Below, in pieces: positions 1 through 64,000 of a DNA stretch of 64,000 bases. The translations under genes and the position numbers were made by a program. Source of the DNA: Pelagibacteraceae bacterium AG-345-F21 (lineage in GTDB: Bacteria; Pseudomonadota; Alphaproteobacteria; Pelagibacterales; Pelagibacteraceae); contig QCAW01000003.1 in assembly GCA_003281795.1 (NCBI GenBank), forward strand, positions 1 to 64,000. Reading direction: 5' to 3'. The notes beneath the pieces were generated by a model. It saw nothing but the letters and a program-made list of their open reading frames with translations, had not been told where the DNA came from and searched no databases. Numbering within the stretch: the stretch's first letter is position 1; each line of letters opens with the position of its first letter.

Positions 1-2
1 CC

Positions 3-248
3 TCCTTAACTACTTTGCCTGTACTTGGCGTTCCAATGGAAACTAAGAAATTAAAGGGACTAGATAGTTTGCTTTCAATGGTTCAAATGCCAAAAGGAGT
101 TCCAATAGGCTGTCTTGCTATCGATGGTGCTTTTAACGCTGGTATACTTGCGGCATCAATAATTGGCAATTATGATAAAAAAGTGAAATCTAATTTAGAG
201 AAGTGGAGACGCATACAAACGCAGTCTATTAAAAAAAAACCTGAATAG
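3..248 (+). CDS. purE: 5-(carboxyamino)imidazole ribonucleotide mutase (PurE), C-terminal part; 5' end outside window
   Basis: Frame stays open to the window edge ([11 protein letters not shown]); TTLPVLGVP and [13 protein letters not shown] motifs; followed by purK. Confidence 0.93.
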
Positions 249-251
249 TTA

Positions 252-1298
252 ATGAAAGACATCACCTTAGGAATTATAGGCTCAGGTCAATTAGGCTCAA
301 TGCTGTGCCAGGCTGCAAAAAAACTTAATGTTAAAACTGTAATTATATCTGATGATGCACAAGGGCCTGCACAAAATTATTGTGATCAATTTATTTTTTC
401 TAAATATGATGATCAAGTCAAAATAAAAGAATTCATAAAGGAAGTAGATATTGTCACTTTTGAATTTGAAAATATTCCTTTAGAAATATTAAGAAATATA
501 AATAAAGAAAAAAAAGTTTTACCTAAACCTGAAATAAATAAAATTATTCAAAATAGAAAATTAGAGAAATCATTTGTTAATGATCTTGGTATTAAAACAA
601 CAGAATGGGCTTTCATAAAATCAGCAAAAGATGTTTCAAGAAATGAAAAATTGCTTCCTGGGATTTTAAAAACAAATACACTTGGTTATGATGGACATGG
701 TCAATTTGTTTTAAATTCTTTAAATGATGTGAAAAAAGACTGGTGTTTTACAGCTGACTATATTTTAGAAAAAAAAGTTGATTTAAAAAAAGAAATTTCA
801 GTAATACTTACAAGATTTCAAAACGGCACTATATCAATTTATGCGCCTATTGAAAATGTTCATGAAAATCAAATTTTAAAGCATTCAAAAATTCCAGCAG
901 AGTTAAGTGATAAAATTACAGATGAAGCACTTCAAAATGCAAAAAAAATAGCCAATCAACTAGATTATGTAGGAACGATGGCAGTTGAGTATTTTATTGA
1001 TAAAAATAATGTTTTATTAGTAAATGAAATCGCGCCGCGAGTTCATAATTCTGGTCACCTAACGATAAATGCTTTTAACGTAAGCCAATTTGAGGGTCAT
1101 GTAAGAGCAGTGTGCAATCTAGAAATCATAGCACCAGGTAAAATTTCTAATTCTGCTGTCATGATTAACATTTTAGGAAAAGAAATTGAAGAATATAGAA
1201 AAAAAACCTTCAGCAGAAACGAATTCTTTTTTGATTACGGTAAAAAAGCAATTAAAAATAAAAGAAAGATGGGTCATCTTACAATTTTAAAGGAATAG
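252..1298 (+). CDS. purK: 5-(carboxyamino)imidazole ribonucleotide synthase (PurK)
   Basis: ATP-grasp protein, N-terminal GIIGSGQLGSML, adjacent to purE. Confidence 0.95.
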   Translation: MKDITLGIIGSGQLGSMLCQAAKKLNVKTVIISDDAQGPAQNYCDQFIFSKYDDQVKIKEFIKEVDIVTFEFENIPLEILRNINKEKKVLPKPEINKIIQNRKLEKSFVNDLGIKTTEWAFIKSAKDVSRNEKLLPGILKTNTLGYDGHGQFVLNSLNDVKKDWCFTADYILEKKVDLKKEISVILTRFQNGTISIYAPIENVHENQILKHSKIPAELSDKITDEALQNAKKIANQLDYVGTMAVEYFIDKNNVLLVNEIAPRVHNSGHLTINAFNVSQFEGHVRAVCNLEIIAPGKISNSAVMINILGKEIEEYRKKTFSRNEFFFDYGKKAIKNKRKMGHLTILKE

Positions 1299-2111
1299 TT
1301 ATTTAATTGTAATTCTATGCATAACTCTTTTGCAGTTTTTTATTTCGCTAGCCATATGCAAGATGCTTAAATTATCCCAAAGACAAATATCACCCTTTGA
1401 CCACTCATAAGAAAAAATAAATTCTTGTTTGTTTACATGGTCAATTAAATAATTTTTTAAAAAATCTGATTCTTTTTCATTAACATTTTTTATTTTTATT
1501 AGATGTCCTGGTGAAACATATAAAGTTTTTTTTCCACTTACCATTTTAACAATGGAATGTTCAGCCTCCATACTTGCTGATGATTTAATTCCCATTTCTT
1601 TCTCTCTTTCAAGTCTAGTTATAGCAATTGGCCCTGATGAAGAAAAAACACCCGTAGCGTTTTTAATTTTATTTTTAATTTCGTCAGGTAATTTTTCATA
1701 AGCATTAAACCCAGATGAAAAGATAGTATTACCTTGACCAGTTGGCACTTCTATTCCCATAAGCATAGTATATCTAGGTCTATCATTTGCTAAATAACTT
1801 GTATCTTGATGAAGCCAACTAGAACCAAAACTTAAATTTTTGTCATCTGGTTTTCTTTCAATAACATTAATAAAAGGAAATTTTTCACTTAACCCCTTTA
1901 GCCTCGGGTAGATAACTGGTTGTCCAATGCTTTTCGCAAAAATTTGATAGGAATCAGGATCTAGGTTTTGTTTTTTTATAAATATAACACCAAACAAGTT
2001 TAAAGTTTTTTTTATATCATCGACTTGATTTTGATCAAATTTTTTTAAATTTATATTATTTATAAAAGCTCCGATATTATTTTTTCCTGGAGTAATAGAA
2101 ATTGAGTTCAT
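1299..2111 (-). CDS. TauD/TfdA-family 2-oxoglutarate-dependent dioxygenase
   Basis: WLHQDTSY HxD motif, distal HRI motif; 270 aa. Confidence 0.85.
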   Translation of the reverse strand: MNSISITPGKNNIGAFINNINLKKFDQNQVDDIKKTLNLFGVIFIKKQNLDPDSYQIFAKSIGQPVIYPRLKGLSEKFPFINVIERKPDDKNLSFGSSWLHQDTSYLANDRPRYTMLMGIEVPTGQGNTIFSSGFNAYEKLPDEIKNKIKNATGVFSSSGPIAITRLEREKEMGIKSSASMEAEHSIVKMVSGKKTLYVSPGHLIKIKNVNEKESDFLKNYLIDHVNKQEFIFSYEWSKGDICLWDNLSILHMASEIKNCKRVMHRITIK

Positions 2112-2738
2112 TTATTTTACAGGGTTAATTATAGATGGATCATTATTAATTGGATTATTAACATCTTTTGAAATTTCATGAAACTTTAAATTGGGAGGCT
2201 TGATTGAATTTAATATTTCCATAGCATCTTTTTTTATGTTCAAATAATTATTTATTTGACTTTGATTTATAATCATAGGCTCTCTATGATGAATGGTGCT
2301 TATCTTTTCTGTAGCCTCTCTTGTAATAATACAAAATTGATTATTTTGGTGTATTCCTGCAAAAAACATTATTTCATCATCCTCTTTAGAAAAATAATAA
2401 GGAATTTTTTTTTTATCTTCTCTTTTCCATTCGTAATATCCGTCTGCGGGAACAATACATCTAGAAGTTTGTATCAGATTTTTGAAAGTCACTTTTTCCA
2501 TAAGAGTTTCTTTCCTTGCGTTAATCAGTGGTGAAAATTTATCTAATTTTTTAGACCATGAAGGTACTAAACCCCATTCACAAAGTTCAAGAGTTTTGCC
2601 ATTTGTATAAGATTTAATAATTGGCAATTGTTGAGAAGGGTGAGCGTTATAATTATCTGTATCTTCAACTTTTATATTTGTTTTTACCAGATCAGCTGTT
2701 TTACTTACTGGTTTTCTAATAGAATATCTTCCACACAT
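2112..2738 (-). CDS. SOS response-associated peptidase (SRAP/HMCES/YedK family)
   Basis: MCGRYS N-terminus with catalytic Cys2; NARKET; RCIVPADGYYEWK; HHREPMI. Confidence 0.95.
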   Translation of the reverse strand: MCGRYSIRKPVSKTADLVKTNIKVEDTDNYNAHPSQQLPIIKSYTNGKTLELCEWGLVPSWSKKLDKFSPLINARKETLMEKVTFKNLIQTSRCIVPADGYYEWKREDKKKIPYYFSKEDDEIMFFAGIHQNNQFCIITREATEKISTIHHREPMIINQSQINNYLNIKKDAMEILNSIKPPNLKFHEISKDVNNPINNDPSIINPVK

Positions 2739-2848
2739 TATTTGTTCTTCTTGTCTTTTTTTAATTTTCGCTTTTCTTTCAAAGAAAGTTTAGCTTTCTT
2801 CATAAAACTTCGATCTTTTTGACTTTTCCCAGAATATCTTTTTGACAT
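2738..2848 (-). CDS. Small Lys-rich basic peptide (36 aa), stop overlapping the SRAP start
   Basis: Manual translation MSKRYSGKSQKDRSFMKKAKLSLKEKRKLKKDKKNK; TAATG overlap with downstream ORF; not in ORF track because of length. Confidence 0.4.
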   Translation of the reverse strand: MSKRYSGKSQKDRSFMKKAKLSLKEKRKLKKDKKNK

Positions 2849-2850
2849 AA

Positions 2851-3687
2851 TTATTCTTCTATTATTTCATGCTTCTGTTCGCCTAGCCCATCTACTTTTA
2901 GATGTAGTTTGTCTCCTGATTTTAAAAATTTAGGTTTTTCCATTTCCATAGCTGTTCCGGCTGGGGTCCCAGTTGTAATAATTGTTCCCGGATATAAAGT
3001 CATAAATTGACTAATATGAGCGATTAAAAAATTAAAATTGAATATCATTTTTTTAGTATTGCCTGTCTGCCGTCTTTCTCCATTCACATCCAAAGTTAAA
3101 TTCATATCATTAGTATCTTTTATTTCATCTTTAGTAACTAGCCAAGGGCCACAGGGACCCGCAATAGATTTACCCTTAATCCACTGACCTCCCCTCTCTT
3201 TTTGCCAAGATCTTTCTGAGATATCATTAACAATACAAAAACCAAAAATATAATTTTGAGCATCATTTTCTTTAATGTATTTTCCTTTACGTCCTATTAT
3301 TATTGCAACTTCACATTCATAATCCATTTTATTTGCATGCCTAGGTTTAATAATTTCGTCATTTGGTCCTTGAATACATCCTGAACTTTTATTGAACAGT
3401 ATTGGTTCTTCTGGCAATTTGGAATTGCTGCCTTCTACATGAGCTTTATAATTTAAACCAATGGCTAAAAAATCTATTGGATTAGAAATACAACTACCAG
3501 TTCTTATTTTTGGATCTAGCTCTTTTAGTTTAGAAAAATCAATTTTTTTTAATTCATCTAAAGTGGCTTCATTCAAAGTTTTAGGATGCAAGTCTTTTAT
3601 ATGTTCAGAAAGATCTCTAATTTTATTGTTACTGTCTAATACAGCTACAGTTTCTTTGCCTAATTTTCCAACTCTTAATAATTTCAT
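2851..3687 (-). CDS. Fumarylacetoacetate hydrolase family protein
   Basis: IGLNYKAHVEGS, YECEVAIIIGRKGK, GTIITTGTPAGT motifs. Confidence 0.92.
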   Translation of the reverse strand: MKLLRVGKLGKETVAVLDSNNKIRDLSEHIKDLHPKTLNEATLDELKKIDFSKLKELDPKIRTGSCISNPIDFLAIGLNYKAHVEGSNSKLPEEPILFNKSSGCIQGPNDEIIKPRHANKMDYECEVAIIIGRKGKYIKENDAQNYIFGFCIVNDISERSWQKERGGQWIKGKSIAGPCGPWLVTKDEIKDTNDMNLTLDVNGERRQTGNTKKMIFNFNFLIAHISQFMTLYPGTIITTGTPAGTAMEMEKPKFLKSGDKLHLKVDGLGEQKHEIIEE

Positions 3688-3711
3688 TAACTAATTTTAG
3701 ATAAGATCTTA

Positions 3712-4158
3712 CTATTTTACAAATCTTTTAATTCTTTCTTCTGTAGTGGTGTCAGGGCCTGAGTAGGGTGTCTCGTAACTATTTGTTTTTGTTAAAACAT
3801 CGATACCTTTAGTAAATATGAAGATAAAGAAAATAATAAAAAAAACTGCAAAAATTTTAGCGGGGTTGTAGTTTCCTGATTGAAAAACACTTACTGGCTG
3901 TTCTTGTTTTTTATGAAAAAATTTAAAGGTTAAATAAACAGCAATAATTAAACCTATGTGGGCCATTACCACTCCAGCCCAACCAAATATAAAAGAAGTA
4001 ACACTAAAAACGTACAAACTAAAAACTGTTGACCAGACAAACGATAATACAATTAAAATCTGTAATCTCACCGATTTAGGCAAACTTCTTAAATCATTTT
4101 TGGAGTCGTCGAACATAATATTCGCACTTTCTCTCATAAAACTTTTAATTTTTTCCAT
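3712..4158 (-). CDS. Hypothetical membrane protein
   Basis: 148 aa with about three hydrophobic segments. Confidence 0.7.
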   Translation of the reverse strand: MEKIKSFMRESANIMFDDSKNDLRSLPKSVRLQILIVLSFVWSTVFSLYVFSVTSFIFGWAGVVMAHIGLIIAVYLTFKFFHKKQEQPVSVFQSGNYNPAKIFAVFFIIFFIFIFTKGIDVLTKTNSYETPYSGPDTTTEERIKRFVK

Positions 4159-4192
4159 AAATCTTTTTACACTTTCTCAATTAAAATTAAAA

Positions 4193-4774
4193 CTAACATA
4201 ATTGTCTTGCCAGTTTTCTCACTTTTTTCATATGTTTTTCAAATTTTTCCTCGGTCATTCCCGGCAATACTTCATAATGTCTTGAATAAAATGTCTTCAT
4301 GCCCCCAAGTTTTAAAACCCCGGCTTTTATCCTTCGAAAGGGAATATTTTGGAACCAAGTTTCAATTGAAAACCAATTTCCTCCATAAGTCATCGACATT
4401 ATTGCAATTTTACCTTTCATAGCTCCTGCAACTGGGTACCCCCAATTTCCAACTAATCTCTTAAAAGAAAAAAACCATTTTGGAGCAAGCGTTAAGTCAA
4501 TCCAATTTTCTAAGATTGCAGTTGCTCTTAAATTATAACAAGGTGAAATCATGAAAAGAATATCAGACCTTTCTAATCTTTTTCTATAATTTAAAATTTG
4601 TTCACTTGGCTCAGATCCATCATAGAAAGGTATTGGTTTTTCATCATGTAAGTTAATTAGATCAACATTATGACCTAATTTTTTTACCTCATCTATAAAT
4701 GTATCTCTAATCTCCTGATTAAAACATTTTTTTGTATTATGATGACCGTATACAACAAATATTCTTTTCGACAT
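4193..4774 (-). CDS. NAD(P)H dehydrogenase (quinone)/flavodoxin-like fold protein (KefF/MdaB-like)
   Basis: IFVVYGHHNTKKCFNQ N-terminus and MTYGG motif. Confidence 0.8.
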   Translation of the reverse strand: MSKRIFVVYGHHNTKKCFNQEIRDTFIDEVKKLGHNVDLINLHDEKPIPFYDGSEPSEQILNYRKRLERSDILFMISPCYNLRATAILENWIDLTLAPKWFFSFKRLVGNWGYPVAGAMKGKIAIMSMTYGGNWFSIETWFQNIPFRRIKAGVLKLGGMKTFYSRHYEVLPGMTEEKFEKHMKKVRKLARQLC

Positions 4775-4775
4775 G

Positions 4776-4937
4776 TTAATTGTCTATATCATTTTTATCT
4801 TCTTTGGAGGGAAAAAAAAATATACCAGTACCTAATCCTATGGCAATAGCAGATACAATCCATGCCCCTTCTTGTGCAGAATAAAGAACTAAACCTCCAA
4901 ATATAATAGCTATTATTCCTAACGTTTTATTATCCAT
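4776..4937 (-). CDS. Small hydrophobic membrane protein (53 aa)
   Basis: Manual translation MDNKTLGIIAIIFGGLVLYSAQEGAWIVSAIAIGLGTGIFFFPSKEDKNDIDN, two hydrophobic segments; overlooked by ORF track length cut-off. Confidence 0.6.
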   Translation of the reverse strand: MDNKTLGIIAIIFGGLVLYSAQEGAWIVSAIAIGLGTGIFFFPSKEDKNDIDN

Positions 4938-4980
4938 TGACAACCTATATCATTATATTAAGGTTAATTATCCATATGTC

Positions 4981-5064
4981 ATGGAAAAAAAGACTCTGCA
5001 TCTACATGCAGGACTCTATAAAGAGTTAAAAAGTAGGTTGAAAGAAAGGAGCTGTGATGAATAG
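4981..5064 (+). CDS. Possible leader/small ORF (27 aa) overlapping the next small gene
   Basis: ATG...TAG encodes MEKKTLHLHAGLYKELKSRLKERSCDE; stop overlaps ATG of following ORF. Confidence 0.4.
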   Translation: MEKKTLHLHAGLYKELKSRLKERSCDE

Positions 5065-5248
5065 ATTTTCACATTTGCTTAGAGAGTTCAGCCGAAAAAA
5101 GTCAGAGGCTAAGCTTGCTCAGCAACTTAACAAATCCGTAAAGGCTCCAGAGGCTAATGCTAATGGAACAAGCGGATATTTGATTAAGGAAGGTAAAAAT
5201 GCTGGAAAAGTACTAAAGCATTTAAAAACTGATAAAAATAATCTTTAA
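5057..5248 (+). CDS. Small hypothetical protein (63 aa)
   Basis: AGGAGC ribosome-binding-like site 5' of ATG; ORF track lists a GTG start at 5054; followed by a perfect hairpin. Confidence 0.65.
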   Translation: MNRFSHLLREFSRKKSEAKLAQQLNKSVKAPEANANGTSGYLIKEGKNAGKVLKHLKTDKNNL

Positions 5249-5256
5249 TCTTTATA

Positions 5257-5280
5257 GAGAGGGGTTTTAAAACCCCTCTC
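5257..5280 (+). terminator. Perfect palindrome/hairpin gagaggggttttaaaacccctctc after small ORF
   Basis: 24-nt perfect inverted repeat; no strong T-tract after it. Confidence 0.7.
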
Positions 5281-5302
5281 AAGTCTTTAATAATATTTTC
5301 TA

Positions 5303-6394
5303 ATGAAAAAACAAAATTTCTTTGACTTAAATTTTGATCAACTTAAGACATTTTTAATAAACAATGCTGACGTTGATGTCAAAAAAGCCAAAATGCGATG
5401 TCAACAACTTTTTAATGCTGTTTACAAAAAAAATATAAAAAGTTTTGATGAATTAACCACATTTGGAATTGAGCTAAGAGATAAAATTAAAAAATTAATT
5501 AGTCTAGAAAAACCAAAAGTCGTTGATACTCAAAAATCTAAAGATGGAACGATTAAATTTCTTTTAGAACTAAAAGATAAAAGAAATGTTGAAACAGTTC
5601 TTATACCCGACAAAACACAAAGCAAATATACAATATGTTTATCAGTTTCAGTAGGCTGTTATTTATCTTGTGAATTTTGTGCCACTGCCCAAATTTCAAA
5701 AAATCTAGTTAGAAATTTATCCTCTGGAGAAATAGTTTCGCAAATTATTTTATGCAAAGATTATATAAATGATTGGTCCACACATAAAAAAATTACTAAT
5801 CAGGTTTTAATGGGCGAAGGTTCACCTTTTTTAAATCTAGATAATGTTAAAGTTGCAATAGAAAATTCAAAAAATAAAGATGGTTTGGAATATGGTCGTA
5901 CTAGAATAACAGTAAGTACAGTTGGCATAGGAATTAAGAAAGACGGCATGGACAGTATAGAGTGGGCTGCTAAAGAACTAGACGTGTATTTAGCCTGGAG
6001 TTTGCACAGTTCAATTCCAAAACACAGATCAGAACTGATGCCAATTAATGAAAAATATTCCATTAATTCACTAATTCCTCAATTGAATAAATATTATGAA
6101 AAGACAAAACTTCCAATCTTTATTGAGTGGATATGTTTGGAGGAGAATATGACAGAAAAGCATGCGCAAGAACTTGTAAAAATTATGAAAAAGGTTCCTT
6201 CAAAATTAAATTTAATTGAGTTTAACCCTTTAACTAATAAAGATTATAAACCGGCTTCACAAGAAAAAATAAAAAAATTTTCAAAAATTATACAAGATAA
6301 TGGTTTTTTATCTTTGTTTAGAAGAAGCAGAGGTAGAGACATTAATGCTTCTTGCGGATCACTTGCAAATAAGAAATCAGTAGGTAATGGATAA
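5303..6394 (+). CDS. rlmN: 23S rRNA (adenine2503-C2)-methyltransferase
   Basis: Radical SAM motif CEFCATAQ; LAWSLHSS; family-typical length. Confidence 0.95.
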   Translation: MKKQNFFDLNFDQLKTFLINNADVDVKKAKMRCQQLFNAVYKKNIKSFDELTTFGIELRDKIKKLISLEKPKVVDTQKSKDGTIKFLLELKDKRNVETVLIPDKTQSKYTICLSVSVGCYLSCEFCATAQISKNLVRNLSSGEIVSQIILCKDYINDWSTHKKITNQVLMGEGSPFLNLDNVKVAIENSKNKDGLEYGRTRITVSTVGIGIKKDGMDSIEWAAKELDVYLAWSLHSSIPKHRSELMPINEKYSINSLIPQLNKYYEKTKLPIFIEWICLEENMTEKHAQELVKIMKKVPSKLNLIEFNPLTNKDYKPASQEKIKKFSKIIQDNGFLSLFRRSRGRDINASCGSLANKKSVGNG

Positions 6395-7328
6395 TTTACA
6401 TATTTTTTTAGGAGCAACTGTTGCTGACGCCGCAGCAAGACCTTTGCATTGGGTTTATGATCCTAAAAAACTGAAAAGATATATTAAAGGCAAAAAGGAT
6501 ATAGCTTTTTTAAAACAAAACAAAAGTCCTTTTTATTCTATAAAAACAGGAGATGTGTCTGGCTATAATGATGTGGGTCAAGTTATGTTTAAGACTTTAA
6601 TGTCTACTAAAAAAAAGTCTGATATTCTTAAGAATTTTAAACGAAATATAACTAGAAACTTTGGACCTGGGTCTGCTTACTGGAGAAATTTAAAACTTAG
6701 AAAAAAATATAAAAAAATTAAATGGAAAAAACCTATGAAAGGGCCCTGGATCCATCAAAACATATTGGAGACAATACAAAACATAAAATCTAAAAAAAAT
6801 ATCACAGGAGGAACAAAAGTAAATGAGTCAGACGGATATTGTGCAGCATTACCTTATTACCTTTATAATAATTCTGATAAAGAATTAAAAAGAATTATTA
6901 GAAGCGTGGCCAATTCAAAAATAAACGAGAAGTATGCCTTAGCTAAACTTAAGATTATAGATTTAGCAACCAATGGAAACAAAAAACCTGTTTATGCTTT
7001 TGTTAAAAAATATAAAAATAATAGATATTTTAAAGAGGTAACCATTAATATTAAAAAGATAATAAAACTTAAAAACCATAATCATATTATAGTTGTTAAA
7101 AAGTTTGGTAAAGCTTGCAGTTATCCAGGAACATTTATGGGATCTATTCATGCCATCATAAACTCGAGTAGTTACAGGTCTGCTATTATTAAAACAATTA
7201 GTGCTGGAGGTTGTAATTGTTCCAGAGCTAATTTTGTTGGAGCATATTTCGCCGCTCTAAAGGGGATAAAAAATATACCCATTCAATGGATAACTAAAAC
7301 GAAACCAGCCAAAAATATTATAAAATGA
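6387..7328 (+). CDS. ADP-ribosylglycohydrolase family protein (J1-crystallin-like branch)
   Basis: GATVADAAARPLHWVYD and C-terminal SAGGCNCSRANFVGA motifs. Confidence 0.8.
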   Translation: MDNLHIFLGATVADAAARPLHWVYDPKKLKRYIKGKKDIAFLKQNKSPFYSIKTGDVSGYNDVGQVMFKTLMSTKKKSDILKNFKRNITRNFGPGSAYWRNLKLRKKYKKIKWKKPMKGPWIHQNILETIQNIKSKKNITGGTKVNESDGYCAALPYYLYNNSDKELKRIIRSVANSKINEKYALAKLKIIDLATNGNKKPVYAFVKKYKNNRYFKEVTINIKKIIKLKNHNHIIVVKKFGKACSYPGTFMGSIHAIINSSSYRSAIIKTISAGGCNCSRANFVGAYFAALKGIKNIPIQWITKTKPAKNIIK

Positions 7329-7341
7329 TATATAGTAGTTT

Positions 7342-8373
7342 ATGGATTCGATAATAACAATTGTAATTATAAGTTTGTTACTTGCTAATTTAATAGCAGT
7401 CATTCTTTTATCTAAGCGTAAGCAATCAGAAAAATTAGACAATAATCAAATTTTCAAAGATGAGGTCAATTCTTTAAAGAATTCTTTTAGCCAATCATTT
7501 GGATCTATGAGCAAAGAGATAGCAAAAGATATGACCGGTGCACTAACAAAAGTAGATGAAAAAGTAGGAGTATTCAATCGTCAAGTAAGCGAGTTAAACC
7601 AAAGCCAAGATAATTTTAGTAAGATTTTAAGTGGGGTAAAAACCTACGGAACATTGGCTGAATTCGGATTAGGCTCATTGCTTAAAGATTTATTGCCGGC
7701 ATCACAATTTATAGCTAATGTCAAAATGAAACCTGAAGAAACTTCCGATACAGTTGAATTTGCTATTAAGTTGCAAGATGTTTTATTGCCAATTGACAGT
7801 CATTGGCCTATAGAAAAATATAAAGCAATAGATGATGCATATAATGCAAATGACAAAGACGCCCAAACAAACGCGAGAAAAGATTTAGCAGCTGCATTTA
7901 GATTGAAAGCAAAATCAGTAAATCAAAAGTATATAGCACCACCTAAGAGCACTGATTTCGCAATTATTTATGTTCCCACAGAGGGATTATTTGCGGAGTT
8001 GTCAAGTTATAGAGATCCAAAATCAAAAGATTTGTTATTTCAAGAACTTAGATCAAAATACAAAGTAACAATTTCAGGACCAAATACACTATCAGCATTA
8101 CTACAATCCTATCACTTAGGGTTTCAAACTTTAAAGGTACAACAACACGCTACTCAAATTTATAGTGATTTAAAAAACATCAGCTCCAGATTTGAAAAAC
8201 ACTTTGACGGCATTAAAGATCTTAGAAAAAAATTAGAGCAAGCAATGTTAGCAACAGACGGTTTCGGTAGAGACGCTAGATCTATTATGAACACACTTGG
8301 AAATATTAAAGACCCCGAACAAGTCAAAGAAACTCTGGCAGAAGATCCTGAAAAGATCAAAATTCTCAAATAA
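7342..8373 (+). CDS. rmuC: DNA recombination protein RmuC
   Basis: N-terminal TM, coiled coil, DAKFP-like LPIDSHWPIEKY core, FAIIYVPTEGLFAEL. Confidence 0.93.
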   Translation: MDSIITIVIISLLLANLIAVILLSKRKQSEKLDNNQIFKDEVNSLKNSFSQSFGSMSKEIAKDMTGALTKVDEKVGVFNRQVSELNQSQDNFSKILSGVKTYGTLAEFGLGSLLKDLLPASQFIANVKMKPEETSDTVEFAIKLQDVLLPIDSHWPIEKYKAIDDAYNANDKDAQTNARKDLAAAFRLKAKSVNQKYIAPPKSTDFAIIYVPTEGLFAELSSYRDPKSKDLLFQELRSKYKVTISGPNTLSALLQSYHLGFQTLKVQQHATQIYSDLKNISSRFEKHFDGIKDLRKKLEQAMLATDGFGRDARSIMNTLGNIKDPEQVKETLAEDPEKIKILK

Positions 8374-8381
8374 TTTAATTC

Positions 8382-9803
8382 ATGTCAAATTTTGTCTTTT
8401 ATGATTTTGAGACCAGTTCATCAAATAAATATTGGGGTCAAATCATTCAAATTGGAGCAATTTTAACAAATGACAACTTAGACGAACTAGATCGTTTTGA
8501 CACGAGGTGCAGACTTAGTCCCGGAATAGTTCCAGAGGCTATGGCTTTGATAGTAAACAAATCTTCCCCAAAGATGTTAAAAAACACAAATATTTCTCAT
8601 TACCAAATGATTAGACAATTTGTTGAAACACTTAGAAGATGGGGAAAAGCAACTTATGTGGGTTTTAACAGTATAGAATTTGATGAAGAATTTTTAAGGT
8701 GTACTCTTTTTAAAACTTTAGAGTATCCATATATTACAAGCACAAATGGCAATACCAGAGGAGACGTGCTAAGCTTAGCGAGAGCAGCGAATCTCTATTA
8801 TCCCAATACTCTGAAAAACTCTGTAAATGAAAAGGGTAACGATGTTTATAAATTAGATCAGATGGCACCTTTAAATGGTATTGAACACGGCAATGCTCAT
8901 AGTGCTATTGGCGATGTTTTAGCTACCTTAGGTATTGCAAAACTGATTGCAAGGAAAGCACCTAATGTTTGGAAAGCAAGCATGCTAACCATAGACAAAA
9001 ATCAATCACTAGAATTAATAAAAAAAGAGTTATTTTTCTGCACTAACGAGTATTTTTACGGAAAAAGTAGACCTTATGTTCAAACTTTTGTTTGTCAACA
9101 TCCTCAATATCAGTGGGCACTATGTTTTGATTTAAAACACGATCCAACTCGATATCTTGATATGTCTGTGCCAGAATTAACAGCTGCGATGAAAAAGCAG
9201 CCTAAGTTTATAAGAACTTTAAGGCACAACAAACACCCAGTCATTATGAATCCCTCTTATGGAGAAAAATTTGAAGAATATAAAATGATTGGAGCAACAA
9301 AATTAAAAGCTAGAGCTAAAATGATAAAAGATCATAAAAATTTTTCTGAAAAAATTGTCCTAATAAAAAGGGAAGAATTGGAAGAAAAGGAGCAAACTAA
9401 GTCCCAGGAAGATTTATACGATGAAGAAAGCATTTATGCAAAATTTACTTCAGCGGAAGATAATAAAATAATGCCTGAATTTCACAAGGAAGACTGGAAT
9501 AAAAAATTGTCAGTATTATCTAAATTTAAAGATGACAGGCTTAAATATTTTGGAAAGAAAATTCTTTATATGGAAAAACCTGAAATGTTAAGTAAGTCAG
9601 ATTATGATTTAATTCACAAGGATACAGCAAAAAAACTTTTAAGTACTAATGAAGAAAAATGGAATACAATTCCTAGAACTTATTCAGAAATTGATACATT
9701 AAGAGCAAAGTTTGAGAAAGAAAATCAACCAGATAAATTAGCAATACTAGAGGAGATTAACGCATACGTTGAAGAGCTAGAAAAATTTTACTCTTCTGCA
9801 TAG
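8382..9803 (+). CDS. sbcB: Exodeoxyribonuclease I
   Basis: FVFYDFETSSSNKYWGQIIQIGA; DEDD exonuclease motifs; 473 aa. Confidence 0.95.
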   Translation: MSNFVFYDFETSSSNKYWGQIIQIGAILTNDNLDELDRFDTRCRLSPGIVPEAMALIVNKSSPKMLKNTNISHYQMIRQFVETLRRWGKATYVGFNSIEFDEEFLRCTLFKTLEYPYITSTNGNTRGDVLSLARAANLYYPNTLKNSVNEKGNDVYKLDQMAPLNGIEHGNAHSAIGDVLATLGIAKLIARKAPNVWKASMLTIDKNQSLELIKKELFFCTNEYFYGKSRPYVQTFVCQHPQYQWALCFDLKHDPTRYLDMSVPELTAAMKKQPKFIRTLRHNKHPVIMNPSYGEKFEEYKMIGATKLKARAKMIKDHKNFSEKIVLIKREELEEKEQTKSQEDLYDEESIYAKFTSAEDNKIMPEFHKEDWNKKLSVLSKFKDDRLKYFGKKILYMEKPEMLSKSDYDLIHKDTAKKLLSTNEEKWNTIPRTYSEIDTLRAKFEKENQPDKLAILEEINAYVEELEKFYSSA

Positions 9804-9837
9804 TTGACATTGATAGAAAAAATATTACTTATTTACT

Positions 9838-10149
9838 ATGATAAAAGTTACAGATGATACATACGAAAATTTTATTAAATCAGGAAGTAAAACAAAAATC
9901 TTAAAACTAGGCGCAACTTGGTGTTCCCCATGCCAAATAGCTATACCCCCATGCAATGAATTAGAAAAAGAATTAGAAAGTGAAATTGAAATAGGCGAAC
10001 TTGATATTGAAGAGTCTGCTAACACCCCGGTGATGCTTTCTTGTAAAGGCGTCCCTTTGTTTGTTAAATTCAAAGAAGGCCAAGAAGTCTCTAGAAAAGT
10101 TGGATGGCCCGGTAAACAAGAACTTAAAGACTGGATACAAAGTTCTTAA
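9838..10149 (+). CDS. Thioredoxin-family protein
   Basis: GATWCSPCQ active site. Confidence 0.88.
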   Translation: MIKVTDDTYENFIKSGSKTKILKLGATWCSPCQIAIPPCNELEKELESEIEIGELDIEESANTPVMLSCKGVPLFVKFKEGQEVSRKVGWPGKQELKDWIQSS

Positions 10150-11420
10150 TTTTTACTTAAGATACTTCCTGCACTATACAAAGATCCAAAGCACACTATA
10201 ATTTTTTTTTCTTTAGAAATTACATTTTTGAGGGCCTCATCAAAATTTTTAGCAGAATAAGAATTATAATTATTTTTTTTTGCAATTTTAAGTAATAATT
10301 CTTTTGATAAAGAGGAAGGATCATTCTCAATTTGAATAGTGATTATCTTTTTAAAAATTCCCTTAAATCTTTTTATAAATTTATCCGGCTCTTTATTTTT
10401 AGTCATTGCCCAAATTCCATAAATTGGTACATTAAGTGTTTTTAGATAATTAGCTAAGTTTCTAGCACTGGTTTCTGAATGACATCCATCAATTAGAAGT
10501 TTTTCATTGGGAAATAATCTTTTTTTTAATTTACCTTTAGTAATATATTCTATTCTCGCTTGAAATTTAATTTTCGGTATTGTTTTAATTATTATTTCGC
10601 TTTTGATTTTAAGATCTAATGCAATCTTTATTGCAAAACACAAGTTTTCCATTAAACCTATCGAATGAATATATTTTGTCATTAATTTTATTTTAAAATT
10701 TTTGTCTTTATAGTAAAAATTATTATTTAATTTAAGCAACTTCCATGTGTTTGAAAATTTCTTATTACTATAGTTTCTATTTAATATTTTCTTAATTTTT
10801 TTTAAAACCAAGGGTTTTTGTTTTCCTACATAAATATTTGTAAAATTACTTAAAAAACCAACTTTTTGATAAATAACTTCATCTAAAGTTTTTTTCTTTA
10901 AAAAGTTTAAATGTTGTTTGTTAATGTTAACTATTGCTTGTATTTTAGGAAAATCAAAAAGATTAGTCGAGTCTTTTGCAAATAGCGCTCCGGCTTCTAC
11001 CAAATTGTAATCATTATCTTTTTTAGATGAATTAATAATAAAAATAACTGTCAATACTTCAAAAATTGTAAGTTTAATTTTTTGTTTTTCAATTATTTTT
11101 ATAGTTTTTCTTATTTCAATATGGTTTAAAAATTTATCTCCCATCCAAAAACGTTCTTTGATATCTATTAAACTTGGTGAAGTGTAAGCCGAAGTTTTTT
11201 GTTTATTAGCCTCTATAAAAAATTTTAATGAAGTTAAGAGAGAATATTTTCCATCGCTCCCGATAATATTAATAACATTCTTCAATTTTTTTTCTGGATG
11301 ACCTAATTTCTTTAAGATTAATTTAATTCTTTTAAGGTCAAAATTAACTGTTTTACTAAATAGTTTATTTTTAGCTAGCTGATTGTAAAGATTGGTCGAT
11401 TGTGACATTAGATGACTCAT
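10146..11420 (-). CDS. folC: Bifunctional folylpolyglutamate/dihydrofolate synthase
   Basis: 424 aa Mur-ligase-like, synteny with accD; LIDGCHSETSARNLANYL. Confidence 0.88.
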   Translation of the reverse strand: MSHLMSQSTNLYNQLAKNKLFSKTVNFDLKRIKLILKKLGHPEKKLKNVINIIGSDGKYSLLTSLKFFIEANKQKTSAYTSPSLIDIKERFWMGDKFLNHIEIRKTIKIIEKQKIKLTIFEVLTVIFIINSSKKDNDYNLVEAGALFAKDSTNLFDFPKIQAIVNINKQHLNFLKKKTLDEVIYQKVGFLSNFTNIYVGKQKPLVLKKIKKILNRNYSNKKFSNTWKLLKLNNNFYYKDKNFKIKLMTKYIHSIGLMENLCFAIKIALDLKIKSEIIIKTIPKIKFQARIEYITKGKLKKRLFPNEKLLIDGCHSETSARNLANYLKTLNVPIYGIWAMTKNKEPDKFIKRFKGIFKKIITIQIENDPSSLSKELLLKIAKKNNYNSYSAKNFDEALKNVISKEKKIIVCFGSLYSAGSILSKN

Positions 11421-12288
11421 TTTTATCTTGAGCCTCTGCTTTTTTCAATAAAACATTTAACAGGCTACCAATAGTTGAGTTGAGATATTTTCTCTCAATA
11501 ACCAGGTCAATTCCTCCATGGTCTTTAACATACTCCGCAGTTTGAAATTCACTTGGTAATGTTTCTCTAACCGTATCCTGAATTACTCGCCTTCCCGCAA
11601 AACCGATAGTAGCTTTAGGTTCAGCGATTAATACATCTCCTAACATTGCCCATGATGCTGTCACACCACCAGTTGTTGGATTTGTTAGAATTACTATATA
11701 AGGAATATTCTTTTTTTTAAGCTCATTAACAGCCAAAGTAGTTCTAGACATTTGCATTAACGCAATAGAGCTTTCCATCATACGCTGACCTCCTGAACAA
11801 CTAAAAAAAATAAATGGAGTCTTTTTTTCAATTGAATGTTGTACACCTGCAATAAATGCTTCCCCAGAGGCAGCGCCAAATGAACCTCCTATAAACCTAA
11901 AGTCTTGAGCTCCTACTACTACATCTATATTTTTAACTTTTCCTCTAGCAACTGCAACTGCATCATTCTGTTTAGTAATTTTTCTCGCTGATTTTAATCT
12001 GTCAGTGTATTTTTTATTATCTACAAATTCCAATGGGTCATCTTTAGGAAGAGGTGTTTCTATTATTTCATATTTTTTATCGTCAAAAAATGTTTCAAAT
12101 CTTTCTTTACAAGAAAGTTTATGGTGGGCACCACACTTAGGACAACACTTTAAATTTAACTGAAGGTCTTCCTTATAAATTAAATTTTTACACTCACAAG
12201 TAGTCCAAAGATTTTCATCTGTTTTAGAAGATTTTTTTTCAAAAAGAGATTTTATTTTTGGTTTTATAAATTTAGTTATCCAATTCAT
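11371..12288 (-). CDS. accD: Acetyl-CoA carboxylase carboxyltransferase subunit beta
   Basis: Zn ribbon CECKN...CCPKCGAHH; FSCSGGQRMMES. Confidence 0.97.
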   Translation of the reverse strand: MNWITKFIKPKIKSLFEKKSSKTDENLWTTCECKNLIYKEDLQLNLKCCPKCGAHHKLSCKERFETFFDDKKYEIIETPLPKDDPLEFVDNKKYTDRLKSARKITKQNDAVAVARGKVKNIDVVVGAQDFRFIGGSFGAASGEAFIAGVQHSIEKKTPFIFFSCSGGQRMMESSIALMQMSRTTLAVNELKKKNIPYIVILTNPTTGGVTASWAMLGDVLIAEPKATIGFAGRRVIQDTVRETLPSEFQTAEYVKDHGGIDLVIERKYLNSTIGSLLNVLLKKAEAQDKNESSNVTIDQSLQSAS

Positions 12289-13085
12289 AAAGTTTTATTT
12301 TTTAGTTTATATACTAATTTATCTAACTTTGTGACAGGATTTTGTCCCATTTTGAGCGAATTAGTTATTGTTTTACAAAGATAAGAGCCAACTACAAGTC
12401 CATCACTAGATTTAAGAGATTTAATTGTTTTATCAGTAATACCAAATCCTATTACTACGTTTTTTTTTCGATTAATTCTTTTTATATTATTATAATTTTG
12501 AAGAATTTTCTTAGGTGAAACTTTAAGCTTACCACCTGTAGTAGACAGCATAGATATATAATAAATCATGTCATGAGAATTTTTTATTATCTTTTTTATT
12601 CTTTCTCTAGGAGTAGTAGGAGATAATAATTGAATAAAATTTATAGATTTTTTTTTACACTTTTTTGCAAAATTTTTATTCTCTGGGTATGGTAAATCAA
12701 CAACTATAAGACCATCAACTCCAGAAGTTTTACAGTTTTTTAAAAAATTATTTTCACCACTTTGATAAATTAAATTAAAATACCCCATCATAATTAATGG
12801 TTTGCTAGGGTTAGTTTTTTTAAATTTTTTTATGATTTGAAAAACATCCTTAAGTTTAATTCCATTTTTAAGAGCTCGATGAGAACTTCCTTGAATTTGG
12901 CCACCGTCTGCTATTGGCGTATTATGAGGAAAGCCAAGTTCAAGAATATCCGCATGTTTCGAAATAGTATTTAATATTTTTAAAGAATTAGTTTTTGTAT
13001 TATCCCCAGCAACAGTATACGTAATTAAAGCTGTTCTTTTTTCTTTTTTGCAATTTTCAAAAGCCACAGCAATTTTTGATTTCAT
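12285..13085 (-). CDS. trpA: Tryptophan synthase alpha chain
   Basis: LELGFPHNTPIADGGQIQ, next to trpB. Confidence 0.96.
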   Translation of the reverse strand: MKSKIAVAFENCKKEKRTALITYTVAGDNTKTNSLKILNTISKHADILELGFPHNTPIADGGQIQGSSHRALKNGIKLKDVFQIIKKFKKTNPSKPLIMMGYFNLIYQSGENNFLKNCKTSGVDGLIVVDLPYPENKNFAKKCKKKSINFIQLLSPTTPRERIKKIIKNSHDMIYYISMLSTTGGKLKVSPKKILQNYNNIKRINRKKNVVIGFGITDKTIKSLKSSDGLVVGSYLCKTITNSLKMGQNPVTKLDKLVYKLKNKTL

Positions 13086-14314
13086 CTTACGTATGATCCT
13101 AATTTTCGTTTTATAATATCTTTATCTTTAATGCTATCCCCACACGAATTTACGATTATCACATCAGATGATTTTAACTTAGGTGCTATTTTAATTGCTT
13201 CAGCAAATGCGTGTGAAGGTTCTAATGATGGAGAAATATTTTCTAGCGAAGAAACTAATTTATAAGCTTTTAAAGCCTCTTCATCATTGACAGAAGTGTA
13301 CCTAGCTCTTTTTGCATCTTTAAGAAAACAATGCAAAGGTGAAATGCCGGGATAATCTAAACCAGCCGATATAGATTCTGTTGACCCTATCTGTCCCTCC
13401 TTATCTTGAATGACGTATTGTGCTGCTCCATGCAAAATTCCAATCTTAGATCCATTAGTTAATGGTGCAGCATGTAGTTTACTGTTTTTTGGACCTCCTG
13501 CTTCGATCCCAACAAATTCAGCATCTGTATCCATAAACTCATTCCAGAAACCCATAGCTGAGCTTCCACCACCCACACAGTTTAATAATTTCATCTTTTT
13601 TGGAATTTTTCCAAATTCTTCTTTAACTTGCATCATTAGTTCTCTAGAAATTTGAGCAGTACTCCATGCACATATTTTTATAAAAATATTAGGCCCTACA
13701 GTTGAACCTACACATAAATTTGTTGTGTCATTATTAGCTACCCAATAACGCATGCATTCGCTAACTGCATCTACTAATGTTTGACTACCTGATGTGACTG
13801 GAATTATCTTGGCCCCATTTTTTTTTATCGCTTCCACATTAGGGCGCTGTCTTTCTATATCTTTTGCTCCCATAAATATTTTACATTTAAGGCCAAATTT
13901 TTTAGCAGCCATAGAGAGCATTTTTCCTGCATAGCCTGCGCCAGTATCTCCTACGATAAATTTTTTTCCTGCTCTTTTAGCTATTAAACAGTGAACCGTC
14001 GCATTATAGATCTTATGTGCTCCTCCATTAGCTTCAGATACTACTTTTGCATATATTTGAGCACCCCCAAGACGGTTTGTTAAATTTTCTAATTTTATAA
14101 ATGGAGTAGGTGCACCTATATATGATTTAAAATAATAATCTCTTTCTTTTAAAAATTTTTTGTCTTTTCTCAACTTTGAGAACAATTTAGTAAGATCATC
14201 AATAGGTTTTTTTAATGTTTCAGGTATAAAGTTGCCTCCAAATTTGCCACCCCACATACCATTTTGGTCATGCTGATCTATTAACGAAATTCCTTTTTTA
14301 ATTTTTAAGTTCAT
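13082..14314 (-). CDS. trpB: Tryptophan synthase beta chain
   Basis: GGAHKIYNA PLP-lysine motif; CVGGGSSAMG. Confidence 0.97.
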   Translation of the reverse strand: MNLKIKKGISLIDQHDQNGMWGGKFGGNFIPETLKKPIDDLTKLFSKLRKDKKFLKERDYYFKSYIGAPTPFIKLENLTNRLGGAQIYAKVVSEANGGAHKIYNATVHCLIAKRAGKKFIVGDTGAGYAGKMLSMAAKKFGLKCKIFMGAKDIERQRPNVEAIKKNGAKIIPVTSGSQTLVDAVSECMRYWVANNDTTNLCVGSTVGPNIFIKICAWSTAQISRELMMQVKEEFGKIPKKMKLLNCVGGGSSAMGFWNEFMDTDAEFVGIEAGGPKNSKLHAAPLTNGSKIGILHGAAQYVIQDKEGQIGSTESISAGLDYPGISPLHCFLKDAKRARYTSVNDEEALKAYKLVSSLENISPSLEPSHAFAEAIKIAPKLKSSDVIIVNSCGDSIKDKDIIKRKLGSYVR

Positions 14315-14912
14315 TTAATTTATTTACAAAACTTTTGATTTTAGTGTGATCCTTATAACCTACTCGTGTATTGTGCTCTAAGTTAGATGATAAATCAAAA
14401 AAGTTAACCCCTAATTTATTAATATTTTCAACGTTATTTTCAGATATTGAGCCGGCTAAAGCATATCTGTCGCCTTTAGGAAGTTTAGTGATAAGGTTTT
14501 TAGGGAATTCAAAAGATTTTTCCATCGCAGGAGTATCAAATAAAATGATATCTGCTTCTGTATATTTCTTATATTCATCTATATCCGATTCTTCCTTTAT
14601 TTTGATAGCCTTAATAATCTTTAAACCCATTGATTTAATTTCTTTTACTCTTTCTTTTGATTCTGATCCATGAAGTTGAATATAGTCGAAGTTCTTAAGC
14701 ACAGTATTTTGAATAAACTCGTTACTAGGGTTTACTGTTACAGCAACGTATGATGAATTATTTTTTTTATAATTTAAAAGATTTTTAACCTCTTTTAAAT
14801 ATATATCTCTTGGAGACTTTTTATAAAAAACAAATCCTAAAAAATTTACTTTTAGATCTATACAAAGTTGCACATCTCTGGTCGGATTTAAACCACAAAT
14901 CTTTACTTTCAT
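14298..14912 (-). CDS. trpF: Phosphoribosylanthranilate isomerase
   Basis: KVKICGLNPTRDV; QLHGSES. Confidence 0.95.
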   Translation of the reverse strand: MKVKICGLNPTRDVQLCIDLKVNFLGFVFYKKSPRDIYLKEVKNLLNYKKNNSSYVAVTVNPSNEFIQNTVLKNFDYIQLHGSESKERVKEIKSMGLKIIKAIKIKEESDIDEYKKYTEADIILFDTPAMEKSFEFPKNLITKLPKGDRYALAGSISENNVENINKLGVNFFDLSSNLEHNTRVGYKDHTKIKSFVNKLNELKN

Positions 14913-15601
14913 TATTTTAATTGTTCAATTAATCTTTGGATATTTTTTTTTATATTACCTTTTATAATGCTGCGGCCCATGACTAAAGAAGTACTTCCAT
15001 TTTTAAACGCTTCAGCGGGACCCGTAACTCTTTTTTGATCATTAACATTATCTCCTTTTAAACGAATACCTGGTGTTATGATTTCACCATTAAATATTTT
15101 TTTTACAATTTTTAGATCAGAACCTGCGCAGACTATTCCGTGGCAACCACACGCTTTAGCTAATAAAACTTGTTTTTTTACTATTTCATTAATTGATTTA
15201 GTATGACCAATTTTTTTAATTGAAGAATTAGAAAAACTTGTTAAAACAGTAACGACTAAGATTTTTAATTTTTTATTGGTTTGTTTTGCCATTTTTTTTA
15301 CGGCTTTTATTGTTTCAAAACCAGCATTAGCGTGAACAGTGATATATGAAATATTTTTTAAATCTTTCAAAGATCTTATAGCTGCGGAACTTGTTACGCT
15401 TATATCTGAAATTTTTAAATCTAAAAATATTTTCTTCTTTTTAAGCTTAGAAATAAATTGACGACCGCCTTTAGCATAAAAAAACTCCAAACCAAACTTA
15501 TATCCTATATCTAAATGATTGTTTTTAGTTTGAGATATAATCTTTTTAACTTGATTTACATTACTTGTATCACAGGCTACAAAAATTTTGGGTTTTTTCA
15601 T
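14912..15601 (-). CDS. pyrF: Orotidine 5'-phosphate decarboxylase
   Basis: FLDLKISDI motif, VMGRSI. Confidence 0.94.
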   Translation of the reverse strand: MKKPKIFVACDTSNVNQVKKIISQTKNNHLDIGYKFGLEFFYAKGGRQFISKLKKKKIFLDLKISDISVTSSAAIRSLKDLKNISYITVHANAGFETIKAVKKMAKQTNKKLKILVVTVLTSFSNSSIKKIGHTKSINEIVKKQVLLAKACGCHGIVCAGSDLKIVKKIFNGEIITPGIRLKGDNVNDQKRVTGPAEAFKNGSTSLVMGRSIIKGNIKKNIQRLIEQLK

Positions 15602-15879
15602 TCGTTAATAAGTTGTTTTAATTTTTTACTAGCTCTGAATCTTACCTTATTTTTTTCTGGAACATAAATTAATTTTCCACTTGCCGGGTTGCGAGCGGAG
15701 TATTTTTCTTTTATTTTTTTAGTAAAAAAAGTACCAAATCCTCTTAATTCAATAGTTTTTTCGTTTACAAGCGCTTGTTCTATACTTTTAAAAAAAGTAT
15801 CGATAACTTGTTCTAATTGAGTTTTGTTTAGTTTTGGATGTTTCTTTTTAAGCTTCTTAATAATATCAGGTCGTGACAA
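15598..15879 (-). CDS. ihfB: Integration host factor subunit beta (HU/IHF family)
   Basis: IELRGFGTF...SARNPASGK; downstream of rpsA. Confidence 0.92.
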   Translation of the reverse strand: MSRPDIIKKLKKKHPKLNKTQLEQVIDTFFKSIEQALVNEKTIELRGFGTFFTKKIKEKYSARNPASGKLIYVPEKNKVRFRASKKLKQLINE

Positions 15880-17607
15880 TTATTTATCTTCTTTTTTCTT
15901 TTTTTTACTTCCTATTGCTTTCTCAAATATTCCTTTAAGAGTTGCTCCAGATTTAGTAGCCCCTTCACCGAATTTAGCAATTAGTGATTTTTCTTCATCA
16001 ATTTGCGCTGCTTTAACGCTTAACTTAACTTTCCTTGTTTTTAAATCTATCTCAGTAATTTTGGCATCCAGTGCATTTCCAGGGGAAAACACCTCAGGTC
16101 TTGCATCTGCAGATTCTTTTGCTAGGTCAGCTTTTTTTATAGTGACTATTAATTTTTTATCTTTATCTAAAGCTACTTTTACCCCATTTTTAAGCACCTC
16201 ATGTATTCTAGTTGTAATAACATCGCCCTCCTTTTTTTTATTATCTTTAAACCAGTCTAAAGGATCTTTATCCAAAGCTCTTTTTGAAAATCTAATTTTA
16301 TCATCTTTAATTTCAATTATTTTTACATTGATTATGTCATTTTTCTTAAATTTTTTAAGGTCTTCTATGTTTTCTTCATAGGAAAGTTCTTTGTAGTGCA
16401 ACATACCTGTTAGAGAGCTATCTAATAACTCTCCAAATATAGCCTTGTCTGTAATATTATTAATTTTAATTTTTGTTTCTTTACCTGTGCTTTTTTTAAT
16501 TTTATCCCATGGATTATCTAATATAGCTTTATAGGATAATGAAATTCTTTTAGTTTCTTTATCGATGCTGACAATTTTAAATTTTATCTTTTGAGAGACA
16601 GATAAAACAGTATTAGGTTTTATATTTCTATTTGTCCAATCTAGTTCTGAGTTATGGATCAAGCCTTCTATTCCTTCTTCAATTCTAACGAAACATCCGT
16701 ATTCCATTATTTTAGTCACAACGCCTTGGTATATTTCTCCTACTTTATATTTTTTATCAATATTAGAATAAGGATCCTCGGTTAGAGCTTTTACTGATGC
16801 AGAGACTCGATTAGTTTTAGGATCAATTTTTGTTATTTTTACTTTTAATTTTTGACCAATCGTTACAAGGTCTGATGGTTTTTTCACTCTTCCATGGCTT
16901 AAATCAGAAACATGTAAGAGTGCGTCTATTCCGTTTATATCTAAAAATATTCCCCAATCTGTAGTAGCTTTAACAATTGCGTGGTCTACAATATCACCTT
17001 CTTTTATATTTTTAAGTGCTTCGGTAATTTCTGCGTTTTTACTTTTTTCAATAACAGCTCGTCTAGATACACAAACATTTCCTCTGTTTCTGTCTATTCT
17101 TGTAGCTATCACTTTTAAAGGAGTATTCATTAAATGGTCTACTTTTTTTAAAGGTCTTACATCTATTTGAGAAGAGGGCATAAAACAAGGAAGACCCTCA
17201 ACATTAGCTATAAAACCACCTTTTACTTTTCCTGTTATATAACCAGTTAACTCTTCTTGCGTTTCAAATACTTTTTCCATTTTTTTCCAGGCTTTCATTT
17301 TTCTAGCCTTATCTCTTGATATTACTATTTCTCCTTTAAAACTCTCAATACGCTCTAGATAAACATCTATCACTGAACCTACTTTTAATTTTGATAATTC
17401 ATCATCGTTTTTGAATTCTTCAATGGGTATCATGCCTTCCATTTTTGCTTTACAGTCCACAACTACAAAATTCTTAGTCAGTTCAGTGACTGTAGCCTTA
17501 ATAATTTCGTTTTCTTTGAGTTTTCTATCTTTGAAATCTTCATCTAGAAGATTTTGAAATTCTTTATGAAGAGGATTAGCTTTTTTTAGCTCTTGTTCAG
17601 AAGCCAT
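15880..17607 (-). CDS. rpsA: 30S ribosomal protein S1
   Basis: Multiple S1 repeats; cmk-rpsA-ihfB order. Confidence 0.97.
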   Translation of the reverse strand: MASEQELKKANPLHKEFQNLLDEDFKDRKLKENEIIKATVTELTKNFVVVDCKAKMEGMIPIEEFKNDDELSKLKVGSVIDVYLERIESFKGEIVISRDKARKMKAWKKMEKVFETQEELTGYITGKVKGGFIANVEGLPCFMPSSQIDVRPLKKVDHLMNTPLKVIATRIDRNRGNVCVSRRAVIEKSKNAEITEALKNIKEGDIVDHAIVKATTDWGIFLDINGIDALLHVSDLSHGRVKKPSDLVTIGQKLKVKITKIDPKTNRVSASVKALTEDPYSNIDKKYKVGEIYQGVVTKIMEYGCFVRIEEGIEGLIHNSELDWTNRNIKPNTVLSVSQKIKFKIVSIDKETKRISLSYKAILDNPWDKIKKSTGKETKIKINNITDKAIFGELLDSSLTGMLHYKELSYEENIEDLKKFKKNDIINVKIIEIKDDKIRFSKRALDKDPLDWFKDNKKKEGDVITTRIHEVLKNGVKVALDKDKKLIVTIKKADLAKESADARPEVFSPGNALDAKITEIDLKTRKVKLSVKAAQIDEEKSLIAKFGEGATKSGATLKGIFEKAIGSKKKKKEDK

Positions 17608-18253
17608 GAGTATCTTTTATCTCTCTATCAACGTATTTTGACATTTTTTCTAGCATTTGTTGTTTTTTTAATTTTCCGGTGTCGATTTCTATCGCATCTC
17701 TATGTTTGAGTAAAGGACTGTTTTTTCTTTTGATATCGTGATTATTTCTTATTCTTAAGGCTTTTTTAACGTCTTTAAGTTTAGTTTTTTTGTTTCCTTT
17801 TTTAAGATCTTTATATCTTCTAAGAGCAGCAATGTTCAGATTACATTTAAAAAAAAATTTGACATTTGAATCGGGTAAAATTTTTGTAGATATATCTCTT
17901 CCTTCTATACAACAGTTATTGTATTTTTTTGCAAATTGAATTTGAAAATTTTTTAAAATTTTTCTCACTTTAAGTTTTTTAGCAATAATTGCACTATGAT
18001 CTGAGATTTTAGGAGAATGTAATTTTATTTTTTCTAAATTTTTATGATTTAAAACTTTAAATTTTTTTCTTAAAAAATTAATTTTATTTTTTGGTTCATG
18101 CTTAAGCAAAAGATAACTAGCATATCTGTATAATAAACCAGATGATAAAAATTTTAATTTATATTTTTTAGCAATCATTTTCGCCCCAGTTGATTTTCCT
18201 GTAGCTGCACCTCCATCACACGCTATTTGTAAGGTTTTATTTTTTAATTTCAA
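17597..18253 (-). CDS. cmk: Cytidylate kinase
   Basis: ACDGGAATGKSTGAKMIAKKY P-loop; CCIEGRDISTKILPDS. Confidence 0.93.
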   Translation of the reverse strand: MKLKNKTLQIACDGGAATGKSTGAKMIAKKYKLKFLSSGLLYRYASYLLLKHEPKNKINFLRKKFKVLNHKNLEKIKLHSPKISDHSAIIAKKLKVRKILKNFQIQFAKKYNNCCIEGRDISTKILPDSNVKFFFKCNLNIAALRRYKDLKKGNKKTKLKDVKKALRIRNNHDIKRKNSPLLKHRDAIEIDTGKLKKQQMLEKMSKYVDREIKDTHGF

Positions 18254-19583
18254 ATTTGCCTCCTAAAGACTTAATGATTTTTAAAAATGATGGGGACGAT
18301 GTATAGACTGTTTCAAAGTTGTTTATTTTTGTATTAACTCCGGTAATAAGGGAAAGTATTAGTGTTGACATGCAGATTCTATGGTCTCCTAAATTTGGAA
18401 CATAAACGTCTTTATGTTTATCGCTAATTATGTTTTTTCCAAAAATTTTTAATTTATTTTTTGAAGCAATATTTTTTATACCTACTTGTCTTAAAATTTT
18501 TTGCATTTCTTTAATTCGATTACTTTCTTTATTAGCCAAATCTTTAATTCCATTAAATGTAGATGTGCCTTTTGTTAAAGCCGCTATTATAAATAAAATC
18601 GGATATTCATCTGTTGCCTTTACGTAATAGTCTTTTGAAGCATGAATAGGTCTTATCTTTGAACTTTTTATATGAATATCACCGTATATTTCTTCATTAT
18701 GTTTCTTAATGTTTTTAAATTTGATATTTGCTCCATGATTTTTTAATAATTCGTAGAAGCCAATTCTTGTAGGATTTAATCCAATATTTTTCATAATTAA
18801 ATGTGAATTTTTGTTTAACAATGTCAGAGCAGTAAAAAATGCACCTGATGAAGGATCTCCGGGTACAGAAATATTTACTGGCTTAAGATATTTTTTCCCA
18901 AGAATTTTAATAATTTTTTTTTTATTTTTAATTATTTTAACTGCATGAGTATTTTGTAAAAGCATTTTTTCAGTGTGATCCCTGCTTTTTTTGTTTTCAA
19001 TTATTTCAGTATTTCCAAATGAATTGAGACCAGCTAGTATTACTGCACTTTTTAATTGCGCAGACACTCCTGCAATATAGGTTATCCCTATAGGCATTTC
19101 AGTTGATATTAATTTTAATGGAAATTTGTATTTTTTTTTTGGTAAAAATTCTGCTCCAAACTCTGACATAAGTTCTATTAAATTTTTCATACTTCGTTTA
19201 TTTAAAGATCTGTCACCTTTTATTTTTAATTCAATATCAGGTGTAGTAGAAAGTATCCCTATTAAAAGTCTTGCTAAAGTTCCAGAATTTCCAAAATTTA
19301 AATCTAAATTTTTTTTTGCATATAAGGAACCTAATCCTTTTCCGTAGATTGAATAGGATTTAGTTCCATTTTTTTTGATTTTAACCCCAAGATCTCTCAG
19401 ACAATTAATTGTTGAATGAACATCTTCAGACTCCAATACATTTTTAACTTTAGAAACATCATGACTAATTGAACCAATAAGAAAGCTTCTGATTGAAATT
19501 GATTTATCCGAGTCTACTTCAATTTTTTTTTTAAAAGGTTTAATTGAAGAATTGATTTTTAGGGTAAAACTTTTTGAAGGCAT
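18237..19583 (-). CDS. aroA: 3-phosphoshikimate 1-carboxyvinyltransferase (EPSP synthase)
   Basis: DKSISIRSFLIGSI; LNFGNSGTLARLLIGIL. Confidence 0.95.
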   Translation of the reverse strand: MPSKSFTLKINSSIKPFKKKIEVDSDKSISIRSFLIGSISHDVSKVKNVLESEDVHSTINCLRDLGVKIKKNGTKSYSIYGKGLGSLYAKKNLDLNFGNSGTLARLLIGILSTTPDIELKIKGDRSLNKRSMKNLIELMSEFGAEFLPKKKYKFPLKLISTEMPIGITYIAGVSAQLKSAVILAGLNSFGNTEIIENKKSRDHTEKMLLQNTHAVKIIKNKKKIIKILGKKYLKPVNISVPGDPSSGAFFTALTLLNKNSHLIMKNIGLNPTRIGFYELLKNHGANIKFKNIKKHNEEIYGDIHIKSSKIRPIHASKDYYVKATDEYPILFIIAALTKGTSTFNGIKDLANKESNRIKEMQKILRQVGIKNIASKNKLKIFGKNIISDKHKDVYVPNLGDHRICMSTLILSLITGVNTKINNFETVYTSSPSFLKIIKSLGGKFEIKK

Positions 19584-19589
19584 TAATTT

Positions 19590-20345
19590 TTAAGAGAATT
19601 GAGAGCCAAAATAATGTTCGATAGCTTTAGAAGATTTCAGCAATTCCCTCGAAGTTCCCTCAGCAATAACAGTATGTTCACCTAATACATAGCTTCTATC
19701 TGTTATGTCAAATAAATTTTTAACATTATGATCTGTTAAAAGTATTGCTGTACCACTTGATTGTATTTTTAAAATATATTTTTGAATATCTTGGATTACA
19801 AGAGGATCAAGGGCTGCAAGCGGCTCATCAAGCAAAACTATTTTAGGTTTATTTATCATTACTCTGGCCATCATCAATCTTCTTATTTCTCCACCAGACA
19901 AAACAGAAGCATTTAAACTTCTCAAATGTTGTAAATTAAATTCATCTAAAAGTTTTTCTGTTATAGCTTTTTGTTTATCTGAGCCTTTTATGCTTATTTG
20001 AGCTATTCCTAAAATATTATCGTAGACACTCATATTAAACACACTCCTTTGCTGAGGAAGATAACCAAGACCTTCTTTAGATCTTAGATGTATCGGTATT
20101 TGTTCAATTGATTTACTATTTAAATAAATTTTACCACCTTCAGGATTTTGTTCCCCAATACACATGGAGAATAGTGTTGTTTTACCACAACCATTAGGAC
20201 CTAAAACCCCAACACATTCGCCTGGAAAAACTTTGAGGGAAAGTTTTTTTAAAATTGGCCTTCCGTCAAAAGATTTACTTATATCTTTTACTTCAAAGAT
20301 GGGTTTATCTTTTTTAAATTTTAATATTCTAAAACCTTTTTTCAT
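19590..20345 (-). CDS. lptB: LPS export ABC transporter ATP-binding protein
   Basis: Walker A GPNGCGKTT; LSGGEIRRLMMAR; LLDEPLAALDP. Confidence 0.93.
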   Translation of the reverse strand: MKKGFRILKFKKDKPIFEVKDISKSFDGRPILKKLSLKVFPGECVGVLGPNGCGKTTLFSMCIGEQNPEGGKIYLNSKSIEQIPIHLRSKEGLGYLPQQRSVFNMSVYDNILGIAQISIKGSDKQKAITEKLLDEFNLQHLRSLNASVLSGGEIRRLMMARVMINKPKIVLLDEPLAALDPLVIQDIQKYILKIQSSGTAILLTDHNVKNLFDITDRSYVLGEHTVIAEGTSRELLKSSKAIEHYFGSQFS

Positions 20346-20946
20346 TTAATTTTATATTAGCATTTATTGCACCATCTTTAAATGAAGTAATGTCTAATTT
20401 CTTATTTTTTACATCAAATAACAACTTGTCAGCAATAAGGTTCCCTGTTTCATTATTAACTCTTACTTTTTCATAAATAGTTAAAAAGCTTTGTCTATTT
20501 GAATAATCTGCTTTTTCTGCGAAGAGTTCGTTATTTAAATAATTTGCTTTAACATTGTCTTCAAATTTCATATCTAGAGTTTTATTATTATAAATACCTT
20601 TGTCTGACCAAACATAAAGCTTCGTGTTATCTTTAAAATAAAAAGTTGCATTTACTTTCTTCATATAAACTATTTCAGGCTTCAACTCGTCTAAAAATGC
20701 CTCTTCAGATTTAAGGATATATCTATTTCCAGTGAGGTCTGATCCAGCATATTCTATGTTAAAAAATACGTCTTTTTGATCTGATGAACTTTCAGATTCT
20801 TCCTCAATCTTTTTATTTTTGATCCCAGTTTTTGATTCATCACTCATTTTTGGCGTTTTGCTGTAGTAAGTTCCATAAATCATTGCAACGCCAAAAAATA
20901 GTAGAGTTAGTTGAATTAGTAGTATCTTCTTCTTTCTTTCAATCAT
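20329..20946 (-). CDS. lptC: LPS export protein LptC-like
   Basis: Single N-terminal TM, LptC-like periplasmic beta domain, directly upstream of lptB. Confidence 0.75.
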   Translation of the reverse strand: MIERKKKILLIQLTLLFFGVAMIYGTYYSKTPKMSDESKTGIKNKKIEEESESSSDQKDVFFNIEYAGSDLTGNRYILKSEEAFLDELKPEIVYMKKVNATFYFKDNTKLYVWSDKGIYNNKTLDMKFEDNVKANYLNNELFAEKADYSNRQSFLTIYEKVRVNNETGNLIADKLLFDVKNKKLDITSFKDGAINANIKLNEKRF

Positions 20947-21923
20947 TTAAGACCATATTGTAAGAGAAAATGTATATGAATTATTCCTTTTAACTTATAT
21001 CTATTTTTTTTTTTAAAATCTCTGTTTGAAACAACTAATAAACTTGTAATTTTTTTTTCATTCATAATTGCAAGAGCTTTTGAAGCAGGCATATCCTCGC
21101 TAACTACCATGGGTTTTTTCGTCATAAATTTTTGTAAACTTGATTTTTTTGATAAATTCTTCATTTCTCGTCTTAAATCTCCATCTGTAACTAGTCCTAC
21201 TATATTATTGTTTTTAATTACTACCACTATACCTAATTTTTTTTTACTCATTTCTTGCAATACCTTTTCTATTTTACTTTTGTAATTTATTAGTGGTAAT
21301 TTATTACCAGTCACCATTATATCTTTTGCTAATAACAATGATCCTCCAATATTTCCTCCAGGATGGAAAATTTTAAATCTTTCTTTAGAAAATCTTTTCT
21401 TTGACATTATCGTAGTTGCCAAAGTGTCTCCTAATAGCAAAGTGATAGATGTACTTGTAGTAGGCACCATTCCTGTTACATCAGCCTCTTTAACTTTTGG
21501 CAATAGAATTTTTACGTCACTTGCTTTTAAAAGAGTACTGTCAGCTTTAGAGGCGACACCAATTATTTTTATTCTGAACCTATTTGCATACTTAAGCATA
21601 TTAGTAAGCTCTGATGTATTACCAGAGTAAGAAAAAATTATTAAGATATCTCTTTTTTCAATTTGACCCATATCCCCATGAAGAGCTTGAGCGGGATCAC
21701 AAAAGAAACTGGGTATTCCGACGCTTGAAAAAGTTGCGCTTATTTTTCTTGCTATAAGTCCAGATTTACCAATTCCTGCAAAAATAACCTTTCCCTTACA
21801 ATTTAAAATTAAGTCTACAGCTTTAATAAAATTTTTATTAAAAACTTTTTTTATTTTTTTAAGTTCAGCAATTTGCAAAGAAGCAGATTTATTTGCTAAT
21901 TTTATATAGTTATTTATATTCAT
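20943..21923 (-). CDS. kdsD: Arabinose-5-phosphate isomerase (KdsD/KpsF family)
   Basis: SIS domain GIGKSGLIARKISATFSS plus two CBS domains. Confidence 0.94.
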   Translation of the reverse strand: MNINNYIKLANKSASLQIAELKKIKKVFNKNFIKAVDLILNCKGKVIFAGIGKSGLIARKISATFSSVGIPSFFCDPAQALHGDMGQIEKRDILIIFSYSGNTSELTNMLKYANRFRIKIIGVASKADSTLLKASDVKILLPKVKEADVTGMVPTTSTSITLLLGDTLATTIMSKKRFSKERFKIFHPGGNIGGSLLLAKDIMVTGNKLPLINYKSKIEKVLQEMSKKKLGIVVVIKNNNIVGLVTDGDLRREMKNLSKKSSLQKFMTKKPMVVSEDMPASKALAIMNEKKITSLLVVSNRDFKKKNRYKLKGIIHIHFLLQYGLK

Positions 21924-22546
21924 TAATGTTCAAAAATATCAAACTTAAATCCATTTTGGTCCAACTCAATTCTAGTATTTAAAAAATTAATACAGTTTTT
22001 AAATAATTCCATTCTATTTTCTCTAATAAGCATTTTTTCTAACTCAATTTTTATTTTATGCAGATAAACAACATCATTAGCAGCGTACTCTAATTGTTTG
22101 TCAGACAGATCGTCTAAGTCTTTGTTCCAATCACTACTACCTTGTCTTTTATCTAAACTTTTATTACAAAATTCTTGTACCAAATTTTTTAACCCATGTG
22201 CATCTGTATAAGTTCTTACAATTTTTGATGCTATTTTGGTGTCGAAAATATTTTTCATTTTGCACTTTAAAAAGAATTCTAGTGCACTTTTATCAAACCT
22301 GAGAAAGTGACCAATTTTTAGAATTTTATCGTTTTCTAGAACAGAGACCAAGTTAGGAGCTTTGTAAGTTTTTTTGTTTGGCTGAATAATGTAAACATTT
22401 CCATTTTCATCACAAATTTGTACAAGACTTAATTTGTCCCTTTCAGGAATTTGAAGTCCTGTAGCTTCTGTGTCTAGAGAAATACTATTTTTAAATGACC
22501 TAGCTATCTCTGAAGTTATGTCCTCTTTAATCTTAATAATTTTCAT
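21923..22546 (-). CDS. rnd: Ribonuclease D-like 3'-5' exonuclease
   Basis: SLDTEATGLQ; KIGHFLRFDKSAL; YAANDVVYLHKI. Confidence 0.88.
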   Translation of the reverse strand: MKIIKIKEDITSEIARSFKNSISLDTEATGLQIPERDKLSLVQICDENGNVYIIQPNKKTYKAPNLVSVLENDKILKIGHFLRFDKSALEFFLKCKMKNIFDTKIASKIVRTYTDAHGLKNLVQEFCNKSLDKRQGSSDWNKDLDDLSDKQLEYAANDVVYLHKIKIELEKMLIRENRMELFKNCINFLNTRIELDQNGFKFDIFEH

Positions 22547-22564
22547 ATATAGTTTCTAAATATC

Positions 22565-23509
22565 ATGAAAAATCAAATTTGCACAATTTTAGGTGGTGGT
22601 GGCTTTATAGGAAGATATCTTGTTCGAAATTTGACCAAGAAAAACTATAGATGCATTATAACTACAAGAAATGCTTTTCAAAAAGGCTATTTAAAGACCC
22701 AAGCTACTCCAGGCTCAATAGAATTGTTAAACTGGAATTCTAATAATTTCGACGAGTTAAAAGAGTCTATTGAAAACTCCGATGTAGTAATCAATTTAAT
22801 TGGAATACTTTATGAAACACGTAAACAGAAATTTATGAACATTCATAAAGGTATACCGGAAGCTATTTCAAAATTATGCGCTCAATCAGATGTGAAAAAA
22901 TTTATAAATGTAAGTGCCATTGGAGCAAATGAAAATTCAAAATCTTTATATCAAAGATCTAAATTTCAAGGAGAATTAAAAGCTCTGACAAATTTTAAAA
23001 ACACCGTAATAATAAGACCGAGCGTTGTATGTGGTACAGAAGATAATTTCACAAACTTGTTTTCAAAATTAAGTATTTTACCTGTTATACCAGTTGTCGG
23101 GATTAATTATAAATTTCAACCTATATTAGTTACAGATGTTGCTGATGCTATTGTTAAAGCAATTGAAGCAAAAGATAATCACGGGAAAATTTATGAAATA
23201 GGAGGACCTAAAATTATTAACTTTGGTGACATGGTTAAGTCAATTACGAAAACATTAAATAAAAAAAGATTTGTCGTTGAAATGCCGATGCCAATTGCAA
23301 AGATTCAAAGCAGCATAATGAGTTTGCTTCCTATACCTCCAATTTTAACTAGAGATCAATGTGAAATTTTATCTGAAGCAGATAATGTTGTTTCAAATGT
23401 TCATTTAACTTTAAACGATCTTGGCATAAAACCATCTGATGTTGAGGAGGCCATGAAAAAATGGTTATGGAGATATAGAGACGGTGGACAATTTGCAAAA
23501 GCACAATGA
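22565..23509 (+). CDS. NADH dehydrogenase NDUFA9-like, NAD(P)-binding (complex I 39 kDa-like) protein
   Basis: GGGGFIGRYLVRNL; NVSAIGAN; SDR-atypical family. Confidence 0.85.
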   Translation: MKNQICTILGGGGFIGRYLVRNLTKKNYRCIITTRNAFQKGYLKTQATPGSIELLNWNSNNFDELKESIENSDVVINLIGILYETRKQKFMNIHKGIPEAISKLCAQSDVKKFINVSAIGANENSKSLYQRSKFQGELKALTNFKNTVIIRPSVVCGTEDNFTNLFSKLSILPVIPVVGINYKFQPILVTDVADAIVKAIEAKDNHGKIYEIGGPKIINFGDMVKSITKTLNKKRFVVEMPMPIAKIQSSIMSLLPIPPILTRDQCEILSEADNVVSNVHLTLNDLGIKPSDVEEAMKKWLWRYRDGGQFAKAQ

Positions 23510-23850
23510 AAACTATTAGTATATTTCTTGGCTACATTTATCTATTGTTAGCAATTGCTTTAGGCATAGCATCCAATGGATTTTTAAAAACAACTGAAGG
23601 ATTTTCAAAGTTCGGCCCGATCGTTTTTTGTAGCATCAGTATTATAGCTTGTATATTTTTTCTTTCAAAAGCCATGACAGTAATACCGGTTGGATTTACT
23701 TATGCTACTTATGGTGCGCTAACAATAACTGCAGTTACATTATTTGGAATTTTCAAATATAATCAAACCCCTAATTTATATGGAATCTTTGGTTTACTAC
23801 TAATTATACTTGGCGTAGTCCTATTAAACACTCTTGGAAAAGTAAAATAA
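23506..23850 (+). CDS. Small multidrug resistance (SMR)-like membrane protein
   Basis: Four TM segments; TEGFSKFGP and IPVGFTYATYGALTI align by eye with EmrE. Confidence 0.82.
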   Translation: MKTISIFLGYIYLLLAIALGIASNGFLKTTEGFSKFGPIVFCSISIIACIFFLSKAMTVIPVGFTYATYGALTITAVTLFGIFKYNQTPNLYGIFGLLLIILGVVLLNTLGKVK

Positions 23851-23944
23851 AACCTACAGTAGAATCTTTAATTCATAATCAGACTCCTCATTGTATTTTT
23901 TTTATGCTAGCTTTTTTAAATAAAGAAAAATTGGGGGAAATATA

Positions 23945-25258
23945 ATGAAACAATTAAAAGCACTTATTTGCTCGATTGCACTTTTCGCAATGTTTGCGGG
24001 AACTACAGCTCAAGCAAAAACAGAAATACAATGGTGGCATGCTTTTGGTGGAAGATTAGGTGAACTACTTAACGAACAAGTAGAAAAATTTAATGCAAGC
24101 CAAGACAAGTATACTGTTGTTCATACTAGAAAAGGAAACTATTCCGAAACTTTAAACGCTGGTATTGCAGCTTTTAGAGCAGGCCAACATCCTAATATAC
24201 TTATGGTATTTGAGGTTGGTACTGCCAGTTTGATGGCAGCAAAAGGAGCTTATGTTCCTATGTATCAACTTATGAAAGATGCTGGTCAAAGATTTAATCC
24301 AAAAGGATTCGTGTCAGCTGTTAGCGGTTATTACACTACCACAGATGGTAAAATGTTATCTATGCCATATAACTCTTCAACGCCGGTTCTTTGGGTTAAT
24401 AAAGATTTAATGAAAAAAGCAGGTTTGGATCCAGAAATGGATTTAAGTACTTGGAAAAAAGTTGGAAACGCACTTGATGCTGCAAAGGCAAAAGGTATTG
24501 ATATGCCTTTTTGCACTTGTTGGCACAGCTGGGTCCACCTTGAGAATTTTTCAGCCTATCACAATATACCATTTGCAACTAAAGCTAATGGATTTGCTGG
24601 TTTAGATACTGAGTTGGCTTTCAACAGCCCAGTGCATATTAAACACATCCAAACATTAGGTAAATGGGCACAAGAAGGTAAATTTAAATACATGGGAAGA
24701 AGAAACGAAGCTGGTAAAAATTTTAGAGCTGGAGAATGCATGCTGATGACAGAGTCGTCAGCTGGATACGCTGGTATAAAAAAACAGGCTAAGTTTGAAT
24801 TTGGTATCAGACATTTACCTTATTATGGAGCAACAGCAGCACCTCAGAATACTATAATCGGAGGTTCTTCGTTATGGGCGCTTTCTGGAAAATCCAAAGA
24901 GGAAAATAAAGCTACAGCAGCTTTTTTAGCTTTCCTATCAGGAACTGACATTCAAGCTAAGTGGCATCAGGACACTGGTTATTTAGGTGTTACAACCGCT
25001 GCTGCTAAAAAAACTAAAAGTTCAGGTTTTTACAAATCAAATCCTGGAACTGATTTAGCTGGAATACAGATGATGAGAAATAAAGTTACTCAAAACTCTA
25101 AAGGTTTACGTCTTGGATCTTTTGATCAGATAAGAGGAATTATCGATGAAGAGATGGAAGGAGTTTACAGCGGTAAGAAAACTGCTCAAGTAGCTTTAGA
25201 CAGTGCTGTAAAAAGAGGTAACATTCTTTTAAGAAGATTTGAAAGAGCTAACAAATAA
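23945..25258 (+). CDS. ugpB: sn-glycerol-3-phosphate ABC transporter substrate-binding protein
   Basis: Signal peptide, IQWWHAFGGRLGELLNEQVEKFN; first gene of ugp operon. Confidence 0.94.
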   Translation: MKQLKALICSIALFAMFAGTTAQAKTEIQWWHAFGGRLGELLNEQVEKFNASQDKYTVVHTRKGNYSETLNAGIAAFRAGQHPNILMVFEVGTASLMAAKGAYVPMYQLMKDAGQRFNPKGFVSAVSGYYTTTDGKMLSMPYNSSTPVLWVNKDLMKKAGLDPEMDLSTWKKVGNALDAAKAKGIDMPFCTCWHSWVHLENFSAYHNIPFATKANGFAGLDTELAFNSPVHIKHIQTLGKWAQEGKFKYMGRRNEAGKNFRAGECMLMTESSAGYAGIKKQAKFEFGIRHLPYYGATAAPQNTIIGGSSLWALSGKSKEENKATAAFLAFLSGTDIQAKWHQDTGYLGVTTAAAKKTKSSGFYKSNPGTDLAGIQMMRNKVTQNSKGLRLGSFDQIRGIIDEEMEGVYSGKKTAQVALDSAVKRGNILLRRFERANK

Positions 25259-25266
25259 ATCAATTT

Positions 25267-25298
25267 AATATTCTAGGGGTGAAAACCCCTAGAATATT
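25267..25298 (+). terminator. Strong intra-operon stem-loop between ugpB and ugpA (14-bp stem, GAAA loop)
   Basis: aatattctaggggt-gaaa-acccctagaatatt perfect inverted repeat. Confidence 0.8.
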
Positions 25299-25310
25299 TC
25301 TTAATATTAA

Positions 25311-26192
25311 ATGGAAAAAAGAGTTTTTTTTAAAGGTTGGATGTTACCAGCTATGTTAGTTGCACCACAACTAATTATCTCTTTTATTTTTTTTTTTTAC
25401 CCGTCAGGTCAAGCTATATGGAACTCTTTATTTTTACCCGACCCTTTTGGTTTAAAAACAGAATTTGTAGGTTTAGATAATTTTAGATTTTTATTATCTG
25501 ATCCTTATTATTTAGCTAGTTTTAAAACTACAATATTTTTTTCTACAGCTGTATCAGTTTCATCTATGGCTTTAGGTTTATATTTAGCAGCTTTAGCAGA
25601 TCGATTAATTAAGGGAGCAGGCGTTTATCAAACACTATTAATTTGGCCTTATGCAATAGCACCAGCGATCGCAGGAGTTTTATGGTTATTTATGTTTAAT
25701 GGAAATATTGGTTTAGCTTCCTATTATCTTAAAGCTCTTGGTTATGAATGGAACCACACTTTAAAGGGTGATCAAGCCATGTTTCTAGTTATTTTAGCCT
25801 CATCTTGGGGAAGAATAAGCTATAACTTTTTATTTTTTTTAGCAGGACTACAAGCTATTCCAAAATCAATTATTGAGGCTGCAGCAATAGATGGGGCTAG
25901 TTTTTGGAAACGATTTGGTACGATTGTGATACCTCTTCTTTCACCCATCACATTCTTTTTATTAGTAGTAAATATTGTCTACGCTTTCTTCGATACTTTC
26001 GGAGTAATACATACGATTACTTCAGGCGGACCTGAACAATCAACCACTATACTTGTATATAAAGTGTTTTCAGATGGTTTCGTAAGCCAAGATCTTGGAT
26101 CTAGTGCAGCCCAGTCTGTAATTCTTTTAGTATTAGTCGGAATTTTAACTGTAATCCAATTTAAATATATAGAGAGAAAGGTCCATTACTAA
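25311..26192 (+). CDS. ugpA: sn-glycerol-3-phosphate ABC transporter permease
   Basis: EAAAIDGASFWKRFGTIVIPLLSP EAA loop. Confidence 0.93.
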   Translation: MEKRVFFKGWMLPAMLVAPQLIISFIFFFYPSGQAIWNSLFLPDPFGLKTEFVGLDNFRFLLSDPYYLASFKTTIFFSTAVSVSSMALGLYLAALADRLIKGAGVYQTLLIWPYAIAPAIAGVLWLFMFNGNIGLASYYLKALGYEWNHTLKGDQAMFLVILASSWGRISYNFLFFLAGLQAIPKSIIEAAAIDGASFWKRFGTIVIPLLSPITFFLLVVNIVYAFFDTFGVIHTITSGGPEQSTTILVYKVFSDGFVSQDLGSSAAQSVILLVLVGILTVIQFKYIERKVHY

Positions 26193-27046
26193 TGGTTGAA
26201 AAAAAGAAATCAGGATATTGGTTAACGCACCTTGGATTAATTCTAGGAGTATTATTCATCTTTTTTCCAGTTTGGTTAACTTTTGTTGCATCCACAGTTA
26301 CGCAAGACGCAATAATACAACCACCATTACCGATAATACCAGGTGGAGAATTTTTTGAAAATTACGCAAATGCTTTGTTTAGAGGAGCTCCCGAAGGTTA
26401 TGGAGCTAGAGTTCCTGTTATGCAAATGATGATTAATTCAGCAATTATGGCTATAGGAATTACTGTTGGAAAAATTGTAATTTCTTTATTATCAGCTTTT
26501 GCATTTGTATATTTTAGATTTCCATTTAGGAATTTATGTTTTTGGCTAATTTTTATAACTTTAATGTTGCCGGTAGAAGTAAGAATAGTTCCTACTTATG
26601 AAGTTGTTGCTAATTTAAATTTATTAAATAGTTACACAGGATTAATCTTTCCATTAATAGCTTCAGCAACAGCAACTTTTTTATTTAGGCAATTTTTCAT
26701 GACTATTCCAGATGAAATGGTGGAAGCAGCTAGAATGGATGGATGCAGTCCTATGCGTTTCTTCATAGATATATTAATACCTATAAGCAAAACTAATATA
26801 GCAGCTCTATTTGTTATTTTATTTATTTTTGGTTGGAACCAATATCTATGGCCACTATTAATGACAACCGATCCGGACATGCAAACCATTGTAATGGCAA
26901 TAGACTCAATGATACCAACAGGAGATGACTTTGCTCATTGGCCAACGATTATGGCAACAGCAATGTTAGCCATGGTGCCCCCAGTAATAATAGTAGTAAG
27001 TATGCAAAAGTTTTTTGTTAAAGGATTATTAGAAAGTGATAAATAA
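26192..27046 (+). CDS. ugpE: sn-glycerol-3-phosphate ABC transporter permease
   Basis: EAARMDGCSPMRFFIDILIPIS EAA loop; operon position. Confidence 0.93.
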   Translation: MVEKKKSGYWLTHLGLILGVLFIFFPVWLTFVASTVTQDAIIQPPLPIIPGGEFFENYANALFRGAPEGYGARVPVMQMMINSAIMAIGITVGKIVISLLSAFAFVYFRFPFRNLCFWLIFITLMLPVEVRIVPTYEVVANLNLLNSYTGLIFPLIASATATFLFRQFFMTIPDEMVEAARMDGCSPMRFFIDILIPISKTNIAALFVILFIFGWNQYLWPLLMTTDPDMQTIVMAIDSMIPTGDDFAHWPTIMATAMLAMVPPVIIVVSMQKFFVKGLLESDK

Positions 27047-28101
27047 TGTCTCAAATTAGTTTACAAAATTTAAAAAAATCTTTTGGGAAAACGAAAGTTA
27101 TTCACGACTTAAGTATAGATGTTAAAGATGGAGAGCTAATTGTAATTGTTGGTCCATCTGGATGTGGAAAATCAACTTTATTAAGAATGGTAGCAGGATT
27201 AGAGGACGCTAATGAGGGAAATATTTTAATTGATAATAAAAAAGTAAACGAGCTTGAACCAATGGAACGAAATATTGCTATGGTGTTTCAAAACTATGCT
27301 CTTTATCCCCATATGTCAGTGTTTGATAATATGGCTTACGGTTTAAAAATTGCAAAACTCCCTAAAGACGAAATTGAAACTAGAGTTCAAAAAGCAGCAG
27401 AAATTTTAGAGCTTGGTGAACTTCTTCAAAGAAAACCAAATCAATTATCTGGCGGCCAAAGACAAAGAGTTGCGATGGGAAGAGCAATTGTAAGAAATCC
27501 AGTAGCTTTTTTATTTGATGAACCTTTATCAAATCTTGATGCAAAATTAAGAGTTCAAATGAGATTAGAGATAAAAAAACTACAAACTCAATTAAAAACT
27601 ACTTCTTTATATGTTACGCACGATCAAGTTGAGGCTATGACATTAGCTGATCGTATGATTGTGATGAACCAAGGAAATGTTGAACACATCGGAACACCTT
27701 TAGAAGTTTATACTAAACCTAGAACTTTATTTACTGCCCAATTCATTGGTAGCCCTGCAATGAATATTCTAAAAGGCAACTGCCAGAATAATAAAGTCAC
27801 TTTTTCAAATAATGCGTCACTTCCAACAAATTCAAAATTTAACGGATCAGTTAATGTTGGTTTAAGACCAGAAGATTTTAAGTTAGACCAAAATGGTTCG
27901 ATAAAATTAAAAGTTGAGCTTGTGGAATTAATCGGAGCCAATACACTTATCCATGGCAAACTTGATAACAGCAATGAAGTTTTAGTTGCAAGTATCGCAG
28001 GTGTTGTTAAAGAAGACACTATTGGAAAAAATATAAATCTCTCTTTTCAAAATGATAAATTACATTTATTTGATACGAATACTGATTTGAGGATTAATTG
28101 A
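27046..28101 (+). CDS. ugpC: sn-glycerol-3-phosphate ABC transporter ATP-binding protein
   Basis: GPSGCGKSTLLRMVAGLE; LSGGQRQRVAMGRAIVR; TOBE-like C-terminus. Confidence 0.94.
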   Translation: MSQISLQNLKKSFGKTKVIHDLSIDVKDGELIVIVGPSGCGKSTLLRMVAGLEDANEGNILIDNKKVNELEPMERNIAMVFQNYALYPHMSVFDNMAYGLKIAKLPKDEIETRVQKAAEILELGELLQRKPNQLSGGQRQRVAMGRAIVRNPVAFLFDEPLSNLDAKLRVQMRLEIKKLQTQLKTTSLYVTHDQVEAMTLADRMIVMNQGNVEHIGTPLEVYTKPRTLFTAQFIGSPAMNILKGNCQNNKVTFSNNASLPTNSKFNGSVNVGLRPEDFKLDQNGSIKLKVELVELIGANTLIHGKLDNSNEVLVASIAGVVKEDTIGKNINLSFQNDKLHLFDTNTDLRIN

Positions 28102-29030
28102 TCAATCCATTTTTAACGAAACCTAATTACGTAAGAATATACGGCCATAGAGGAGCGAGAGGCGATATGGTTGAAAATTCTATTTCTGGATTAAAATACG
28201 CTTTTGACTTAGGCATTAGAGCCGTTGAATTTGATGTTGTAATTTCAAAGGATAATATTCCTGTTTTATTTCATGACTACAGACTTAACACTGATTTGGT
28301 TAAAGATTCTTCTGGTAATTGGATCACTGATAAAAACATGAAATTAAGAGATTTAACTTATGAGGAAATAAGCAAATATACTATCGAAAGTGTAAAGCCA
28401 GATACCAAGTATGCAAAAAGATTTAAAAATCAACAATCTGCCAAAGGAGAGAAAATACCAAAATTAACGGATTTCTTTAAATTAGTTACTGAAGATAAAT
28501 ATAAAGATGCTTTTTTAAATTTAGAAATCAAATCAACTCTAACTCAAGAAAACGTAACACCAAATCCAGAAAAAATGGTCTCTTTAATTTTAAAAGATAT
28601 TAAAGAATTCAATTTGGAAGATAGAACTTTAATCACATCTTATGACTGGAGAATCTTATATGAGCTTAAAAAACAAAATCCTAATGTCCTAAGAGGATTT
28701 ATTACTCTTCAACAAGACCTTCCTACAACTAAAAAAAATGTTTATGAGAATTCTCCTTGGATGGTTAAAAAATATCCAATGGAGGAGTTGTTTTTACTTC
28801 CTAATATTATTAAATCATTAGAAGGACATGTATGGAGCGTTTTTTACCGTGATGTCACAAAACAAAATGTGGAGCTAGCACATAAGCATGGACTTGCTAC
28901 TTGTGTTTGGACTGTAAACAGAGAGAAAGATATTATTAGAATGATCGAGTACGGAGTAGACGGAATAATTACTGATTATCCAAAAAAAGTTCAAGAGATC
29001 TGTAAATCTAAAAATATTTCTTGGTTTTAA
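28098..29030 (+). CDS. ugpQ: Glycerophosphodiester phosphodiesterase
   Basis: YGHRGARGDMVENS; FDVVISKDNIPVLFHD; TTG start overlapping ugpC stop. Confidence 0.9.
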   Translation: MINPFLTKPNYVRIYGHRGARGDMVENSISGLKYAFDLGIRAVEFDVVISKDNIPVLFHDYRLNTDLVKDSSGNWITDKNMKLRDLTYEEISKYTIESVKPDTKYAKRFKNQQSAKGEKIPKLTDFFKLVTEDKYKDAFLNLEIKSTLTQENVTPNPEKMVSLILKDIKEFNLEDRTLITSYDWRILYELKKQNPNVLRGFITLQQDLPTTKKNVYENSPWMVKKYPMEELFLLPNIIKSLEGHVWSVFYRDVTKQNVELAHKHGLATCVWTVNREKDIIRMIEYGVDGIITDYPKKVQEICKSKNISWF

Positions 29031-29073
29031 TTCTAAAACTTGATTTTTTTACTTTCTTGATATAAATACACGC

Positions 29074-29211
29074 ATGGTAAAAAAAAAATATCAAAGAAAT
29101 TGGCTAGAAAGAAAATTGGATGAATATAATCATACAATGGAACTTATTAGGACAATTCTACCTTTTTTTATCCTTTTGCTACAAATTTACATACTTATTA
29201 AACTCATTTAA
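29074..29211 (+). CDS. Small single-TM protein (45 aa)
   Basis: Manual translation MVKKKYQRNWLERKLDEYNHTMELIRTILPFFILLLQIYILIKLI. Confidence 0.5.
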   Translation: MVKKKYQRNWLERKLDEYNHTMELIRTILPFFILLLQIYILIKLI

Positions 29212-29242
29212 CACCTAGCTAAATATCAGCTATAATCTAATT

Positions 29243-29470
29243 ATGACTTTATTGTTTTTATCTTTAGCAGGTATCATTGCTATCATTGTTATTTTTGTAT
29301 CAGCGAAACATATTAAAAAAGGATTTGAAGCTAGAAGTGAAGTAAAAGATCAGCAAAGAAATGAGAATGTCAGCCAAGAAGATGAGGAGATTTTAGATAA
29401 GCTTAAAGATAAAAATTTATCTCCTGAAGATCTCAAAAAAATTTATGAAGATCTCCAGAAGAAAAAATAG
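29243..29470 (+). CDS. Small membrane-anchored hypothetical protein
   Basis: N-terminal TM then charged domain; 75 aa. Confidence 0.65.
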   Translation: MTLLFLSLAGIIAIIVIFVSAKHIKKGFEARSEVKDQQRNENVSQEDEEILDKLKDKNLSPEDLKKIYEDLQKKK

Positions 29471-29479
29471 TCTTGATGA

Positions 29480-30448
29480 TTAATATAATCCCTTAGGAAT
29501 TATAAAGTAGTGAATGGCTAGCACTATTGCTACCGAAACACTTAAACCAAATATCATTTTCACAAAGTCTTTTCCAATAAGTGGAAACACATATTTGAAT
29601 TTATAGTCTTTATTCATTGTAGAAATTGCCAGCTCTCTTCCGCATAGTAAACCAACAAATACCCATGTTGTTGACATTGGAAGATCGTTTAGTTCTTTAA
29701 AGTAAAAAAGAACGGCAGCGTATATTACGTTAATAATAGTAGCTGAACGAGCGTATCTAGTTCCAGTTTTTTCTAAGACCACTTTTTGTATTGGTCCACC
29801 TTTAATGTAAAAGATGTAAAAAAGAAGAACGGTAAAATATGTTAATACAATTAAAAGTAATGAAAAATCTAATTGTCTAGGTAAGTATACAGCAATGTTT
29901 GCAACATCATGTGATAACCAAACCCACCATAACCAACCTGATGATACCCAAACTGAATTACGCCAAAATGCAATCCATTTTTCACCTTGAACTTCATCTA
30001 ATTTCTCATTAATAAATTTAGATACTACTATCCAACTGATGTAAGCAACTGTTGCTGCTATACCATAACCCACTATACTTTTTACAAGCATTTTCTCTAA
30101 AACTATTGTTGAGGCAAATGCAGATAAAACTAAAAAAGTTGTAGATACTGGAATACCAATTCTTGTAAGTAACAATAGAATTGCTGGAGCAACCGCGTGG
30201 TACCATTGAATTTCTTGGAAAGGTATTCTTGTTAATCTTCCGTAAGAAATATCTCCGTCATAACTGTACCAACCCCAAGTTATCGCAAAAATCATTACTA
30301 GTGAGGCAGCACTTGCTAATGTGTACCATTTGAACCATTTTTGCTTTGAAGCAATAAATGTTCCGAGTGTTTGTATAGAGTCGTTAGCGATTACACTGTA
30401 ACCTGCTAACCCGAACCCTATAATCGTGTATATTAATGTAAGTTCCAT
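29480..30448 (-). CDS. Divergent PiT-like (inorganic phosphate transporter superfamily) membrane protein
   Basis: ANDSIQTLGT, PVSTTFLVLSA and SHDVANIAVYLP resemble PiT signatures; multiple TM. Confidence 0.65.
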   Translation of the reverse strand: MELTLIYTIIGFGLAGYSVIANDSIQTLGTFIASKQKWFKWYTLASAASLVMIFAITWGWYSYDGDISYGRLTRIPFQEIQWYHAVAPAILLLLTRIGIPVSTTFLVLSAFASTIVLEKMLVKSIVGYGIAATVAYISWIVVSKFINEKLDEVQGEKWIAFWRNSVWVSSGWLWWVWLSHDVANIAVYLPRQLDFSLLLIVLTYFTVLLFYIFYIKGGPIQKVVLEKTGTRYARSATIINVIYAAVLFYFKELNDLPMSTTWVFVGLLCGRELAISTMNKDYKFKYVFPLIGKDFVKMIFGLSVSVAIVLAIHYFIIPKGLY

Positions 30449-30716
30449 TTTATTTCCTTTTTGTCATTTTTATTTTGTTATTCTTGACATCCGAATCGTT
30501 ATTCTTAATGAAAGTTTTAAACGACGTTAAAAATTAGTCTACTAAAGAATTTTTTTTTTTTTTTTTAGAATGGGGTTTGGATTGTTTTTAAAAATTTTTT
30601 GAATTTTTGCAAACTAATTAACTGTTGATAAACCAATTTATTCTATAAATTTGATAACATTATATTTCAAAAATTTAAGTAAAAAAAAGGTAGTTTCACG
30701 TGTGCATTTCACGGGA

Positions 30717-31367
30717 TTATTTTGTGAAAAAAATTTTCTGAATTATAAATAAAGCTAATAAGGCACCGAGTATTTCTGCGAAAATATAAGTAGGTGTGTT
30801 TAAATAATTAATACCTGTAAATGTATCAGTAAAAGTTCGTGCTAATGCAACCGCAGGGTTAGCAAAAGAAGTTGATGAAGTAAACCAGTACCCAGCAGTA
30901 ATATAAGTTGCAACGGATGCAGCTACAGAAGTTGAGCCTTTTTTTAATGTACCAAATATAATAAAAATTAAACCAAAAGTAGCAATAAGCTCTGCTACAA
31001 AAATATTAATACCAGGTCTTATTTTTCGAGATAATTCTATCAAAGGTAAATCAAACATAAAGTTCGCAAGCATTACTCCCAATAAACAACCTAAAATTTG
31101 AGCACTCAAATAGGTAAAAATTAAATCTTTTTTAATTCTTTTTGTAAAATACATCACCATTGTAACTATAGGATTAAAGTGAGCACCAGAAATATTTGCA
31201 ATAGAATTAATTAAAACAAATAAACCTGCACCAGTAGCTAGAGTGTTAGCTAGTAACATTACAGCGAAGTCTCTAGTTAGATTTTGAGCCATTATCCCAG
31301 AACCAACTATGATCATGACTAAAAAAGCGCTACCTATAAATTCGCCTATAAATATTTTATTTTTCAT
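30717..31367 (-). CDS. MIP/aquaporin family channel
   Basis: AHFNPIVTMVMY and FANPAVALARTFTDT NPx motifs. Confidence 0.85.
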   Translation of the reverse strand: MKNKIFIGEFIGSAFLVMIIVGSGIMAQNLTRDFAVMLLANTLATGAGLFVLINSIANISGAHFNPIVTMVMYFTKRIKKDLIFTYLSAQILGCLLGVMLANFMFDLPLIELSRKIRPGINIFVAELIATFGLIFIIFGTLKKGSTSVAASVATYITAGYWFTSSTSFANPAVALARTFTDTFTGINYLNTPTYIFAEILGALLALFIIQKIFFTK

Positions 31368-31588
31368 TAAAATAGCAATTGATAAAACCCAACCATAAAT
31401 AAAGGTATCTGTAATCCAAAGTTAGTAAGTATAGCTTTATCTTTTGATAAAAATCCAGCTATCGTCCAACCTACAACTCCAGCACCATGAAACATTATAT
31501 TTATTGGATACATATTTAAGTTAGTTAACAAAATGCCTGTTAAAACTAAAAAAGTGCTTATCCATTTAAGGTACTTTTTAATAAACAT
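31367..31588 (-). CDS. Small hypothetical membrane protein, coupled to aquaporin
   Basis: 73 aa, two hydrophobic segments; overlaps aquaporin ORF by one base. Confidence 0.65.
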   Translation of the reverse strand: MFIKKYLKWISTFLVLTGILLTNLNMYPINIMFHGAGVVGWTIAGFLSKDKAILTNFGLQIPLFMVGFYQLLF

Positions 31589-31665
31589 CTGATCTCTCCT
31601 ATAATTATATTTTTCATTTAGAATTTATTATAATTTAGACGAGAAAGATACTTTGACCTAAAAAA

Positions 31666-32712
31666 TTAACAACTTTTAAAGGACTTAGACATATTGCTAA
31701 TTAGATCAAAATATAAAGTTTTTCCTGGAGTTAAAGTGGCTCCCAATGGATCTAAAACACCAGTTTTAATATTCATATCTTTCGCTACTGCATTGATTAT
31801 GTCAGGATTAAATTGAGGTTCAGAAAACACACAACTTACTTTGTCATGTTCAATTATTTCTCTGATTTCAGATAATTGTTCAGCTCCAGGCAATACATCT
31901 GTATTTACGGTAAAAGCTCCTAGAACATTTACATCAAATCTTTTTTCAAAATATTGATAGGCGTCATGGAAAACAATCGATTTAAAATCTTTATTTAACT
32001 CAGATTTAACTTTTTTTGTAAGTTTATCTAAATCTTTGAGTGCTTTTTTTAAATTAGCTTTATATGTAGATGCATTTTTTTGATCATTTTCTATTAAATG
32101 TTCTGCCATTTCTTTTAAAATCACTTTTGCGTTCATTGGATCTAACCAGATATGCGGATCATGTTCACCGTGAGCATGCTCATGGTGATCATCGTGTTTA
32201 TCTTCTTTATGACCATGTTCTTTATGTTCGTCTTCTTTATGATCGTCATGACCATGTTCATCGTGTTTATCCTCTTTATGACCATGTTCTTTATGTTCAT
32301 CTTCTTTTTTATGCTCGTCATGTCCATGATCATCATGTCCTTCAAATATGTTTCTTTCTCTAAATTCTAATTTATTTAAACCTTTAATTTCCATTAACTC
32401 TATTTTTTCAGCTTTTTTGGCTATTGAATTTAATGGTTTTTCTAAAAAACTTTCTAAGTCTTCGCCAATCCAAAAGATTAAGTCAGCATTTTGTAACATT
32501 TTAGCGTGAGATGGTTTCATCGCAAATCCGTGTGGTGAAGCATATCCATCTACTATTAAATCTGGTTTACCTACCCCATCCATCAAATAACTTGCTAATG
32601 AGTGTATAGGTTTTATTGATGCAACTACTTTGATATCAGCTTTTGCTGGTGAGAAAATAATAAATAGAGATAATATTGATAATATAAATGGTAATTTTTT
32701 AATGTTTTTCAT
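31666..32712 (-). CDS. znuA: Zinc ABC transporter substrate-binding protein with His-rich insertion
   Basis: VASIKPIHSLASYLMDGVG; His/Asp/Glu-rich loop; divergent from znuCB-zur. Confidence 0.95.
   Translation of the reverse strand: MKNIKKLPFILSILSLFIIFSPAKADIKVVASIKPIHSLASYLMDGVGKPDLIVDGYASPHGFAMKPSHAKMLQNADLIFWIGEDLESFLEKPLNSIAKKAEKIELMEIKGLNKLEFRERNIFEGHDDHGHDEHKKEDEHKEHGHKEDKHDEHGHDDHKEDEHKEHGHKEDKHDDHHEHAHGEHDPHIWLDPMNAKVILKEMAEHLIENDQKNASTYKANLKKALKDLDKLTKKVKSELNKDFKSIVFHDAYQYFEKRFDVNVLGAFTVNTDVLPGAEQLSEIREIIEHDKVSCVFSEPQFNPDIINAVAKDMNIKTGVLDPLGATLTPGKTLYFDLISNMSKSFKSC
32172..32338 (-). repeat. In-frame near-duplicate His-rich modules (about 23-24 codons each) in znuA
   Basis: HGHDEHKKEDEHKEHGHKEDKHDE followed by HGHDDHKEDEHKEHGHKEDKHDD. 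Confidence 0.8.
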
Positions 32713-32731
32713 AATAATAGTATGTTAGAAT

Positions 32732-32746
32732 TGTTATAATATAACG
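32732..32746. promoter_or_regulatory. Zur box 1
   Basis: tGTTATAaTATAACg; perfect 6-1-6 palindrome matching the known GTTATANTATAAC Zur core. Confidence 0.8.
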
Positions 32747-32749
32747 GTA

Positions 32750-32766
32750 TGTAATAATATAACGTT
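32750..32766. promoter_or_regulatory. Zur box 2
   Basis: tGTAATAaTATAACgtt; one mismatch from the palindromic core. Confidence 0.65.
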
Positions 32767-32784
32767 TTAGAGTCAAGAGATAAA

Positions 32785-33531
32785 ATGAGCTTAAATCAAA
32801 ATATTTTAGTAAAATTAAAACAAGCCGGTTTACGTATAAACGGCAAATGGCTCGTTAAAGGAGTGTCATTACAAATCGAAAAGGGTAAAATAGTTACTCT
32901 TATTGGCCCCAATGGTTCTGGAAAAAGCACCACTGCTAAAATTGCTTTAGGAATTTATAAAAAAATTGATGGTGAAGTTGAGAAATATACGAATAAAGTT
33001 GGATATGTTCCTCAAAAAATTTCAATTGATTGGACATTGCCACTTAGAGTGAATGATTTCATGGTGCTAACTGAAAATCTCAAAGATGAAGCTATTAACG
33101 AAGCTTTATCTTTAACAGGTGTTATTCATCTTAAAGATAAAAATTTGGGTGACTTATCAGGCGGCGAGTTTCAAAGAGTATTGCTTGCAAGAGCTATTTC
33201 AAAAAAACCAGATCTTTTAGTACTTGATGAACCAGTACAAGGAGTGGATTTTACTGGCGAAATTGCTCTTTACGAACTTATAAAGAAAATTTCAGATGAA
33301 TTGAATTGCGGAATCCTATTGATTTCTCACGACTTACATACGGTAATGAGTGCTACCGACCATGTTGTTTGCCTAAACGGTCATGTCTGCTGTTCAGGAT
33401 CTCCATTAGATGTTGCAAAAAATAATGAATATAAAGCTTTATTTGGAGAACAAGCCTCTCAAATATTAACAAGATACAAACATAGTCATGATCATATTCA
33501 TACAAATGAAGGTGAAATAAAAAAAAATTAA
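32785..33531 (+). CDS. znuC: Zinc ABC transporter ATP-binding protein
   Basis: GPNGSGKSTTAKIALGIYK; LSGGEFQRVLLARAI. Confidence 0.94.
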   Translation: MSLNQNILVKLKQAGLRINGKWLVKGVSLQIEKGKIVTLIGPNGSGKSTTAKIALGIYKKIDGEVEKYTNKVGYVPQKISIDWTLPLRVNDFMVLTENLKDEAINEALSLTGVIHLKDKNLGDLSGGEFQRVLLARAISKKPDLLVLDEPVQGVDFTGEIALYELIKKISDELNCGILLISHDLHTVMSATDHVVCLNGHVCCSGSPLDVAKNNEYKALFGEQASQILTRYKHSHDHIHTNEGEIKKN

Positions 33532-34335
33532 ATGTTAGATGATTTTTTTATAAGAGCTTTAGTTGCAGGACTTGGTATTGCATTTGTAACCGGGCCTCTT
33601 GGATGTTTTGTTATATGGAGACGATTGTCATATTTTGGTGATACTCTTGCCCACTCTGCTTTACTTGGAGTTACACTAGCTTATACTTTGGAATTTAATA
33701 TTGCTATTTCAGTATTCATAATTTCATCTTTAATTGCATTAATTTTGATACAACTTCAAAAAAAAACTAATCTACCAGGCGATGCTTTATTAGGACTCTT
33801 GGCTCATTCATCTTTAGCAGTTGGACTGGTCGTAATTGGTTTTTTAACATTCATAAGATTCGATATTATGGGATTATTATTTGGGGACATATTAGCAGTT
33901 ACAGTTGATGACATATTAATTATTTGGATAGGAGGACCATTGATATTATTAGTTCTCAAATTGATTTGGAAACCTTTATTTGCATCAACAGTTAACTATG
34001 AATTAGCAGAAGCCGAAGGTTTAAATCCTGATAGAGCTAAAGCTATATTTACAATTTTAATGGCTGGGATAATTGCTATTTCAATTAAAATGGTTGGACT
34101 ATTATTAATTACAGGAATGTTAATCATACCAGCTGCAATGGCAAGAAATATTTCTTCAAGCCCTCAGAGCATGGTAATTTATTCAGTGCTTGGAGGTTTA
34201 TTGTCTGTAATTTTGGGTTTGTTTACTTCATTACAGTTTAATACATCTTCAGGCCCATCAATCATTGCGGCTTCCTTGTTTTTATTCATACTTTCATTAG
34301 TAAAAATTAAACAATCGATTAAATTGAAAAATTAA
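33532..34335 (+). CDS. znuB: Zinc ABC transporter permease
   Basis: GCFVIWRRLSYFGDTLAHSALLG; ABC-3 family. Confidence 0.94.
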   Translation: MLDDFFIRALVAGLGIAFVTGPLGCFVIWRRLSYFGDTLAHSALLGVTLAYTLEFNIAISVFIISSLIALILIQLQKKTNLPGDALLGLLAHSSLAVGLVVIGFLTFIRFDIMGLLFGDILAVTVDDILIIWIGGPLILLVLKLIWKPLFASTVNYELAEAEGLNPDRAKAIFTILMAGIIAISIKMVGLLLITGMLIIPAAMARNISSSPQSMVIYSVLGGLLSVILGLFTSLQFNTSSGPSIIAASLFLFILSLVKIKQSIKLKN

Positions 34336-34350
34336 TGGAGAATCAGTACT

Positions 34351-34752
34351 ATGACTAGAATGCATAAAGTAAATAATCTTTCCAAAAATCAAAAAATAAT
34401 TTTTGATTTAATTAATAAATCTCCAGAGCCTTTAAAAGCATATACGATACTTTTTAATGTTCAGAAGAAAGGCATTAATGCCCCACCACAAGTTTATCGA
34501 GCATTAGATAAATTAGTTGAGATAGGAAAAATTCATAAAATTGAAAGTAAAAATGCTTTTGTTGCATGCAAAAGTTCAGATTGTGAAATTTCAAAAGCTA
34601 CAGCATTTTCAATTTGTGAGAGTTGTGAAATGATAGATGAAATAAGTGATAGTAAACTTTCAAAATATTTGTCAAATTTTAATCATAAAAAAGGAATGAA
34701 ATTTAAAAGATTTAATTTAGAATTTTTTGGTTTATGCAAAAAGTGTAAATAA
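34351..34752 (+). CDS. zur: Fur-family transcriptional regulator Zur
   Basis: Fur-like winged helix, CxxC pairs, co-located with znuCB. Confidence 0.88.
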   Translation: MTRMHKVNNLSKNQKIIFDLINKSPEPLKAYTILFNVQKKGINAPPQVYRALDKLVEIGKIHKIESKNAFVACKSSDCEISKATAFSICESCEMIDEISDSKLSKYLSNFNHKKGMKFKRFNLEFFGLCKKCK

Positions 34753-34753
34753 T

Positions 34754-35245
34754 TTAACTTGCAGTTTTTACTTTTTTCTCAATAAATTCTGGAATTTCAT
34801 TATCCAGATCATCTTCTTTTTGGTTTTTAGGCTGAAAGGCGTATAAAACGTGTAATTTACAGTACGGAAAATCTCCCTCTGGTTTTCTACCACAAAAATA
34901 AAACTTTTCTTCATTTGGATGACCTATCGGCCATTTACAAGTATCTTCTGTAAGTTCCTCTAAAGATTTAGGATTTTCAGCTTCAAAATTCTTATCAAGT
35001 AATATGGATTGAAATTTTGCTTTACGTGACATCGGCGCTGGCGATCTTTTAAATTGTTTGTTTTCTCTTGATTTTGGCGCACTAGATTGCTTTGATGGAG
35101 CTCTAGCTTCTAAATTTAGCCTATGAGCTTTCCCTATAACAGCATTACGAGTTGTATCGCCTAGCATTTCAGCTATTTGACTAGCAGTATGTCCTTTCGC
35201 CCAAAGGCTTTTTAATTTTTCAACTTTCTCGCTAGTCCAACTCAT
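34754..35245 (-). CDS. gcrA: GcrA cell-cycle regulator
   Basis: MSWTSEKVEKLKSLWAKGHTASQIAEMLGDTTRNAVIGKAHRLNL. Confidence 0.96.
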   Translation of the reverse strand: MSWTSEKVEKLKSLWAKGHTASQIAEMLGDTTRNAVIGKAHRLNLEARAPSKQSSAPKSRENKQFKRSPAPMSRKAKFQSILLDKNFEAENPKSLEELTEDTCKWPIGHPNEEKFYFCGRKPEGDFPYCKLHVLYAFQPKNQKEDDLDNEIPEFIEKKVKTAS

Positions 35246-35380
35246 AGTATAGTTTAACTACATTTTGTATTTTAATTATGAGTAAAACATTATGTAGTGG
35301 TTTAAAACAATAAAACGATTTAAAGCTGTTAATAGAATAAGTTTTGCACAGTTTTTTTATTAAGAGTTATAAGACTATCA

Positions 35381-36193
35381 ATGGTTGAAATAGTAAAAAA
35401 ATATAAAATTGGAGCAAGAAGATTTGGCCTAATAAACTGGGTTGGCGCTTGGACATTATATCAAAAAGAAGTTTTAAGATTTTTAAATGTTTGGATTCAA
35501 ACCATGCTTTCTCCTTTAGTCTCATCTCTTTTATTCCTAATGGTTTTGTCACTAGCTATTGGGTCGGATAGAGGCGATGTATTAGGTGTTTCTTTTATCT
35601 CTTTTTTAGCTCCAGGGCTTATAGCCATGCAAGTTATACAACAGTCCTTTTCTCACTCATCTTCGACTTTTATGATCGGTAAAATACAGGGAAATATTGT
35701 TGACCTCCTTTATGCGCCTTTATCAGCAACCGAAGTTACAATTTCTATAGCTTTGGCCTCGGCCACTAGAAGTTTTATGATTGCAATTATATCAATTATA
35801 ACATTTTATTTTATTGTTGATCTCCAAATTAAACATTTTTTCTTGCTTTTTTTGTTTACTTTTTTAACTTCCTTTATTTTAGGTAATGTTGGAATTATAT
35901 CAGGTTTATGGGCTGAAAAATTCGATCATCAAGCGACTATTACTAATTTTGTAATAGTGCCTTTGTCTTTTTTATCTGGAACTTTTTATTCGATAGAAAG
36001 ATTACCTAGTTTTCTACAAGTTATCAGTGAAGCAAATCCTTTTTTTTATATGATTGATGGATTTAGATATTGTTTTATAGGTCAGGCCGATGGATCTATT
36101 AAGCTAGGAATAATTTATTTGATAGTTTTAAGTATTTTAAGTTGGTTAACAGCTTACATTTTATTCAAAAGAGGCTATAAGATAAAGTCTTAA
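35381..36193 (+). CDS. ABC-2 type transporter permease
   Basis: ABC2 membrane architecture, NWVGAWTLYQKEVLRF, FLSGTFYSIERLP. Confidence 0.88.
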   Translation: MVEIVKKYKIGARRFGLINWVGAWTLYQKEVLRFLNVWIQTMLSPLVSSLLFLMVLSLAIGSDRGDVLGVSFISFLAPGLIAMQVIQQSFSHSSSTFMIGKIQGNIVDLLYAPLSATEVTISIALASATRSFMIAIISIITFYFIVDLQIKHFFLLFLFTFLTSFILGNVGIISGLWAEKFDHQATITNFVIVPLSFLSGTFYSIERLPSFLQVISEANPFFYMIDGFRYCFIGQADGSIKLGIIYLIVLSILSWLTAYILFKRGYKIKS

Positions 36194-36200
36194 ATAAATA

Positions 36201-37367
36201 ATGAGCGCAATATTAAATACATATAATAGAAAAAAAATTTCTTTTTTAAAAGGAAAGGGCAGCTTTTTACATGCCACAAACGGAAAAAAATATTTAGATT
36301 TTGTTCAAGGCATCGCGGTAAATTGCTTAGGGCATGCTAATAATTACCTCAACAAAGCAATTATTAAGCAGTCAAAAAAAGTATGGCATGTTTCAAATGT
36401 TTTCACAATTCCTGAGCAAGAGAAATTAGCTAAAAGGTTAAAACAAAGAACTTTTGCAGATTATGTTTCTTTTCAAAACTCCGGCGCTGAGGCGACAGAA
36501 GCTGCAATAAAATTTGCAAGAAGATATTTTTACACTAAGGGGCAGGCAAAAAAAAATAGAATTTTATGTATCAAAAATAGTTTTCATGGGAGAACAATAG
36601 CCACAATTTATGCTAGTGGAAGTAAAAAAATGACCGAAGGCTTTTCTCCAAAAGTTGACGGGTTTGATCATTTTAAATTTGGCGACCATAAACAATTAGA
36701 AAAATCTATAACTAAAAGAACAGCAGCAATCATGATCGAAACGATTATGGGAGAGGGCGGCATTAAAGTAATTCCTGAGTACTGTTTAAAAGGTCTCAGA
36801 AAACTATGTAACAAAAAAAATATCTTACTTATTTTAGATGAAGTTCAGTGCGGGATAGGAAGAACTGGAAAATTTATGGCTTTTGAGCACGCTAAGATTA
36901 AACCAGATATTGTTCCTATTGCTAAAGGAATTGGTGGTGGTTTTCCGGTTGGAGCAGTTCTCGTAAATAAAAAAGTAGCTTCCGGAATGAAACCTGGAAC
37001 TCATGGCTCAACTTTTGGAGGAAATCCTTTAGCTATGAGTGTAGGAAATGCAGTGTTAGACGTAATTTTCAAAAAAGGATTTCTGATAGAAGTTTATAAG
37101 AAGGGCAAATATTTTCAGAAAGAACTTAAAAAAATTCAAGAAAAATTTCCAAATATTATTAAAGAAGTGAGAGGAAAAGGTTTGTTGATTGGTTTAGTTT
37201 TACATAAAAATCAAACTAATTTTATTAATAAATTAATTGATCACAAATTACTTACAGTGAGAGCAGCTGAAAACGTCGTCAGACTTTTGCCTCCTTTAAA
37301 TGTTACCAAACAAGAAATTAATTTGGCATTAAAAATAATTAACAACGTGTGTGAGAACTATAAATGA
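36201..37367 (+). CDS. argD: Acetylornithine aminotransferase
   Basis: Class III aminotransferase; LILDEVQCGIGRTGKFMAFEH; next to argF. Confidence 0.95.
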   Translation: MSAILNTYNRKKISFLKGKGSFLHATNGKKYLDFVQGIAVNCLGHANNYLNKAIIKQSKKVWHVSNVFTIPEQEKLAKRLKQRTFADYVSFQNSGAEATEAAIKFARRYFYTKGQAKKNRILCIKNSFHGRTIATIYASGSKKMTEGFSPKVDGFDHFKFGDHKQLEKSITKRTAAIMIETIMGEGGIKVIPEYCLKGLRKLCNKKNILLILDEVQCGIGRTGKFMAFEHAKIKPDIVPIAKGIGGGFPVGAVLVNKKVASGMKPGTHGSTFGGNPLAMSVGNAVLDVIFKKGFLIEVYKKGKYFQKELKKIQEKFPNIIKEVRGKGLLIGLVLHKNQTNFINKLIDHKLLTVRAAENVVRLLPPLNVTKQEINLALKIINNVCENYK

Positions 37368-38290
37368 ATAATTTTATAAATATATCTGATTTGTCTTCAA
37401 AAGAGTTAAGGTTTATTATAGAAGAGGCAAAATCAAGAAAATCAAATAGAAAAAATTTTAATAAATCTGCACCTGATAAAGATAAACCATTCGAAGGAAA
37501 ATCTATGGCAATGATTTTTGAAAAACCGTCTACAAGAACAAGAATGTCTTTTGATATTGCAGTTAAACAACTTGGTGGATCAACTATTACTTTAAATCCA
37601 GACGGTATTCATTATGGAAAAGGGGATGAAACTTTGAAAGATACTGCAAAAGTCCTCACGGAGTATGTTGATATTGTAATGCTGAGAACTTCTTCTCATA
37701 AGCATTTGGAAGAATTTGGAAAATATTTGGAAATACCTATTATTAATGGTCTTTCAGATGAAAGTCACCCCTGTCAAATTATGTCAGATATTCTTACTTT
37801 TGAGGAAACCAAAGGATTGATTAATAATCAAACTGTTTCGTGGTTAGGTGACGGAAACAATAACATGTCCAATTCTCTAATTCAGGCCGCAGGAAAATTC
37901 GGTTTTCATCTTAAAATTGGCTCTCCAAAGAAATATATGCCCAATAAAAAAATTTTAAATTGGGCGAAAAAAAATAATGTAAATCTTACAATTACCAAGA
38001 AACCCGAGGATGCTGTTAGTCATTCAGATTGTGTCATGACTGACAAATGGGTTTCTATGAATGATAAAGTTAATAAAAAACAAAAAAAGAAAGATTTAAA
38101 AAATTATCAAGTTGATAAAAAATTAATGAAACTAGCAAAACCCGATGCCATATTTATGCATTGTTTGCCAGTCGGTAGAGGAGAGGAAGTGACAAACGAA
38201 GTAATAGATGGAAAACAATCTGTAGTTTGGAGACAAGCATTAAATAGAGTTCATGCCCAAAAGAGTATTATAAATTGGTGTTTAGATTAA
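37364..38290 (+). CDS. argF: Ornithine carbamoyltransferase
   Basis: EKPSTRTRMSFD; MHCLPVGRGEEV. Confidence 0.96.
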   Translation: MNNFINISDLSSKELRFIIEEAKSRKSNRKNFNKSAPDKDKPFEGKSMAMIFEKPSTRTRMSFDIAVKQLGGSTITLNPDGIHYGKGDETLKDTAKVLTEYVDIVMLRTSSHKHLEEFGKYLEIPIINGLSDESHPCQIMSDILTFEETKGLINNQTVSWLGDGNNNMSNSLIQAAGKFGFHLKIGSPKKYMPNKKILNWAKKNNVNLTITKKPEDAVSHSDCVMTDKWVSMNDKVNKKQKKKDLKNYQVDKKLMKLAKPDAIFMHCLPVGRGEEVTNEVIDGKQSVVWRQALNRVHAQKSIINWCLD

Positions 38291-38847
38291 GGTAAAGGCT
38301 TTGGACTTTTACTTTTGCTGTTCATGTAAATAATCACTGAAGCTCTATCTTTTTCTTTTCTCAAACCTGCAAAAGCCATCTTGGTTCCTTTTATATAAGC
38401 TTGAGGTTTTATTAAATATGAATTCATTTCTTCAAACGACCATTCTTTACCATAAGCAATCATTGCTTTAGAATACTTGTAATCACCAATTGATCCAGCT
38501 TGTCTTCCTATAACGCCCCACAAATTTGGGCCAATCATATTTTTCCCATCGCTAGCTATCATATGACAAGCACTACATTTTTTAAAAACCTTTTGACCAT
38601 GCTCTAGATTACCCATTGCAAGCAATTGACCAATATCAATTTTTTGCTCAGTTTTTATTTCAGAGGTAGTCGATGTAGATGTAGCTTTTTCCAAACCTTC
38701 GATTTTGTAGGCAGACTCTTTAGGTTTTTCTACATGAAAAAGAACATCCGCAAATTTGCCTATACCTATGATAATCAACGCTGTAAGCAATACTGCAGCT
38801 ATAATTTTATTTATTTCAAAACTGTCCATAATTTTGATAAAACTCAA
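38287..38847 (-). CDS. Membrane-anchored class I cytochrome c
   Basis: N-terminal TM; CSACH heme-binding motif; GTKMAFAGL. Confidence 0.92.
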   Translation of the reverse strand: MSFIKIMDSFEINKIIAAVLLTALIIIGIGKFADVLFHVEKPKESAYKIEGLEKATSTSTTSEIKTEQKIDIGQLLAMGNLEHGQKVFKKCSACHMIASDGKNMIGPNLWGVIGRQAGSIGDYKYSKAMIAYGKEWSFEEMNSYLIKPQAYIKGTKMAFAGLRKEKDRASVIIYMNSKSKSPKPLP

Positions 38848-38906
38848 TTGACATATAACACGACTGAGAAAAAAAAACTTATATTTACTGAAAATATTTT
38901 GCGTCT

Positions 38907-39656
38907 TTGGGACGCATAACTATGAATAAAATAGCAATAATTATACCTTCAAGACTTAATGCTCAAAGATTGCCTAACAAACCTTTGAAAATTATAAACA
39001 ATAAAGAAATGATTCTTCATGTTTATGACTCGGCTATTAAAGCGAAAGTCGGGGAAGTTTTTGTAGCAACGCCTGATCAAAAAATAATTGAAACAGTAAA
39101 AAAAAAAGGAGGAAACGTCATTAAAACATCTGACTCGCATAAAACTGGAACAGATAGAATTTATGAAGTTTTTGAAAAAACTTTAAAAAGTGAACCAGAT
39201 ATTATTATTAATCTTCAAGGAGATATGCCAAATTTAGATCCAAAAGAAATTGTATTTCTTAGCAATTATTTAAAAAAGGGTCTATGTGATATAGCTACTT
39301 TAGCTGCTATTCTTAAGAACGATGAAGTTAATGATCAAAATGTGGTAAAAGTTTTTACAAAACAAGAAATGAAAAAATCAACATTTTCTGTCGCCTCGGA
39401 TTTTCACAGAAATATTACCAATGGACAAAATGATTTTGCATACCATCATATAGGTATTTACGGATTTACTAAAAAGGCGTTAATAAAGTATGTCAATCAA
39501 AATAGAAGTAAGTTAGAGTTAGAAAGAAATTTAGAACAACTAAGAGCCTTAGAAAATCAAATGTCAGTACATGTAGGATTTTTAGAATCTTCACCTTTAA
39601 GTGTTGACACCGAAGAAGATCTAATTGAAATTAAAAAATTGATGAATAAATTATGA
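38907..39656 (+). CDS. kdsB: 3-deoxy-manno-octulosonate cytidylyltransferase
   Basis: IIPSRLNAQRLPNKPL; INLQGDMP; initiation probably at the internal ATG 38922. Confidence 0.93.
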   Translation: MGRITMNKIAIIIPSRLNAQRLPNKPLKIINNKEMILHVYDSAIKAKVGEVFVATPDQKIIETVKKKGGNVIKTSDSHKTGTDRIYEVFEKTLKSEPDIIINLQGDMPNLDPKEIVFLSNYLKKGLCDIATLAAILKNDEVNDQNVVKVFTKQEMKKSTFSVASDFHRNITNGQNDFAYHHIGIYGFTKKALIKYVNQNRSKLELERNLEQLRALENQMSVHVGFLESSPLSVDTEEDLIEIKKLMNKL

Positions 39657-40492
39657 AAATAAAAATTGGAATACAGGGTGAGTTAGGGGCTTATTCTCAT
39701 ATCGCAGCTATAAATTTTAAAAAAGATGCAGAAATCAAAACTTGCGCAACATTCGAAGAAACTTTTAAATTAGCTTACGGTGATACGAATTATAAAATTA
39801 TCATTCCTATCGAAAACTCTTTGGCTGGAAGAGTAGCGGATATTCATTATTTGCTTCCAAAATATAAATTACAAATTCATGGCGAATATTTTTTAAAAGT
39901 AGAACACAATTTACTTTGTAAACCAGAAGCTTCAATTGAAGATATAAAATTTGTAAGAAGTCACGCTCAAGCTCTTGGTCAATGTCAAAATATTATTAAT
40001 AAAAGAAAGTTCAAATCTATTATATCCGCTGATACGGCTGGGTCAGCCAAAGATCTGTCAGAAGGAAATGATAAAACTATTGCAGCTATAGCTTCACAAT
40101 TATCTGCTCAAATATATAATTTAAAAATTTTAGAAAAAAATATTGAAGATGAAAAAGGTAATGTGACTCGTTTCTTAATAATGGGAAAAAATGTAGAGCA
40201 ACCAGAGTATAAAAAAGAAAAAAAATTTATAACAAGCTGTATTTTTAGGGTCAAAAGTGAACCGTCTGCTCTTTATAAATGTTTAGGCGGGTTTGCAACA
40301 AACCAAGTCAATTTAACAAAATTAGAAAGTTTTTCTGTAAAAAATACATTTGACCAAGCAAACTTTTATTTAGACCTTGATGGCCATCTTGATCAACCTG
40401 AAGTTAACAAAGCTATGGAAGAACTTGGATTTCATACAGAAACTCTAGACATATTAGGGGTATATGAAGCCTCAACTTTCAGGCAAAAATAG
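39653..40492 (+). CDS. pheA: Prephenate dehydratase
   Basis: GIQGELGAYSHIAA; IPIENSLAGRVADIH; ACT domain. Confidence 0.95.
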   Translation: MKIKIGIQGELGAYSHIAAINFKKDAEIKTCATFEETFKLAYGDTNYKIIIPIENSLAGRVADIHYLLPKYKLQIHGEYFLKVEHNLLCKPEASIEDIKFVRSHAQALGQCQNIINKRKFKSIISADTAGSAKDLSEGNDKTIAAIASQLSAQIYNLKILEKNIEDEKGNVTRFLIMGKNVEQPEYKKEKKFITSCIFRVKSEPSALYKCLGGFATNQVNLTKLESFSVKNTFDQANFYLDLDGHLDQPEVNKAMEELGFHTETLDILGVYEASTFRQK

Positions 40493-40548
40493 TCCACAAA
40501 ATTTAAAACTACCCTTGTAGTATTTAAATTGATCTTGATATACTCATA

Positions 40549-40643
40549 TTGAGGTTGGCATCAGGTGGATGTTTCATAAACCCGGTCAGGTCTGAAAAGA
40601 AGCAGCCGTAGTGAAAATTATTCAGGTTGTTGCCTGCCTCTTT
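40549..40643 (+). ncRNA. ffs: Signal recognition particle 4.5S RNA, small type
   Basis: ggtcaggtctgaaaagaagcagcc domain IV core; terminal helix gaggttggcatc / gttgcctgcctc. Confidence 0.9.
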
Positions 40644-40646
40644 GAA

Positions 40647-42326
40647 ATGACAAATAAAATTCTAGCTCTTAAATATAGGCCTCAAGAATTTAAAGATTTA
40701 ATTGGTCAAGAGGTCATGACTCAAACGATTACTAATGCCATAAAACTTGGCAAAACTCCAAATGCTTATCTTCTAACCGGAATTAGGGGAGTAGGAAAAA
40801 CAACGACTGCAAGGTTGATTGCAAAAGCTTTAAATTGTCAAAAAAATGAAAATTCTCAAATAACTTGTTCAAGTGAAAAATTTTGCCCTTCATGTCAGGA
40901 AATTATTAATTCTAATCATATGGATATTTTAGAAATGGATGCAGCTTCTAAAACAGGAATCGATGATATAAGAGAAATAATTGAGAATTCGAAATACAGT
41001 CCTACAAGTGCAAAGTTTAAAATATTTATAATAGACGAAGTACACATGCTTTCTAAACAAGCTTTTAATGGTTTGTTAAAAACTTTGGAAGAACCTCCTC
41101 CAAGTTTAAAATTTATTCTTGCAACAACTGAACCAAGAAAAATACCTGTTACCGTACTGTCCAGATGTCAAAGATTTGATCTTAAAAGAGTAAGCGTAGA
41201 AATTTTATGCGATCATTTGAAAAAAATTTGTTTAAAAGAAAATGGGAAAATTTCTGATGAAGCAATCAAGATAATCGCCAGAACATCAGAAGGCTCGGTA
41301 AGAGATGCAATTTCGCTTTTGGATAGAGCTTTAATTTCTCAATCAATAGATAATAATCAAATAGAAGAAAAAGATGTTAGAGACATGCTTGGTTTAGCGG
41401 ATAAAAGCAAAATTATTAATCTTGTTAAAGAGATTTTAAATGGAAATGAAAAATTAGCATTAAAAGAATTAAAAGATTTAATAAACGAGGGCATAGAAGC
41501 TAAAAATTTTCTAAATGATATTTTAGAAGTTCTATACCTTTTCAGCAGGAGAATAAATCTAGGGTCTCTTGAAAAAGATGTAACAATTTCTGAAGCTGAA
41601 ATACAACTTGTAGAAACTTATTCAAAAAATATAGATATGACAGATATAGGCTTGTTTTGGCAACTTACAATAAAAACTATGGATGATTTAAAAATTATTG
41701 GAAATGAAAATTTAGCATTAGAAATGTATGTAATGCAATTAATTCATCTGAAAGATATAGAAAACGAAAAGGTGATTGGAAGCGATACAAACACTGAAGA
41801 GAATGTAAAACCAAAAAATAATTTAATAGGAAAAAAAAGTGATGATAAAATTTTAGAAAACGATCTAACAACTCAAGTAAAAAATCAACTCAAAAGTACG
41901 AATCAAATAAAAACTAACCCAATAAAAAATATTTCTTCAGAGAAAAATAATATTAAAGCAAATATAAAAAGTTTTAAAGATTTAATAGATTTAGCAAATA
42001 GAGAAAAAGAAGTTGAACTTAAGTTTGATTTAGAGCGAAACGTAAAGCTCGTTAGCTTTAATAAAGGTAAAATAGACATTAGTTTTAATGAAAATTTAAA
42101 TAAAAATTTTATAAAAAACCTTACAGAAAAACTTTTGTTATGGACCGGAGAGAGATGGATTATATCTTTAAGCAAAAACAATGATGCAAAAAGTATTTAT
42201 GAGCAAAATATAGAGCAAAAATCTTCAATATTGGACGAGTTTAACAAAGGTAATTTGGCTAAAAAAATTCAAAATGCTTTTCCGGACGCTGAGCTAATTG
42301 ATATTCAGGAGGATAATAATGACTAA
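40647..42326 (+). CDS. dnaX: DNA polymerase III subunits gamma/tau
   Basis: MTNKILALKYRPQEFKDLIGQE start (12 codons 3' of track start, which lies inside ffs); GIRGVGKTTTARLIAKALNC. Confidence 0.96.
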   Translation: MTNKILALKYRPQEFKDLIGQEVMTQTITNAIKLGKTPNAYLLTGIRGVGKTTTARLIAKALNCQKNENSQITCSSEKFCPSCQEIINSNHMDILEMDAASKTGIDDIREIIENSKYSPTSAKFKIFIIDEVHMLSKQAFNGLLKTLEEPPPSLKFILATTEPRKIPVTVLSRCQRFDLKRVSVEILCDHLKKICLKENGKISDEAIKIIARTSEGSVRDAISLLDRALISQSIDNNQIEEKDVRDMLGLADKSKIINLVKEILNGNEKLALKELKDLINEGIEAKNFLNDILEVLYLFSRRINLGSLEKDVTISEAEIQLVETYSKNIDMTDIGLFWQLTIKTMDDLKIIGNENLALEMYVMQLIHLKDIENEKVIGSDTNTEENVKPKNNLIGKKSDDKILENDLTTQVKNQLKSTNQIKTNPIKNISSEKNNIKANIKSFKDLIDLANREKEVELKFDLERNVKLVSFNKGKIDISFNENLNKNFIKNLTEKLLLWTGERWIISLSKNNDAKSIYEQNIEQKSSILDEFNKGNLAKKIQNAFPDAELIDIQEDNND

Positions 42327-42639
42327 TTTTAGTGATATGCTTTCAAAAGCGAAAGCTATGCAAGATAAAATGAAAGAAGCACAAGAACAAATAAAAAAAA
42401 TTGAGGTAGAAGGGGAAGCTGGAGGAAATCTTGTTAAAGTTATTCTATCTGGCGATTATGAATTAAAATCGATTATTATAAGTGAAGCTGCTAAAAAAGA
42501 AGATCAAGAAATTATTAACGATTTAATCAAAGCAGCTTATAATAATGCAAAAGAAAACCTTAAAAAAAAATCTGCTGAAGAATTGTCCAAAGTAACCGGC
42601 GGACTAAATTTGCCTCTTGACTTTAAACTTCCCTTTTAA
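42319..42639 (+). CDS. ybaB: YbaB/EbfC family nucleoid-associated protein
   Basis: MTNFSDMLSKAKAMQDKM; aggagg SD inside dnaX end; track start 42298 is less likely. Confidence 0.93.
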   Translation: MTNFSDMLSKAKAMQDKMKEAQEQIKKIEVEGEAGGNLVKVILSGDYELKSIIISEAAKKEDQEIINDLIKAAYNNAKENLKKKSAEELSKVTGGLNLPLDFKLPF

Positions 42640-43244
42640 TGAACAATGATATTCCAGAAATAAATGAGTTAATCTTACAATTTTCTAAACTTCCAGGCTT
42701 AGGCCCGAAATCAGCAAAAAGAATAATCTTAAAATTAATTAACAATAAAGATAATATGGTAAAACCTTTAGCCAAATCTTTAGCTCAAGTTTATAAAAAT
42801 GTTGTTCGTTGTGTAGACTGTGGGAATTTAAAAGTAATAGATAGAGTCTGTATATGCAGTTCTGATAATTCTTATGACAAAATTTGCGTAGTTGAGAATC
42901 TTGCTGATATGTGGGTTATAGACTCAGCAAACATTTATAAAGGTCACTACCATATTTTAGGAGGAACTTTAAATTCAAGTGAGAATTACGAGCAAAAAAA
43001 TTTATTAATTGAGTCTTTAGTAAAAAGAATTAAAAAAAATAATCTTAAAGAGGTAATTATTGCAACAAGCGCTACTGTAGAAGGACAAACTACAGCTCAT
43101 TACATAGAGGATACAATAAAAAACGATAAGATTAAAATAACAAAATTAGCTCAAGGCTTACCTGTTGGTGGAGAGATAGAACAGCTAGACGACGGCACAT
43201 TGCTTTCAGCTTTTAAAAATAGGGTACCAGTTACCGAAAACTAA
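42639..43244 (+). CDS. recR: Recombination protein RecR
   Basis: [15 protein letters not shown]; Cys4 zinc motif; Toprim. Confidence 0.96.
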
Positions 43245-45385
43245 GATATTGCTTTTTTCTCTAATCTCTTTTTATGTAAGAGTGGTTCGGTATATCCCGA
43301 AGGTTGAATTCTACAATTAAAAACTAATTCACAAGCTGCTGAAAAAGCTAAAGAATTATCAAAATTATCAGACATTTTTTTATAATTTGGATCTTTTTCA
43401 TTTTGTTTATCAACTATTTTTGCCATTTTCTTCATAGCTGACATTAATTGATCTTTAGTACAAACTTTATGGTGCAACCAATTTGCTAGATGAGTAGAAG
43501 ATATTCTTAGTGTTGCTCTATCCTCCATTAATCCAACATTGTTTATATCAGGAACTTTCGAACAGCCTACTCCCTGGTCAATCCATCTTACCACATACCC
43601 TAAGATACTTTGTGAATTATTTTCGATCTCTCGATTTATATCTTCTATAGCCCAATTAGGTCTATCTGCTTTGGGTATTTCTAAAAGATCTTCTAATTCA
43701 GCTTTTTTTCGCGTCTTTATTTTTTCTTGTTCATCAAAAACGTTGATTTTATGATAATGAATAGAATGTAAAGTCGCAGCAGTAGGCGATGGAACCCAAG
43801 CACAATTTGCTCCAGATTTCGGATGAATAATTTTTTGATCCATCATATCTTTCATTTTATCGGGCATTGCCCACATTCCTTTACCTATTTGTGCTTTTCC
43901 TGAAAAACCGCACTCTAAACCAATATCTACGTTCCAATTTTCATAAGAATTTAGCCAAGTCGATTTTTTCATTTCACTTTTAAAAATCATGGGGCCAGCT
44001 TCGAATGAAGAAAACATCTCATCACCAGTTCTGTCTAAAAAGCCTGTATTGATAAAAACTATTCTATCCTTTACCTCTCTTATGCACTCTTTTAAGTTAA
44101 CCGTCGTTCTTCTCTCTTCATCCATTATACCTACTTTGATCGAGTATCTTTTCATTTTTAAAACATCCTCAACTTTATTGAACAAAATATTTGTAAAAGC
44201 TACTTCTTCGGGTCCATGCATTTTTGGTTTAACAATGTAAAAGGAGCCTACTCTTGAATTTTTTTTATTCTCAAAATCATGAAGCGCACACAAACTAGAA
44301 ATAAATGCGTCCATTATACCCTCTGGAATTTCAGATCCATCTTTAAGAATAATAGAAGAATTCCTCATTAAATGTCCCACATTTCTATTTAACAATAAAG
44401 CTCTTCCATGAAGTTTTAATTTTTTTCCGTCTTTAGAAATATAATTTCGATCAGAATTAAGTTTTCGTACAAATTTTTTCCCGTTCTTTTCTATATTTGC
44501 TGTTAAATTGCCTTTCATTAATCCTAACCAATTTCTGTAGCATTTTATTTTGTCTTTTGCGTCCACAGCAGCTACAGAGTCCTCGTTATCAACAATAGTT
44601 GAAAGAGCCGACTCAATAACTATATCGGAAATATTTGCTTTGTCTTGCTTTCCGATTCTACTTTTAGAGTCAATAATAATATCTAAATGAAGTTTATTAT
44701 TTTTTAATAAGATTGAGCTGGGATTGGATTTGTCACCATTATATCCAATAAATTTATTTTCATCCTCTAAATAAGTTTCATTATCATTAATTATTATTGA
44801 TAATTTATTACCATTAATTTTCAGTTTTGAAACTTCCTTCCAACTCCCTCTTTGCAAAGAAAAAATCTGATCAAAAAATTCTTTCACGTACGAAATTACT
44901 TTATCTCCTCTTTCTTCTTGATAATTTTGTCCTATTTTTCCGGGGATCACATCAGTTCCATACAATGCGTCGTAAAGACTTCCCCATCGGGCATTAGCTG
45001 CATTCAAAACATATCTTGCATTATCAACTGGAACTACCAACTGAGGACCTGCTATTGAAGAAATTTCATCATCTACATTTGAAGTAGTAATTTTAAAATC
45101 ATTTTTTTTATCAATAATATAAGAAATAGATTTTAAAAATTTTTTGTATTCATTTTTATCAAAATTTTTTCCAACATTATTCAAATGCCAACTATCAATT
45201 TTTTTTTGTATTATTTGTCTCTTATCAAGTAATTCTTTGTTTTTTAAAGATAGATCGTGAACTACTTTTGCAAATTCAATCCAAAACTCATCAGGTTTTA
45301 TTTTTGTCCCAGGAAATACTTCTTTAGTTATAAATTCAAATAAATGTGAATTTATTTTTAATCCATTTTTTTCAACATGATTCAT
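43241..45385 (-). CDS. glcB: Malate synthase G
   Basis: 714 aa; [21 protein letters not shown]. Confidence 0.97.
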
Positions 45386-45394
45386 TTTAGCACC

Positions 45395-45545
45395 AATCTC
45401 AACCCCATCTGTTTTGGTACCTGAGAGATTTACTCCTTCGGTGAGATTTTCATCTCTTTCCAGAATATTAATTTTGCGGTCCTTTTGCCTGAGAGTTTCC
45501 GGGGTGGTTGCTCCTTCGGCGCTATATTTAAATAGTCTCTCCCGA
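45395..45545 (-). promoter_or_regulatory. Tandem glycine riboswitch upstream of malate synthase
   Basis: Minus strand shows two aptamer signatures: gcgccgaaggagcaacc...ctctcaggcaaaaggacc and accgaaggagtaaatctctcaggtacc. Confidence 0.93.
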
Positions 45546-45670
45546 TTTGCCTATTTTGACTCAGCTATCTTTCAAAGTCAAACATATACTGGGCAAATAT
45601 TATTCAAATTGACAATTTACTGACTTAATTGAATTCTATTAAAAGTAGAATTATAATAATATTTATTTAA

Positions 45671-46777
45671 ATGAAAAATTATTTAGAGTTTGAAAAAGAG
45701 ATTAAATCATTAGAAGAAAAAGTTGATGAACTTAAAAGCCCTTTTGGTTCTGAAGGTATATCAGAAGTAGATACTAAAAAAATACAAAACACTCAATTTG
45801 AAATAAATGAAAAACTTAAACAAACTTACGCTGACTTAAACAGTTGGCAAAAAACTTTAGTTGCTAGACACGAAGATAGACCTAAAGCTAATTTTTATAT
45901 TAAAAAAATATTTTCTCAATTTACATTATTGTCTGGAGATAGATATTTTGGTGATGACAAATCAGTTATCGCGGGATTTGGATTAATCGATAATAAATCA
46001 GTTTTAATAATCGGCCAGGAAAAAGGTGAAGATTTAAATACTAGAATAGAACGAAATTTTGGAATGATGAGACCTGAAGGGTATAGAAAGTGTATAAGAT
46101 TAATGAAACTTGCAGATAGATTTCAAATTCCAGTAGTATGTTTTATAGATACCCCTGGCGCTTATCCAGGAATTGGAGCTGAACAAAGAGGTCAAGCATC
46201 AGCGATAGCAAATTCAATTGAATGCTGCATGTCATTAACTGTTCCAAATATTTCAATAATTATTGGAGAAGGAGGATCTGGTGGCGCTATTGCTTTAGCA
46301 TCTTCAAATAAAGTTATAATGTTAGAAAATTCTATTTATTCTGTTATTTCTCCAGAAGGATGTGCATCTATACTATGGAGAGATCCCAATAAATCACTTC
46401 AAGCAGCCGAAGCTATGAAACTGACAGCAAAAGATTTATTAAAGTTAGGAATCATTGATGAAATTATTTCAGAACCTTTAGGTGGCGCACATAGAGACCC
46501 TGAAGAAATTGCAAATAATATAAAACAATCAATAATTAATAATTTAAAAAAATTTGAAAATTTATCAAAAGAAGAAATTTACGATCAGAGAAAATCTAAA
46601 TTTTTACAAATCGGAAGAGACAGGGGCTTTAGCAAATCATCAAATTTAAATGACTCAGGTTTAAGTTATAAAGGATCATCTTATATGAAAATTAAATCTC
46701 ACATAACGAAAAACCAATTAATTTATCTGGGCATAGGTATAGTAATAATAGCAAGTTTGGTGTCTATTATTTACTAA
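45671..46777 (+). CDS. accA: Acetyl-CoA carboxylase carboxyltransferase subunit alpha with C-terminal TM extension
   Basis: GEGGSGGAIALASSNKV; ISPEGCASILWRD; hydrophobic tail LIYLGIGIVIIASLVSIIY. Confidence 0.95.
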   Translation: MKNYLEFEKEIKSLEEKVDELKSPFGSEGISEVDTKKIQNTQFEINEKLKQTYADLNSWQKTLVARHEDRPKANFYIKKIFSQFTLLSGDRYFGDDKSVIAGFGLIDNKSVLIIGQEKGEDLNTRIERNFGMMRPEGYRKCIRLMKLADRFQIPVVCFIDTPGAYPGIGAEQRGQASAIANSIECCMSLTVPNISIIIGEGGSGGAIALASSNKVIMLENSIYSVISPEGCASILWRDPNKSLQAAEAMKLTAKDLLKLGIIDEIISEPLGGAHRDPEEIANNIKQSIINNLKKFENLSKEEIYDQRKSKFLQIGRDRGFSKSSNLNDSGLSYKGSSYMKIKSHITKNQLIYLGIGIVIIASLVSIIY

Positions 46778-46858
46778 TTACTGTTGCAAAAAGACAATAT
46801 TCAAAATTTTTTTAATCTTCTATTGACATTTAAACAACAAATCTATTTAAGGTTCACT

Positions 46859-46875
46859 GTTAGCAAATAGCTAAC
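46859..46875 (+). promoter_or_regulatory. Hairpin in cold-shock gene 5' region
   Basis: GTTAGC-aaata-GCTAAC inverted repeat upstream of the csp start. Confidence 0.45.
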
Positions 46876-46908
46876 TAAAGTTAATAAAAATAAGGAAAAG
46901 TAAACAAT

Positions 46909-47121
46909 ATGAGTACACTAAAAGGAAAAGTAAAGTGGTTCAACGGAACTAAAGGATATGGTTTCATTGAAAGAGAAGACAAAGAAAAAGACGTGTTCGT
47001 TCATTCTTCAGCAGTTAGAGAAGCTGGTTTAAAATACTTAAACGAAGGTGATGAGTTAACGTTTGAAGTGGAGAATGGAGAAAAAGGTCCTTCCGCAGTT
47101 AAATTGCAGAAAACATCTTAA
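46909..47121 (+). CDS. Cold-shock domain protein
   Basis: [19 protein letters not shown]...DVFVHSSAV. Confidence 0.96.
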
Positions 47122-47146
47122 ATCTTATTTCCAAAACACAAATTAA

Positions 47147-47180
47147 CGGGACATAAAGCTTTAATTAGTTTTTTGTCCCG
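47147..47180 (+). terminator. Possible hairpin after the cold-shock gene
   Basis: cgggaca...tgtcccg inverted repeat with long loop, no T-tract afterwards. Confidence 0.45.
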
Positions 47181-47351
47181 ATAATTTCCTTGAAAAAGAC
47201 ACAATTATTTCTTACATAAGCAACAATGATTATTGTTAACAGATCTTCTACTTTTAAATCTCATTCGCACAGAATGCACGCTAGGCTATTGCTTAGCTTA
47301 TAATCATAAATATATAAATTTAATAAAAATTAAGATAAATATAGAAAGGAC

Positions 47352-47428
47352 GCAGCAGTAGCTCAGTTGGTTAGAGCACTAGTTTGTGGAACTAGGGGTC
47401 GGTGGTTCGAGTCCACCCTGCTGTACCA
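47352..47428 (+). tRNA. tRNA-His (GTG anticodon), CCA encoded
   Basis: Acceptor gcagcag/ctgctgt, anticodon loop ttGTGga in ctagt/actag stem, T-arm ggtggttcgagtccacc. Confidence 0.95.
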
Positions 47429-47432
47429 AAAA

Positions 47433-48767
47433 ATGACGAAAGAAAAAACTAATAAACCTTCAAAAGATTTACCTTTAGGGTTTGTTGACAGAAGTGAAAA
47501 AGAACTACTTGTTAGAGATTTCATAACTTCAAAGATTAAAGAGGTTATGGTTAAGTATGGATTCAAGTACCTCGAAACTCCAAGCTTCGAGTATACTGAT
47601 AGTATTGGAAAATTTCTACCTGACAAAGATCGACCAGATGAAGGAGTTTTTTCGTTTCAAGATGAAAACAAATGGCTTTCTTTGAGATACGATCTTACTG
47701 CTCCACTGGCTCGTTATGTTGCAAAAAATTATTTAGAAATTCCTAAACCATTTAAAAGATATCAACTTGGTACGGTATGGAGAAATGAAAAACCAGGACC
47801 CGGCAGATTTAGAGAGTTTTTACAATTTGATGCTGATTTCGTTGGAACAAAAAGCTTACAAGCAGATGCTGAACTGTGCGTAATGATATCAGAAATTATT
47901 GAAAAGTGTGGATTAAGTAAATCAGAATATATTATAAAAATTTCATCAAGAAAAATTACTGACTCAATTTTTAAAAAAATTAATTTAGAAAATCCCGAAC
48001 AAAAGCTAACTACTTTAAGAGCTTTAGACAAAATTGATCGATTAGGGTGGGATGGTGTTAAACAATTATTAGGCGAAGGGCGAAAAGATAAATCTGGAGA
48101 CTTTACTAAAGGGGCCAACTTAAGTTCAAACAATATTGAAACTATTGAAAAAGAATTAAAAAAAAAAATACCGGAGACAGAGGATCTGAAAGAGATACTG
48201 AGAATATTTGAAGATTACAACTTTAAGAATTTTGAATTTGACCCATCTGTTATAAGAGGTCTTGAGTATTATACTGGTCCAATATTTGAAGTTAATTTAA
48301 AATTTGATGTTAAAAATGACAAAGGACAAGTTATTCAGTTTGGCTCTGTTGGAGGTGGAGGAAGATATGATAATTTAGTTAGTAATTTTGGAAATTATGA
48401 TGCTCCTGCAACAGGCATTTCAATAGGTTTAGATAGATTAGTGTATGCTTTATTGCAAAAAAAAGAGTTTAAAATCAAACAAGCAAAACCTGTTGTAATT
48501 TGCGTTTTTGATAAAAGTTTAATTAAGGAATATATAAAAATCCAAAATGTTTTAAGAAGTGCAGATCTGAGTGTTGAAATTTACCCAGGTGATGGAAAAT
48601 TAAAAAAACAGATGGAATATGCAAATAAAATAAAATCACCTGCTGTAATTCTTTATGGCGAAGATGAACTTAAATCAGGCAAACTAACCTTAAGAGATCT
48701 TAATTCCGGTAACGAAAAATCAATAACAATTAGCGATTTAGTAAATGAAATCAAAAAAATTATCTGA
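47433..48767 (+). CDS. hisS: Histidyl-tRNA synthetase
   Basis: Class II aaRS motifs; GLEYYTGPIFEV; ATG 4 nt after tRNA CCA (track start 47367 is inside the tRNA). Confidence 0.94.
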   Translation: MTKEKTNKPSKDLPLGFVDRSEKELLVRDFITSKIKEVMVKYGFKYLETPSFEYTDSIGKFLPDKDRPDEGVFSFQDENKWLSLRYDLTAPLARYVAKNYLEIPKPFKRYQLGTVWRNEKPGPGRFREFLQFDADFVGTKSLQADAELCVMISEIIEKCGLSKSEYIIKISSRKITDSIFKKINLENPEQKLTTLRALDKIDRLGWDGVKQLLGEGRKDKSGDFTKGANLSSNNIETIEKELKKKIPETEDLKEILRIFEDYNFKNFEFDPSVIRGLEYYTGPIFEVNLKFDVKNDKGQVIQFGSVGGGGRYDNLVSNFGNYDAPATGISIGLDRLVYALLQKKEFKIKQAKPVVICVFDKSLIKEYIKIQNVLRSADLSVEIYPGDGKLKKQMEYANKIKSPAVILYGEDELKSGKLTLRDLNSGNEKSITISDLVNEIKKII

Positions 48768-49782
48768 AAAAATAATTAAAACTTTCAAAAGTAATGGCTT
48801 CATTTTATCTGAGCCTGATGTACTTTTAGACTCTGAATATATAATACAAAGATCAGGTGAAAAGTTTAAAAGTTCAATGTTTACTTTTGAAAATGAAGAC
48901 GGAAAAACGATGTGTCTACGACCTGATCTGACTGTAGCGTCTTGTATCAAATACTTACAAAAAAAATCCTCATCAAAAATTTACTATTCAGGAAAAGCTT
49001 TTAGAAGATCAAACAAAAAAGGCTCTGAATTTGTTTATGATCAATTAGGCATTGAAATTTTTGGTTCAAAAAATCAAGTTCAAGATGATTTCAAGGTTAT
49101 TAATACTATTCTTAATTTAGCAAAAAAAATTAAAAATACGAAAATTCAGATTAAAGTTGGAGACATAAGTTTATTTAAAAGTTTGATCAATTCTCTTGAT
49201 ATGCCAGAAAGATGGAGGTTAAGATTAATAAGACATTTTTGGAAGCCTAAATATTTTGACGAGCTTTTAAAAAGATTAGAAAAAAATTCAGATATTGATC
49301 TAGTATCATTTGATACAGATAAAAAAAGGTTTTTTGAAATGAAAAAAATGGATCAAACCAAAATTGTTGCAGGACGATCGATTTCGGAAATTTTAAAAAG
49401 ATTTGATAAAAAAATAAAAGATCCTAGATCATTTAATGAAGGTAAGCAAATTGTGAAAATTATAAGATCATTTCTAAAAATTAATTGTAAGTTGTCTCAA
49501 TTAGATAAGAAATTATCATATTTTTCTAAAAAATATAATCTTAAAAAAAATATTTTTAAAGATTTAAAATCTATTAAAAATTTAAAAAAATTAAACCAAG
49601 AAGTAAAATTTATTTCAGATTTTGGAAGAGATTTAGAATATTATACTGGAATAGTATTTGAAGTTTTTGCAAACAAAAAAGAAATTGCCAGAGGCGGTAG
49701 GTATGATGATTTACTAAAAAGTTTAGGGGCAAAAAAAAATATACAAGCTGTAGGAGCTGCAATTAATTTAAATAATTTATGA
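48745..49782 (+). CDS. hisZ: ATP phosphoribosyltransferase regulatory subunit HisZ
   Basis: HisS-like protein without anticodon domain, LRPDLTVASCIKYL, followed by hisG. Confidence 0.9.
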   Translation: MKSKKLSEKIIKTFKSNGFILSEPDVLLDSEYIIQRSGEKFKSSMFTFENEDGKTMCLRPDLTVASCIKYLQKKSSSKIYYSGKAFRRSNKKGSEFVYDQLGIEIFGSKNQVQDDFKVINTILNLAKKIKNTKIQIKVGDISLFKSLINSLDMPERWRLRLIRHFWKPKYFDELLKRLEKNSDIDLVSFDTDKKRFFEMKKMDQTKIVAGRSISEILKRFDKKIKDPRSFNEGKQIVKIIRSFLKINCKLSQLDKKLSYFSKKYNLKKNIFKDLKSIKNLKKLNQEVKFISDFGRDLEYYTGIVFEVFANKKEIARGGRYDDLLKSLGAKKNIQAVGAAINLNNL

Positions 49783-50456
49783 ACAATATAATCACCATAG
49801 GAATACCGAGCAAAGGACGTTTAAAAGATAAAGCAAACAGTTTTTTTAAAGATAGTGGTTTAAAAATACTTCAGAGCAACAAAGAAAGAAATTATTTTGC
49901 TTCTGTTGAAAATAAACCGAATATAAAAATTATTTATTTACATGCTAAAGAAATTATTCAAAGACTAGGGGATGGAACTTTAGATATAGGCATATCAGGT
50001 TTAGATCTTCTTAATGAGTCAGCAAAAAATTTAAGCGATAAGATTAATATTAGACATAAGCTCAATTTTGGAAAGGCAAATTTAGTTGTAGCTGTACCAG
50101 ATGATTGGATAGATGTTCAAACAATCGCAGATTTAGAAGAAGTATCATTTGATATAAGATCAAAACGAAATTCTAGATTAAGAGTTGCAACAAAATATCC
50201 AAATCTAACTAATGATTTTTTAATTTCTAAAGGTGTTACTCAATATAAGTTAATACCTAGTCTAGGTGCTACAGAGACCTATCCTTTTATAGGATCTTCA
50301 GAAATTATTACTGATATAACTTCTACTGGAAAAACTTTAGCTGATAATAATTTAAGAGTTTTAAAAGATGGGCAGATTTTAAATTCAACAGCGTGTTTGT
50401 TTGTTGCAAAAAAAAAGGCTGCAAATTTGCAGCCTTTTTTAAATTCATTGGGTTGA
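49779..50456 (+). CDS. hisG: ATP phosphoribosyltransferase (short form)
   Basis: ITIGIPSKGRLKD; GISGLDLL; 225 aa. Confidence 0.94.
   Translation: MNNIITIGIPSKGRLKDKANSFFKDSGLKILQSNKERNYFASVENKPNIKIIYLHAKEIIQRLGDGTLDIGISGLDLLNESAKNLSDKINIRHKLNFGKANLVVAVPDDWIDVQTIADLEEVSFDIRSKRNSRLRVATKYPNLTNDFLISKGVTQYKLIPSLGATETYPFIGSSEIITDITSTGKTLADNNLRVLKDGQILNSTACLFVAKKKAANLQPFLNSLG
50411..50440. terminator. Perfect palindromic bidirectional terminator inside hisG 3' end
   Basis: aaaaaaggctgcaaatttgcagcctttttt; GC-rich stem with T6 on both strands. Confidence 0.88.
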
Positions 50457-50462
50457 GTAAAA

Positions 50463-52133
<1,671 letters not shown>

Positions 52134-52139
52134 TTAGAT

Positions 52140-52436
52140 TTATTTTTTTGATTTTGAAATTCCCATTATGTCTGACTCTTTCATAATGCTATATTCTTTA
52201 CCCTCAATTTTTATTTCTGTTCCTGACCATTTACCAAAAAGGACAATGTCACCTGTTTTTACGTCCATAGACAATGTTTTTCCTCCTTCAGTTTTAGCTC
52301 CAGGGCCAACTGCGACTACCTCACCTTCCTGAGGTTTTTCTTTTGCTGTATCTGGGATAATTATTCCTCCAGCTGTTTTTTCATCGCTATCTAACACTTT
52401 AATTAGCACTCGATCGTGCAAAGGTCTAAATTTCAT
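52140..52436 (-). CDS. groES: Co-chaperonin GroES
   Basis: [44 protein letters not shown]; start 29 codons 3' of the track start. Confidence 0.97.
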
Positions 52437-52576
52437 AATTATTCTCCTATAAATTTTATGTAAGCCTGATATGGTGTGTTTTAAGAAAATTTCAAGGGTT
52501 ATTAACACTAAAAAAAGGGCCAAAACACTGTATTTTATGGCTAGATTTCTTATAAATCTAAATAAGGTAATAAAAA

Positions 52577-53383
52577 TTGAAAAAATTGGAACACTTGTCG
52601 GGAATTTATAAAAATTACGATACTTTTGTAATTGATTTGTGGGGAGTTATACATAACGGTATCTCTCTAAAAAGAAGTGCCATTAATGTACTTAATAATC
52701 TTTCAAAAAAATCAAAAAAAATTGTATTCTTATCAAATGCACCTCGTCCTAGCGAAAAAGTAAGAAACTATCTTAAAAGCATGAAATTAGCAGATAAATA
52801 TTTAAAAAATATAGTCACCTCCGGAGAAGCAGCTATGTATGCAATTAACGAAAATAGATTTGGCAAACTATTTTTTCATTTAGGTCCTTCAAGAGATGAG
52901 TCAGTTTTTTTTAAAGTAAGAGAAAATAAAACTAATTTAGAAAACGGTGACTTTATATTATGCACTGGACTTTTTGATGATCACGAAGATGATTTAAATT
53001 TTTACAAACATTTCTTGAAAAAATATATTAACAAAAAGTTTATATGTACCAATCCTGATCTTACTGTTCATAGAGGTGTAAAAGAGGAGTATTGCGCAGG
53101 GTCAATCGCTCAGATATTTGAATCATTGGGTGGAGAAGTTATATACTTTGGAAAGCCACATAAAGAAATTTATAGTATGTGTTTTAATAACAAAGAAAAA
53201 GTATTAGCTGTAGGAGATAATCTTAGAACAGATATTAAAGGTGCAAATAATTTAAATATAGACTCTATTTTTATAACTGGTGGAGTACATAGAGATGAAT
53301 TTAAAGAAGATGCAGATTTACCAGAACTGGTAAAACAATATAAAGTAAAACCAAATTATTTTCAATCTGAGCTTACTTGGTGA
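52577..53383 (+). CDS. HAD-superfamily class IIA hydrolase
   Basis: [33 protein letters not shown]. Confidence 0.88.
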
Positions 53384-53384
53384 A

Positions 53385-54293
53385 ATGAAAGTATATAAAA
53401 ATTTAGAAATTAAAAAAAAACATAAAAATTCCGTTATTGCTATAGGTAATTTTGATGGCATACATTTAGGTCATCAAAAAGTTTTAAAAGAAGCAAAAAA
53501 AAAAGCTAAAAAAAATAAATTAAAAGTTGGCATAATTACCTTCGAGCCAATACCAGTTGTCTTCTTTAATCCAAAAATAAAGAATCATAGAATTAATTCT
53601 TTTGAACAAAAAAAAGATCAATTAAGAAAATTTAATTTAGATTTTATAATTACAATAAAATTTAATAGATCTTTTTCTAAATTAACCCCTGAGCAATTTA
53701 TAAAGAAAGTTATATTTAAAAAAACAAAATCAAAATTTATTTATGTTAGTAAAAATTTTAAATTTGGAAACAAACGGAAAGGAAATATTTTTACATTAAA
53801 AAAATATGAAAGTATTTATGGGTACAAAACTTTAATAACTTCTCCTTTTAAAAAATTTAAAAAGACCATTTCTTCTACATTAATTAGAAAAAAGATTTCA
53901 TTAGGTAAAATAAATGAAGCTAATAAGTTACTGAACAGATTGTGGAGTATTAATGGAAAAATTATTAAAGGATCAAAGAGAGGGAGAAAAATTGGGTTTC
54001 CAACGTGTAATCTTAAATTAAATAATTATATTTTACCTAGGTTGGGCGTATATTCAGTACTGGTAGAAATAGGAAATTTAAAAAGAAGAGGTATAGCAAA
54101 TATAGGTTATCGACCAACATTTAATGGCCAAAATTTACTTTTAGAAGTAAATATATTTGGAATTAATAAGGATTTATATAATAAAGAAATAAGTGTTAAT
54201 TTTAAAAAGTTTATAAGACCCGAAAAAAAATTTAAAGACTTTGAAACATTAAAAAAACAAATCAAGATTGATATAATTAAAGCAAAAAAATGA
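53385..54293 (+). CDS. ribF: Bifunctional riboflavin kinase/FAD synthetase
   Basis: AIGNFDGIHLGHQKVL; SKRGRKIGFPTCNL. Confidence 0.94.
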   Translation: MKVYKNLEIKKKHKNSVIAIGNFDGIHLGHQKVLKEAKKKAKKNKLKVGIITFEPIPVVFFNPKIKNHRINSFEQKKDQLRKFNLDFIITIKFNRSFSKLTPEQFIKKVIFKKTKSKFIYVSKNFKFGNKRKGNIFTLKKYESIYGYKTLITSPFKKFKKTISSTLIRKKISLGKINEANKLLNRLWSINGKIIKGSKRGRKIGFPTCNLKLNNYILPRLGVYSVLVEIGNLKRRGIANIGYRPTFNGQNLLLEVNIFGINKDLYNKEISVNFKKFIRPEKKFKDFETLKKQIKIDIIKAKK

Positions 54294-57016
54294 CTAAAGA
54301 CAATTTACATCTCCCTAAAACATCTTTCTCAATGAAAGCTAGTTTGCCAACAAAAGAGCCTTTAATTTTAGAACAATGGGATAAGAATAACATATTTGAA
54401 AAATTAAGAAAAAATTCTAAAAATAAAGAAAAGTTTATATTACATGATGGCCCACCATATGCGAACGGTCATATTCATATGGGAACCGCTCTTAACAAAA
54501 TTCTAAAGGATATAATAATACGTTTTCATCAAATGAATGGAAAAGACTCAGTTTATGTTCCAGGTTGGGACTGTCATGGTCTACCAATTGAATGGAAGAT
54601 CGAAGAACAATATAAAAAAAAGAAAAAAAACAAAGATGAAGTTCCTATTAAAGATTTTAGACAGGAATGTAGAGAATTTGCTAAAAAATGGATTCAAGTT
54701 CATATAAAAGAATTTAAAAGACTTGGCGTAGTAGGGGATTTTGAAAACTATTATTCAACGATGAGTAATGATGCCGAGGCTCAAATTATTAGAGAACTTG
54801 GTAAATTTCTTTTAGACGGAAGTCTTTACCAAGGTTTCAAGCCTGTCTTATGGTCAACAGTGGAAAAAACTGCTTTAGCGGATGCTGAAGTTGAATATTT
54901 AGATCATACCTCCCAAACAATTTTTGTTGCTTTTAAAGTAAAAGATACAAAAAAAATTTTTCTCAAAGATGCCAATATAATTATTTGGACAACGACTCCT
55001 TGGACTATTCCTGCTAATAAAGCTCTAGCATTTAACAAGGATATTGAATATTCATTAATTGAGATTGATACTTTAGAAAATTTTAAAGATAAAAAAATAG
55101 TAGTTGCTTCAAAATTAATCGACTCAATTATTAAATCTTGTGAAATTAAAAGTCACAAGGTTATAAAAACTTTTAAAGGTTCAGAATTTATAGGTACAAT
55201 TTGCAGTCATCCATTTTTAAAAATGAGTTTTAATTATGATGTACCTATGTTAGATGCTGATTTCGTAAATTTAGAACAAGGTACAGGGATAGTGCATTGC
55301 GCTCCTAGTCATGGTCCAGATGATTTTAATTTATGTCTTAAAAATAACATTTCATCTAAATACACAGTTGATAATGCAGGTCTTTATACGAAAGAGATAC
55401 CATATTTTACCAATACCCATATTTTTAAAGCTGATCCAGTAGTTATCGAAAAGCTTAAAGAAGAAAATAAATTATTAAAAAATGACAAGCTTCAACATAG
55501 TTATCCTCATTCTTGGAGATCAAAGGCTCCACTAATTTATAGAGCGACGCCACAGTGGTTTATTTCTATGGAAACAAAATCTCTTAGAAATATAGCAGTT
55601 AAGGCTATTAACAATACTAAATTTTATCCTAAAAAGGGAAAAGATAGACTGCTTTCAATGGTTGAAGGTAGACCTGATTGGTGCGTTTCTAGGCAACGTG
55701 TATGGGGAGTACCTTTGCCTATATTTATTAATAAAAAAACTAAAGAGCCTTTAAGGGACAAAAAGGTAATTGATAATATAGCTGAAATTTTTGAAAAAGA
55801 GGGCTCAGATTGTTGGTTTACCGATGATGCAAAAAAATTTTTAGGTGACGATTACAACTCAAATGAATTTGAAAAACTTAATGATATCGTTGAAGTTTGG
55901 TTTGACAGCGGATCTACTCACAGTTTTGTCTTGGAGAAGAGAAAAGATTTGAAATGGCCAGCTGACATGTATTTAGAAGGATCTGATCAACATAGAGGCT
56001 GGTTTCATTCATCTCTACTTGAGTCTTGTGGAACTAGAGGTAGAGCGCCTTTCGAGAGTATTTTATCTCATGGGTTTGTGGTTGATGGCAAAGGTTTAAA
56101 GATGTCAAAATCTACAGGAAATGTTATTTCACCAGATGAAATATTAAAAAATTACGGTGCAGACATACTAAGAGCCTGGGTAGCTTCTTCCGATTACGCA
56201 GAAGACTTAAGAATAGATAAAACTATTCTTGCTCAACACGCAGAGTCTTATAGAAAAATTAGAAATACATTTAGGTTTATACTTGGCAATATAAAAGACA
56301 ATTTTGAGCCGCAATCTATTAACAATATAGAGATTAAAAAATTTGAAGAACTTGAACAATACATTTTACATAAGATTTTTTCTTTAGGCAAATCTGTGAC
56401 AGAAAATTTAAATAATTATAATTTCCATAAATTATATAAAGAATTATTAAATTTTTGTACCTTGGATCTTTCATCTTTTTATTTTGATATACGAAAGGAC
56501 GTTTTGTATTGCGATAGTTTAAATTCAAAGAAAAGAAAGGAATGTATCATTGTTTTAAATATTATATTAGACTGTTTGTTAAAGTGGTATGCACCAATAT
56601 TAGTTTTTACAACAGAAGAAATTTATGGATTAATTAAAAAAAATAAAAATTCTATTCATGAATATAATTTTCCTCAAATTCCTGATACTTGGAAAGATGA
56701 TAAATTGGATTTAAAATGGAAAAAACTTTTTAAGATTAAGCAATTAGCTAATGTAGCAATAGAGGAAAAAAGAGCTAGCAAAGAGATAGGATCAAGTTTA
56801 GAAACCGAATTAACTATTACAGCAGATTCAGAAAATTTTAAATTGTTTGAAAACCTTGACTTAGCTGAATATTTTATTACTTCAAAAGCTTCAAAGATAA
56901 AAAGTGAACAAAAAGAAGAATTAACAATTAAAGTTAAAAAAATAAAAGGGAATAAATGCCCAAGATGCTGGAAAATTTTAGATAACGAATGTCTTAGATG
57001 CAAAGAGGCTGTTTGA
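54290..57016 (+). CDS. ileS: Isoleucyl-tRNA synthetase
   Basis: DGPPYANGHIHMGTALNKILKD; KMSKSTGN; C-terminal Cys motif. Confidence 0.98.
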   Translation: MTKDNLHLPKTSFSMKASLPTKEPLILEQWDKNNIFEKLRKNSKNKEKFILHDGPPYANGHIHMGTALNKILKDIIIRFHQMNGKDSVYVPGWDCHGLPIEWKIEEQYKKKKKNKDEVPIKDFRQECREFAKKWIQVHIKEFKRLGVVGDFENYYSTMSNDAEAQIIRELGKFLLDGSLYQGFKPVLWSTVEKTALADAEVEYLDHTSQTIFVAFKVKDTKKIFLKDANIIIWTTTPWTIPANKALAFNKDIEYSLIEIDTLENFKDKKIVVASKLIDSIIKSCEIKSHKVIKTFKGSEFIGTICSHPFLKMSFNYDVPMLDADFVNLEQGTGIVHCAPSHGPDDFNLCLKNNISSKYTVDNAGLYTKEIPYFTNTHIFKADPVVIEKLKEENKLLKNDKLQHSYPHSWRSKAPLIYRATPQWFISMETKSLRNIAVKAINNTKFYPKKGKDRLLSMVEGRPDWCVSRQRVWGVPLPIFINKKTKEPLRDKKVIDNIAEIFEKEGSDCWFTDDAKKFLGDDYNSNEFEKLNDIVEVWFDSGSTHSFVLEKRKDLKWPADMYLEGSDQHRGWFHSSLLESCGTRGRAPFESILSHGFVVDGKGLKMSKSTGNVISPDEILKNYGADILRAWVASSDYAEDLRIDKTILAQHAESYRKIRNTFRFILGNIKDNFEPQSINNIEIKKFEELEQYILHKIFSLGKSVTENLNNYNFHKLYKELLNFCTLDLSSFYFDIRKDVLYCDSLNSKKRKECIIVLNIILDCLLKWYAPILVFTTEEIYGLIKKNKNSIHEYNFPQIPDTWKDDKLDLKWKKLFKIKQLANVAIEEKRASKEIGSSLETELTITADSENFKLFENLDLAEYFITSKASKIKSEQKEELTIKVKKIKGNKCPRCWKILDNECLRCKEAV

Positions 57017-57029
57017 AACTTTTATAACC

Positions 57030-57530
57030 ATGTTAAAACAAATTGATAAATTTAATCTTTTACAAACTAAAAATCTTGTAAGCTTATTAATTGTAATATT
57101 TATCTTTATTTTTGATAGAATTACAAAAATTAAGATTATTAATCATCAATTAAGTAATTCTCAAATCTTCGTTAATGATTTTGTTAACTTAAATTTAGTA
57201 TGGAATACAGGAATAGGTTTTGGTCTTCTTAGTTCACAAACAAATTTAATATATAACTTAATCTCTGCTGTGATATTTATTATAATTTTATTTATAATTT
57301 ATATAATTGTAAAATCCACATTTGTAGATAAAATACTTTTTAGCTTAATATTGGGAGGAGCTATTGGTAATTTTTACGATAGATTAGCTTATTTTGCAGT
57401 TCCAGATTTTATAGATTTACATTATCAAAACTTTCACTGGTTTACTTTTAATATCGCAGATATATTTATAACGATAGGAATATTAATTATTATTTGCAAA
57501 GAAATATTTATTAAAAATGAAACAAATTAA
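57030..57530 (+). CDS. lspA: Lipoprotein signal peptidase
   Basis: NTGIGFGLL; GGAIGNFYDRL; FNIADIFI. Confidence 0.94.
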   Translation: MLKQIDKFNLLQTKNLVSLLIVIFIFIFDRITKIKIINHQLSNSQIFVNDFVNLNLVWNTGIGFGLLSSQTNLIYNLISAVIFIIILFIIYIIVKSTFVDKILFSLILGGAIGNFYDRLAYFAVPDFIDLHYQNFHWFTFNIADIFITIGILIIICKEIFIKNETN

Positions 57531-57828
57531 AATTGTATTTTTCTTAATAATCTCAATTTTCTTTCAATCTTGTAGTTCATTTGAGAATGTTGGAAAGGTT
57601 ATGAGAAATGAGAAAGTTAGAACTACTGATGAATTTTTAATAGAGAAAAGACAGCCATTGACTTTACCACCTAAGTTTGGGGAACTACCAACTCCTGGAT
57701 CTAAAAGTGAGATTAAGAGTAAAAATAAAGTTAATGAAATTTTAAATATACCAACAAGTCCTAGCACGGAAGATACCCAAGGTGGTTCAAGCGTTGAAAA
57801 ATCAATAATGAATAAAATTGGCAAGTGA
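57517..57828 (+). CDS. DUF3035-like lipoprotein
   Basis: Lipobox FFQSC; TTDEFLIEKRQPLTLPPKFGELPTPG. Confidence 0.75.
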   Translation: MKQIKIVFFLIISIFFQSCSSFENVGKVMRNEKVRTTDEFLIEKRQPLTLPPKFGELPTPGSKSEIKSKNKVNEILNIPTSPSTEDTQGGSSVEKSIMNKIGK

Positions 57829-59027
57829 AAAATAAAAGAATAATTTATAAAAATTATATTCACAATAACTTTAGTTCTAAGTTAAATAAAAATTTTAATT
57901 CTATATTTCAAAATATAAAATCAAATCTAGATAAGAGAAAAGATATTTTTCATACACTAAGCAAAAAATTTAAATTTAATTTCTCTAATAAAGAATTAAA
58001 AAAATTTCAAAAATATAAAGACGTTGTAATTGTTGGGATGGGGGGATCTATCCTAGGCGCAGAGTCGATGTATTACTTTTTTAAAAATAAAGTAAAAAAA
58101 AATTTTATTTTTTTTAATAATATTGATAGTGAAAATTTAAAAAAAATTGACAACTTAAAAAAAATTAATCAAACTTTGTTTATTGTTATATCTAAATCTG
58201 GTTACACGATTGAAACTTTACTTAATTTCTTTTTATTAAAAAAAATTAAAAAAAATTCCAAAAATATAATAATAATTTCTGAAAAAAATGATAACCCACT
58301 TTACGTTATAGCAAAAAAAATGAATTTTTATCATATTGAGCATAAAAAATATATTACAGGAAGATATTCAGTTTTATCTGAAGTTGGAATTGCCCCTGCT
58401 TTATTAATGGGCCTAAATACAAAAAAATTAAGATCTAATCTTAATTTTCATTTAAAAGATAAAAATAAAAAATTTCTTAAAGAAGGCTCTATTAAACTAG
58501 CAAATTTACTTTTAAAAAAAAAGTACAAGAATTTAATTTATTTAAATTATATTCCAGAATTAGAAAAATTTCTTTATTGGAATCAGCAGTTAGTTGCTGA
58601 AAGTCTAGGGAAAAACGGAAGGGGTTTTCTTCCCTTAATTTCTAACGCACCTAAAGATCATCATAGTTTATTACAACTGTACTTAGACGGTCCGAAAGAT
58701 AAATTATTTTATATTTTTAGCTCTAGTTCAATTGAAAAAAATAAAATAAATACAGCGAATTTAGATAAAAGAATAAAATTTCTAAATAAAAAAACTATAT
58801 CAGAAATAAAAATAGCTCAGAAAAATGCGTTAATAAAATCTTTAAATAAAAATAAAATTCCTTATAGAGAATTCCAAATAAACAGCTTAAACGAGGAAAG
58901 CTTAGGAGAACTTTTTTCTTTTTTTATTTTAGAAACAGCCATAATTGGAAAATTAACTAAGGTAAACCCTTTTAATCAGCCGGCAGTTGAACAAGTCAAA
59001 CTAAGTACAAAAAAATTATTAAGTTAA
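57825..59027 (+). CDS. pgi: Glucose-6-phosphate isomerase (short form)
   Basis: VVIVGMGGSILGAESM; VISKSGYTIETL; 400 aa. Confidence 0.88.
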   Translation: MKNKRIIYKNYIHNNFSSKLNKNFNSIFQNIKSNLDKRKDIFHTLSKKFKFNFSNKELKKFQKYKDVVIVGMGGSILGAESMYYFFKNKVKKNFIFFNNIDSENLKKIDNLKKINQTLFIVISKSGYTIETLLNFFLLKKIKKNSKNIIIISEKNDNPLYVIAKKMNFYHIEHKKYITGRYSVLSEVGIAPALLMGLNTKKLRSNLNFHLKDKNKKFLKEGSIKLANLLLKKKYKNLIYLNYIPELEKFLYWNQQLVAESLGKNGRGFLPLISNAPKDHHSLLQLYLDGPKDKLFYIFSSSSIEKNKINTANLDKRIKFLNKKTISEIKIAQKNALIKSLNKNKIPYREFQINSLNEESLGELFSFFILETAIIGKLTKVNPFNQPAVEQVKLSTKKLLS

Positions 59028-59581
59028 AATTTTCCAAAAATAATTTTTGATCTTCCGTAATGTTTGACTAAGGTAGGTTTTATTATTTTTTTAAAGTTAT
59101 CAATAGATTTTTTTTCCCTATGAATTATAACAATATGATTCTTTTTAAAAATCTTTTTTTCATAAATCATCTGTAAATCTTCTATGTATTCGTCATCTTT
59201 GAAAGGCGGATCAAGAAAAAAAATATCAAATTTAAAAGGAATTTTTTGTTTGAAATAATAGTTTGTTTCTTCAGGAACAACAATAGCTTTATCTTTTACA
59301 GAAAGTTTTAATAAATTTTTATCTAAAACACCTAAAGCATTTTTATCTCTCTCTACAAATATGGTATTACTAGCCCCTCTTGATATGCACTCTAATCCAA
59401 AAGATCCTATTCCAGAGTATAGATCTAGCACGTTTGAGTCTTTGATATTTAGATTAAATAAATTTGAATGAATTAATACATTAAATATACTTTCTTTTAC
59501 TAAGTCTTTTAGAGGTCTAGTCGTAGATGATTTTAAATAATTTAGAGATTTTCCTTTTAAATAACCACCTATAACTCTCAT
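59024..59581 (-). CDS. rsmD: 16S rRNA (guanine966-N2)-methyltransferase
   Basis: MRVIGGYLKG; DLYSGIGSFGLECISRGA; FLDPPF. Confidence 0.94.
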   Translation of the reverse strand: MRVIGGYLKGKSLNYLKSSTTRPLKDLVKESIFNVLIHSNLFNLNIKDSNVLDLYSGIGSFGLECISRGASNTIFVERDKNALGVLDKNLLKLSVKDKAIVVPEETNYYFKQKIPFKFDIFFLDPPFKDDEYIEDLQMIYEKKIFKKNHIVIIHREKKSIDNFKKIIKPTLVKHYGRSKIIFGKF

Positions 59582-60846
59582 TTATTTTTTATTACTCTCC
59601 ATCCTATGTCTCGTCTAAAAAATCCAAATTTCCAATTTATTTTTTTTATAGTTTTGATGATATTTTTTCTTAAATTTTTAAAAACCTTACCTGTAGCAGT
59701 AATATTTAAAACTCTTCCTCCATTTGAATAAAAATTATTATTAAGCAATTTAGTTCCAGCATGAAAGACAAATATGTTTTTTTTAAATCTTATTTTTTGT
59801 AAATTTTTTATAATTTTATTTTTTTGATATTTACCCGGATATCCTTTTGAACATAAAACTATAGTCATACAGCTAATATTATTCCATTGAATTTTAATTT
59901 TATTTAAATTATTTGATGCTACTTCATTTAATATTTTTAGTAAGTCAGTTTTTATTCTTGGAACTATTACCTGGCATTCGGGGTCTCCCATTCTTATGTT
60001 ATATTCTATTAAGTAGGGCTCATTATCTTTAATCATTAAACCAACATATAAAAAACCCTGATAAGGATTTTTTTCTTTTTTTAAAGCAGATAAAGTTGGT
60101 TCGACAATTCTTTTTATTATTTTTCTTTCCAATTTTTTATTCAATATTGTTGCCGGCGAATAGGCCCCCATACCACCAGTGTTAGGTCCAGTTTCTTTTT
60201 CTCCGACCCGTTTATGATCTTGAGCTGAGCCAAAAAATTTATATCCAAACCTATCAATTATTAAAAAATAACTTAATTCCTCTCCCTCTAAAAACTCTTC
60301 AAGAACTAATTTTTTTGATGATTTGAATTTACCTTTGAAAATTTCATTTGAAATTGACGTAACACTCTTTTTTGATTTACATATTGTGACCCCTTTACCT
60401 GCGGCTAGCCCATCTGCTTTGACAACTAAAGGCAATTTACTTTTTGAAATAAAACTCTCTACATCTCTTTTATTTTTACATATTTTAAACTGAGCAGTTG
60501 GAATTTTATATTTCCTACATAAATTTTTCATGAAAGCTTTAGAGCCTTCTAACTTTGCTGCATATTTATTTGGCCCAAAAACTCTAATTTTATTTTTCTT
60601 TAAGAAGTCTACGATGCCTTTTACCAAAGGTTCTTCTGGCCCAACTATCACTAATTCTATTTTGTTTGACCTAAGCACCTTTAGCAATTTCTTAAAATTT
60701 AAAAAGTCGACGGCAATGTTAGTCGCTATTTTAGCAGTACCTGCATTTCCAGGTATACAGATTATATTTTTACATAACTTAGATTTCGATATATTTAAAC
60801 AAAGTGCATGTTCTCTACCACCACTCCCTATTAAAGCAATATTCAT
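59578..60846 (-). CDS. purD: Phosphoribosylamine-glycine ligase
   Basis: IALIGSGGREHAL; GPNTGGMGAYSP. Confidence 0.97.
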   Translation of the reverse strand: MNIALIGSGGREHALCLNISKSKLCKNIICIPGNAGTAKIATNIAVDFLNFKKLLKVLRSNKIELVIVGPEEPLVKGIVDFLKKNKIRVFGPNKYAAKLEGSKAFMKNLCRKYKIPTAQFKICKNKRDVESFISKSKLPLVVKADGLAAGKGVTICKSKKSVTSISNEIFKGKFKSSKKLVLEEFLEGEELSYFLIIDRFGYKFFGSAQDHKRVGEKETGPNTGGMGAYSPATILNKKLERKIIKRIVEPTLSALKKEKNPYQGFLYVGLMIKDNEPYLIEYNIRMGDPECQVIVPRIKTDLLKILNEVASNNLNKIKIQWNNISCMTIVLCSKGYPGKYQKNKIIKNLQKIRFKKNIFVFHAGTKLLNNNFYSNGGRVLNITATGKVFKNLRKNIIKTIKKINWKFGFFRRDIGWRVIKNK

Positions 60847-60876
60847 ATGAAAAGATATATTATATATATTTTATAG

Positions 60877-61080
60877 ATGAATAAAAAAAAAGCTAAACTT
60901 CTTTATAAACATAACTCCTTTAACATAATTGAAGAAGGAGAGATCGTAATTTGTGCAGTTTCAGGTAAGGAAATCCCATTAGCTAAACTAACTTATTGGA
61001 ATGTTGATTTACAAGAACCTTATTTTTCTTCTGTAGAAGCCAATAAACGTTTTAAGAATTTTAAGAAAAAAAAATTATAA
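60877..61080 (+). CDS. DUF2093 domain-containing protein
   Basis: ICAVSGKEIPLAKLTYWNVDLQEPYFSSVEANKRF. Confidence 0.85.
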   Translation: MNKKKAKLLYKHNSFNIIEEGEIVICAVSGKEIPLAKLTYWNVDLQEPYFSSVEANKRFKNFKKKKL

Positions 61081-61935
61081 TTTCCATCTATTGTGAGTCC
61101 ATATCCACTGATTAGGATTTTTAATTAACATTTTTTCCAATACTTCATTTAACCTTTTGGAGATTTCATATTTATCTTTAAATTGAGTTGGTTCAATTGG
61201 TTCGAATAATTTCATTTCAAAAGAATTATCTATTTTTCTTTCAATAAAGATAGGAACAATTTTTAATTTAAATTTTAAAGCTAATTGAGCAGGCATAGTC
61301 GTTGTATAAGCACCAACATTAAAAAATTTAATTTTTTCTCCCTCACTAACACGTTGATCAATCATAAGTGCAATGCTGTGTTTTTTTTTAATATATTCCA
61401 ACGCATCTTTTACTCCGGTACGACCTTTTTTTATTTGTTCTTTACATATAAATTTCTTTCTTAGGTATTCCATCAATGGATTTAAAAAAAAATTATTTAA
61501 AGGTCTATAAATAGTTGCTAATTTGATATTTTGTTTTGTTAATTCCATAGACATCAATTCAAAATTTGCAAAGTGACCTGAAATAAATATCACAGGCTCA
61601 TTTGAGTTTTTAATATCTTCTAAAATCTTTTGACCCTTAATTACAATATGAGAATTATAATTCCTAAATTTTTTTAAGAACATATATTCTACAAATATTT
61701 TTCCATAATTAGACCACATCTCTATCATGATCATATTAGTTTCTTTTTCAGATATCTGATTTGAAAAAATTTGCAAATTTTTTTTTGTAATTTTTTTTGA
61801 TTTAAAAATTGGTCCAATATTTTTAAAAATAAAGGAAAAAATAATTCTACTAATTTTTAATCCCAAACATTTTATAATTACAAAAGCAAGATATATTAAG
61901 GCAGTTTGAAAAAAATATTTTATTTTTTTTATCAT
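61075..61935 (-). CDS. LpxL/HtrB-like lysophospholipid/lipid A acyltransferase
   Basis: ISGHFANFELMSM; IDQRVSEGEKI; WIWTHNRW. Confidence 0.9.
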   Translation of the reverse strand: MIKKIKYFFQTALIYLAFVIIKCLGLKISRIIFSFIFKNIGPIFKSKKITKKNLQIFSNQISEKETNMIMIEMWSNYGKIFVEYMFLKKFRNYNSHIVIKGQKILEDIKNSNEPVIFISGHFANFELMSMELTKQNIKLATIYRPLNNFFLNPLMEYLRKKFICKEQIKKGRTGVKDALEYIKKKHSIALMIDQRVSEGEKIKFFNVGAYTTTMPAQLALKFKLKIVPIFIERKIDNSFEMKLFEPIEPTQFKDKYEISKRLNEVLEKMLIKNPNQWIWTHNRWKL

Positions 61936-62858
61936 TAGTTGTTTAATAAATATTTTATTAATTTATCTTTGTTTTGTATTTCTAATTTTAATTTAAGAAA
62001 TTCTATGTTTCCAATTTTATAATTTTTAATTCTATGAAAATCTTTTTCAGTTGTAATCACTGTGAAATTATTTTTTTTTGCATAATCATATATTTCACGT
62101 ATTTCATCTTCTTTATAATTATAATGATCTGGAAATGAGATAGTTTTTTTTACATCTAAATCATTTTTTTTTAATGTTTTAAAAAAAAATTCTGGTTCCC
62201 CAATACCAGCGAATGCTAAAAGCTTTTTATTGGTGAAAGAATTAATGTTTGAAGGAATATACTTTGAATAAAAAATCTTTAAGTTGTTAGATATAAAAAG
62301 AATTTTTTCTTCAAATTCTTTATTTTTATTTCCATTAATTACTATTATTTGAGCTCTTTTTAAGGAACTTATTTTTTCTCTTAGCGGTCCTGAGGGTAAA
62401 AGCATTCCATTCCCGATTAATTGATTTTCGTTAAAGCAAATAATGTTTATGTTCTTATTAATTGAAAAATCTTGAAATCCATCATCTAGAATAACGAAAT
62501 CAAAATTATCTTTTTCAGCTTTTTTAATAGCTGATTTTCTAGTATTATTTAATATTAAAGGTATTTTATTACTTTTTATTAATTCGTGTTCATCTTTATG
62601 TTCTTTATAAAATTTTTTAATAATTACAGGCTTTTTTTTATTTTTTAATTCATTTGCAATCAGCATTGAAAGAGGGGTTTTTCCTGTTCCTCCAACGTAA
62701 ATATTTCCCACACAAATAATAGGCATAGTATAACTCGATGTATGAGTAATTTGTTTCTTCAAATAAAATAACATTAGATATAAGATTGAGATTGGCCAAA
62801 GTAGAATAGAATAAATACTAAATTTTTTTTGCCAAAATTTAGGTTTAAAAATTTTCAT
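61935..62858 (-). CDS. lpxK: Tetraacyldisaccharide 4'-kinase
   Basis: CVGNIYVGGTGKTPLSMLIANEL; DDGFQDFSI. Confidence 0.93.
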   Translation of the reverse strand: MKIFKPKFWQKKFSIYSILLWPISILYLMLFYLKKQITHTSSYTMPIICVGNIYVGGTGKTPLSMLIANELKNKKKPVIIKKFYKEHKDEHELIKSNKIPLILNNTRKSAIKKAEKDNFDFVILDDGFQDFSINKNINIICFNENQLIGNGMLLPSGPLREKISSLKRAQIIVINGNKNKEFEEKILFISNNLKIFYSKYIPSNINSFTNKKLLAFAGIGEPEFFFKTLKKNDLDVKKTISFPDHYNYKEDEIREIYDYAKKNNFTVITTEKDFHRIKNYKIGNIEFLKLKLEIQNKDKLIKYLLNN

Positions 62859-64000
62859 TATAAAAGTTTTTTTATTTCTTTTATACTATTATCTAATATT
62901 TCTTTTCCTAAATCATTAATTTTTTTATTAGTTTGGTTGTTGTTTGAAATTATATTTTTAAAATCTTTAGATAATTTTTCTGATAATTCTTTTTCATTTT
63001 TAATTTCTTCAGTAATTTTGTATGAATTTAACAATTTGTAGATTTCTTTGAAATTAACTACGAAAGGTCCATGATATACTTTGCAGCCTAGTTTAGCAGC
63101 TTCAATTGGATTTTGTCCACTTTCATTTTTTAAATTTTGAAGAATAGATTTTCCCATAAAAACACTATTAAAATATTTTAGAAATTCATGAATAACTCCA
63201 AATGAATTTACTATTACCACTTGTGTTTTATCTTCGATAATTTCATTTTTATTTAATATTTGGGATATGAAATTTTGATCGTCACATAATAACTTTATTT
63301 CATTTGATCTATTTATATGTCGGGGAATAATTATTGTTTTAATATTATTAAATTCTTTTTTCAAAAGTTTATGAGTTTTTAAGCAAAAAATCTCTTCACC
63401 TTTATGAGTGCTTACAGCGCCCCAAATTGTGTTTTTATTAAAAAAATTTTCATTTTTACTTTTAAATTTATCGATATTAATTTTACCGGCTAATTTTATA
63501 TTTCCTATAAATTTAATATTTTTTGCATTTAACTGATCTAAATAATTTTTTGAAGTTTGACTTGAGGGTAAACACAAGTCAAAAGTATTAAAAATATTTT
63601 TTGCAAATCTTGGTATAAGACTCCATCTAGAAAAAGATTTATTTGTTATTCTTCCGTTTATAAGAACTGACGGAATTTTTCTTTTTTTAATTTCAAATAT
63701 TAAATTGGGCCAAATTTCAGAGTCAACAAATAAAACTAAATTGGGCTTCCATTTATCCAAAAAAGTTTTAATTAAAAATTTTACGTCTAAAGGAAAGTAT
63801 CTATGGCTTACATGATTATCTAGTTTATATTTACTTTCAACTAATTTCCCAGAACTTAGTGTAATAGTAGTTATAAGAAATTCTAAATTTTTATCAGTAT
63901 CTTTAAGCTTTTCTATCACCGGAAATATGCTCTGAACTTCTCCTATACTAGCAGCATGAAGCCAAATTAGTTTTTTTTTATAATTTCTATTTATTCTAAA
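62858..64000 (-). CDS. waaA: 3-deoxy-D-manno-octulosonic acid transferase, 5' end outside window
   Basis: Frame remains open past the track start with WLHAASIGEVQSIFPV; VDSEIWPNLI. Confidence 0.93.
   Translation of the reverse strand, partial: FRINRNYKKKLIWLHAASIGEVQSIFPVIEKLKDTDKNLEFLITTITLSSGKLVESKYKLDNHVSHRYFPLDVKFLIKTFLDKWKPNLVLFVDSEIWPNLIFEIKKRKIPSVLINGRITNKSFSRWSLIPRFAKNIFNTFDLCLPSSQTSKNYLDQLNAKNIKFIGNIKLAGKINIDKFKSKNENFFNKNTIWGAVSTHKGEEIFCLKTHKLLKKEFNNIKTIIIPRHINRSNEIKLLCDDQNFISQILNKNEIIEDKTQVVIVNSFGVIHEFLKYFNSVFMGKSILQNLKNESGQNPIEAAKLGCKVYHGPFVVNFKEIYKLLNSYKITEEIKNEKELSEKLSKDFKNIISNNNQTNKKINDLGKEILDNSIKEIKKLL

Follow-up and report, generated by a model that had tools for sequence, protein, structure and literature searches.

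The tRNA-His gene directly precedes the histidyl-tRNA synthetase gene across SAR11 genomes and may set the 5' end of its message

We analyzed a 64,000-nt stretch (the window) of the SAR11 (Pelagibacteraceae) draft genome AG-345-F21 (975 kb, 31 contigs), together with related genomes. We compared 130 distinct junctions, drawn from at least 12 genera; in all of them the tRNA-His gene ends 3–6 nt before the start codon of hisS, the gene for its cognate synthetase. We favor, with a probability of roughly 0.6, a reading in which the tRNA and hisS form one transcription unit, RNase E cuts the spacer, the resulting hisS mRNA is near-leaderless, and the spacing is held by the limits that cleavage and the AUG impose. 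Features of the locus, and the other tRNA genes of this genome with a similar layout, are listed in Table 1.

Table 1. Features of the tRNA-His–hisS locus (positions in the window) and tRNA genes of AG-345-F21 with a coding start close downstream
Feature	Position	Strand	Gap to coding start	Basis or remark
Conserved hairpin GCTAGGC-TATT-GCTTAGC, 7 bp, RNA-type	47280..47297	+		Family comparison
-10-like element GATAAA (TAATATAAA in most relatives)	47334..47339	+		Family alignment of upstream DNA; here 12–18 nt before the tRNA
tRNA-His(GTG)	47352..47428	+	4 nt (hisS)	ARAGORN and Rfam RF00005; CCA encoded; discriminator A73, no G-1
AAAA spacer	47429..47432	+		Proposed site of endonuclease cleavage, its remainder forming the mRNA leader; predicted single-stranded
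hisS, histidyl-tRNA synthetase, ATG start	47433..48767	+		PF13393 and PF03129
hisZ, HisRS-like regulatory subunit of ATP phosphoribosyltransferase	48745..49782	+		PF13393 only, without anticodon domain
hisG, ATP phosphoribosyltransferase	49779..50456	+		PF01634; 4-nt overlap with hisZ
tRNA-Leu(caa)			4 nt (CDS)	
tRNA-Met			5 nt (typA)	
tRNA-Pro			6 nt (3-hydroxyacyl-CoA dehydrogenase)	
tRNA-Gln			7 nt (CCA-adding enzyme/poly(A) polymerase)	
tRNA-Gly			8 nt (pterin dehydratase)	
tRNA-Leu(taa)			8 nt (NAD kinase)	
tRNA-Trp			9 nt (secE)	
tRNA-Leu(tag)			9 nt (tig, trigger factor)	
tRNA-Arg			15 nt (galE)	

A first-pass annotation made from the letters alone had placed the CCA end of tRNA-His 4 nt before the hisS ATG, and ARAGORN, Rfam and a reading of the sequence all confirm this. 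The junction runs ...CTGTA, CCA (47426–47428), AAAA (47429–47432), ATG (47433), and the RF00005 match (70.6 bits) reaches the discriminator at 47425. A73 without G-1 is the derived alphaproteobacterial form of tRNA-His, described for most SAR11 strains (PMC3937112). A single tRNA-His gene was found in this genome, as in the relative G021. The 444-aa hisS product matches both the HisRS core and the anticodon domains, and the start of hisZ overlaps the end of hisS. The histidine-centred locus noted in the same annotation is real, with hisZ present in all 110 relatives scored and hisG in 103 of them, some of the contigs being short.

The hisS frame stays open upstream into the tRNA (TTG at 47367), and the next in-frame ATG, GTG or TTG downstream lies far within the protein. 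A start inside the tRNA was rejected, as the gaps of 3, 4, 5 and 6 nt in relatives shift the frame; the upstream frame is not conserved, and thus ATG 47433 is the start. The first-pass annotation was right that no Shine-Dalgarno sequence precedes hisS, but this is uninformative: 57 of the 66 genes in the window have none, so that hisS is ordinary in this respect, and we discarded the missing motif as a special feature of this gene. Shine-Dalgarno-like motifs occur before the other nine, against a shuffled mean of 5.5, and the 16S rRNA 3' end retains the anti-Shine-Dalgarno sequence (ACCTCCTTT). Both the spacer and the opening codons are rich in A, and the first 22 nt 3' of the tRNA are predicted to be unpaired once the tRNA is removed. 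An AUG start and a predicted unstructured 5' end are features expected of a leaderless mRNA.

The arrangement is found in every family locus checked that has upstream sequence, and is thus more than chance. Among the 130 junctions, a set from which duplicates were dropped and in which the downstream ORF was confirmed as HisRS, the gap is 4 nt in 105, 5 nt in 20, 3 nt in four and 6 nt in one, and the start codon is ATG in every junction tallied. Two overlapping sets give the same picture: all 57 loci with upstream sequence at the genus level carry tRNA-His directly 5' of hisS (4 nt in 52, 3 nt in three, 5 nt in two), as do all 80 named Pelagibacteraceae contigs (4 nt in 76, 3 nt in four). Genus-by-genus sampling of the family brought in more genera, whose gaps measure 4 or 5 nt and in one case 6 nt. 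Where a contig end falls inside the tRNA (locus L335), the same CCA is still followed by a 5-nt gap. The first-pass annotation had taken a gap that varies in close relatives as evidence against its proposal, and the variation proved to be confined to this narrow range.

The spacing also persists where the flanking genes have changed. In the g7/g239 lineage, tRNA-His is strongly altered and HisRS identity is about 45%, with the gap still 4–5 nt. ARAGORN missed some of the diverged tRNA-His genes (L306:1420-1493, L359–L362); one g7/g239 tRNA-His that was tested is missed by ARAGORN and accepted by RF00005 at 50.6 bits, and has a 4-nt gap. Conservation of the spacer itself amounts to A-richness and nothing beyond. 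Gaps of 0–2 nt and of more than 6 nt were never found among these junctions, which fits a two-sided limit on spacer length.

These data bear on whether a promoter within the tRNA gene might generate a separate leaderless hisS transcript. Other alphaproteobacteria are rich in leaderless transcripts, many of them at 5'-triphosphate ends (PMC4117421), yet the would-be -10 box here (CTGTAC, 47421–47426) matches at one of six positions, and in the g7 lineage the tRNA sequence has been rewritten while the gap is unchanged. A consensus scan of the + strand from 46536 to 47899 found no promoter-like site; it is weak evidence, as it also misses the presumed upstream promoter. Thus, the internal promoter that the first-pass annotation had named as a possible objection to its proposal did not appear between the tRNA and hisS. 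We consider such a promoter very improbable, and rejected it on the sequence and on the variation of the tRNA despite a steady gap.

Co-transcription of tRNA-His and hisS is very likely, because 3–6 nt leave no space for a promoter, a terminator or a Shine-Dalgarno sequence, and in AG-345-F21 sequence reading and the promoter and terminator scans reveal neither promoter nor terminator in the 4-nt spacer. A probable promoter for both genes is the -10-like element 12–20 nt upstream of tRNA-His, which the sigma-70 consensus scan missed. Further upstream (55–72 nt from the tRNA) lies the conserved hairpin, of the family form GCTARGC-N4-GCTYRGC, with one site in the window. It is recognisable in about 128 of 133 analysed loci; the score threshold was reached in 130 of 133, a few of these being unrelated stems, versus 4 of 133 shuffles. 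Most stem differences are compatible with G.U pairing, an argument for action as RNA rather than as a DNA operator, and the hairpin could serve the tRNA-His–hisS unit as an upstream terminator or as part of its leader. A separate hairpin with a U-rich 3' side (CGGGACA...TGTCCCG, 47147–47180), behind a cold-shock gene, is a candidate terminator isolating the tRNA-His unit. Elsewhere in this region, a glycine riboswitch aptamer (RF00504, 45467–45554, minus strand) is found directly upstream of a minus-strand, malate synthase-like ORF of 714 aa (43241–45385).

A short distance between tRNA and coding sequence is a general habit of SAR11 genomes, without histidine specificity. In AG-345-F21, 10 of 27 distinct tRNAs have a same-strand coding start 4–15 nt downstream, and none has one closer. 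The relative G021 has ten comparable cases (4–19 nt), in which some of the same tRNAs precede different genes. This generality weakens any histidine-only account. The gene behind tRNA-Gln again belongs to tRNA maturation, and its gap is 7 nt in AG-345-F21 (locus L018) and 5 nt in G021 (locus L199). A second kind of stable RNA also abuts a coding start: at 40550–40649 in the window, the SRP RNA (RF00169) ends at 40644, with 2 nt between it and the dnaX ATG at 40647, and in Caulobacter dnaX has a known leaderless mRNA (PMC4117421).

Streamlining alone could yield short gaps, which is a point against the reading we favor. Under pure compaction, deletions would have drawn hisS to the processing limit, initiation would be of the ordinary Shine-Dalgarno-independent kind, and the spacing would have no regulatory role. 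The ten tRNAs with coding starts 4–15 nt away and the scarcity of Shine-Dalgarno sequences argue for this, as does the sister family of the same order, which displays a likely precursor state. There, in the six genomes with both genes in view (L371–L373, L375, L377 and L378), tRNA-His lies 1.4–2.4 kb before hisS; the tRNA is followed by a transporter-like gene on the minus strand, about 1.2 kb long, hisS has its own upstream region, and in five of the six tRNA-Phe stands 5 nt before tRNA-His. The Pelagibacteraceae fusion therefore looks like a product of compaction. On the simplest path, whose direction we infer, the family lost the middle gene and the hisS promoter, after which hisS would have relied on the promoter of the tRNA. 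The view that the linkage is an old trait of the class was not supported, given the distance in the sister family and hisS upstream regions without an adjacent tRNA-His in the non-SAR11 alphaproteobacteria examined; a class-wide search with tRNA-His DNA was insufficiently specific beyond SAR11.

Against compaction as the whole explanation stands the steadiness of the hisS gap, which is maintained family-wide and exceeds that of two control gaps in the same genomes. Within the genus, the tRNA-Leu(tag)–tig gap is about 5–10 nt (one is 34 nt) and the tRNA-Trp–secE gap 7–18 nt. On one hisS tree of 16 shared genomes, built from 500 nt and with many weakly supported branches, a single length change suffices to explain the hisS gaps, whereas tig requires at least 10 and secE at least 8. 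When spacer length is taken into account, the hisS rate is about fivefold lower than that of tig and only about twofold lower than that of secE, whose scaled rate predicts about 2.4 hisS changes where one is seen. As a 4-nt spacer offers few sites for insertions and deletions, the constraint is clear only against tig. We consider it likely, not proven, that the hisS gap length is under constraint and steadier than those of tig and secE. In addition, a folded tRNA 4 nt 5' of the AUG would be expected to block 30S binding unless it is removed. Overall, we regard compaction without any role for the spacing as rather unlikely.

In the reading we favor, a promoter upstream of the tRNA would drive a single tRNA-His–hisS–hisZ–hisG transcription unit. 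On a shared transcript each tRNA-His precursor is also a hisS pre-mRNA, and the tRNA could mature only if the RNA were severed somewhere from its CCA end to the hisS AUG. The endonuclease responsible, most probably RNase E, would act in the unstructured, A-rich spacer, and exonucleases would trim the 3' side of the tRNA back to CCA. The downstream piece would be a near-leaderless hisS–hisZ–hisG mRNA with a 5' monophosphate and a leader of 0–4 nt, translated without a Shine-Dalgarno sequence; we expect spacer cleavage to be the main source of translated hisS mRNA, with somewhat better than even odds. This layout, common to many SAR11 tRNAs, would have arisen by genome compaction, and the hisS spacing would vary so little because cleavage sets a lower limit on its length and the need for a usable AUG an upper one. 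What the sequences establish is the layout, its conservation, the low rate at which the gap changes length and the set of enzymes; co-transcription, the place of cleavage, leaderless translation and the cause of the constraint are inferred.

RNase E is favored as the cutter on the enzyme inventory: all 14 genomes searched encode RNase E/G, and none has a canonical RNase Z match that attains the curated cut-off. We rejected RNase Z, whose only candidates were weak metallo-beta-lactamase matches far below the cut-off, those inspected adjoining metG and tatD homologues. Elsewhere among bacteria, tRNAs with an encoded CCA are released by a cut a few nucleotides past their 3' end, followed by trimming (PMC3848588, PMC4681348); single-stranded regions beside tRNAs are sites of RNase E action (PMC3985628). 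The 375 leaderless mRNAs of Caulobacter are translated with an efficiency similar to that of led ones (PMC4117421). That RNase E cuts near the AUG in SAR11 is proposed by analogy, and a point against it is that cuts within hisS would destroy the message.

The pairing of a tRNA with its own synthetase raises the question of feedback. HisRS might bind tRNA-His in the nascent mRNA, speeding or slowing its processing, or charging might feed back on hisS, hisZ and hisG. The cognate pairing is maintained family-wide and hisZ and hisG belong to the unit; on the other hand, non-cognate genes show the same layout, the spacer is conserved only in A-richness, and the fused pair seems derived from near neighbours. 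The Rfam scan found no T-box or other leader family at the locus, and no binding element or charging-dependent switch is seen beyond the tRNA. Self-regulation of hisS is thus possible but unsupported, and we consider it improbable. Similarly, the suggestion of the first-pass annotation that tRNA-His processing specifically sets HisRS synthesis found no support, since at least nine other tRNAs precede unrelated genes in the same way and the absence of a Shine-Dalgarno sequence is normal.

SAR11 bacteria are among the most abundant free-living cells. The tRNA-His–hisS locus is a concrete example, found throughout a family of free-living bacteria, of a tRNA gene that apparently directs 5' processing of a protein-coding message, and the protein is the cognate synthetase. 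If our reading is correct, limitation of synthetase synthesis by tRNA maturation becomes directly testable. Models of start codons, promoters and leaders taken from other bacteria may misfit SAR11 genomes. The literature searched, with subscription journals mostly outside it, yielded no description of tRNA punctuation or of a tRNA-His–hisS fusion in SAR11.

Several known systems share parts of this arrangement. The tufB operon and secG-leuU of E. coli are bacterial tRNA-mRNA dicistronic operons, in which a shared transcript is separated by processing, as we propose for SAR11. However, as usually described, those operons retain spacers and ribosome-binding sites, whereas the SAR11 unit has 3–6 nt, a predicted leaderless message and a cognate synthetase. 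The thrS operator of E. coli and T-box leaders control synthetase genes through tRNA-like leaders. They likewise place tRNA-related RNA in the leader of a synthetase gene; in SAR11 this RNA is the functional tRNA gene itself, with no binding or switching element seen. Caulobacter leaderless mRNAs (dnaX, hemE and others; PMC4117421) resemble the predicted hisS message in beginning with, or almost with, the AUG, in lacking a Shine-Dalgarno sequence and in having an unstructured start; they were identified by mapping of transcript 5' ends, 5'-triphosphate sites among them, whereas the short hisS leader is predicted from tRNA processing.

The known case of tRNA punctuation is that of mitochondria (PMC11144196, PMC8437803). 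There, as here, a tRNA lies directly before a coding sequence, and cutting it out would fix where the mRNA begins and yield a message with little or no leader. The SAR11 junctions share a spacer with no room for a leader or promoter (all 130) and the wide occurrence within the genome (10 of 27 tRNAs). On the other hand, SAR11 is free-living, its CCA is encoded, the 3' endonuclease is likely RNase E, canonical RNase Z not having been found, and the layout covers about one third of the tRNAs rather than the whole genome. We suggest, tentatively and as the less likely outcome, that SAR11 has a mitochondria-like punctuation system in which RNase E, cutting behind tRNAs, makes many near-leaderless mRNAs, and one hisS message per tRNA-His released ties both HisRS and the initial step of histidine synthesis to the supply of tRNA-His. 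If this holds, SAR11 would show how compaction of a genome can by itself give rise to gene expression of the mitochondrial kind.
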